In this document: positions 1-35,808 of the stretch, piece after piece
How positions within the stretch are numbered: position 1 is the stretch's first letter
Layout of the letters: every line of letters begins with the position of its first letter
From: Candidatus Peregrinibacteria bacterium
Lineage (GTDB): Bacteria; Patescibacteriota; Gracilibacteria; CAIRYL01
Direction: 5' to 3'
Assembly: GCA_016220175.1 (NCBI GenBank)
Contig: JACRHZ010000056.1
Span: forward strand, 1 to 35,808
Length of the DNA: 35,808 nucleotides
Notes under the pieces: generated by a model
Databases searched by the model: none
Told to the model about the DNA's origin: nothing
What the model saw: only the letters and a program-made list of their open reading frames with translations
Program-made: the position numbers and the translations under genes

Positions 1-74
1 GACTTTTTCTTTTCTAACATCCTCTCTATTTCCTCTCGCTCTTTGAAGCTGATTGGCTTGCGAACTTGTTTCAT
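1..74 (-). CDS. IS30-family transposase, N-terminal fragment (runs off left edge)
   Basis: Reading leftward from an ATG at 72-74, the first 24 codons encode a basic peptide beginning MKQVRKPISFKEREEIERML. It matches the same segment of the transposase at the right end of the window except for one residue (Glu here, Val there at residue 14). The FKER...IERML stretch is the start of the helix-turn-helix typical of IS30-family transposases. Only the beginning is visible because the gene leaves the window. No Shine-Dalgarno sequence precedes the start; a 34-bp palindrome ends 2 bases upstream. Confidence 0.8.
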   Translation of the reverse strand, partial: MKQVRKPISFKEREEIERMLEKKK

Positions 75-76
75 GT

Positions 77-110
77 CTAGAAATAAAATATAAACTTATT
101 TTATCTCTAG
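77..110. repeat. 34-bp palindrome in front of the left transposase start
   Basis: Arms of 14 bp (CTAGAAATAAAATA and TATTTTATCTCTAG, one mismatch) around a 6-base centre. It ends two bases before the transposase ATG. It is repeated at 35592-35625. It could be a transposase-binding operator or an RNA hairpin limiting translation. Confidence 0.75.
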
Positions 111-119
111 GGTGGTGCT

Positions 120-125
120 TATAAT
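120..125 (+). promoter_or_regulatory. Possible outward -10 box in IS end
   Basis: A perfect TATAAT lies in the IS terminal segment and points out of the element towards the VIT1-like gene (ATG at 181 or 205). The -35 region (TTATTT at 96-101, spacing 18) is weak. The same hexamer is present in the right IS end on the opposite strand. This is a possible mobile promoter, unproven. Confidence 0.35.
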
Positions 126-180
126 TTTAGAATGTACGAATTCTCCGATTTTCTTTTTTTCTCAAAAAAAAAAGAATACA

Positions 181-924
181 ATGGAAGTATGTTCTTTTGA
201 GAAAATGCATAAACTCGAAAAACCGGATTTTCAACATCGATCAAAAGTACGAATTGCTTCCACGATGAAAGAAATAGTATTCGGAATGGAAGATGGAATG
301 GTGTCAACTCTCGGAGCCATCACCGGTATTGCTACTGGATCACAAGATCACTCAATAGTTCTTTTGTCGGGATTCGTCATTATTGCTGTCGAATCTATTT
401 CTATGGGCATTGGTTCATATTTATCGAATAAATCCGAGATTGATATTTCCATGCGAACGATACATGAGGAACAATATGAAATAGATTACTTTTTGGACGA
501 AGAGCGTGAAGAACTCGTGGAAATGTATACGGGGGATGGATGGCCGCCAAAACTTGCAAAACAAATGGCCGAGGTCGCATCACAGAATCGAGATCTTATT
601 TTAAAAGAAATGGCATATCGAGAACTTCAAATCATTCCTGAAAGCCTTGAGAATCCCTGGAAGAAAGGATTCTTTATGTCGGGAGCGTACGTTCTTGGAG
701 GAGCCGTTCCCCTTCTCCCTTATGTATTCTCAACAAAATTAAGTTTCGCACTTTCTCTTTCAATTCTTCTCACTCTCATTGGACTTTTTCTCCTCGGAGT
801 CTACACCACAAAATACTCCAAAAGAAATTGGCTGAGAGCAGGAATGGAAATGCTTATTTTTGCAACTCTTGCAGCGCTTATTGGCTATGCCGTCGGCGCA
901 GCCGTAAACGCATATCAGTCGTAA
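181..924 (+). CDS. VIT1/CCC1-family Fe/Mn transporter
   Basis: Integral membrane protein predicted to move Fe2+ or Mn2+ out of the cytoplasm. Residues 31-49 hold the family's first-helix signature (EIVFGMEDGMVSTLG). Five membrane segments can be drawn at about 31-55, 59-82, 163-183, 188-209 and 222-243. The acidic loop at 83-160 (EEREELVEMY and similar) corresponds to the cytoplasmic metal-binding domain between helices 2 and 3. Frame is open back to 112, but an earlier start would lie in the IS end, so I chose the ATG at 181; ATG at 205 is equally possible and has a weak GAG before it. It directly abuts the left IS. The family assignment is firm; the metal is not decided by sequence. Confidence 0.85.
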   Translation: MEVCSFEKMHKLEKPDFQHRSKVRIASTMKEIVFGMEDGMVSTLGAITGIATGSQDHSIVLLSGFVIIAVESISMGIGSYLSNKSEIDISMRTIHEEQYEIDYFLDEEREELVEMYTGDGWPPKLAKQMAEVASQNRDLILKEMAYRELQIIPESLENPWKKGFFMSGAYVLGGAVPLLPYVFSTKLSFALSLSILLTLIGLFLLGVYTTKYSKRNWLRAGMEMLIFATLAALIGYAVGAAVNAYQS

Positions 925-952
925 AATTCTTCTGAAAGCATTTCATCCTCCT

Positions 953-1915
953 CTACTTCACGTATTCCTCGTTCATAACGAGATGTCCAAATTTCTTGTG
1001 ATCTTCCTTCTTATCCAGAAGATAAGAAAGATAATTGAATCCAATGACGAGATAAAGAGGAAGGACAATAGTATGGACTCCAATTTTATCGAGCGACTCA
1101 ATCCCGAGAAGTCCTCCGAGTGTCCAGTTTGCCGACATAAAGAAGTCAAAAATTCCATGAATAAGTGTCGAAATAATGAGCCCAAGAGCAACCATTTCAT
1201 CATGGAAAACTCGAGTTTTTTTGAGATGAATAATTCGATGAAGGATCTCTGGTATTATTTTGTCTCTTCCCGCCATACGTTTTTCTTGAAGGATTGGTCC
1301 TGCATAATATCCGATTCCATAGTAATATCCATAAATTCCGGAGCAAAGAATATGCACAAAAACCACAAAAATCGAACGCAAAAAGAAAAGGGAGAAGTAT
1401 TTATCGCTTATCCCGCCATACAAAAGTTCTCGAAAAAGGTAAATAATGTTTTCTGTAAAAGCAAATCCAAGTCCTGCGATGATGGAACACTCAATAATAT
1501 CATCCACACTATTAAAGAAATTATGATCTGCTTTTTTTACGACCCAGTGTTTCAGGTATTCTTCAATGAATCCAATCGACATGGAAACAGCGAATATCGA
1601 CAAAATGCCCACACTTGCAAATGATGAAAATTTTTCACGAGTAAGTACTGCAAAATTTTGTTGAAAATTAATTGGTTTGAGCTCAAAAAAGCCAAAATTA
1701 AGACTCATTTCCCAAAAGTATTGGTAAATGAACATGATAATCGCGGAGAATATTCCGGCGAGAAAAGTAATGAAAATCACTTTTCTACTCTGCTTGCCCT
1801 TTTGATTAAAGATATACATCCACACCAAAATTGGCACAAATACGAGCAAAATACTAAAAAATGCCGCAATTGGCTGATGGAGAAGAACTCTTTCGATGAG
1901 TTGAAAATTCGTCAT
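953..1915 (-). CDS. PrsW-like intramembrane glutamic protease
   Basis: A 320-residue polytopic membrane protein with the PrsW motifs: Glu-Glu-x-x-Lys at 118-122 (FIEEYLKH), Glu155 in the helix FAFTENIIYL, His188 in FVHILCSGIYGYYYG, and a second His in HGIFDFF near 255. In Bacillus subtilis PrsW cleaves the anti-sigma factor RsiW; the larger family also includes CAAX-type and bacteriocin-processing relatives. No sigma or anti-sigma gene lies next to it, so its substrate is unknown. It lies downstream of nadB on the same strand but has its own likely promoter. It ends about 30 bases from the convergent VIT1-like gene. Confidence 0.85.
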   Translation of the reverse strand: MTNFQLIERVLLHQPIAAFFSILLVFVPILVWMYIFNQKGKQSRKVIFITFLAGIFSAIIMFIYQYFWEMSLNFGFFELKPINFQQNFAVLTREKFSSFASVGILSIFAVSMSIGFIEEYLKHWVVKKADHNFFNSVDDIIECSIIAGLGFAFTENIIYLFRELLYGGISDKYFSLFFLRSIFVVFVHILCSGIYGYYYGIGYYAGPILQEKRMAGRDKIIPEILHRIIHLKKTRVFHDEMVALGLIISTLIHGIFDFFMSANWTLGGLLGIESLDKIGVHTIVLPLYLVIGFNYLSYLLDKKEDHKKFGHLVMNEEYVK

Positions 1916-1940
1916 TGATTATGTGTATATATTTCATACT

Positions 1941-1969
1941 ATTCTACTGCGTTTCATAAAAAAAAGCAA
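1941..1969 (-). promoter_or_regulatory. Promoter of the PrsW-like gene
   Basis: On the minus strand TTGCTT is followed after 17 bases by TAGAAT, about 26 bases before the gene's ATG. A good sigma70-type fit. Confidence 0.55.
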
Positions 1970-1986
1970 ATCTCTGGTCCTCCATC

Positions 1987-3408
1987 CTATTTCTCGACAA
2001 AATGACAGCCAAGTGATTCTTTCCGCGAAAAAGCAGCTTTCGCAATGGCTTTCGCCACGAGAAGAATATTTTTTGTTTCAGTTCCTTCGGGAGTGAATTT
2101 TTCTAATTCTCTGAGAGCAAAGTCCATTTCTGAGGTTTTTCTCACAACGCCAACACACTGCTGCATGAGTGATTGGATTTTTTTCCGAATTCTTCTGTCT
2201 TCAGGAGTTTCGGGGTGAAAAGAAACGGGAGGAAATTCTTTTTCCGAAGGGTGCATTCGATTTCGGAGAATATTCTTTTCTGAAGAGTAGTCTTCAAAAA
2301 TCTGGTCTGCAAAAACGACTCCTTCTAGGAGCGAGTTGCTGGCAAGCCTGTTCGCCCCATGAACTCCGGTGCACGCTACTTCGCCAACTGCAGAAAGATT
2401 TTTGAGATTGGTCTTGCCAAAAATATCCGTTCCTACTCCTCCACAAAAAAAGTGTGCAGAAGGAGCAATTGGAATGAGGTCATCTGCTAAGTTTTTTCCA
2501 AAAGAAAGGAGATTTTCGAAAATCATAGGAAATTTTTTCTTGAGAACATCTTCATTTTCATGGCGAAAATCGAGAAAAACATGATGACCGATTTTTTGCT
2601 TCTGAAAAATACTCCGTGCAACATGATCACGTGGAGCCATTTCATCCACAAACTGCTCCCCATTCTCGTCTCTTATTTTTGCACTTGCTCCGCGAAGAGC
2701 TTCAGAAAGGAGAAACATCGGATCTCGAGGCATATCAAGAGCTGTAGGATGAAATTGAACAAATTCGAGATCTTTTAGGAGCGCCCCCGCACGGAGAGCC
2801 ATCGCCATTCCATCTCCTGTAATAATGCTCGGATTTGTTGTTTTTTCGTAAATCTGCCCTGCGCCTCCCGTGGCAAGAACTGTTTTCTGTGCAAAACACA
2901 ATGATTCTTTTCCATCAGCAAAATATTGAACTCCATACACTTCTCCATTGGATGTGAGCAAATCAAGTGCAAACGCATTTTCAATGACTTGAATATTTTT
3001 ATGTTTTCGTATTTCATCCGCAAGAATCTCCTGAACAACTCTCCCGGTTTCATCAGCGATGTGAAAAATTCGCGCATAGGTGTGTCCTCCCTCGCGATGG
3101 AGTGAAAAATCAAAATGGACTCCCCACTCTTCCAAATCCTTAAGGGCTTTTTCGCCATGGGTTACAAGAAGTCGAACTGCCTTTTCTGAATTATGATATG
3201 ATCCCGCCTTCATCGTGTCCTCAAAATGTTTCTCCTGTGAATCTTCCTGAGGATTTCTCACGCCCGCAATTCCTCCTTGAGCGAGACCAGTTGAACCGGA
3301 AGTAATAACTTTTTTCGTGAGAATAACAACTTCTCCCAGTTTTGAGAGCTTAAGAGCAAGGGAAAGACCGGCAATCCCTGAGCCGAGGAGTAAAAAATCT
3401 GTCTTCAT
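1987..3408 (-). CDS. nadB: L-aspartate oxidase (de novo NAD synthesis)
   Basis: FAD-dependent oxidation of L-aspartate to iminoaspartate, which NadA condenses to quinolinate. Dinucleotide-binding motif at 8-14 (LGSGIAG), the GSTGLAQGGIA loop at 38-48, catalytic-type Arg260 in MAPRDHVARSIF, His319 in AHFFCGGVGTD, and HGANRLASNSLLEG at 350-363 all fit NadB and the fumarate reductase/succinate dehydrogenase flavoprotein superfamily. At 473 residues it is shorter than E. coli NadB (540), mainly at the C-terminal helical domain. The usual ESRG motif near the C terminus reads ESLG (ESLGCHF). No nadA or nadC is nearby. It is divergent from the lipoprotein gene at 3498. Confidence 0.93.
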   Translation of the reverse strand: MKTDFLLLGSGIAGLSLALKLSKLGEVVILTKKVITSGSTGLAQGGIAGVRNPQEDSQEKHFEDTMKAGSYHNSEKAVRLLVTHGEKALKDLEEWGVHFDFSLHREGGHTYARIFHIADETGRVVQEILADEIRKHKNIQVIENAFALDLLTSNGEVYGVQYFADGKESLCFAQKTVLATGGAGQIYEKTTNPSIITGDGMAMALRAGALLKDLEFVQFHPTALDMPRDPMFLLSEALRGASAKIRDENGEQFVDEMAPRDHVARSIFQKQKIGHHVFLDFRHENEDVLKKKFPMIFENLLSFGKNLADDLIPIAPSAHFFCGGVGTDIFGKTNLKNLSAVGEVACTGVHGANRLASNSLLEGVVFADQIFEDYSSEKNILRNRMHPSEKEFPPVSFHPETPEDRRIRKKIQSLMQQCVGVVRKTSEMDFALRELEKFTPEGTETKNILLVAKAIAKAAFSRKESLGCHFVEK

Positions 3409-3497
3409 GGAGAAAGTTTGCCCGAAACTTCAAAAAATTGGAAATTGAAAAATATTTTTGTTTGTGTGAGAATTCCCTGGCATCTTTGTTTTTGTCT

Positions 3498-5231
3498 ATG
3501 AAAAAATTTCTTTTTTTTGTTCTTGTTACATCTTTAGGGGTTCTCTCTTCATGCAATATTAATGCTTTATTTGGTCGAGATAAGCCATTTTCTCTCGATG
3601 ATCGGATTATTGAAACCCCTCCAAAAGAAGAGATATCAAATACACCAGAAATTGTAACGGCAGAGGGAAATATTGTTGGCGTCGCATCTCAAGATGTGCT
3701 TCTCGGAAAGAAAACATATTTTCTCACGGATGATCAGGGACAAAATCTCTATACTCTTGATTTTGAATATGGAGATCTCGATGAGTACGGAGATGAAGGA
3801 AAAGTTCGAGTGAAGGGAGAAAAAGAAACACCTGAAGGCGCTTCCATTCCGAATTTAAAAGTATACACAATCGACTTTTTGGATATTCCAAATTCGGCAA
3901 AAGAAACAACATATACTTCTCAAGAGTTTGCATTTTCAATTATTCTCCCTCCCAAGTGGGTTTATCTTGAGGAAGATCAGCAACTCGCTCTTTTCATAAA
4001 CAAAAAAGAAACAGACCCAATCGTTACTTTTCAAAAATTCCCTTCAAATAGCCCTGAAGCGATTATGTATGCTACTGAGCAGGGCAGCGGAACAGAAATT
4101 TCTGTTGGAGAAAAAAGAGCATTCAGGTTTGTCCGCGGTTCTACAAAAGTTGATATATATATTCCCATTACAAGCGAAATTATTGTCATTCACTTTACTG
4201 GAAATGATGACCAAAAATCAGATTTTTATGATGTTCTTCTTTCTCTGAAATTTTCTCAAAATTCCTCAGCTTCTGTTCGTGAAGAAGCTGGTGAATGTGG
4301 CGGTAAGATTGGACTCAAATGTGTAGAGGGATTTCGATGTGAACTTTCTGGAGACGATTCCAAATCAAAAGGAATTTGTGTAAAAGCTGAGAATCCTCCA
4401 AAAGAAGTTAAAAAAGAGGAAGTGGCCAAAAAAGAAGAAAAGAAGACTCCTGAGCCGACTCCGAAAAAAATAGAACCAGTTCCTCCTCCAGAAAGTGCTC
4501 CTAAAAAAGAAGAGCCTCTTCCTGCTCTAAAAGAAACACTGAAAACAGAAAATGTAAATACCGATGCGGAAAAGGAAAAAGTACAAAAATATATTTTGGA
4601 AAATCTTTCTTCTTTATCGCCAGAAAAAGCTCCAGAAGGCGCTCTGTGGACGATAAAACTCTATGAATTTTCTGAGGGGAACTTAGTATCTGTGGAGTAC
4701 GTGAACTCCAAAGATCCAACAATGAAAAGAAAAATACTTTTTTTGTATGATGCGTCTGGACCTGAAATTTCTCTTACAGAAAAAGCGTTTTTTGTTCCCG
4801 GCGAAGAGTCAGATTGGAAGCTTCAAACAGGACAAAACCTTCAGGCAGGAAAGGCAAAAGATGTTTTCTCAGCAGAAGGGCAGAAAAAAACAAGCATTAA
4901 AGCAGGCTATAGCCTCTATGAAAGTACGTATTATAATTTTTCCGCAGGATATCCAAAAAATTATTATTATGCGAATTTAGGAGGTGTGAATGGCACCATT
5001 TCCACGGTGGCATTTACAACTTCTGCTCCCGTCAAAGAAGCGAATGCTGTCCTAAAAATCGAAATTCTTGACGGTGCAAAAGAAAAAGAAATAAAATCTG
5101 ATCGTGAGATTCTGCTTCCGCGAGATGGAAAATCACATTTCCGCTTCATTGCTTCAGAACAAGCCTCTCTTCAGGATCTCCAATACATGGTTGATTCGCT
5201 TATTTCCCCCACTTCATCCCCTACTCCATGA
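3498..5231 (+). CDS. Large secreted lipoprotein with Cys-rich module and K/E/P linker
   Basis: Start chosen at 3498 because it gives a textbook lipoprotein signal: MKK, a hydrophobic core, and lipobox GVLSSC with Cys19. The mature 559-residue protein would be anchored to the outer membrane face. Residues about 144-254 form a globular domain (FAFSIILPPKWVYLEE...), residues 265-298 a four-Cys module (ECGGKIGLKC..C...C), residues 300-348 a Lys/Glu/Pro linker, and about 475-568 a second domain with a similar opening (YYNFSAGYPKNYYYANLGG), hinting at an internal duplication. I do not recognise a named family or an enzyme motif. The stop overlaps the next gene's start (ATGA), so the two are probably co-translated. 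Confidence 0.8.
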   Translation: MKKFLFFVLVTSLGVLSSCNINALFGRDKPFSLDDRIIETPPKEEISNTPEIVTAEGNIVGVASQDVLLGKKTYFLTDDQGQNLYTLDFEYGDLDEYGDEGKVRVKGEKETPEGASIPNLKVYTIDFLDIPNSAKETTYTSQEFAFSIILPPKWVYLEEDQQLALFINKKETDPIVTFQKFPSNSPEAIMYATEQGSGTEISVGEKRAFRFVRGSTKVDIYIPITSEIIVIHFTGNDDQKSDFYDVLLSLKFSQNSSASVREEAGECGGKIGLKCVEGFRCELSGDDSKSKGICVKAENPPKEVKKEEVAKKEEKKTPEPTPKKIEPVPPPESAPKKEEPLPALKETLKTENVNTDAEKEKVQKYILENLSSLSPEKAPEGALWTIKLYEFSEGNLVSVEYVNSKDPTMKRKILFLYDASGPEISLTEKAFFVPGEESDWKLQTGQNLQAGKAKDVFSAEGQKKTSIKAGYSLYESTYYNFSAGYPKNYYYANLGGVNGTISTVAFTTSAPVKEANAVLKIEILDGAKEKEIKSDREILLPRDGKSHFRFIASEQASLQDLQYMVDSLISPTSSPTP

Positions 5232-5632
5232 AAAAACCACTGAGATTTCTTACAAGTGTTCTCGCTGGCATTACTCTCGGGATGCTTTTTGCGCCAAAAA
5301 AAGGCTCTGAGCTCAGAAGAGAGCTTTCAAGGAGTTCCGACAAACTTGGTACTTTTGGAAAGGAACTTCTTGCGGCATCAAAAGATGCGAGTGACGAAGT
5401 GCAAAAGTTTTTTTCTCGAAAAGAAGTACGAAGTCTTATTGATTCAGGAAATGCTGAGCTCAGTGATTTTTTGAAAATTGCCAAAAAACATGGATCGGAA
5501 CTTTCTGAGAGGGCTCGAACTGAGCTCGAATCTCTCGTAGAAAATATCGAGAAAAGGTCAAAACCTCTTCAGAAAGCGGTAAAAAAGAAGATCGAATCTG
5601 TAAGGAAAACTATTCAAAAGCATATGCAGTAA
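5228..5632 (+). CDS. YtxH-like small membrane-anchored protein
   Basis: A 134-residue protein with one N-terminal membrane helix (FLTSVLAGITLGMLFAPKKG), which is the YtxH-family signature, then a long charged helical tail rich in Lys, Glu, Arg and Ser ending in KTIQKHMQ. YtxH-type proteins are stress-associated in Firmicutes, but their function is poorly known. The ATG overlaps the lipoprotein stop by four bases, so the envelope location of both products fits. The next gene has its own promoter at 5645. Confidence 0.8.
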   Translation: MKKPLRFLTSVLAGITLGMLFAPKKGSELRRELSRSSDKLGTFGKELLAASKDASDEVQKFFSRKEVRSLIDSGNAELSDFLKIAKKHGSELSERARTELESLVENIEKRSKPLQKAVKKKIESVRKTIQKHMQ

Positions 5633-5644
5633 AGGGCGATCAGA

Positions 5645-5673
5645 TTGTATTTTGCCACTATTTTTGGTACAAT
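5645..5673 (+). promoter_or_regulatory. Promoter of the first large surface protein
   Basis: TTGTAT (5645-5650), a 17-base spacer and TACAAT (5668-5673), about 38 bases before the chosen ATG at 5711. A strong sigma70-type match that makes 5711 onward an independent transcription unit. Confidence 0.65.
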
Positions 5674-5710
5674 AGAGGGAATTCTGTACTCTAAAATTTG
5701 TCTGAGCGAA

Positions 5711-8413
5711 ATGCATTTTCATAAAACACAAAAAAACATTGTCGGAATACTCGCTATCTTTGCTGTGTGCGGAGGAATTTTTCTCGCTTCTCCTGCCTAT
5801 TCTGTTGAAATAGAAGAGAAACTTCAGTATGTGCACGTCAGCCTGCCAAATCCGAGCTCTCCCATTACCATCAATCCATTTGTCGACCCAAAAATTTGGC
5901 CAGACAAGGAAACATTTGAAATTCATGGCACCGCTGAGCAGGGGAAATTTATTAATCTCTACGCTTGGGCACTTGTTCCCGGAACAGATGGAAATACGAA
6001 CTCTGATGAGGTGATTACGAATTTTGATGGGAAAATTATTGATCCAAACAAGGTTGAACTTTCGTGGAGACCACGGACTCTCTTTACTCAGGAATATGCA
6101 GATGAACAATTTTCTCACGTGGGAACAACTTGTGAAATGCTCAAGACGAGATGCATTCCCAAAGACGGAGAAGAACTCGGAAGAATACCAACAAGTACCG
6201 ACCCAGATGACCTCATAAATGGACCTTGTCCAGACGGGAATGTTCCGAGTGCGCAAAACTGTGAACTTTCCAAAAAATTTACGGTCTACCACGAAATTGT
6301 AAAACCACATTTAGCAGTCCAGGGAGATGAGCGAGCAAAAATAGATCTTACGCTTCCAGGAAACACGTGGACTGATCGTGGTGGAAATATCCAGACATTA
6401 TCTTACGAAATTGATAATAATACTTTATTGCTTCATCCACAGTGTTCTCGAAGGATAGAAACTGACACCATTCCTATTTGCCATATTCCAGAAGCCTTGG
6501 GAGAGGCAGGCGAACCAGAAACACTTGTCGTAAAAGATCCTTCTCTCGGTCTTGCCGCTGATGAAGATAATCTTTTTGCTGTGCATGATCTTCATCTTGG
6601 TGATCTTATGGTATCTCATGCGAACTGTTCGAATGATCCAAGTAATCCTTCTCCATGTGATTGCCCGACAGATCAGTCGCATTGCCAACCGGAATACACT
6701 CCCGGAGGCTGGCTTTATGAACGCGGACCGCTTCCTCAAAAAAATCCTGATGAAACTCCAGGACCAAAACCACTTCTCACAACTGATTTGAGAGAAATTG
6801 AATATCACAAGCTTTTTGTTGATAATCCTGACGCTTATAAACCGTACATTGACCCTGTTCCAGAAATGCCATTAGAAAAACTCTGGGAAGACAAAATCAT
6901 TTCCCCAGGAAAATATTTTCCGAATATCACACAAAATTCCTATTCTTCCATGTACGTTTTCACATATTCCAATTACGCACGTGCAAAAAAGAAATTTGTT
7001 GATACAACGACATATTTTGCCTACGCATTTTATCCGATCAAAGATAAAACTGTTCTCGTTGATGCGTTCGATCAGTATGAACTTCGCGCTCTAGAAGAAT
7101 CAAAATATTTAGCCCAAGAAGGCGTGACGAGAGAAAATAGTATTCTTCTTAAAGTCATCAAAGATCCATCACTCGAAAAAGATGAAATTAAGTACGATGA
7201 ATATCCAGGGAAACTTGATCCCACTAAGGGATATTATTTTTCCATTTTTGAACTTCGGGAAGGCGGACAAATCAAACTTCCAAAATTTATTACAAATCCG
7301 ATTGACACTGAAGCTCCCGTTTCTCAAGATCACTGCTTTGTCGATGCAGTGACAGAATGGAGAGGAACAAAACCGTGTCCAAGTATTCTCGGACACATGA
7401 TTACCGCAACGAATGAAGTCTATGTTCCGCCGCTTACTCAAGATTCTGTTTCGGGAAAAGCAGTAAGGCAAATTCCATCTCCGGAAAAAGTAGAATGGGA
7501 AATTTATGAGAGGAAAGGAGAATACACAAATGATCCGATTGTGAGTGATGTGAATGGAACACTCAAAACAGGAGTGAATGGAGATGAAATTATTGCGATT
7601 CCAAAAATGCAAATGAATCGTTTTGCCGTGCATCATTTTATTACGGGAACATATCCTTCTGATGATACGAGGCAAACTTCAAATAAAAGTTCTACATTTT
7701 TTCTCGGTTCTCAAGGAGTTCAGAAAACATTTTTTAACATCAACACTCTTGTTTCTTCTGCGGTCAGTTTTACTCAGGCAGTAGATCCGTATGGAGTTGT
7801 ATTCGATTTTCACACAAAACAGATTGTTCCAAATGTTCACGTAGCACTTAATGGAAATCTCATTCGCTTTGAAGAGAAATTTTCATCTGTGCAAAAGACA
7901 TCGGATGATGGGCTTTTTTCATTTCTCGTAGAACCGGGAATCTATTTTCTCGATGTTCTTGAAGTCAATGGAAGGACGAATAACTTTGTGTATCCGAGTA
8001 CTTCATATCCACCAATTTCTGATGATGATATTAAAAATAAAAAAAATCTCAATTGTGGGACGGACAGCATTTTTTCCGATATTTATTGCCAAAAAAATCT
8101 TCCGATTGAAGTCGGAAAAGAAATTCAACATCGCGATATTCCGATTGAAGCTCCGCTTCGAGGAAATGTTATCGGAGGAGAAAAAAGCATGAAAGTGGTT
8201 CTTTCTGAAGGAGGAAAAGAAATTGATTCTGCTTGGACAGTGCCAAATGGAAACTTCAGCTTTTATGTTTCTCCGGGAAAATATGTCATCACAAAAATTC
8301 TGGATCAGTTCGGAAAAAATCTTCTTTCTGAGGAAGTCGAAGTCGAAGTTCAAAAAGATCAAGCGACGGGAAAAGCAGTGCTTTCGGATATTATTTCTGT
8401 ATCACTTGAATAA
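5711..8413 (+). CDS. Large secreted surface protein (paralogue 1)
   Basis: About 900 residues. The ATG at 5711 gives a good signal peptide (basic start, hydrophobic core, probable cleavage after ASPAYS). The mature protein is beta-rich, with two Cys-rich stretches (about 140-190 and 305-330) and two carboxypeptidase-regulatory-like beta-sandwich modules near the C terminus (about 695-760, DDGLFSFLVEPGIYFLDVLE; about 815-860, PNGNFSFYVSPGKYVI). No C-terminal anchor is visible. It is clearly paralogous to the product of 8597-10984: both share a W-x-P-R-x-x-F motif, VLVD-x-F-x-x-YE, YYFS-x-FE, and the two C-terminal modules in the same order. Function unknown; an extracellular structural or adhesion role is inferred. 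Confidence 0.85.
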   Translation: MHFHKTQKNIVGILAIFAVCGGIFLASPAYSVEIEEKLQYVHVSLPNPSSPITINPFVDPKIWPDKETFEIHGTAEQGKFINLYAWALVPGTDGNTNSDEVITNFDGKIIDPNKVELSWRPRTLFTQEYADEQFSHVGTTCEMLKTRCIPKDGEELGRIPTSTDPDDLINGPCPDGNVPSAQNCELSKKFTVYHEIVKPHLAVQGDERAKIDLTLPGNTWTDRGGNIQTLSYEIDNNTLLLHPQCSRRIETDTIPICHIPEALGEAGEPETLVVKDPSLGLAADEDNLFAVHDLHLGDLMVSHANCSNDPSNPSPCDCPTDQSHCQPEYTPGGWLYERGPLPQKNPDETPGPKPLLTTDLREIEYHKLFVDNPDAYKPYIDPVPEMPLEKLWEDKIISPGKYFPNITQNSYSSMYVFTYSNYARAKKKFVDTTTYFAYAFYPIKDKTVLVDAFDQYELRALEESKYLAQEGVTRENSILLKVIKDPSLEKDEIKYDEYPGKLDPTKGYYFSIFELREGGQIKLPKFITNPIDTEAPVSQDHCFVDAVTEWRGTKPCPSILGHMITATNEVYVPPLTQDSVSGKAVRQIPSPEKVEWEIYERKGEYTNDPIVSDVNGTLKTGVNGDEIIAIPKMQMNRFAVHHFITGTYPSDDTRQTSNKSSTFFLGSQGVQKTFFNINTLVSSAVSFTQAVDPYGVVFDFHTKQIVPNVHVALNGNLIRFEEKFSSVQKTSDDGLFSFLVEPGIYFLDVLEVNGRTNNFVYPSTSYPPISDDDIKNKKNLNCGTDSIFSDIYCQKNLPIEVGKEIQHRDIPIEAPLRGNVIGGEKSMKVVLSEGGKEIDSAWTVPNGNFSFYVSPGKYVITKILDQFGKNLLSEEVEVEVQKDQATGKAVLSDIISVSLE

Positions 8414-8590
8414 TTTTTAATTTTGAAATTTAAAATTTCTAAATAAATTCTAATTTTTAAGTCTTAATTTCTCAACATGAAAACTTTTCAAAAACAAACA
8501 CGACAAAAACAAAAAAAATAGAAAATAGAAATTAGAATTTAGACATTAATATTTATTTTGAAATTTCAAAATTTAAAATTAAAAATTTCC
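8413..8590. repeat. AT-rich inverted-repeat element, copy A (MITE-like)
   Basis: About 178 bp between two surface-protein genes, beginning at the stop of the upstream gene. The outer ~60 bases on each side are imperfect inverted repeats of each other (left starts AATTTTTAATTTTGAAATTT; right, reverse-complemented, starts AATTTTTAATTTTAAATTTT). A second copy in the same orientation lies at 11770-11946. No coding capacity. Could fold into a long hairpin acting as a terminator. Confidence 0.75.
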
Positions 8591-8596
8591 CACTCA

Positions 8597-10984
8597 ATGA
8601 AAAAACTCCTTTCTCTCTCTCTGGCTGTTCTCATTACATTTTCTGCCTCCGCACCAATTTTTGCGGCTGAAGATCGAGGGCTCACATATTCTCAAAAAAC
8701 TCTTTACGGAACTATTACAAAACCAAAAGGAGGAGAAGAAATTGCTATTACTGCCGAAGAAGAAAGTAAAGCGATTGCAGAGCTCATTGAAAAGCATAAG
8801 CCAATTGACTCTACGTTTGATATTCAGGGAACAGTTGGTCCAAATAAAACTGCATCGACGTATATTACGACTCCGATGCCGGAAGAAATTTCGAATTTTC
8901 ATATCGACAAAATTTCTGGCGACAGTATTACATTTGCGTGGAATCCAAGACCAGTATTTAACTATCTTGAGCAGGGAACATATGCGGTAAATTCCATTAG
9001 AAATATGGATGGACAGACTGAGGTCCCGCATTTTCAAAATGATGAGAATAAAATTGATTATTCACAAGTCGTGAAGAGAAATAAAGAAGTCACTCTTTCA
9101 TTTATTGATAACAAAAAAAATCCTCGTAATTTTGTTCCTGAACTAATACCTCCAAACGAAGTTCCTCAAGGTGCAGAAAATATTCATTCAACAGAACACT
9201 CTATAAGTGGAAGAGCTGTTAATTATGATTACGCTACTTCATGTACATACATACAACATTGGAATCTAGCTTGTGATTTAAACACAGGAAAGTGCCCCCC
9301 TGGAGCAGACAGATGTCTTAATTATCCTGTTCCAGTACAGGTTGATGCCACTTGTGAATATGATGTCGGATACACATATTTCTGGCAAGATCTGGATGGG
9401 AAAATAATAGGAAACAAAGTGAACAATCCGAACGTAAGTATTGACTATAAAATGCCTCTTCCAAAAGGAATTTATGAATTTATTCTTTGGATGGAAGTGA
9501 AGGTGAATGGAGAAGAAAATCCGCATCATCCTCCAATTTCATTTGTCGAGCAAAAAAGGGAAAGGATTGCAGAAAGAGAGACTTTCCGTGACTGGAATGA
9601 CTATGTACGAATTGCTGCTCGTGCTGGAAAAGAAAAAACAGATCCTCCAAAAGGTAAAGATGACAATGCAAGCGAAGGCGGCACGAAATCGGCGCCTGAT
9701 CCGGGAGAGTGTCCTCCAAGTCCCATTTGTGATCCAACATGTTTTAAGCCTCCATCAGGGAAATACGCAATTCACAACGAATATGTTCTCGTCGATGATT
9801 TTGAAACGTACGAAATTTGGTACAACGTGGCAGATGAATCGGAATCTGATCATCCATATTTACAGCATCTCGGAGTCACGAGAAATCCGGAAGTAAGCCA
9901 TAAAATTGATCTTGCGATCAGTGATCCCAGAATAACTGAAATTACCGTTCCATTCACAGATATCATTGATGACAATGGGAAAAAATTTGATCCTTCAAAA
10001 ACGTATTATTTCAGTCTGTTCGAAATTCAACGAATGAATACAATCGATGGAAAAGATCAAAGTGTAGTTCCTGTTGATCTTCAAAGTGCAACAAATGATG
10101 CGGGATATCTTTTTGCCGCGACAACACCGACCGGAGGAATGGAAATAAAAATAGAAAATGGAGAAGCCACATATCCAGAATATACGAATGCAAAAATAGA
10201 AGTAGAAATGAGAGGAATGACCGCAAAAGCAGATCAAAATGGGGTTTTTGAAATCCCAGATGTTTCGTATTTGAGTTTGAATCCAGCATCAACAATGCAT
10301 TCTATTTTTGCAACATACCTTTCGGATGATACGAAATTTGCTTCCAGTCAGGATGATAATGCGCTCTATCTGGGAGCAAATCGTGATGCATCATTTTTTA
10401 AGACTCAGGCGCTTGCGATGACTCCCCCACTTCTCAATATTGAAACCGAACCGTACGGAACCATATATGATTCATGGACAAAAGAACCCGTGAAAAATGC
10501 AGAAGTACGACTTTCGGGACTGTCCATCAATCGCCAAGGAGTCGAAAATCCATACGAACTTATTCAAGAAACGGGAAGTGATGGATTTTTCAGCTTCTTC
10601 GCCGCTCCCGGAAAATACGTTCTCGAAGTGCTTTCCATCAATAATAATCAAAATACTACCTATACTTTTCCAACAAAAGCACTTTTAGGACAATGCGAAA
10701 ACATTCGGAAAAACGGTGATGGAATTTATACGGATGTCTATTGCCGAGATCCGCTCGAAAATATTTTGATTGCTGACAAAATCCTCCACTATGACATTCC
10801 AATTGATCCAACGGTGCGAGGAGAAAATGCGCCGCCGAACAAAAAAGTGTATTTGAAGAATGCGAGTACAGGGAATATAGTTGACGAGAAAATCGCCACT
10901 CCCCAGGGAAAATTTTCATTCTTTGTTCCTCTGGGAACGTACACAGCTGAAGATGAAAATGGAAATCTTCTTTCAATACTTTGA
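8597..10984 (+). CDS. Large secreted surface protein (paralogue 2)
   Basis: A 795-residue protein starting at the ATG at 8597, which gives a signal peptide (MKKLLSLSLAVLITFSASA, likely cleaved before EDRG). It aligns by eye along most of its length with the 5711-8413 product: WNPRPVF near 115, VLVDDFETYEIW near 395, TYYFSLFEI near 470, ATYLSDDT near 575, and two carboxypeptidase-regulatory-like modules at about 617-681 (SDGFFSFFAAPGKYVLEVL) and 737-786 (GKFSFFVPLGTYTAE). A Cys/Pro-rich patch (CPPSPICDPTCFKPP) lies mid-protein. No anchor of its own; the next gene, 16 bases downstream, is a membrane-anchored relative and probably acts with it. Confidence 0.85.
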   Translation: MKKLLSLSLAVLITFSASAPIFAAEDRGLTYSQKTLYGTITKPKGGEEIAITAEEESKAIAELIEKHKPIDSTFDIQGTVGPNKTASTYITTPMPEEISNFHIDKISGDSITFAWNPRPVFNYLEQGTYAVNSIRNMDGQTEVPHFQNDENKIDYSQVVKRNKEVTLSFIDNKKNPRNFVPELIPPNEVPQGAENIHSTEHSISGRAVNYDYATSCTYIQHWNLACDLNTGKCPPGADRCLNYPVPVQVDATCEYDVGYTYFWQDLDGKIIGNKVNNPNVSIDYKMPLPKGIYEFILWMEVKVNGEENPHHPPISFVEQKRERIAERETFRDWNDYVRIAARAGKEKTDPPKGKDDNASEGGTKSAPDPGECPPSPICDPTCFKPPSGKYAIHNEYVLVDDFETYEIWYNVADESESDHPYLQHLGVTRNPEVSHKIDLAISDPRITEITVPFTDIIDDNGKKFDPSKTYYFSLFEIQRMNTIDGKDQSVVPVDLQSATNDAGYLFAATTPTGGMEIKIENGEATYPEYTNAKIEVEMRGMTAKADQNGVFEIPDVSYLSLNPASTMHSIFATYLSDDTKFASSQDDNALYLGANRDASFFKTQALAMTPPLLNIETEPYGTIYDSWTKEPVKNAEVRLSGLSINRQGVENPYELIQETGSDGFFSFFAAPGKYVLEVLSINNNQNTTYTFPTKALLGQCENIRKNGDGIYTDVYCRDPLENILIADKILHYDIPIDPTVRGENAPPNKKVYLKNASTGNIVDEKIATPQGKFSFFVPLGTYTAEDENGNLLSIL

Positions 10985-11000
10985 TCTCTTTTGTCTTCTC

Positions 11001-11777
11001 ATGAAATCAATCTCACATATTTTTCGCGGCATCTTCGTCATCAGTTTCATGCTGATGTGCTTTGCAGAGTTCACTCTTGCATCTGCAGCAGGACAAATTC
11101 CAGTTGAACAGAGAAATAAGAGGCAACTCGTAGTGCTCTGGCAGGAAAGCCAAGTATTCGGACAAGGATTTCATAGACCATATTCTGCACTTGTTCTTGA
11201 GGACGAAAATGACGATAAACTCTGGGAAGGAAATACCGACGCAAAAGGAGCTTTTAGTTTTCTTCTTCCTGTAGGAACAGTGAATCCAGCTCGCGAACAT
11301 ACACTTCTCCTCAAAGCATATGATCAATTTGGAAGAGATATTCTCAAGGATGACGGAACTCCCGATACTCTCAAAGCACGAGTGCTTCCGGGACTTCAGG
11401 CTGAAGGAAAAACTGATCCAAATGCTGAAATACTCCTTTTGGATTCGAGCGGAAAACTCCTCAATAAGTTTGAATCCGATGAGAATGGAAATTATGTCGT
11501 GTTTAACGCGCCGGAAGGCAGTACCCTGAAGATTCAGAAAGATGAAAAATACGTCGAAATTCCCTTTCAAAAAGACAATATTGGAAGTACATATGTAAAT
11601 GAAGGTTCAACTACGATTCCAAAGACAAATACCGATCCAAAGCAAAATTCGACTCCTTCTCAAGTTTCTGAGGCATCTGGATCTTCTCTTCTGTATATTC
11701 TCGGAGGAGTTGTCATAGCGGCACTTTTGGGAGTTGGGATTTTGTTCAGGAAGAAAAGAAAGGAGGAGAATTTTTAA
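11001..11777 (+). CDS. Membrane-anchored surface protein with C-terminal TM and basic tail
   Basis: A 258-residue protein with an N-terminal signal (core about 8-30), one or two beta-sandwich modules similar to those of the larger neighbours (DAKGAFSFLLPVG; AYDQFGRDIL resembles LDQFGKNLL in the first paralogue), a Thr/Pro/Ser-rich spacer, and a C-terminal helix (LLYILGGVVIAALLGVGILF) followed by RKKRKEE. That is a stop-transfer anchor like that of Gram-positive wall proteins but without LPxTG. The frame stays open upstream to a TTG at 10881, but the ATG at 11001 gives the signal peptide. The stop codon lies inside repeat copy B. Confidence 0.8.
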   Translation: MKSISHIFRGIFVISFMLMCFAEFTLASAAGQIPVEQRNKRQLVVLWQESQVFGQGFHRPYSALVLEDENDDKLWEGNTDAKGAFSFLLPVGTVNPAREHTLLLKAYDQFGRDILKDDGTPDTLKARVLPGLQAEGKTDPNAEILLLDSSGKLLNKFESDENGNYVVFNAPEGSTLKIQKDEKYVEIPFQKDNIGSTYVNEGSTTIPKTNTDPKQNSTPSQVSEASGSSLLYILGGVVIAALLGVGILFRKKRKEENF

Positions 11778-11946
11778 TTTTGAAATTTTATCCCGCAATG
11801 CGGGACTAAATAAATTCTAATTTTTAAATCTTAATTTCTAAAGATGAAAACTTTTTTAACACGGCAAAAATAAAAAAAAATTAGAAATTAAAAATTAGGC
11901 ATTAAGATTTATTTAAAAATTTCAAAATTTTAAATTAAAAATTTCC
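11770..11946. repeat. AT-rich inverted-repeat element, copy B (MITE-like)
   Basis: Same structure and orientation as copy A at 8413-8590 (shared runs such as AAATAAATTCTAATTTTTAA near the left and AAATTAAAAATTTCCCAC at the right). The left end overlaps and supplies the stop codon of the upstream gene. It differs by a GC-rich insert, TCCCGCAATGCGGGA, at 11791-11805, a perfect 6-bp hairpin with a 3-base loop. Confidence 0.75.
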
Positions 11947-11967
11947 CACAGTAAAACAAATATATAA

Positions 11968-14900
11968 ATGAAATCTATTCTCAAATACATTTTTGGTTCA
12001 CTTCTGCTTTTCCTTTCTTTTGGAAATGGTTTTGCATTTGCGGGAAATGTAGAAATTCATGTGCACAAAAATACGTATGACGGGGATGAATGGACGAGCA
12101 GTATTTACCCGATCAAAATAACGATAACTGATGTGGTGGCGGGAACTCCTCTTGGAATCACAGAAACGCACGGTCTTGATATTGATCCGGCTCTTGGAGC
12201 TTTAAAACTCAGAGACACTCCACTTGAATGTCATTTTGAGTGGCCAAATCCAGATCCAGATATTCCGGAAAAAATCATAAAAGACAAAAAAGTGAATGTG
12301 TACGAACAAATGCTCGCGGGAGAATTTATTGTTCCTCCAGTCCGAATCATCGATGAACGAATTTTGGTTGCCAATAAAGTTCCAAAAATTATGCCTTTTT
12401 GCGGAGGAAGTACAGAAGCAGAATATGATGAATTTGAAAAACAAATTGTGAATTCGGAAATCATGCCGGATAATCCATACCGAATTTATCAGAATTATCT
12501 TTCTCTGGCCACTGAAGGGAAAATAACGACCTCCATCGCCAAACCTCTTGAGCCGCAAAAAATAGATACGACAAATCCAGACCAAATTCTCGGATATGGA
12601 TGCCAAGTAGAAATGCGCGATGAAAAGGGAGAAATTGTAAGAGATAAAACTACTGGAAATCCGATCATGAAGAATGGACTTTGTGAAGCAAGTGGTGATG
12701 CAAAAATTGATCTCATCGTTCTTTCTGACGCAAGTGAGCCGGTTATTCGCGCAACCATTGATGATCCGCTCGTGCAAGGAGTGAATGCGGAAGTCAGTGA
12801 ACTCGTGACGATGGTGGGAAATTTTGCAATTCGAACGACATCACTTCTCGACTGGGCTCTCGCGATTGACGAAACTGGATTTCGAAATGAAAAAATCACG
12901 CTTGTCTATAATAAAGCGCTCAATATCGTGAATGGATTTTTCATTCTCGCGCTTATTATCATCGCACTTCTCTGGAATTTTTCCATGATCATTGCCAAAG
13001 AACAACTGAAACGAATGGTCATTCTTTTTGTGATTGGAGGAGTTTGTGTATATTTTGCACTTCCTCTCACTCGTCTTCTCGTTGATGGAACGAATATTCT
13101 CCAGAGAACACTCCTCGTGAAACAAGAAGCTGGCGATAGTGAAGTACAAAGTGCGATACAAGTGTACGGAGGGGAACTTGCTAAGCCTGGTCTTTCTGAT
13201 GCAGAGAGAACACGAATTCAAACCCAACTTGATGCTCTTCGAAATTCACTCAAAACAAAACGAATTTCGGCATCTGATATTCTTTCCGCGTACGATATCG
13301 ATTACGGAGGATTTGTTGGACTTCAAAAAACGATTTACGTTTCAAAAGATTATCCAACTGGAGATGATCTGACGGTAAATGATCAAAGTAAATTTGTCAT
13401 GAAAGATGATCTTTTTATTGATCGTTTTCAAGAACGAACATATTTCAATCTCACACTCATCGGGCTCGGCGCGATTGCACAATTCCTCATCGCCATGATC
13501 CTGCTTTTCAGATACGTAATTCTCTGGTTTCTCCTCATATTTTCCCCATTCCTTCTCGTACTTGCGCTCTTTAATACGACGAGATTCCTTTTCAGATATT
13601 GGGTATGGCTCTATGCAAGATGGCTTCTTATCGGACCAATTCTCGCGATGACACTATATATAGTCGTGAATATCTGGAGTCTTACCGGAGTACCACTTGA
13701 AAGTGCATACAATGCTCCGAGTAGCCTCATCTTTCCCAACACGACAAATTTGTATGTCGCCGCTCCCGGAGTTACTTCGGGCTATTTAAATACGCCACGA
13801 GAGGTGATGAAATATATCTCTGCACTCATGATGCTCTATATGGCAGTAATTCTCCCCTTCTGGCTCACGAGATATATTCGAGGAGAAATGCCAACACTCA
13901 GTGCAAAATTTTTCGAAAAAAAGAAAAAATTCTTTACTCCAGAAGGACCACTTACAGTTACGCCGACTCAAGAACCTCCACAAAAACCAGAACTCCAAAA
14001 ACCAATAAAAACAGAACTGAGCGAGATGCCAACCTTAAAAACAGACTTGACGAACATGCCTCCTGTTCCCGTAACTGTAGTGGCTCATACCGATTCACAA
14101 GGAAAAGAAACTGAAAAGGATAATCAGATTTCGACACAGCAAGTTACAAGAGAAGCAGGAACGAGAGAATCCACCAAAACGGAAACAAGTACGCACCAAA
14201 CTACGAGTACAAAAGACCTTATTAACACTCTGAATATTCTCCAGGCATCACAAACGCTGAGTAAGTCAGTTGATATGAAATCTGCCCGAATGGAATCGCA
14301 AAAAGATCGTATCGTAAGCGAGATCCAGAAACGCGCAGAACGGGGAGATACGATTGCCATAAAAGCAATAGGAAAAATCGATGCTACTGCTGATATTACC
14401 GCAAATGTAAAGGCAAAAGCAGATGTGAGTGCCAATGCAAAAGTTCACGCAGATGTCATTGCGACAGAAAGAAGGACAACGCATGTTACGCAAACTGCTC
14501 CGGATATATCATCTCCAGAACATAAAACTGCTGTCGGAAAAGCTCACGAAGAAATTGAAAAATCTTCGCTTGTGAGCCACGCAAATATTCGTGAACAAGT
14601 TGAAAGTGAGCAAAAAGCAAAATCGTTGGAGCGTGAAAAAGAAAGACTTGTCTCCAAAAGTCCTGTCGCTGAGGAAGTCACCCAGAAATCAAGAGAAGAC
14701 GCTCTCAAAAAAATGGTTTCAGGAAGTTCTCCTAAAGGACCAGAAGATGGAGTGCCTGAAAAAGGTCCGGACATTCCTCCTCAAAACGCGAAGAAAGAGG
14801 AGAAACTCAAAGCCCTCGGAAAAGAAGGTCCACCACAAGTTGATGCGCCACAGGGAACTCATGGTCCAAAAATGGCAGCAGCTCTCGATTTAGCTTCTCC

Positions 14901-15489
14901 ATCAGATACTCCGGATACCGGAGGCGAGCCGGAAGATGACAGCGATCTCTACGTTGAAAGAACGCATGAAAAGAAAAAGATGAAGACATTTGATGAAGAA
15001 CTTGATTTTGAAGATAGTGAAAATTCCGGAGAATACGAACCCCCAAACCGAGCCGAATCGAAAGGACAATTAGGAGTAAATGAAACAGAAGAAAAACTCG
15101 AAAGAGAGGGTGAAATTGAATCTATTTCAAGCGAGAAAATTTCACCAGTATTTGGGGAAAATTTTGAGGAAAATCTGAATACAAACATTTCCGCTACATC
15201 TGGAGAAAAACGTTCCGAGAGAAAAGCGCTGAGAAACGAGGGAGAAGAAAAAGATCTGAATGCACCCGATGATGACAATTCTGATCCACAGGATAAGAAG
15301 AAAAGTGGAAGTGGTGGAAATCAAAAAAATACAAAAGCTCAGAATTTTCCAGATGTTTCTGCGGATGATGACAAAGAGGAATCGGCTTCAAATCCAAAAA
15401 AAATAAATATTGAGGAAGAAATTGAACGAGAGGAAAAAGAAGAGAATATTACGGCTATTTCTCAGGATGATGAAAATAAGATCGCGTAA
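11968..15489 (+). CDS. VirB6/TrbL-like polytopic membrane protein with long cytoplasmic tail
   Basis: A 1173-residue protein. N-terminal signal (SLLLFLSFGNGFAFAG), then a ~290-residue external domain, then a cluster of membrane helices: about 316-340, 349-372, 493-570 (three to four closely packed, including RYVILWFLLIFSPFLLVLAL), and 613-632. This pattern fits the VirB6/TrbL channel component of type IV secretion systems. Residues about 640-1173 are hydrophilic and low-complexity, with Pro/Glu/Lys/Thr-rich stretches, Ala/Asp/Val repeats (KADVSANAKVHADV) and very acidic segments. No VirB4, VirB11 or VirD4 ATPase is in the window, so a complete secretion system cannot be claimed. It sits between the surface proteins and ClpC. 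Confidence 0.7.
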   Translation: MKSILKYIFGSLLLFLSFGNGFAFAGNVEIHVHKNTYDGDEWTSSIYPIKITITDVVAGTPLGITETHGLDIDPALGALKLRDTPLECHFEWPNPDPDIPEKIIKDKKVNVYEQMLAGEFIVPPVRIIDERILVANKVPKIMPFCGGSTEAEYDEFEKQIVNSEIMPDNPYRIYQNYLSLATEGKITTSIAKPLEPQKIDTTNPDQILGYGCQVEMRDEKGEIVRDKTTGNPIMKNGLCEASGDAKIDLIVLSDASEPVIRATIDDPLVQGVNAEVSELVTMVGNFAIRTTSLLDWALAIDETGFRNEKITLVYNKALNIVNGFFILALIIIALLWNFSMIIAKEQLKRMVILFVIGGVCVYFALPLTRLLVDGTNILQRTLLVKQEAGDSEVQSAIQVYGGELAKPGLSDAERTRIQTQLDALRNSLKTKRISASDILSAYDIDYGGFVGLQKTIYVSKDYPTGDDLTVNDQSKFVMKDDLFIDRFQERTYFNLTLIGLGAIAQFLIAMILLFRYVILWFLLIFSPFLLVLALFNTTRFLFRYWVWLYARWLLIGPILAMTLYIVVNIWSLTGVPLESAYNAPSSLIFPNTTNLYVAAPGVTSGYLNTPREVMKYISALMMLYMAVILPFWLTRYIRGEMPTLSAKFFEKKKKFFTPEGPLTVTPTQEPPQKPELQKPIKTELSEMPTLKTDLTNMPPVPVTVVAHTDSQGKETEKDNQISTQQVTREAGTRESTKTETSTHQTTSTKDLINTLNILQASQTLSKSVDMKSARMESQKDRIVSEIQKRAERGDTIAIKAIGKIDATADITANVKAKADVSANAKVHADVIATERRTTHVTQTAPDISSPEHKTAVGKAHEEIEKSSLVSHANIREQVESEQKAKSLEREKERLVSKSPVAEEVTQKSREDALKKMVSGSSPKGPEDGVPEKGPDIPPQNAKKEEKLKALGKEGPPQVDAPQGTHGPKMAAALDLASPSDTPDTGGEPEDDSDLYVERTHEKKKMKTFDEELDFEDSENSGEYEPPNRAESKGQLGVNETEEKLEREGEIESISSEKISPVFGENFEENLNTNISATSGEKRSERKALRNEGEEKDLNAPDDDNSDPQDKKKSGSGGNQKNTKAQNFPDVSADDDKEESASNPKKINIEEEIEREEKEENITAISQDDENKIA

Positions 15490-15512
15490 TTTGTAATTGA
15501 CGCACTTTCCCC

Positions 15513-15541
15513 TTCCAAAATCTTCAAAAATGTGATAGAAT
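15513..15541 (+). promoter_or_regulatory. Extended -10 promoter of clpC-like gene
   Basis: TTCCAA (15513-15518), 17-base spacer, TAGAAT (15536-15541) preceded by TGA, an extended -10. It lies about 60 bases before the ATG. No CIRCE-type repeat is seen. Confidence 0.5.
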
Positions 15542-15600
15542 GCTATGAAACTCTAGAGAAATTCCATTTTTAACACAAAAATACATTTTATCTTTGATCT

Positions 15601-18600
15601 ATGTTCTTCTCCAAAAAAAGCGACAATACGCCAGAGCAGTCGTCACAAAGGTCTGGAAATCCAACTTCTCCTACAAATTCTGCAGGAAAAGGAGCATCTC
15701 CTCAAACAGCACGAGTAAGCTCAAGCGCTCCGGCATCGAGTGCAGCAATAGATCAGTATTTTTCTGATAGCCTTCGCAGAGTGCTTATCGCTGCTGGTTC
15801 AGAGGCAAAAACGGTTAAAGCGCCGGATATTGATACCGAACATCTTCTCCTTGGGCTTCTCATGAAAAGAGATCAGGTTATGGAACAGATGTTTGAGAAA
15901 TTCCAGGTACGTCCAGACGAACTCGAACAATTTGTACGCGAAAGATTAAACCTCGGAAAGGAAGATCCGAAAAAACTCACTTTTTCGCCACGTGCGAAAC
16001 AAGCGCTTCTTTTTGCGGACGAAGAGCGAAGAAAATATAATCATCATGCAACAAATCCAGAACATCTTCTTCTCGCGCTTATTCGTGAAGGAGAAGGAGT
16101 TGCTGCCCAAACTCTCAAAAAATTTGGAATTGAAATGGACCTTGCAGATTCAGTAGTAGAAAGTGTTGTTGGTCATGGAGAAGAAAAAGATGTACTCACC
16201 GGAAATGGAGAAACGCCATGTCTCGATCAATTCGGAGAAGATCTCTGCGCCAAGGCGCGAGAAGGAAAGCTTGATCCCGTCATTGGTCGTTCACAAGAAA
16301 TAGAGCGAACAGTTCATATTCTTGCTCGCAGAAGAAAAAATAATCCAGTACTTATCGGAGAACCGGGAGTTGGAAAAACTGCCATTGTTGAAGGTCTTGC
16401 TTTTCGAATTGTCACCGGAAATGTTCCTGATATTCTGAAAGGAAAACGAATTGTTGCGGTGACGATAAATTCTCTTTTGGCAGGAGCTTCCAAGCGAGGC
16501 GAATTTGAGGAACGTCTTCAAAAAGTCATTAAGGAAGTAATTAATTCCAAAGGAGATGTAATTCTCTTTATCGATGAAATTCACACGCTTATTTCTGAAG
16601 GAAGCACTGATGCGGCAAATATTCTAAAACCGCCACTTGCAAGGGGAGAACTCCATTGTATTGGCGCAACAACTACGGGTGAATATCACCAATATATCGA
16701 AGAAGATGCTGCTTTAGAACGCAGATTTCAACCGGTTACTATTCCGGAACCAAGCGTTGAAGAAACATACGAAATTCTTCAGGGAGTGCGTGATAAATAC
16801 GAAGCATTTCATAAAGTAAAAATTAGTGATGAAATTCTCAAACTTGCGGTAAAACTTTCAGATCGTTTTGTAAATGACCGATTCCTTCCGGATAAAGCGT
16901 TCGATCTCATCGATGAAGCGAGCGTAATGTGTAAAATTCCTTCTCTTGCCATGCCGGAAAATATCAAGAAACTTCAGCATGAAATTGAGAGGCTCAAATC
17001 AGAGGAAGAACGAGCGAAACAGGTAATTAATCTTGAAGAAATTACACGACTCGAAAAAGCTATTGAGGCAAAGCAAAAGAATCTCGAAGAAGAAAAACAA
17101 AAGATTAGTGATGAAAAAGCGACAGCGCACGATGAAATCCAGCCGGAACATCTCCAGAAAATTATTTCTCGTTGGACTGGCGTTCCCATCGAAAATCTCA
17201 GCACATCAGAAACAGAAAAACTTATGTCTCTCCAGGATGAAATGCACAAAAATGTGATCGGACAAGAGATCGCGATTAATGCCCTCGCTCAGGCTGTAAG
17301 AAGAAGCAGGGCCGGAATTAAAGATCCGACGAAACCCATTGCCTCTTTTCTCTTCATGGGACCAACAGGAGTGGGAAAAACAGAAGTATGTAAGGTTCTC
17401 GCCCTGAATCTCTTTGGAACAAAAGAATCCGTCATTCGCTTTGATATGAGTGAATTTATGGAGAAACACGCAGTTTCAAGACTTCTCGGACCTCCTCCCG
17501 GATATGTGGGATATGAAAAAGGCGGAGAACTTACTGAAGCGGTGAGAAAACATTCATATTCGATTGTCCTTTTCGATGAAGTGGAAAAAGCAAATCCTGA
17601 TGTATTCAATATTCTTCTCCAAATTCTCGATGACGGAAGAGTGACTGATAATCACGGAAGACTCGTGAGTTTTAAAAATACGATTATCGTATGTACTTCT
17701 AACCTTGCTTCAAAAACTATTTCCGAAGCATATCAAAATGGAGTGCCAAAAGAAGTGGATGCAAAGGATAAATTCTTTGATTCTCTTCGAAAAAGAGTAT
17801 TACCGGAATTGAAACAATTCTTCAGACCGGAACTTATTAATCGATTTGAGGATGTTATTTTCTTTGAACCGCTCACGATTGAACATATCGTAAAAATCGT
17901 AGACATCATGATCGCGAAAACCAAAAAGCTTCTTGCAGAAAAAGATATTACGCTCCACATCAGCAACGCCGCCAAGAAACATATCGCCGAAAATGGTGGA
18001 TTTGATCCAGAATTTGGCGCACGTCCTCTTCAAAGAGCCATTCTGCGTCTTGTGGAAAATCCCCTTTCTGACTCGATTATTATGGGCGAATTTGTTCAAG
18101 GCGATCACGTCGTTGTGGATGCAGGGAAAAGTGAGTCTGGAAAAGCAGAACTTGTTTTCAAAAAAGGTGTCCGCGGAATGGATGAAAATGAAGGAGAAAT
18201 TTACTTCACGGAACAAGAAAAAACTCAAACAGGAGTGCTCGGCGATATTGAATCCGCAGTTAATTCGGAAAGCGTCGCAAATACTGTTTCTTCTCCAGCA
18301 TTTGATGAGAAAAATGGACTTGTGTCCTCAGATGATATTGAAGCACTCAAACATGAAGGTCTGACCGATGAGCAGATTCAGACATTTTGGAAACAAGATA
18401 CAACGCAGGGAAATATGTTTGTATTCCAATTTAAAAATCCGAATGAATTCCAGTCCCTTGAAATATTTGCCGGAATGGAAAAAGATATCAAGGAAAAGGT
18501 GTTACAGCTTTGGAATAAAACCCATCCTGATGCTCCGAGCGCTGCTCTGATAAACACTCAAGCAGAATCTGGACTCCAGAAATCAGTTTCAAAAGAAGAG

Positions 18601-18714
18601 TCAGAAAAGGCAGCGGGACTCGAGAAAGTTCCAGTCGCAGCCTCAGAAGCAACCTCAGGAAATACTGCTCCTCAAGACTTCGAATTTGTGGATGGGCACA
18701 TTGTGAGCAACTAG
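15601..18714 (+). CDS. clpC: ClpC-type AAA+ unfoldase with N- and C-terminal extensions
   Basis: A 1037-residue Hsp100 protein that unfolds substrates with ATP. After a ~48-residue Ser/Pro/Thr-rich leader come two Clp-N repeats (about 50-200: [24 protein letters not shown]). NBD1 has Walker A GEPGVGKT at 253-260 and Walker B ILFIDEIH at 321-328. A short ClpC-sized middle coiled coil lies around 460-510. NBD2 has GPTGVGKT at 587-594, FDEVEKA near 658 and GARPLQRA. The region where ClpC or ClpA carries the ClpP-binding (I/L/V)-G-F loop (about 700-745) shows no such tripeptide. Residues from about 860 to 1037 are a non-Clp acidic tail. No clpP is nearby. Its place after the VirB6-like gene suggests a linked role. 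Confidence 0.9.
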
Positions 18715-18715
18715 A

Positions 18716-18776
18716 AAAAGTACAAAATACAAAGTACAAAACACAAAACATATTTTTGTACTTTTAGTTTTGTGCT
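18716..18776. terminator. Probable bidirectional terminator between convergent genes
   Basis: The short gap between the clpC-like stop and the convergent minus-strand stop is filled with AAAAGTACAAAA-type repeats on the left and TTTTTGTACTTTT on the right, which can pair into an A/U-rich hairpin with T-runs in both directions. Confidence 0.5.
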
Positions 18777-19537
18777 TCCACTTCCGCCCAAAGTAGCTCA
18801 TGATCCGAATCTCCATGAATAAGACCATTATTTTTGAGGAGAAATCCATCTCCTAAAATATGATCGATATCAAAACTGGGGAATTTTTTTGTGAAAATTC
18901 TTGGACTCCACGTCTTCAAAGATTCTGAAAGATTCACAAACCTTTGAAAAAATGGATATTTTTTCACAAGTGTTTTGTAGCGAATATTAAAATCTCCCAT
19001 GAGGAGAAGATTTTTCCCTTTTCTCTCGAACTCTAAATGAGCCATAAGTTTCTTTACTATTTCTGCATGTCTTTTTTTGCGAATTTTTCCCCTCGGAAAA
19101 AGGAGATGGATAAAAATTACATCGAAATTTTGTTTTGGAAAAAATACATGAAGAACTTCTCCGTCCTCCTGAGAAAATCCCAAAGATTCTCCCGATCCGA
19201 GAATTTCCATTTCGTATGGATCTTTTGAGGCCAATAATCCCTTAAGAATCCATCTTTTATAACGAGATTTTCTTCCATTTCCAATAGCAAAATATTGATA
19301 CCCATTTTTCCTGAGTTCCCGGACAATTTCCACTTCCTGCTTCTTGCCAATAACTTCACAAATTCCAATAATGTGAGCATTTGCCTCCTCAATTACCTGA
19401 ATTGTTCTCATAATGTCGCTCTTTCTCTCAACTTTTGCCACATTTCCTCGGACATACGCTGTAAAATGGGCTAAAAGTGTTCTGGAGCACGAAGTTCCAT
19501 TGAGCCCGAACATTTGGTTGTACGTAGCAATTTTCAT
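18764..19537 (-). CDS. Endonuclease/exonuclease/phosphatase-fold protein
   Basis: A 257-residue protein with the conserved EEP motifs: Asn7 in ATYN, catalytic Glu61 in GICEVIG, GDFN at 181-184, DIDHIL at 223-228 and the terminal SDHELL at 244-249. These are the metal-binding and catalytic residues of the DNase I/Exo III/sphingomyelinase superfamily. No signal peptide, so it is likely cytoplasmic. The substrate (DNA, RNA, lipid or small phosphate) cannot be told from sequence; the KRKSRYKR basic patch would suit a nucleic acid. It is nine bases from the holin-4-like gene upstream on the same strand. Confidence 0.85.
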   Translation of the reverse strand: MKIATYNQMFGLNGTSCSRTLLAHFTAYVRGNVAKVERKSDIMRTIQVIEEANAHIIGICEVIGKKQEVEIVRELRKNGYQYFAIGNGRKSRYKRWILKGLLASKDPYEMEILGSGESLGFSQEDGEVLHVFFPKQNFDVIFIHLLFPRGKIRKKRHAEIVKKLMAHLEFERKGKNLLLMGDFNIRYKTLVKKYPFFQRFVNLSESLKTWSPRIFTKKFPSFDIDHILGDGFLLKNNGLIHGDSDHELLWAEVEAQN

Positions 19538-19546
19538 GAGTGTGTT

Positions 19547-19942
19547 CTATTTTGTCTTAAGAATCCAATGCGTCAGGGAGTTAAAAACCGAGAGGAGAAA
19601 CGCTGCAAGAAAGTAGGAGAAAATTCCGCCTCCCACATGAAATGTAACTCCAAGACTTTGCTGAAACGTAGTATTAAAAAGATATTCCACAATCCCGAGG
19701 ATGATGGCATTGATGACAATGAGAAAGAGTCCGAGAGAAAGAATGACAAAGGGAAGGCTTATGAGCTTCAGCATTGGGCGCACAAAAGTATTGAGAAGCC
19801 CGAGCGCAAATCCCACAAGAATAAAACCTTTTATCTCCGGCTCAATGAGAAAACCGCTGTCTTTTAAAAAATATTGCACCACAAAAAGCGCGAGCGCATT
19901 GGCGAGAATTCCGAGAATAATGTGTCTGAAAAGATGAGACAT
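19547..19942 (-). CDS. Phage holin family 4-like four-helix membrane protein
   Basis: A 131-residue protein made of four hydrophobic helices (about 5-27, 35-55, 60-88, 102-128), with the family's typical LNTFVRPMLKLISLPFVILS between helices 2 and 3. This family is widespread on bacterial chromosomes and is usually not a real holin; its role is unknown. No lysis or phage structural genes are nearby. It shares strand with the endonuclease-fold gene downstream and the TOPRIM gene upstream, with short gaps that allow co-transcription. Confidence 0.82.
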   Translation of the reverse strand: MSHLFRHIILGILANALALFVVQYFLKDSGFLIEPEIKGFILVGFALGLLNTFVRPMLKLISLPFVILSLGLFLIVINAIILGIVEYLFNTTFQQSLGVTFHVGGGIFSYFLAAFLLSVFNSLTHWILKTK

Positions 19943-19957
19943 GGTTAAAAAAATAAA

Positions 19958-20548
19958 TTACATATGTTTTATGACTTTGGAAATCTTACAAAAAGAACCA
20001 TAAAAGTTTTCAAAGCTTTTGCTACTCATTTCAAGTTTCTTAAAATCCATGATTTCTGCACTCTTAACATAAATATCACTCAGAGTTGTGGTTATATCGC
20101 TGTTATTTTCCGTTATTATTCTTCGGAATCTCTCTTTAGGACTCATCTCTGGATATGGCAATGCATCCTCTCTTTCTAAGGAGAATATTATTTTAATAGC
20201 ATTTTCTTCATCTAAAAACCACTGTTCTAATTCTGGATCTGGACAACCGACAATGTTTCTAGAGTCAGGCTTAATTTTTATACAGTGTTTTGTTACCTGA
20301 GTTTTAATTTTCTTTTGTTTATCCCGTTTTCCATCACTATCAGCAATAAAAACCGCCATATCACAATTATGCACACTATAAAAAAGGGAAAATGCTATTC
20401 CGACTTGTTTATTAATACTTCCATGAGCAGGTTTTAGAATAAATTCAATATTCCGAATATTCGGGTTTATCTCTCCAATTATCCTCTGAATGATAATTTG
20501 TAAAGGTTTTTCGTCGAAGTCGCCTTCATAAAGAAGCCCTATTTTCAT
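19958..20548 (-). CDS. Small TOPRIM-like protein (DUF4276/RloB-type), defence partner
   Basis: A 196-residue protein from the ATG at 20548; a TTG six bases after the ATPase's last codon is the only longer alternative. It has a TOPRIM-like pattern: Glu8 in LLYEGDFDE, then D-x-D at 70-72 in FIADSDGK, and a conserved-looking PELEQWFLDE at 105-114 similar to DUF4276 and RloB proteins. TOPRIM domains of this sort act as metal-dependent nucleases in OLD, Gabija and PARIS defence systems. It follows the AAA ATPase gene with only a 5-base gap, so the two form one operon. Exact family is uncertain; the pair organisation is clear. Confidence 0.65.
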   Translation of the reverse strand: MKIGLLYEGDFDEKPLQIIIQRIIGEINPNIRNIEFILKPAHGSINKQVGIAFSLFYSVHNCDMAVFIADSDGKRDKQKKIKTQVTKHCIKIKPDSRNIVGCPDPELEQWFLDEENAIKIIFSLEREDALPYPEMSPKERFRRIITENNSDITTTLSDIYVKSAEIMDFKKLEMSSKSFENFYGSFCKISKVIKHM

Positions 20549-20553
20549 AACTA

Positions 20554-21714
20554 TCAATAATTACTTGTATAAAGGTAGTCTGTTAAACCCCCACCTTCCT
20601 GCAAGTATTTTTTTATCTCACTTATTTGTTCAACTTTTGATAATAAAGTAAATTGAGTTCCCATTTCTGCTCCTCTATCTGTTAATACTATTTTCTGAGG
20701 CGATAAGCTATTGATTACAATTGGACTATGTGTGGTAAACAGAATTTGCATTGTCTTAATTGTTGATATTCTTTCTAAACGTTCTATAAGCTCGATGATA
20801 CGTTTCGGATGAATCCCATTTTCAATTTCCTCAATTATCAAGATAGAATCATTTTCCATACTCATTGCTGTAGCAATGAGTAACAAAGTTTTTAAATCTC
20901 CGGAAGAAACTGATTGCATCGAAAGCTGTTGTTTTAAATTTCTTTCCTCAAGTACCACTAAATAATTCTCTTTCTCCGCAGAAGGCGATGCTACCTCTCC
21001 AGTTTTTGATGGGATTTCAACTACAGACGAAAAGTTTGGTAAAAGGGCTTTTATTATTTTTTGAAAATCATCATAGTTTTTCTGATTATTACGATGAAGA
21101 TTCACTATTATGTTCGCGAGATTATCATATTCAGATTCAGTACTTCCGAGAGCAATAGATTCTCTATTATTTATTTGTTCAATATTAGGTATTACAGTTT
21201 TTATAAATACATCTCTCACTAAATCAGTAGCTTGAGTTTTATATAGTGCAAGCGCGAGTTTATTTATATCAACAACTACAGGAATAGTACCATCACTTTT
21301 GTCTTTTAAAATATTTTTATCTCTAGAATATACTACCTCTTTTTCGCCGTTTTCTTTTATTTCATATAACTTCTCCTCGACCACGAAAAGTGATGCGGGT
21401 TTTGTTGAACCATTTATTAAGCTTACCTTTACACAAAATAAATATTTTTTTTCGTCTTTTAAGTTTAGGATTATTTTTATCTCAAATTCGTTTTTCCCAT
21501 CATTGAAATTAAAAAGTTCATGAGGAATAAGACTTATTGCCTTTTGAGCATCTGTAGCAGTTTTTCCTTTCGCTAGATCCCTTACAAATTGTATTGCTTG
21601 GATTAAGTTCGTTTTTCCAGCAGCATTCTTACCCACTACTGCACCAAAAGACGGAAGTTCAATTGATGCATTTTTTATGCTTTTAAAATTATTGATTTCA
21701 ATTGAATAATACAT
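20554..21714 (-). CDS. OLD-like AAA (ABC-type) ATPase of a two-gene defence pair
   Basis: A 386-residue ATPase related to RecF/SMC/OLD proteins: FKSIKNASIELP at 10-21, Walker A GKNAAGKT at 28-35, ABC signature-like VSSGDLKTLLLIA, Walker B SILIIEEIENGIHP, and H-loop FTTHSPIVINSL. No nuclease domain of its own, unlike full-length OLD; the partner gene immediately downstream supplies a TOPRIM. The codon choice (many TTA, GTA, ATA) looks more AT-rich than in neighbouring genes, which suggests recent acquisition. It resembles the ATPase-plus-TOPRIM layout of PARIS (AriAB) and AbiL/RloAB-type pairs, but I cannot assign it to one. Confidence 0.85.
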   Translation of the reverse strand: MYYSIEINNFKSIKNASIELPSFGAVVGKNAAGKTNLIQAIQFVRDLAKGKTATDAQKAISLIPHELFNFNDGKNEFEIKIILNLKDEKKYLFCVKVSLINGSTKPASLFVVEEKLYEIKENGEKEVVYSRDKNILKDKSDGTIPVVVDINKLALALYKTQATDLVRDVFIKTVIPNIEQINNRESIALGSTESEYDNLANIIVNLHRNNQKNYDDFQKIIKALLPNFSSVVEIPSKTGEVASPSAEKENYLVVLEERNLKQQLSMQSVSSGDLKTLLLIATAMSMENDSILIIEEIENGIHPKRIIELIERLERISTIKTMQILFTTHSPIVINSLSPQKIVLTDRGAEMGTQFTLLSKVEQISEIKKYLQEGGGLTDYLYTSNY

Positions 21715-21741
21715 ATATGAGAGAGTTATTGATCTTGATAT

Positions 21742-22179
21742 TTATATGATAATTGGGAAGCAATATGAATACAAGTAACAAAATGGGGTGGTCGCAAGTT
21801 CAGGATCTTCAATTTCCTGTACCCGTTCATAGCCGACTTTCGCAAGCCATCTTTTAAATGGTTCAGCTTTTGGAGAAGGGATGGATTGGATAAGTCTAAA
21901 AATTCCTTCTGTGTTCCAACAGTACATTCTCTGAATTCCCCCCTCTGTTCCTATATCAAGCATAAGGGGTGGTACAATTTGTACCTGCCCTTTGTGAGTG
22001 AGTTTTTCAAGCTCTTTGTCTCTCATTTTCAAACGCTTAAAATATTGAGCGGGATCATTTGAATCGGTTAAAGTTTCGATGATGTCATTAATGACAAACC
22101 ACCATTCATTTTCATGAAGGGTTTTTCGAATTTTATTGCCTTTGAAAACTGCAATTTTTTGAATTTGATCAGAAGGCAT
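21742..22179 (-). pseudogene. BRO-N domain (phage antirepressor-like) gene, C-terminally truncated
   Basis: The first ~128 residues are a complete BRO-N domain: IAVFKGNKIRKTLHENEWWF, VINDIIETLTDSNDPAQYF, then GGIQRMYCWNTEGIFRLIQS and FKRWLAKVGYERVQEIEDPE. Family members normally continue with a helical C-terminal part after this point. Here the sequence changes after EDPELAT into an unrelated hydrophobic tail (FCYLYSYCFPIII) and stops, 27 bases before the ATPase gene. I read this as a gene cut by arrival of, or deletion beside, the defence pair. A genuinely short BRO-N-only protein is the alternative. Confidence 0.7.
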
Positions 22180-22299
22180 AGAATTTTTGAAAAAAGGAAA
22201 AATGTACTTTCAGAATACTTGGAAAAATAAAATTGAAAAAATATGCTGCTAAGAAAGTATACGTTTTTCCTCATAAGATTGCGAAAAAATACACATGCG

Positions 22300-22328
22300 A
22301 TTCTGTTGACGAGATCCGTCGACAGAAT
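22300..22328. promoter_or_regulatory. Palindromic operator overlapping the -35 box
   Basis: Two 12-bp arms, ATTCTGTTGACG and CGTCGACAGAAT, around a 5-base centre, with one mismatch (a G-U pair if RNA). The right arm contains the -35 hexamer TCGACA of the downstream gene. This placement is typical of a repressor site. Confidence 0.6.
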
Positions 22329-22347
22329 TTGAGAAAAAAAATATACT
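22319..22347 (+). promoter_or_regulatory. Promoter of zinc-ribbon gene
   Basis: TCGACA (22319-22324), 17-base spacer, TATACT (22342-22347). Transcription would start about 4 to 6 bases before the ATG at 22358, so the mRNA is nearly leaderless. Confidence 0.6.
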
Positions 22348-22357
22348 CATTATACAT

Positions 22358-24016
22358 ATGCAAAAAACCTGCAAAAACTGTTCGGCGTCATTTGAAATCA
22401 CAATTCGTGACAAGGAATTTTATAAAAAAATTGCGGTTCTTGAGCCATCGTTTTGTGTAGATTGCAGACAGCAACGAAGATCTGCATGGCGCAATGAACG
22501 TCATTTTTTCAGAAGAAAATGCGATGCGACCGGGAAAAGTATTATTTCCATGTACCCACCTGATTCTCCATTCAAGGTTTATGACCAAAGTTTTTGGTGG
22601 TCGGACAAATGGGATGCAAAAAGTTATGGAAGAGATTTTGATTTTTCACGGCCATTTTTTGAGCAATTTCGAGAACTGCAACTTGAAGTTCCGAGACTTT
22701 CACTGGTCAATAAACAAAGTGAAAATTCGGAATACACGAATCATTCCGGAAAAAATAAAAATTGTTATCTTTCTGCAATTACGTTTGAATCGGAAGATGT
22801 GTATTATTCCGATTGGATCGTTTCTTCACGGGATCTCTTTGACTCTTCGTATATCACAAAAGGCTCAGAATTATGCTATGAAACGTATTACGCGGAAAAA
22901 AGCTTTCAGTGTTTTTTCTCAGAATTTATAAAGCGGTGTAACAATTTATGGTTTTGTTATGACTGCATCAATTCGAGAAATTCGTTCATGAGTTCGAATT
23001 TAAGAAATGCAGAATATTATTTTTACAATACCAAATACACGAAGGAAGAATTTAAGGAAAAAATGAAGAGTATTTTTCCACTTTCACATTCAGAGCTGGA
23101 AAGTTTGAAAAAAGAATATCAGCGTATGAAACGAGAAAAATTTCTTCATCCGGCGCTGTATCACGTAAACACAGAAAATTCTACAGGTGATATTCTGTTC
23201 AATACAAAAAATTGTATCTATTCTTTCGATACAATCGATGCCGAAGATTGCACGTATATGTTTGACGCAATTGATATGAAAGATTCTATGGATGTCTATC
23301 ACGTTGGCTGGGCGGAACTCATGTATGAATGCCACGCGATTTCCAACGGTTACAACTGTATTGGCTGTCATTTCGCATATGATAATCGAAATGTGGAATA
23401 TTGCGATTTTACGCAAAATTCCAAAAATCTCTTTGGATGCGCCGGAATGAATCAGGCGGAATATTGCATTTTAAACAAACAATATTCAAAGGAAGAATAT
23501 GAGGCACTGGCAGCGAAAATACGAGATCACATGAGGAAGATAGGAGAATATGGAGAATTTTTCCCGATCGAATTTTCTCCATTTGCGTACAATCAAACGA
23601 GAGCTCAGGAATATTATCCACTCACCGAAGAAGAAGCACAGAAGAAAGGAATTCGTTGGTCAAAAGATATTCCGAGCGTTCCCGAATCACAAAAAATTAT
23701 TCCTGCGGAAAAACTTCCAGAATATATTTCAGAAGTTCCCGATGATATTTTGAATTGGGCAATTTTGTGTGAAGTAACGAAAAAACCTTTTAAAATTATC
23801 AAACAAGAACTCGAGTTTTACAGAAAATTCGGAATTCCAATTCCACGAAAACATCCCGATGAGAGGTATACGGATCGAGTAAATTCCCGAAAACCAAGAA
23901 AACTTGTTCAAAGAGAATGTACGAAGTGCCGAAAAGAAGTGGAGTCGAGCATTCCTCCAGAATCAGATGTGAAAAATGTGTATTGTGAGTCTTGCTATTT
24001 AAAAGAAGTGTATTGA
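22358..24016 (+). CDS. Double zinc-ribbon, Cys/Tyr-rich protein of a family common in CPR genomes
   Basis: A 552-residue protein. The N-terminal zinc ribbon uses CKNC (Cys5, Cys8) and CVDC (Cys33, Cys36), followed by the family block RRSAWRNERHFFRRKCDATGK. Residues about 120-260 and 285-375 are irregular repeats rich in Asn, Cys, Tyr and Asp (NCYLS, DVYYSDW, CTYMFDAID, CIGCHFAYDNRN), as in a beta-helix or solenoid. The C-terminal end holds a second ribbon, CTKC and CESC. I recognise the architecture from other Patescibacteria but know no function; nucleic-acid or metal binding is a guess. It has its own promoter and a palindromic operator. Confidence 0.75.
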   Translation: MQKTCKNCSASFEITIRDKEFYKKIAVLEPSFCVDCRQQRRSAWRNERHFFRRKCDATGKSIISMYPPDSPFKVYDQSFWWSDKWDAKSYGRDFDFSRPFFEQFRELQLEVPRLSLVNKQSENSEYTNHSGKNKNCYLSAITFESEDVYYSDWIVSSRDLFDSSYITKGSELCYETYYAEKSFQCFFSEFIKRCNNLWFCYDCINSRNSFMSSNLRNAEYYFYNTKYTKEEFKEKMKSIFPLSHSELESLKKEYQRMKREKFLHPALYHVNTENSTGDILFNTKNCIYSFDTIDAEDCTYMFDAIDMKDSMDVYHVGWAELMYECHAISNGYNCIGCHFAYDNRNVEYCDFTQNSKNLFGCAGMNQAEYCILNKQYSKEEYEALAAKIRDHMRKIGEYGEFFPIEFSPFAYNQTRAQEYYPLTEEEAQKKGIRWSKDIPSVPESQKIIPAEKLPEYISEVPDDILNWAILCEVTKKPFKIIKQELEFYRKFGIPIPRKHPDERYTDRVNSRKPRKLVQRECTKCRKEVESSIPPESDVKNVYCESCYLKEVY

Positions 24017-24034
24017 AAAAATTCTTCTTTGGTA

Positions 24035-24164
24035 TTTGTCATCCCGGGCTTGACCCGAGATCTCAATTACCATAAAGAAAAACCTCAAAAAGTCATTGAT
24101 GCCATTTACTTTTCCTTTTCTCATTGATTTCAATTGAGATTCCCGCTTTCGCGGGAATGACAAA
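24035..24164. repeat. MITE-like element with ~33-bp terminal inverted repeats
   Basis: The 130-bp segment between the zinc-ribbon gene and gatB begins TTTGTCATCCCGGG and ends GCGGGAATGACAAA; both ends then carry AGATCTCAATT or its counterpart AATTGAGAT. The inverted arms are about 33 bp with several mismatches. The right arm contains the perfect hairpin TCCCGC-TTTC-GCGGGA. The GTCATTCCCGC...GCGGGAATGAC core is a dispersed-repeat type seen in many bacteria. No coding capacity. Confidence 0.75.
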
Positions 24165-24228
24165 GGAATATTGGGATGACAGAAGAGCCTAAATCTGGCA
24201 ATATTTCCGTGGATGTTATTCAAAAAAT

Positions 24229-25662
24229 ATGCACTCTGCTTACGAATCCGTTATGGGACTCGAAATTCACGCCCGCATTAAAACGAAAACGAAAATGTTT
24301 TGTGGATGTTCCAATGACACGTGGAAAGCAGAACCAAATGAACATATTTGTGATGTTTGTGCCGGATTTCCGGGATCACTTCCAGTGCTCAATAAAGAAG
24401 CCCTCCACAAAGGAGTTCTTACGGCGCTCGCGATGGGATGCACTATTCCCAAATCTTCCAAATTTGATCGCAAAAGTTATTTCTATCCCGATCTCCCGAG
24501 CGGATACCAAATTTCTCAGTATGATGAGCCGATTGCGGTAAATGGAACTGTAACAATTTTTGTGGAAGGAGAAAAAAAGAAATTCCGATTCCATCGCATT
24601 CATCTCGAAAATGATGCGGGGAAATTGACGCATGAAAATGGAATGACATTGGTCGATTTGAATCGTGCCGGATCACCGCTCATGGAAATGGTGACAGAAC
24701 CGGATTTTCGCACTCCAAAAGAAGTTTCTTCATTTCTCAAAGAAGTACAGCGAATTCTGCGAACACTCGGAACTTCCGATGCCGATATGGAAAAAGGAAT
24801 GATGCGCTGTGATGTAAATGTTTCCGTGAGAAAAAAAGGCGCCGAAAAATTGGGAACAAAAGTCGAAGTGAAAAATATGAATTCATTTCGAAATATTGAA
24901 AAAGCTCTGGAATATGAAATAGATCGGCAAATTGAACTTGTAGAAAAAGGAGAAAAAATCGTTCAGGAAACACGAGGATGGGATGATGCGAAAGAAATTA
25001 CGCTGTCGCAGAGAAATAAAGAAGAAGCCATGGACTATCGATATTTTCCAGAACCAGATATTCCACCACTGACATTTGAGGAAAAATATATTTCGAAACT
25101 GAAGAAAGAAGTTCCAGAACTTCCGTCTCAAAAAATGGAACGATATCTTTCGGAATACGAAATTTCTCTAAATGATGGAGAAACTTTGGTGAACGATCTC
25201 GAGGTAAGCAATTTCTTTGAAACAGTTGCAAAAATTTCTGGGAATCCGAAAAAAACGGCGAATTGGATGATTTCTGAAGTGCTCGCAGTGCTCAATGAGA
25301 GCGGAAAATCACTTGCTGAACTCCCCTTCTCCGCTGAGGATCTTGGAAAACTGATTGGAATGATCGAGAGCGGAAAAATTTCAGGAAAAATCGCAAAAGA
25401 AATTTTTGTGGAGATGAAAGAAAAAGGTGGAGATCCAGAAAAAATTGTCACATCAAAGGGAATGAGCCAAATTTCCGACGAGAAAAAACTGGAGAAAATT
25501 TGCCAAGAAGTTCTTGCCGAAAATCCAAAACTCGTCGAAGAATACGAAGGTGGAAAAGATAAACTCTTTGGTTCATTTATTGGTCAAGTGATGAAGAGAA
25601 CTGGAGGAAAGGCGAATCCGGAAATGGTGAATGCGGTGATGAAGAAGTTATTGCAAAAATAA
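24229..25662 (+). CDS. gatB: Aspartyl/glutamyl-tRNA amidotransferase subunit B
   Basis: With GatA and GatC converts Glu-tRNA(Gln) and Asp-tRNA(Asn) to the amidated forms. The 477-residue length is normal. The zinc site is present as Cys25, Cys27, Cys41 and Cys44 (MFCGCSN, HICDVCAGFPGSLP). Other hallmarks are FDRKSYFYPDLPSGYQISQYD, HLENDAGKLTHE, VDLNRAGSPLMEMVTEPD, RCDVNVSVR and MDYRYFPEPDIPPL, with the C-terminal YqeY-like helical tail ending GKANPEMVNAVMKKLL. gatA and gatC are not adjacent. The end of the gene overlaps the toxin-antitoxin promoter and operator. Confidence 0.97.
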   Translation: MHSAYESVMGLEIHARIKTKTKMFCGCSNDTWKAEPNEHICDVCAGFPGSLPVLNKEALHKGVLTALAMGCTIPKSSKFDRKSYFYPDLPSGYQISQYDEPIAVNGTVTIFVEGEKKKFRFHRIHLENDAGKLTHENGMTLVDLNRAGSPLMEMVTEPDFRTPKEVSSFLKEVQRILRTLGTSDADMEKGMMRCDVNVSVRKKGAEKLGTKVEVKNMNSFRNIEKALEYEIDRQIELVEKGEKIVQETRGWDDAKEITLSQRNKEEAMDYRYFPEPDIPPLTFEEKYISKLKKEVPELPSQKMERYLSEYEISLNDGETLVNDLEVSNFFETVAKISGNPKKTANWMISEVLAVLNESGKSLAELPFSAEDLGKLIGMIESGKISGKIAKEIFVEMKEKGGDPEKIVTSKGMSQISDEKKLEKICQEVLAENPKLVEEYEGGKDKLFGSFIGQVMKRTGGKANPEMVNAVMKKLLQK

Positions 25663-25679
25663 GAAAATAGGAATATACT
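25651..25679 (+). promoter_or_regulatory. Promoter of the toxin-antitoxin operon
   Basis: TTGCAA (25651-25656) inside the end of gatB, 17-base spacer, TATACT (25674-25679). Transcription would start near 25686, about 22 bases before the antitoxin ATG. Confidence 0.6.
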
Positions 25680-25706
25680 ATTTACCGAAATACTTATTTT
25701 CTTATT
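25658..25706. promoter_or_regulatory. Inverted repeat, probable antitoxin operator
   Basis: Perfect 12-bp arms, AATAAGAAAATA (25658-25669) and TATTTTCTTATT (25695-25706), separated by 25 bases. The left arm lies between the -35 and -10 boxes and the right arm ends one base before the antitoxin ATG. This suits autorepression by an AbrB-type antitoxin. It could also double as the gatB terminator. Confidence 0.55.
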
Positions 25707-25707
25707 T

Positions 25708-25938
25708 ATGACCAAAATTGTATACGCTACCTCACGCGGACAAGTCACGATTCCCAAGAAAATCAGGGACAAGGTCGGCACTGAGTGTTTTCAAGTATTT
25801 TTTGATGACAAAAATATTATTCTGAAGCCTCTTCAGTACAAGAAAACATTAGAAGAAGAGGTGGAAGAATCTTGGCAGGAATATTTAAATGGTGACTCAA
25901 TTAGTCAAGAAGAACTTATGAAAAAATACGGATTATGA
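25708..25938 (+). CDS. AbrB/SpoVT-type antitoxin
   Basis: A 76-residue protein with an N-terminal swapped-hairpin AbrB DNA-binding domain: YATSRGQVTIPKKIRDKVG, then FFDDKNIILKPL. The acidic C-terminal half (EEEVEESWQEYLNG) would bind and neutralise the toxin. The stop overlaps the toxin start by ATGA, so the two are translationally coupled, the usual antitoxin-first order. Confidence 0.88.
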   Translation: MTKIVYATSRGQVTIPKKIRDKVGTECFQVFFDDKNIILKPLQYKKTLEEEVEESWQEYLNGDSISQEELMKKYGL

Positions 25939-26207
25939 TTCATGTTCAATATTCAGGAAAGGCTCAAAAAGCGCTTCAAAAACTAGATACAGAAACTGCA
26001 GAAAGGATACTTCTCAAAGTAAAATATTTCTCCTCTTCAAGAGAAAATATTTTTCGGTACGGGAAAAAATTAAAAATTTTTAAAGAAGCAACTCATCGAT
26101 TTCGAGTTGGAGACTATAGAGTTCTTTTTCGTATTGACCAGAAAACGAAACAAGTCGTTATTCTCGTCATTGTGAATGTGGTGCACAGGAAGGAGGCGTA
26201 TTTGTAG
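25935..26207 (+). CDS. RelE/ParE-superfamily toxin
   Basis: A 90-residue basic protein ending in the family signature THRFRVGDYRVLFRID...VVHRKEAY. RelE-type toxins cleave mRNA on the ribosome; ParE relatives inhibit gyrase, and sequence alone does not separate them here. The Arg and His residues of RVGDYRVLF and VVHRKEAY favour a RelE-like RNase. Start overlaps the antitoxin stop. The pairing of an AbrB-type antitoxin with a RelE-type toxin is common in mobile accessory regions. Confidence 0.88.
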   Translation: MIHVQYSGKAQKALQKLDTETAERILLKVKYFSSSRENIFRYGKKLKIFKEATHRFRVGDYRVLFRIDQKTKQVVILVIVNVVHRKEAYL

Positions 26208-26267
26208 GGATGGGGAATGACGTGATGAGGAAGTTGCTTTCATAGACCATGAAAGACTACGGAGACA

Positions 26268-26297
26268 TTGCAGTTGTCAGTATTTTATGCTTAAAAT
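26268..26297 (+). promoter_or_regulatory. Promoter of the RelA/SpoT homologue
   Basis: TTGCAG (26268-26273), 18-base spacer, TAAAAT (26292-26297), about 25 bases before the chosen TTG start at 26322. An in-frame stop at 26292-26294 rules out an earlier start. Confidence 0.5.
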
Positions 26298-26321
26298 ACA
26301 CACAATCTCTGCAATCTCTGC

Positions 26322-29300
26322 TTGGAAACAACTCCGACATTACATCGTCTGTTTACACCAAATACCGGAAATCCTGATACGCGATATGTCTTTGATAGAG
26401 GAGCGGGATTATATTTACGACCGCAATATACATTCCAGACTAATCTTGAGTTTTGTGATGGAATTCATCCATTTATTCAAGGGATTTACGATGGAAAGAC
26501 AGGACTCGCTCCGAGTCGTTTTCCTGCTTCAGCGCCACGAGACATAGTTGATCCTGAAATTAGCGATATTTTTGAGAAAATTCGAGCGATCCCAGATGAT
26601 GTCCTTTTGAGGAGAATGATTGATGTTCGAATCGAGATGGGAACCTATGGATTCTTTCCTGAGAAGGCGAGATTAAGCGAACAACAAATGGCAAAAACAT
26701 ACAGAGGAGTAGCTGAAGACGCCTGCGTTGAAAATACATTTCATGCATTGTATTGGCAAAATGTACAAATGCTCAGAAGACAAAGGAGAGAAAGTATTTT
26801 GGAAGAAAAACCAAAAGTAGTAACTGCTGGAAAAATATCAACTGCGCATGAAATGGTGTGGTCGAGTTGGAAATTCCTTGAAATATCAAGGAAGCAACGA
26901 ATCTTCAACGCCCCTGAAGAATATCTGGGGTACGTTGTAATACATAATTCTGAGAATGGCGCAATTCTCTGCAAACCATATCTTTCACATTTGGTAGGAG
27001 CACTCATCGACCTTATAAGAGGTCGATTCTTACAAAGAAGCACTCAATTAGGCGTATTTCTTCATGACGATATAGAAGACCTGATTGCAAGACTGATCCT
27101 TCTTCTCAGAACAAAAAATTATCGTGACATCATGATCAGAATTCTGACGAGCCTTCCACTGTATAGAGAAAAGATCGAGCAGTTAGGTGAAGTGGAAAGA
27201 ATTCGTAAAGACCTTGAAACAGCACTTTCGAATGCATATGCCGTCACAAAAGAAGAAGGTAAAACCTCTGAAGAAACAAATGCAAAAAATCTGAAAAAAT
27301 TACTTATTGCTATGCTAAAAGACCCAAATGCTTGCAGAATAAAATTACGTGACAGAAGAAACAATTCTGCTACATTTCCAGAGTTGAGACCGTCAACAAG
27401 AACTAAAAAAATAAAGGAGACTCGGCAGGTACATTCGCGCCTTGCGCGACTTCAGGGAGATTTGAGATTGGAAGAAGATTTAAATCGTTTTAGTTTTGCG
27501 GCAGGGAAAAATTCTGCGCTTCTGACAGCCTTTGATGAAGAGATGGCGAAAGGGAAAACAAAGTTTCTCGGGAAAAACAATGAAAAAATAAATCTTGTAT
27601 ACGAAGGCTTTGCTTCAGACCCAAGTATATCTCGAAGAATTTCTGCGGTGAATGTTGAAGAAAGAAGATTTTCGAGTTTTCTCAATAACAGATCAGGAAA
27701 AGCGGCGGCAAAAGAAGATGAAGAGCTGACTATCGCCGATTTCGATCTCGATCGATATCAGAGGAATTTCAAAATCGCAATAATAGTAAAAAATCCTGAA
27801 GATACTGACGCAATCATTGAACATATCCGCAAAAATTTTACGACAAATGGAAGATTTCATTCCGATAAAACACGTTTCGGAACGAGAGTAGTTGTTTCCA
27901 ATCCAAAATTTGGAGGCCGCTTGGAATTCCGAATAAACGACGAAGTTTCAGAAGAAAGAATTCCCCTTGGGAATAAGGATCTAGAAAAAGAAATGAAAGA
28001 AAAAATAGAGTACATCTTGAGCGAAGAATCAAAAGGAAGAAATATCTTTGAAGCTGCCGAAGAGGTATTTGACGCAAACATGACGGTGTATACGCCTCAA
28101 CATGAAGCAAAAGTATTGTCTCGTGATGCAAGAGTTTTGGATTTTACTGTACAAGTTCATGGAGATATCGCCTTAAGAGCCACGGGCGCGCGTCTTGCAA
28201 AAACCACTCGAAGTGAGTCGTTTGGACGTCCTTGCTCACTCTTTGAAAAATTATCTCCCGGACAAGTTGTTTTTATTGAAGAAGGAGAAGATGCGAACTC
28301 TCTCGAATTTTTGCGGTCGGCAAGATACCTCGCGACACCTTTTACTCAAGGAATTATTCGAAGCCGTCATCTCCAACCAAAAAGACGAATTGATGTAGCA
28401 AAAAAACAAGAAACTGAAAGACTCCGAGCAAATCTGTCAAAAGAAGAGGAAGAACAAGTTGGAGAGCGAATGAAAGCAGAAATTCAAGAAGAAGGAAGAA
28501 TTCATCTTGAAAAAATTGCCTCTGTATTTGGAGATATATCTCCTGATGAAGTTAAAAAACATATTCAATCTGGAAATAGCATAAGGGGATATGATCTGAA
28601 AAATGATCAAGAGTTTTACGCAGCAATTGGAGCTGGAGAGATAAATGTGTTGAACGCAATAACGGATTTATTTTTACTCCGATTAGGCGAAAGAAAAATC
28701 GATACAATCGTCAAAAGAATTCCTGAAAATGTGCTCCTCAGCGAGGAAGAAAAAAGAAAAATAATTTTGAGAATTGAGAGTGATCCAAAATTACAAGGCA
28801 CAGAGAAAAAAGAAGATAGGAAAAGAGAACAACATCAAAAAATAAAGGACCGAAAAAATGAAAAATTATTATCCCTATTACGAAAGAGAAATCCTCAATA
28901 CTATCCACAAAGATATTCTTCTGCTGGACTAAAAACACTCATTGGAAAAGGAAAAGTTGACTTGTGCCAAATATTTCAAGAAGAAGTGCAGTCAAGAATA
29001 ACGCTAACACTTCCTGAAGACCAATGTTGGGAAATCGATTTACTTCCGCCCGACAAAGAAAATGTAAATGAATATATCTCGAGCGTTATTAGCATGCGGA
29101 ATGATGCAAATCTCATCGGAATCCATACATCAGATTCAACTCAAGGAACAGGAGAAGTTCGGAGAAAAATCACCTATAGAATACGAAGGAGCGAAACTCT
29201 TCCCCTCTCGCGACTATTTAAAAGATTTCTGAGACTCGATCTGGAAGGATTTCAAGTCCGAGCGCGGAAAGTTGATGAAAATCCTCACCGCATTACTCCC

Positions 29301-29345
29301 GAAATTCACGACGAAATATTCGAAGAACTGGGGATGCTGATCTAA
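26322..29345 (+). CDS. Large RelA/SpoT homologue, hydrolase motifs intact, synthetase degenerate
   Basis: A 1007-residue protein starting at TTG. The HD (p)ppGpp hydrolase domain keeps its metal and catalytic residues: His223 (YLSHLVGAL), HDDIED at 248-253, and Asp344 in IKLRDRRNN preceded by NAKNLKKLLIAMLKDP. The region expected to be the synthetase (about 395-585) keeps a similar outline (IAIIVKNPEDTDAIIEHI) but the NGYQSLH motif reads TRFGTRVVV and the Asp/Arg G-loop is lost. A TGS domain follows at 587-650 (VYTPQHEAKVLSRDARVLDF), then a helical region, a charged insert, and a C-terminal ACT-like domain at about 915-995. An N-terminal extension of ~170 residues is unmatched. Usual RSH proteins are about 700-750 residues. 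Confidence 0.85.
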   Translation: METTPTLHRLFTPNTGNPDTRYVFDRGAGLYLRPQYTFQTNLEFCDGIHPFIQGIYDGKTGLAPSRFPASAPRDIVDPEISDIFEKIRAIPDDVLLRRMIDVRIEMGTYGFFPEKARLSEQQMAKTYRGVAEDACVENTFHALYWQNVQMLRRQRRESILEEKPKVVTAGKISTAHEMVWSSWKFLEISRKQRIFNAPEEYLGYVVIHNSENGAILCKPYLSHLVGALIDLIRGRFLQRSTQLGVFLHDDIEDLIARLILLLRTKNYRDIMIRILTSLPLYREKIEQLGEVERIRKDLETALSNAYAVTKEEGKTSEETNAKNLKKLLIAMLKDPNACRIKLRDRRNNSATFPELRPSTRTKKIKETRQVHSRLARLQGDLRLEEDLNRFSFAAGKNSALLTAFDEEMAKGKTKFLGKNNEKINLVYEGFASDPSISRRISAVNVEERRFSSFLNNRSGKAAAKEDEELTIADFDLDRYQRNFKIAIIVKNPEDTDAIIEHIRKNFTTNGRFHSDKTRFGTRVVVSNPKFGGRLEFRINDEVSEERIPLGNKDLEKEMKEKIEYILSEESKGRNIFEAAEEVFDANMTVYTPQHEAKVLSRDARVLDFTVQVHGDIALRATGARLAKTTRSESFGRPCSLFEKLSPGQVVFIEEGEDANSLEFLRSARYLATPFTQGIIRSRHLQPKRRIDVAKKQETERLRANLSKEEEEQVGERMKAEIQEEGRIHLEKIASVFGDISPDEVKKHIQSGNSIRGYDLKNDQEFYAAIGAGEINVLNAITDLFLLRLGERKIDTIVKRIPENVLLSEEEKRKIILRIESDPKLQGTEKKEDRKREQHQKIKDRKNEKLLSLLRKRNPQYYPQRYSSAGLKTLIGKGKVDLCQIFQEEVQSRITLTLPEDQCWEIDLLPPDKENVNEYISSVISMRNDANLIGIHTSDSTQGTGEVRRKITYRIRRSETLPLSRLFKRFLRLDLEGFQVRARKVDENPHRITPEIHDEIFEELGMLI

Positions 29346-29348
29346 CGA

Positions 29349-30581
29349 CTACAGTAAACTCTCCTGCACCTCTTTCATCTCCTTCTCCCCTATCTCCACT
29401 TTCGGATTCACCATTTTCTGAATTTCCCGTTCCTGAAGATCAAGACTTTGGGTAAGTTTTTTAATATCAGTATCAAATCGAGGTGATCTCATTGTTTGCT
29501 TTTTTATCTCAATCTCCGAGAGAAATTCTGAATTTAAAATTTCTTTTGATCTCATTGTTTTGAGGCCCTCCGAAGCTAACAAAACATTCGTAGCATTCTG
29601 AAAAGAAATATGCCGATCATAATGTGCTATGAGATTCACAATATTTTCCCGCTCCTGAGGGTCAAGTTCTGAAATTTTCTCATATTCTGTTATTCGTTTA
29701 TACGCAGCGATAATCGATTCTAGCGCCTCGGGGGTAACAATATAAAAATGAAATCCTTCTTCATAAAAATATGTTTTTTTAAGACCTTGCATTAATACCG
29801 TAGGAACAATAAAGAATACTATCGAATAAATCTGCGATGAATTTTCACTCTTCTTTATTTTTTCGACAGTTTTTTTAACTTCTTCATTTAAACGCTTTGA
29901 TAAATTGGGAATATCCTTCGCTATTTTTGCGTCGAAAATAATATATTGACCCAAAAAATCGACGAGAAAATCAGGCTTGAAACTTCCGTCAAAATCAGCT
30001 GGCAAATTTGTATTATCAAAAAAATTAAAAGAGAATTGAGGTCGCTGGCAAATTTCCTTGAGCTGAGAAATCGCAGAATTTTCATGATCATTCCACACGC
30101 GGTCATATTCTTCTCTCTCTTTTTGCAAACGTTCTTCATCTTCACGAATTACTCGTGCCTGCTCGGATTCGAGCTTTTTTCGTGAATTTTCGAGTTGCTC
30201 GATCAGTTTTTCGTGATCTTTCTCACGTCGTTCTTTTTCCGATTCAAACTTCGTAATTTTTGCCTTTATTTCATCTCGTTCATGACGAAGATTTTTATTT
30301 TCTTCTTTATATTCAGTGAGTTCTGCATACGCTTGTCTCCCTTTTCCCTCAAGCTTATCCCGTTCCGAACGAGCACTTTCGAGTTCGCTTGAGAGTCTTC
30401 CTATTTCTTCGCGGCTCAGCTCTAATTTTGATTTTATTTGAAAATTCTCCTCAAAAAGTTTTTTTGCCGTTTCTTCTTCATCTTGAGTTCCTTTCTCTGG
30501 TCTGGATATTTTCAAAAAATAGAAAATCCCCCCAAAACCAAAAAGTGTAAGCGCGAGTAAAATTACTTCAAAAATCGTCAT
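29349..30581 (-). CDS. RmuC-like membrane-anchored coiled-coil nuclease-fold protein
   Basis: A 410-residue protein with an N-terminal membrane helix (5-24), a long coiled coil (about 35-170, rich in Glu, Lys and Arg) and a restriction-endonuclease-like core: Asp204 in FKPDFLVDFL and D-A-K at 217-219 in YIIFDAKIA, matching the PD-(D/E)xK pattern of RmuC. RmuC limits recombination at inverted repeats in E. coli. The core after the coil is followed by a helical C terminus. It is convergent with the RelA/SpoT gene with only 3 bases between stops, so no separate terminator exists there. Confidence 0.75.
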   Translation of the reverse strand: MTIFEVILLALTLFGFGGIFYFLKISRPEKGTQDEEETAKKLFEENFQIKSKLELSREEIGRLSSELESARSERDKLEGKGRQAYAELTEYKEENKNLRHERDEIKAKITKFESEKERREKDHEKLIEQLENSRKKLESEQARVIREDEERLQKEREEYDRVWNDHENSAISQLKEICQRPQFSFNFFDNTNLPADFDGSFKPDFLVDFLGQYIIFDAKIAKDIPNLSKRLNEEVKKTVEKIKKSENSSQIYSIVFFIVPTVLMQGLKKTYFYEEGFHFYIVTPEALESIIAAYKRITEYEKISELDPQERENIVNLIAHYDRHISFQNATNVLLASEGLKTMRSKEILNSEFLSEIEIKKQTMRSPRFDTDIKKLTQSLDLQEREIQKMVNPKVEIGEKEMKEVQESLL

Positions 30582-30749
30582 ATATTAGCAAAAAATTAAA
30601 AATCAAGAGGATTATGTCAGGAATGTGAAAAAATGGGAAGAAACATTTGACGAAATTGACATTTTTTGGAAAGATTTAAGAAGCGTTTTTCTCCCGTACA
30701 TTTTCTTGTACCTAAAAATGCGGAAAAATTTATTCTTTTATTATACCAT

Positions 30750-31139
30750 ATGAATCATGATGATGATCCATTTGCAGATATCGAGACCGAAGCTTCTGCA
30801 GATGATTCTGGAGAAGTAGTGGTCGCTCCTCAGCAGGACGACACAGCTGCTGCAACACCGCCTGTGGCAACTTCATCTTCGTCTCAAACTCAGACCCAAA
30901 CTCAGGGTCAAACTCAAACCTCTTCTCAGGGGGGAAGCGGATTTGCTGATGAAATTTATTCCAAGAAAATCAGCGCGAAATTTCGAACTTTTTTCGTTGA
31001 TTTAAAACAAAGTAGAAATGGCAAATTCGTGAAAATTTCAGAGAAATCTCGTGGCGGACAAAAAAGCACGATTATGCTCGATGCAGAAGATGTTGCGGAG
31101 TTTGTAAAAACACTCCAAGAAATTCAGGCGCAACTATAG
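30750..31139 (+). CDS. PUR-domain (DUF3276-like) nucleic-acid-binding protein
   Basis: A 129-residue protein from the ATG at 30750. An acidic start (MNHDDDPFADIETE) and a Gln/Thr/Ser linker (about 46-68, alternating QT) precede one PUR repeat: KISAKFRTFFVDLKQSRNG, KFVKISEK and IMLDAEDVAEFVKTLQEI. PurA-like proteins bind single-stranded DNA or RNA as dimers. The linker composition is unlike its neighbours. It is divergent from the RmuC-like gene across a 168-bp gap and convergent with the ABC ATPase gene, 2 bases away. Confidence 0.75.
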   Translation: MNHDDDPFADIETEASADDSGEVVVAPQQDDTAAATPPVATSSSSQTQTQTQGQTQTSSQGGSGFADEIYSKKISAKFRTFFVDLKQSRNGKFVKISEKSRGGQKSTIMLDAEDVAEFVKTLQEIQAQL

Positions 31140-31141
31140 AC

Positions 31142-31843
31142 TTAAGAATTCTCATCACGAACCATTTTTCCATTTTCCAAATGGATGACGCTGTCCGTGA
31201 AGTTCGCTATTTTCTCATCATGAGTTACGATGAGAAGTGTCATCTGGTATTCTTCTGAAAGTCTGTGGAGAAGCTTCAAAATAAGCTCTCCAGTTTTTCC
31301 GTCAAGATTTCCCGTCGGTTCGTCTGCAAAAAGTATTTTTGGATGATGAATAATAGCTCGCGCAATTGCGCCTCTTTGTCGTTCTCCTCCAGAAAGTTCT
31401 TGAGGTTTATTTGTTGATTTATGAGAAAGCCCAACATCTCTTAAAGCTCCTTCTGCCTTTGTTTTTCGTGCGGAAGCAGACTCTCCTGAAATGAAGAGTG
31501 GCATTGCTATATTTTCTAGGAGTGAGAACTCCGAGAAGAGATAAAAATCTTGAAAAACAAAGCCCATTTCACTGTTTCGATATTGGCATATTTCTTTGGA
31601 TTGCATTTTTGAAATATCTTGGTTCTGAAACAAAATTTGTCCTGATGTTCTCTCAAGAAAACCTGCAGCGAGGTGAAGGAGAGTAGACTTTCCTGAGCCC
31701 GAAGGACCAACGATGGCAACCTTTTCACGATTTTGGATATGCAAAGAGAGAGGACCGAATGTCCACGCATTCTTTTCTCGTGAAAAAGTCCGCTCCACAT
31801 TGCGGAATTCGAGAAGAGGTGATGTTTCAGTACGAGTGGGCAT
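31142..31843 (-). CDS. LolD/MacB-type ABC transporter ATP-binding protein
   Basis: A 233-residue ATPase subunit: Walker A GPSGSGKST near 46-54, Q-loop FVFQDFYLFSEFSLLENI, signature LSGGERQRGAIARA, Walker B ILFADEPTGNLDG, and H-loop THDEK. The NLDG type and length place it with LolD, MacB and FtsE. Such ATPases usually sit next to a permease, but none is present here: RNase P RNA lies upstream and the PUR gene downstream. The permease must be elsewhere or lost. The substrate is unknown. Confidence 0.9.
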   Translation of the reverse strand: MPTRTETSPLLEFRNVERTFSREKNAWTFGPLSLHIQNREKVAIVGPSGSGKSTLLHLAAGFLERTSGQILFQNQDISKMQSKEICQYRNSEMGFVFQDFYLFSEFSLLENIAMPLFISGESASARKTKAEGALRDVGLSHKSTNKPQELSGGERQRGAIARAIIHHPKILFADEPTGNLDGKTGELILKLLHRLSEEYQMTLLIVTHDEKIANFTDSVIHLENGKMVRDENS

Positions 31844-31876
31844 TCATTCTATTAAAAATGGGGATCCTCAATTATA

Positions 31877-32370
31877 AAGCTCATAAGAACACATAAGCCG
31901 GGTTCTGTTCCGCATCTTCTTATCACCAAATGTTTTGAATTCTAAAAATTGGAAACAAGAAGATGCGGGGCAGTCATCTCTCTTGAGAAAATGTCGCCAT
32001 TTTCTTCATGCAGCGGGCGAATACAAAATACAAACGGACAGCTCCTTTTTTGTATTCTCCATCCCGCCTTGCTGGAAGCTGGGGTTTACCAAGGTTTCTC
32101 AATTACTTGAGAACTCCCCGTACCATGTTGGTACTGGGCTTTTCACATTCCTCCGCTTCAGCGGAGTTATAGTCTCTGTGGCACTTTTCCATTCCCGAAG
32201 TTTTCGTTCGGGATGCTCCCGTTAGGAGTCAGCCTTCTGTTTCCAGCCCGGACTTTCCTCCCAGCCCATTCTGCAGAGCACATCGAGGAAAGAAATATAC
32301 TGACAAATGTAAAAGGTCGAATGTGCGATGAAGAATAGGCTGGGCGACCACCGGTGCCCTTATGAGCCTT
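31877..32370 (-). ncRNA. rnpB: RNase P RNA (bacterial type A-like)
   Basis: On the minus strand the two universal core blocks are present in order: GAGGAAAGTCCGGGC near 32247-32262 and ACAGAACCCGGCTTA near 31894-31908. The ends pair as P1 through GCTCATAAG (32359-32367) and CTTATGAGC (31879-31887), a perfect 9-bp helix that sets the boundaries. P2 can form between GGTGGTC and GACTGCC with two G-U pairs. At about 494 nt it is long for this RNA (E. coli 377). Extra length comes partly from a 59-nt hairpin inserted between P2 and the 3' core block. It is divergent from the tRNA-Thr promoter. Confidence 0.93.
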
Positions 32371-32390
32371 CAGAGAATAGCATAATTTCT

Positions 32391-32420
32391 TTGACCACGG
32401 AATGTTTTTTAAGGTAGAAT
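32391..32420 (+). promoter_or_regulatory. Promoter of tRNA-Thr
   Basis: TTGACC (32391-32396), 18-base spacer, TAGAAT (32415-32420), about 14 bases before the mature tRNA 5' end. Confidence 0.65.
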
Positions 32421-32434
32421 CCACGGGCGATTTT

Positions 32435-32509
32435 GCCGGCATAGCTCAGCGGTAGAGCATCCGCCTTGTAAGCGGCAGGTCCTCGGTTCAAGTCCGAGTG
32501 CCGGCTCCA
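32435..32509 (+). tRNA. tRNA-Thr (anticodon UGU)
   Basis: Full cloverleaf of 75 nt with encoded CCA: acceptor GCCGGCA/TGCCGGC, D arm GCTC...GAGC, anticodon loop CTTGTAA (TGT, reads ACA), and T arm CTCGG TTCAAGT CCGAG. The top anticodon-stem pair (27-43) is a U-C mismatch. A palindrome begins inside the CCA. Confidence 0.95.
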
Positions 32510-32556
32510 TCCTTCGCTTGCGAAGGATGCCCTTCGAAGCTTTAGTGAAGAAGGGC
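32508..32556. repeat. Two hairpins directly after tRNA-Thr
   Basis: CATCCTTCG-CTTG-CGAAGGATG (32508-32529, perfect) starts inside the CCA end; next GCCCTTC (32529-32535) pairs with GAAGGGC (32550-32556). They may serve as terminator or processing signals. Confidence 0.65.
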
Positions 32557-32612
32557 AAATATCAAGAATTTGCGACGCAAGCTTCGTATGGCAAGCCATT
32601 CGAATCGCAAGG

Positions 32613-32643
32613 TTCATAAATTTCTTTTTTCTGCTATTATAAT
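32613..32643 (+). promoter_or_regulatory. Possible promoter of tRNA-Tyr
   Basis: Perfect TATAAT (32638-32643) about 14 bases before the tRNA, with a weak TTCATA 19 bases upstream. Confidence 0.45.
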
Positions 32644-32657
32644 TTCATAATTCGTAT

Positions 32658-32742
32658 GGGCGGTTAGCCAAGTGGTCAACGGCGACAGACTGTAAATCTG
32701 TTCTCCCTGAGTTCGGGGGTTCGAATCCCTCACCGCCCACCA
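32658..32742 (+). tRNA. tRNA-Tyr (anticodon GUA)
   Basis: Class II tRNA of 85 nt with a long variable arm and encoded CCA: acceptor GGGCGGT/ACCGCCC, anticodon stem ACAGA/TCTGT with loop CTGTAAA (GTA), and T loop TTCGAAT. It lies about 150 bases after tRNA-Thr and has its own -10 box. Confidence 0.95.
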
Positions 32743-32821
32743 TTCGACTCCTCCTCGCTTCGCTCGGAGTCGCTCATGGTCTTCGACCATTCTGTATTTA
32801 TATTATAGGAGTCGAATGTCC
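32742..32821. repeat. Nested palindromic element after tRNA-Tyr
   Basis: Outer perfect arms ATTCGACTCCT (32742-32752) and AGGAGTCGAAT (32807-32817), beginning at the A of the tRNA CCA. Inside are CGACTCC/GGAGTCG (32745-32751, 32765-32771) and ATGGTC-TTC-GACCAT (32776-32790). The outer right arm runs into another short repeat, CCCGAGCTTGTCGAGGG, up to about 32838. Confidence 0.65.
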
Positions 32822-32858
32822 CGAGCTTGTCGAGGGACCCTTTACTTTGAAAAATTAT

Positions 32859-33116
32859 ATGCCATATTTTTATCTTGCTCGTTGTGCGGATAACTCCCTT
32901 TATGCAGGATCATGTAAGAATGTTTCAGCAAGAGAAACAAAACATAACAAGGGGGAGGGGGCAAAATATACTCAGCAACGAAGACCAATTAAAATCATAT
33001 ATTTCGAAAAATTCAAAACCTCTTCCGAGGCAATGAGAAGGGAGATTCAAGTAAAAAAATGGAGGAGAGAAAAGAAAGAGAATTTAGTGAAGTACAGTCA
33101 TCCTTTTGAAAAATAA
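32859..33116 (+). CDS. GIY-YIG domain protein (UPF0213/YhbQ-like)
   Basis: An 85-residue single-domain GIY-YIG protein: FYLARCADNSLYAGSC, HNKGEGAKYTQQRRP, and SSEAMRREIQVKKWRREKK with the catalytic-type Glu in REIQ. YhbQ-like proteins are small nucleases acting on nucleic acids, possibly in repair. The start could also be a TTG at 32847; I prefer the ATG at 32859. It follows the repeat region after tRNA-Tyr. Confidence 0.85.
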   Translation: MPYFYLARCADNSLYAGSCKNVSARETKHNKGEGAKYTQQRRPIKIIYFEKFKTSSEAMRREIQVKKWRREKKENLVKYSHPFEK

Positions 33117-33188
33117 TAAAAAATAGGCGTCTTTCTGTGAAATCCCAATTTTACTTTTCCCTCCATTTCAGAGAAAATTCTTTTTGGC

Positions 33189-33800
33189 ATGAACAAAATT
33201 GTCCTTCTCGAAATTCGGCGGCAAGTTGCGCATTTATGTTTCGGCATAGTTCTCAGTGTACTTATTTTCCACAAAATAATTGATGCGTGGTTTTTGGCGG
33301 CTACCTCATGTACTTTTGCCGCATTTGTGTGTTATTGGAAATCAAAATATGGTCAGAAGTCTTACATCAAGCGAATACTTGCCTTTTTTGAACGTGACGA
33401 GCATATTCTCAAATTCCCAGGAAGAGGAATTTTCTTTTTTATTGTAAGTGCTTTTTTAGTGGTTGCCATCTTTCCAAGAGAAATCGCACTTGCGAGTATT
33501 CTTATTCTTTCGGTAGGAGATTCTATTTCGCATATCTACGGACGATTCTTAGGAAAATGGAAAATCCCATGTTGGCCTGAGAAAAATGTCGATGGACATG
33601 TTATTGCCGTTATTTTGTCGGCTTTGACGGCGACAGCATTTGTCCCATTCCTCCCCGCTCTCCTCGCATCACTCCTCGCTATGATTGTTGAAATTCCCCG
33701 CATTTATTTTTTCAAACACCCTATCGATGATAATCTCCTCATTCCGCTCGTCGCTTCTGGGGTTCTCTCTCTTTGGAATGTTTTTTCCCCATTTCTCTAG
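33189..33800 (+). CDS. Dolichol kinase/phytol kinase-like CTP-dependent membrane kinase
   Basis: A 203-residue membrane protein with the SEC59/VTE5-type signatures: RRQVAHLCFG at 10-19, FPGRGIFFF around 76-84, SVGDSISHIYGRFLGK at 108-123 (Asp111), KNVDGHVIA at 132-140, and DDNLLIPLVASG at 180-191. About six membrane helices. Members phosphorylate polyprenols or similar lipid alcohols with CTP; a role in recycling or charging a lipid carrier for envelope glycans is inferred. YraN follows after 22 bases, likely in the same transcript. Confidence 0.8.
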   Translation: MNKIVLLEIRRQVAHLCFGIVLSVLIFHKIIDAWFLAATSCTFAAFVCYWKSKYGQKSYIKRILAFFERDEHILKFPGRGIFFFIVSAFLVVAIFPREIALASILILSVGDSISHIYGRFLGKWKIPCWPEKNVDGHVIAVILSALTATAFVPFLPALLASLLAMIVEIPRIYFFKHPIDDNLLIPLVASGVLSLWNVFSPFL

Positions 33801-33822
33801 GAAACACTGAGAAATACAGATA

Positions 33823-34185
33823 ATGCCGACACTTCGAAGACAGTTTGGCGATAAAGGCGAAGATCTCGCCGTAGAATATCTCAAAAAAAGAGGCTATACT
33901 ATTCTCGATCGAAATTTTCAAACACAAAGAGGAGAAATCGATATTATTGCAGAAAAAGATAAAAAAATTTTCTTTGTGGAAGTAAAATCGAGAAGAAACG
34001 ATTTTTTCGGCGATGCCATTGAATCGATAACAGATCAGAAAAAGGAAAAAATATACCGTACTGCATTTGCGTATCTCGAAAAGAAAAACATTCCAGAAGA
34101 GCGTGATTGGCAAATCGACGTCATCACCATCGATTTCTTAGAAAATCCTCCAAAGATCGAGTATTATGAAAGCCCATTTTTCTAA
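33823..34185 (+). CDS. yraN: YraN/UPF0102 family nuclease-fold protein
   Basis: A 120-residue protein with the family's restriction-endonuclease-like residues: Glu13 in GEDLAVEYL, Glu38 and Asp40 in QRGEIDIIA, Glu53 and Lys55 in FFVEVKSR. Length matches the family. YraN is linked by its fold and common neighbours to DNA or Holliday-junction metabolism, but its function is not settled. The stop is followed by an AT-rich palindrome. Confidence 0.93.
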   Translation: MPTLRRQFGDKGEDLAVEYLKKRGYTILDRNFQTQRGEIDIIAEKDKKIFFVEVKSRRNDFFGDAIESITDQKKEKIYRTAFAYLEKKNIPEERDWQIDVITIDFLENPPKIEYYESPFF

Positions 34186-34204
34186 TTTTGAATGTTGAAT
34201 TATG

Positions 34205-34232
34205 AATTTTGAATTGTTTTTAATTCAAAATT
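34205..34232. terminator. AT-rich hairpin after yraN
   Basis: Perfect 11-bp arms AATTTTGAATT (34205-34215) and AATTCAAAATT (34222-34232) with a 6-base, T-rich loop, then further AT-rich sequence to 34256. It resembles in composition the elements at 8413 and 11770 and may end the upstream transcript. Confidence 0.45.
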
Positions 34233-34262
34233 TAGAATTCAAAATTTATAATTTATTCCAGC

Positions 34263-35213
34263 TTGTTCTCCCAAAAACGCACTATCCTCTGGCTTTTTCT
34301 CCTCATTTTCGTTCTTGCGGGAACGTTTGCCTGGAACTTATGGATTTACAAGGGAACTCTCAGTATTTCTACAAACGTGCAACCATTCACCATTGATGTA
34401 AAATCTCTAAACAAAACGTCAGGAGAGCATTTTCTCTGTGGTGTGTCCGCCTGCAATGTCGATCTTTCCCCAGGAAAATATCAGATGACGATTCAGAAAG
34501 AAGGCTATTTTTCGAGTACGCAAAATATCGAAGTGTTTTGGCGTGCACCAAACTCCTTTGAAATTTCTCTTTCTCGAATTCCCGTTCTTTCCACTTTTCC
34601 AGAAATGCCCACGAATTGGAAAAATCCAGATCAGGAAAATATTTCACAAAAATATTCCATTTCAAATTCGGGAGAAATACGTCAAAAAGATGGTGAAAAA
34701 TCATCTCTGCTCGCAATTCTTGAGCTTGGTGATGAAGTTCAAAATGCACGAATCTTTCCAGATGAAGCGCAGCATCGACTTTTTGTCCTCACTCCAAAGG
34801 AACTCTATGAAGTGAGCATTCTGGAAAAAAGAAAATATCGCATCTTTTTTTCTGAGGAAAAAGAAGTGCTCACAGATCTTCAGGTATTCAAAGGAGATAT
34901 TCTCCTCATCAAAAGTAATATTGGCAAAGAATCACGTTCGTTCTTTTTCGTTCCGAGCTTGAGGCGTGTTCTTCCTCTTGAGGAGAATCCTCAAATCCAT
35001 CTCATTTGTCAAAATCCGGAGAAATTTACTGAATTGTATTACCTCATCAGCAATGGAACAAATTGGCTTCTCAAAAAAATAATAACTACAGACAGCAATA
35101 TTTCAGGACTCGCATCTCACGAATTCCCCTCAGCGCCTCTTGAGATTCAATGTGGAAGCCCACACGAAATACTCGGAAAAACTGAGAATCAGTATTTCCG
35201 ATTTGAAATATAG
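34263..35213 (+). CDS. Membrane-anchored PEGA-like protein
   Basis: A 316-residue protein starting at TTG (no ATG is available after the last in-frame stop). One N-terminal membrane helix (8-28: ILWLFLLIFVLAGTFAWNLW) is followed by a PEGA-like beta domain (about 30-105: GTLSISTNVQPFTIDV, VDLSPGKYQMTIQKEGY) and a C-terminal beta-rich part that looks like propeller or repeat blades (ARIFPDEAQHRLFVLTPKELYEV; DILLIKSNIG; ELYYLISNGTNWLL). PEGA domains are found in extracellular surface proteins. Partner and function unknown. Confidence 0.75.
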   Translation: MFSQKRTILWLFLLIFVLAGTFAWNLWIYKGTLSISTNVQPFTIDVKSLNKTSGEHFLCGVSACNVDLSPGKYQMTIQKEGYFSSTQNIEVFWRAPNSFEISLSRIPVLSTFPEMPTNWKNPDQENISQKYSISNSGEIRQKDGEKSSLLAILELGDEVQNARIFPDEAQHRLFVLTPKELYEVSILEKRKYRIFFSEEKEVLTDLQVFKGDILLIKSNIGKESRSFFFVPSLRRVLPLEENPQIHLICQNPEKFTELYYLISNGTNWLLKKIITTDSNISGLASHEFPSAPLEIQCGSPHEILGKTENQYFRFEI

Positions 35214-35243
35214 ACATAGACAAAAACCTACGCCAAGAGCTTC

Positions 35244-35271
35244 CTACTTCCTGATTCCTACTTCCTACTTC
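35244..35271. repeat. Short heptamer tandem repeat
   Basis: Four 7-base units (CTACTTC, CTGATTC, CTACTTC, CTACTTC) between the convergent PEGA-like and small basic protein genes. Confidence 0.6.
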
Positions 35272-35276
35272 CTTCT

Positions 35277-35486
35277 CTACGATGATGAATGCTTCTCTTC
35301 CTTCACTTTTACCACAGGAATTCTTTTTCTGTCCTTTGGAGAGTATCTGAGCACCTTTCTCGCAGCTACTTTTTCTTTAAATAGTGCGAGGTTTTCGTTC
35401 TTATTGTAAATATACTTTTGCCCAAGAAGAGTTCCTCCTTCAGCAAAGAGTTGTACGATGATCCTTTTTTTTTCTCCTCGAGGCAT
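35277..35486 (-). CDS. Small basic protein of unknown function
   Basis: A 69-residue protein from the ATG at 35486 (the frame stays open to 35570 in the IS end, but the promoter lies inside that stretch). It is Lys/Arg-rich with a mixed middle (RIIVQLFAEGGTLLGQKYIY) and a basic tail (KVLRYSPKDRKRIPVVKVK). I do not recognise a family. Its strong promoter supports it being a real gene. It sits next to the right IS element. Confidence 0.5.
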   Translation of the reverse strand: MPRGEKKRIIVQLFAEGGTLLGQKYIYNKNENLALFKEKVAARKVLRYSPKDRKRIPVVKVKEEKHSSS

Positions 35487-35519
35487 AGAGCGGGAATTAC
35501 ATGCATAAAAAGCCAGGGA

Positions 35520-35548
35520 ATTGTAAAGAAGAATGAAGATTACGTCAA
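35520..35548 (-). promoter_or_regulatory. Promoter of small basic protein
   Basis: On the minus strand TTGACG (35548-35543), 17-base spacer, TACAAT (35525-35520), about 34 bases before the ATG. One of the best sigma70-type matches in the window. Confidence 0.65.
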
Positions 35549-35591
35549 TTTTAAATTTTGTCCCGTACATTCTAAAATTATAAGCACCACC

Positions 35592-35625
35592 CTAGAGATA
35601 AAATAAGTTTATATTTTATTTCTAG
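35592..35625. repeat. 34-bp palindrome in front of the right transposase start
   Basis: Same palindrome as at 77-110: arms CTAGAGATAAAATA and TATTTTATTTCTAG around AGTTTA, ending two bases before the ATG. Confidence 0.75.
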
Positions 35626-35627
35626 AC

Positions 35628-35808
35628 ATGAAACAAGTTCGCAAGCCAATCAGCTTCAAAGAGCGAGTGGAAATAGAGAGGATGTTAGAAAAGAAAAAGT
35701 CGTACAGATCGATAGGATTACAGCTGGGAAGGGGTCATACGGTGATCAAGAGAGAAGTGGAAAGAAATACTGGGGATTACCTTCCATACGAAGCACAGAA
35801 AGCACAAA
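35628..35808 (+). CDS. IS30-family transposase, N-terminal fragment (runs off right edge)
   Basis: The first 60 codons encode MKQVRKPISFKERVEIERML, then KSYRSIGLQLGRGHTVIKRE and VERNTGDYLPYEAQKAQ. This is the IS30-type helix-turn-helix (LxxREIAxxLGRxxSTIxREIxRN pattern) that binds the terminal inverted repeats. The DDE catalytic domain is beyond the window edge. The start codon has no Shine-Dalgarno sequence. It is transcribed away from the rest of the window. Confidence 0.85.
   Translation, partial: MKQVRKPISFKERVEIERMLEKKKSYRSIGLQLGRGHTVIKREVERNTGDYLPYEAQKAQ

Follow-up and report, generated by a model that had tools for sequence, protein, structure and literature searches.

A divergent extended VirB6-like protein and its neighbouring surface proteins as probable parts of a dispersed type IV secretion system in a Candidatus Peregrinibacteria genome

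The window (the whole stretch of DNA analysed, contig C56, 35.8 kb) contains a gene encoding an extended VirB6-like protein, named here VirB6-I, downstream of three genes encoding the surface proteins A, B and C. VirB6-I is probably a divergent extended VirB6 of a Patescibacteria type IV secretion system (T4SS) whose genes are dispersed, and A, B and C are probably lineage-specific surface proteins of this same T4SS. The system looks like a known machine in scattered and modified form, and not like an entirely new one. The organism is a Gracilibacterium in a broad sense, tiny and probably dependent on a host. The genome has 1.49-Mb in 79 contigs and is estimated to be 96% complete. The genome assemblies compared are drafts, and include G007 (Candidatus Gracilibacteria McD1.9), an order-mate of the window genome, G008, another genome of this order, and G018, a class-mate belonging to family f12.

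Results

Genes of the window

The genes considered are the following:
3438-5231, + strand: flanking lipoprotein gene, in a neighbourhood common with G008.
5228-5632, + strand: flanking YtxH gene, in a neighbourhood common with G008.
5645..8413, + strand: A, large Sec-secreted protein by its sequence signals, ~900 aa from ATG 5711, paralogue of B, with a prealbumin/CnaB-like module in its C-terminal part.
8558..10984, + strand: B, large Sec-secreted protein by its sequence signals, ~795 aa from ATG 8597.
11001..11777, + strand: C, predicted membrane-anchored surface protein with signal peptide, two beta modules, C-terminal TM and basic tail.
11968..15489, + strand: VirB6-I, extended VirB6-like protein of 1173 aa.
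15601..18714, + strand: ClpC-like AAA+ protein of 1037 aa, with extra tails and without the ClpP-loop tripeptide; neighbour gene.

The last five are the consecutive plus-strand genes described in the earlier note, and all were found as ORFs at these positions. The sizes that it gave for the secreted pair, about 900 and 795 residues, are reproduced when the ATG of each signal peptide is taken as the start (900 aa for A and 795 aa for B). An AT-rich imperfect palindrome with arms of ~60 nt is located between A and B (window 8411-8590) and another one between C and virB6 (window 11775-11945). Similar copies are present in many other stretches of the genome (L041, L055, L057, L058, L059, L103 and others), and therefore it is an interspersed repeat.

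Surface proteins A, B and C

A and B are paralogous, as had been proposed, with a match of 29% over 452 aa (E 5e-38). C, of 258 aa, carries a signal peptide and, in its C-terminal part, a TM with KKRKEE after it. These sequence signals predict Sec export for A and B and membrane anchoring for C. The description of C as an anchored relative of A and B holds for the anchor, but the likeness is weak (E 0.02-0.03 in BLASTP; E 3e-4 and 40% probability in profile comparison). Only ~16 nt separate the stop codon of B from the start of C, and for this reason both genes look like one transcription unit. The structure model of B has low overall confidence: its C-terminal domain is well modelled and the rest of the protein is without usable model. 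This domain belongs to the prealbumin/CnaB type, and its Foldseek matches include Gram-positive pilins and an adhesin-type protein. A PDB sequence search with A and B gave maltose-binding matches at chance level. In a profile search of 79 genomes, the A/B family is restricted to the window genome and G007; it was not found in the other carriers of VirB6-I, G008 included. A, B and C show no homology to the secreted neighbours of VirB6-I in f10, f12 and G008. A, B and C share with the LPXTG adhesins (PrgB of pCF10) a large size, secretion or anchoring at the surface, and genes that accompany those of a T4SS. Unlike them, they show no sequence relation to these adhesins, no polymer-adhesin domain among the Pfam and NCBIfam matches and no LPXTG anchor; C has a weak, sub-threshold anchor match without LPXTG.

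The VirB6-like protein of the window

VirB6-I contains a signal peptide, an outer domain of ~250 aa, a TrbL-like membrane core (residues ~277-640) and a charged tail of 533 aa. Its hydropathy profile shows the signal peptide and five TM peaks, and helices are also present in the structure model. Since the N-terminus would be outside after signal-peptide cleavage and basic residues follow the last TM, a cytoplasmic position is expected for the charged tail. The earlier assignment to VirB6/TrbL is upheld by the homologues and not by the window copy, which reaches 17.8 bits against Pfam TrbL/VirB6, under the cut-off of 25.9. TrbL is matched by eight of the 12 aligned rows of the VirB6-I family, and the two homologues checked exceed the curated cut-off, with 27.4 and 40.7 bits. 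Among the Foldseek matches of the structure model, which is of low confidence, R388 VirB6 chains appear without significance (E 1.7-4.1). With VirB6-I, a PDB sequence search gave no VirB6 match and a scan of viral contigs gave no match; when genome contigs were scanned with the core alignment, the sole match was McD1.9. Extended VirB6 proteins with long hydrophilic domains are known from several T4SSs (PMC12857230), and VirB6-I has in common with them about five hydrophobic helices and large hydrophilic domains. Unlike them, its sequence is extremely divergent, and it carries the signal peptide, the outer domain and the charged tail mentioned above.

A single-sequence search detected members of the VirB6-I family in 10 further genomes of this class, and they group by order in the tree. 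Their distribution is patchy and linked to pilins: in family f10 and in G018, two or three T4SS_pilin (PF18895) genes come after VirB6-I, none of which is found in the window. This arrangement in class-mates points to VirB6-I as part of the known Patescibacteria T4SS, and its homology and linkage indicate a putative inner-membrane component. In the virB6-I gene of G018, in-frame TGA codons are numerous, which is expected under code 25 and agrees with a Gracilibacterium, in the broad sense, as the organism of the window. A conserved membrane protein is encoded divergently to VirB6-I in f10 (L028:7632-8639, L029:6540-9107, L030:7011-8018, L031:9367-10449 and L033:6719-7795); it is YidC/Oxa1-like by eye, and the one scanned showed no Pfam match.

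A second VirB6-type family

Profile search revealed a second VirB6-type family, which is class-wide and without Pfam match. The window genome thus contains both families; its member of the second one has 833 aa and is encoded on C72, clustered with a conserved protein of 164-208 aa and two others of lower conservation. The two families align in a single profile comparison (99.3%, E 1e-20), and the tree parts them cleanly (100/100). The class-wide cluster, at L102:3395-10217, L105:6192-11717, L107:5637-11685 and L108:8571-14032, combines the second VirB6-type family with a membrane protein of 164-208 aa and two variable proteins. It likely represents the core T4SS translocon of Gracilibacteria. 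According to a 2025 survey, VirB6 homologues are absent from Gracilibacteria, ‘suggesting extreme sequence divergence’ (PMC12102498). Unlike the surveyed systems, two VirB6-type families are found here, and both are candidates for the VirB6 thought to be missing from Gracilibacteria.

Other T4SS genes in the genome

A VirB4 is encoded on C73 (NCBIfam NF045971 equivalog, 369 bits, cut-off 325), with a Walker A and a Walker-B-like motif, and a TrwB/VirD4-like ATPase on C46. There are 15 PF18895 matches above the cut-off, on C58, C73, C59, C4, C6, C21 and C8. Homologues of the three pilins that trail VirB6-I in class-mates are located on C58 (two, adjacent) and C4. The T4SS is therefore present but dispersed over other contigs. 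Thus, the absence of a classical T4SS ATPase, claimed earlier, is correct for contig C56 but not for the genome. The five genes are not a self-contained apparatus, and the undescribed apparatus proposed in the earlier note gives way to a VirB6-like protein belonging to a T4SS with VirB4 and pilins on other contigs; a VirB6-like protein with a T4SS elsewhere is one of the outcomes that the note itself had named as speaking against it. Two unusual proteins carry the T4SS_pilin domain: one of 1294 aa (L036:1336-5220, on C73) has it at the N-terminus, together with PKD repeats, and another of 3542 aa, partly masked (L058:8033-18661, on C21), has it at the C-terminus, with three TMs.

The closest known system is the Patescibacteria T4SS (MPF_FATA-related; Southlakia epibionticum type; PMC12102498, PMC10633639). 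Both have a VirB4 of the monoderm conjugation type (CD1110 family), multiple sequence-divergent VirB2-like pilins, a polytopic VirB6 and no relaxase seen among the sequences scanned. Unlike the known system, the genes here are spread over several contigs.

Linkage of B and C to T4SS genes

In G007, an operon contains, in this order, a T4SS pilin (185 aa), a B homologue (534 aa, E 3e-27) and a C homologue (221 aa, E 2e-9), the latter with the same layout of signal peptide, modules and TM as C. Each adjacent pair of genes shares a 4-nt overlap, ATGA. Surface proteins had been tied to a secretion machinery in the earlier note, and this operon of a related family bears it out. The B-C pair adjoins virB6 in the window and the pilin in G007, where VirB6 is not beside B-C; the linkage thus comprises two genomes of two genera. 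The chance of an operon adjoining a pilin locus in G007, which has about nine pilin-bearing contigs, was estimated at ~2%, small but not negligible. Because VirB6-I lies beside pilins in f10 and f12, the simplest history would be one ancestral cluster that was fragmented in a different way in each of the two lineages. The VirB6-I or pilin loci of other lineages also show large secreted neighbours, non-homologous to A, B and C. Large secreted proteins are enriched beside VirB6-I/pilin loci (14/51 vs 32/348, p 6e-4), about fourfold in odds; this result is suggestive only, since signal peptides were called by a simple rule and some of the loci are related. Divergent from the G007 operon is a gene for a 1236-aa cysteine-rich secreted protein (L061:10144-13854), which shows no homology to A/B.

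The ClpC-like ATPase

The 1037-aa protein is an AAA+ of the ClpC/ClpB type and has extra tails, as described earlier, one at each terminus. It has in common with ClpC/ClpB unfoldases the Clp_N domain, two AAA+ modules, both Walker A motifs and the D2-small domain. Unlike them, it has the extra tails, and at the ClpP-loop position it shows NGV where the C13 ClpC of the same genome has IGF. This protein is one of three Clp ATPases of the genome; the others are the C13 ClpC and a ClpB-like protein encoded on C45. The C-tail of the window protein has no match in 78 relatives. The sole close orthologue in the order (62%) is in G008, located ~3 kb from the lipoprotein and YtxH orthologues, with no A, B, C or VirB6 between them, and away from VirB6. 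Therefore, clpC belongs to the flanks, and A-B-C-virB6 either was interposed there or was lost from G008. ClpC had been counted as a member of the set; no conserved co-location with VirB6 or A/B/C was found in the neighbourhoods, and its membership was rejected. The G008 orthologue is split into two ORFs (L132:6787-10259) and has a long acidic insertion at the ClpP-loop position.

Discussion

In the proposed mechanism, VirB6-I would be an inner-membrane part of the translocon together with VirB4, as the genome content suggests, and the pilins, judging by their family, would assemble a pilus or a stalk. C would sit in the membrane and A and B would leave by Sec. Linkage and domain type are consistent with an adhesin or pilus-accessory role of A and B, with C, in host-cell contact, in which A and B would take the place that LPXTG adhesins of the PrgB type have in Gram-positive T4SSs. 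This putative role of A, B and C in host contact or in a pilus is the weakest step of the mechanism; that the system serves to attach to a host cell, or to exchange material with it, can reasonably be supposed. ClpC would be an independent neighbour.

A, B and C could also be general surface proteins (coat, S-layer-like or ligand-binding) located beside virB6 by chance, the T4SS part being only the VirB6-like protein. Their limitation to two genomes and absence from other VirB6-I carriers agree with this, as do a genome rich in secreted giants and the prealbumin-like modules, common in many surface proteins. However, both genomes have a T4SS gene next to B-C, in one of them within a translationally coupled operon, and secreted giants are enriched at VirB6-I/pilin loci; this reading is the less likely one. 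An origin of the A-B-C-virB6 block from a mobile or conjugative element that entered between YtxH and clpC and left this remnant would fit the patchy distribution of VirB6-I and the conserved neighbours of G008, which lack the block. Against it, the block has GC and GC3 like its neighbours and long intact ORFs, VirB6-I sorts by order in the tree, and neither a plasmid match for VirB6 nor a phage match for B was found; this origin, very improbable, was rejected.

With A, B and C read as lineage-specific surface proteins of the T4SS, a wider claim can be made tentatively, as a possibility still somewhat doubtful: these would be the first surface adhesin or pilus-accessory parts tied to a Patescibacteria T4SS, alongside two divergent VirB6 families, and the host-contact end would be lineage-variable. 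The survey of these systems found no adhesins in the phylum, PrgB-type ones included (PMC12102498); here, the surface proteins A, B and C are linked to the T4SS. In the only Patescibacterium studied by genetics, epibiotic growth requires the T4SS (PMC10633639). With two VirB6-type families and a pilin-coupled surface pair, the parts list of the Gracilibacteria T4SS would become more complete and would offer named targets for tests. If the wider claim is true, the host-contact end of the Patescibacteria T4SS differs between lineages.

Follow-up and report, generated by a model that had tools for sequence, protein, structure and literature searches.

The long hairpin close to the 3′ end of the rnpB gene in this Candidatus Peregrinibacteria genome is best explained as the P19 helix, in an unusually long, lineage-specific form, of a class A RNase P RNA that is functional, and we put the probability of this reading at about 0.93. 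The hairpin is assigned to P19 because it is located between the 3′ strand of P2 and the J19/4-P4 segment, which is the place of P19. Apart from its length it is an ordinary P19, and the length itself is mildly unusual. Positions given below are those of the window, the whole stretch of 35,808 nucleotides that was analysed (contig JACRHZ010000056.1).

The RNase P RNA gene

The rnpB gene was located on the minus strand by a match to the Rfam model RF00010 running from 32362 to 31880 (149.9 bits against a gathering threshold of 100, E = 1.6e-46), in which model positions 1-367 were completely covered. The score bears out the assignment to class A made in the preliminary description. In a duplex fold, P1 comprised 13 bp and reached slightly past both ends of the match (Table 1). 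The conserved regions CR-I (GAGGAAAGUCC) and CR-V (ACAGAACCCGGCUUA) were both exact and pair as P4. Only one RF00010 match existed in the genome (79 contigs, estimated 96.42% complete), and the protein subunit RnpA was encoded in the same genome (PF00825, 61.4 bits, G000:C13:13057-13377). Judged from its sequence, the gene looks functional, since the RF00010 match is single, the core is intact, P1 is complete and RnpA is encoded.

Through a permissive Rfam search of 31860-32400, we found RF00010 to be the sole match above gathering. The sub-gathering matches, among them RNA-OUT (29.2 bits against a threshold of 41) and several animal microRNAs that fell on the hairpin, were rejected as the attraction of such models to a clean hairpin.

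Table 1. Coordinates of rnpB, its structural elements and the neighbouring tRNA genes in the window
Feature	Position	Strand	Basis or remark
rnpB, class A RNase P RNA	31876..32367	(-)	Rfam match 31880-32362, with P1 pairing out to about 31876-32367
ACAGAACCCGGCUUA block: J19/4 and P4 3′ strand, intact	31894..31908	(-)	Rfam alignment and exact block match
P19 hairpin: 12 perfect bp in the outer stem, extended by three pairs to 15; inner stem of 4 bp; 19-nt loop	31910..31968	(-)	Fold and pair probabilities
P2 3′ strand GACUGCC, directly abutting P19	31969..31975	(-)	Rfam alignment and sequence
P3 arm, enlarged, long 83-nt hairpin	32261..32343	(-)	Fold of -30.1 kcal/mol for 32261-32346
tRNA-Thr (TGT)	32435-32509	opposite to rnpB	Just upstream of rnpB
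tRNA-Tyr (GTA)	32658-32742	opposite to rnpB	Just upstream of rnpB

Some further features were observed in this RNA, in its relatives and in its surroundings. In the P15 loop (32008-32075), the usual GGUA on the 3′ side seems to be absent from our reading of the Rfam alignment; despite this, both tRNA genes of the window encode CCA (32507-32509 and 32740-32742). An ORF on the rnpB strand (31142-31843) starts about 32 bases past the end of P1 and contains the motifs GPSGSGKST and LSGGERQ, from which we take it to be ABC-transporter ATPase-like. Within the same family, all five RNAs of the genus g3 (L002, L004, L005, L006 and L007) carried GGAACGUCCGAGC in place of GGAAAGUCCGGGC in CR-I and CUCGGCGUA in place of CCCGGCUUA in CR-V. 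These changes are matched on both strands of P4, a helix otherwise nearly invariant, and one of them is beside the bulged U. Loss of the GGUA motif is described for 23 of 35 CPR RNAs in the accessible part of a survey (PMC8172020).

Geometry and fold of the hairpin

The sequence CCGCATCTTCTT at 31910-31921 is the exact reverse complement of AAGAAGATGCGG at 31957-31968, and 35 bases separate the two arms. The preliminary description had proposed this perfect 12-bp stem, and both the sequence and the fold uphold it. As RNA the outer stem is longer by three pairs, two of them G-U, and reaches 15 bp. The 59-mer of the minus strand folded with -26.4 kcal/mol into the 15-bp outer stem, an inner stem of 4 bp and a loop of 19 nt; its dinucleotide shuffles (n = 200) had a mean of -7.9 kcal/mol, and none of the 200 folded equally well (z = -6.85). 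When the full 492-nt RNA was folded without pseudoknots, 14 P19 pairs, all of the 12 originally proposed among them, had a probability of 1.0 and the fifteenth a probability of 0.89.

No unpaired base lies between the stem and the P2 3′ strand GACUGCC, and the stem ends one base short of ACAGAACCC. In the RF00010 alignment the extra bases fall where the model has no pairing, between P2 and ACAGAACCC. The location described earlier, between the P2 3′ strand and the ACAGAACCC block with the P4 3′ strand, is confirmed. The interpretation then given to this location, a surprising insertion beside the active site, does not hold: the place is the variable helix P19, which is occupied in 119 of 208 RNAs (those of the pattern scan being taken among the matches listed). 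In effect, the covariance-model check with RF00010 assigns the stem to an ordinary variable helix.

Among the standard helices of RNase P RNA in bacteria and archaea, P19 is a variable one (excerpts of PMC12974513, PMC13193133 and PMC4264200); it stacks on P2, varies in length and was lost repeatedly (excerpts of PMC13193133 and PMC12974513). It was among the helices left unaligned for want of sequence conservation, according to the available text of PMC4264200. In the Geobacillus structures, as far as the excerpted account goes, P19 and P2 are coaxially stacked beside the RnpA site, and RnpA binding shifts P19 by up to 20 A (PMC13193133). P19 is also counted among the mobile peripheral elements while the P2-P19 junction is placed in the invariant core (PMC11779636), and it is one of the regions in which particle classes differ (PMC13254310). 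The present hairpin resembles the P19 of Geobacillus stearothermophilus, as presented in the excerpts of PMC13193133 and PMC12974513, in being a variable hairpin that occupies the same place from the P2 3′ strand to J19/4-P4 and is flush on P2, whereas its sequence is unrelated.

The P2-P4 junction in other RNase P RNAs

In 208 RNAs we measured the stretch from a conserved anchor after P18 (AGA..AAT or alike) to ACAGAA, and counted a hairpin when at least 4 bp were formed within a stretch of at least 18 nt. Members of the order and the class contributed 98 RNAs, of 267 genomes with an RF00010 match. These comprised nine order members, 29 class members that were the best-scoring of those not yet included, and 60 further class members picked toward longer matches, which makes the class frequencies those of a biased sample. 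A pattern scan of a public genome collection gave at least 118 loci, of which eight without a recognisable core in the stored stretch were excluded and 110 were measured.

Only a few bases had been thought usual at this site, but a hairpin of at least 4 bp was present in 119 of the 208 RNAs, counting for the pattern scan the matches listed. It was found in two of the nine order members (the RNA under study included), in 18 of the 29 best-scoring class members, in 34 of the 60 further ones and, among the matches listed, in 65 of the 110 RNAs from the pattern scan. As a control, the J2/4 segment of each RNA with at least 18 nt from the anchor to ACAGAA was subjected to 100 base shuffles, with the RNA under study left out. 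Segments equalled by at most 5% of their own shuffles made up 100% of 19, 89% of 35 and, among the matches listed, 86% of 66. The support for P19 across RNAs consists of stems of unrelated sequence that occupy the same site.

Length and lineage history of P19

The span from the anchor to ACAGAA was 67 nt in the RNA under study and at most 50 nt in the 110 pattern-scan RNAs, among the matches listed. Spans of 60 nt or more were found in three of the 208 RNAs (the pattern-scan part again among the matches listed), namely the present one and two class members, L200 and L202, with 66 and 70 nt. Measured from P2 to ACAGAA, the 60 nt found here also differ from known P19 in lying above all 110 pattern-scan RNAs, among the matches listed.

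Among the eight other members of the order, P19 was absent in seven and had 5 bp in one. None of the six from the same family had it; of the two from the other family, one had none and one carried the 5-bp hairpin. Since the order-mates are without P19 or have a short one, the helix was either gained or enlarged here or lost in the others. We consider gain or enlargement in the present lineage as probable, with P19 loss in the other order members as the alternative. In CPR bacteria, RNase P RNAs frequently carry greatly extended helices and lack others (accessible part of PMC8172020), and the extended helix found here resembles the diverged RNAs described there. The extension named as an example in that part is P15, and an enlarged P19 goes unmentioned in it. 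A search of open-licence papers found no paper on the subject of long P19 in these bacteria.

The P3 arm was enlarged as well. From the match start to CR-I we counted about 102 nt; in 60 class members this distance had a median of 40.5 nt and never exceeded 67 nt. In the Rfam alignment 55 P3 bases were omitted from display. Both ends of the P3-P2-P19 column, P3 and P19, are enlarged in this genome. It might be supposed that the joint enlargement is a functional, lineage-specific remodelling, providing a protein docking site, a stabiliser, or a P19 that is cut to give a two-piece ribozyme. We regard this as improbable. P3 and P19 lengths showed no clear correlation in the 60 class members (rank correlation rho = 0.22, p = 0.09), which leaves a link between them unsupported.

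Some bacterial 23S rRNAs carry intervening sequences, and the present hairpin is like them in being an additional, lineage-specific hairpin of a structural RNA. By analogy, a hairpin recently inserted into rnpB could be cut by RNase III, and the two fragments of the RNase P RNA would then be kept together by its helices. The looped stem of 15 + 4 bp and its absence from seven of the eight order-mates would fit such an origin. However, the hairpin differs from the 23S rRNA elements in standing at an established helix position: the site is the natural site of P19, with hairpins in 119 of 208 RNAs (pattern-scan part among the matches listed). Most hairpins at this site are much shorter than the stems that RNase III prefers. 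A search of open-licence papers found no title on such a case in bacterial RNase P RNA. An intervening sequence is therefore very unlikely.

Still less credit can be given to the insertion of a mobile palindrome of the REP or MITE kind into rnpB, even though a long, near-perfect hairpin missing from the same seven order-mates might suggest one. In its own genome (1,490,455 bases, 79 contigs) the only matches of the 62-nt element were the element itself and its reverse strand. After these came a match of 20 bases (E = 0.012), in a genome about 96% complete whose missing part could hold a copy. With a single copy found, this origin is largely excluded. A role outside the folded ribozyme, as a transcription terminator or another regulatory hairpin, suggested by a strong hairpin close to the rnpB 3′ end, was the least credible explanation and was rejected, as no T run follows the hairpin on either strand and the conserved 3′ strands of P4 and P1 lie intact downstream of it.

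Proposed structural role and meaning

With the hairpin read as P19, we propose by analogy with the Geobacillus structures that it stacks end-on upon P2. Such stacking is expected because the stem is flush with the P2 3′ strand and leaves a single base to the J19/4-P4 block. The P3-P2-P19 column would then be prolonged outward, away from the catalytic core, and P4 with its metal sites would be unchanged relative to other RNase P RNAs. As P19 in Geobacillus is a peripheral element stacked on P2, its presence here need not disturb the core. The extra length would stay in the mature RNA, and it is probably tolerated peripheral growth, mildly stabilising or near-neutral at most.

The finding extends the documented P19 variants by one long case, which is of low importance in itself, and shows that related genera can differ greatly in P19 length. 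Should the enlarged P19 and P3 prove to be functional, they would show how far growth of the P3-P2-P19 column can go while catalysis stays undisturbed.
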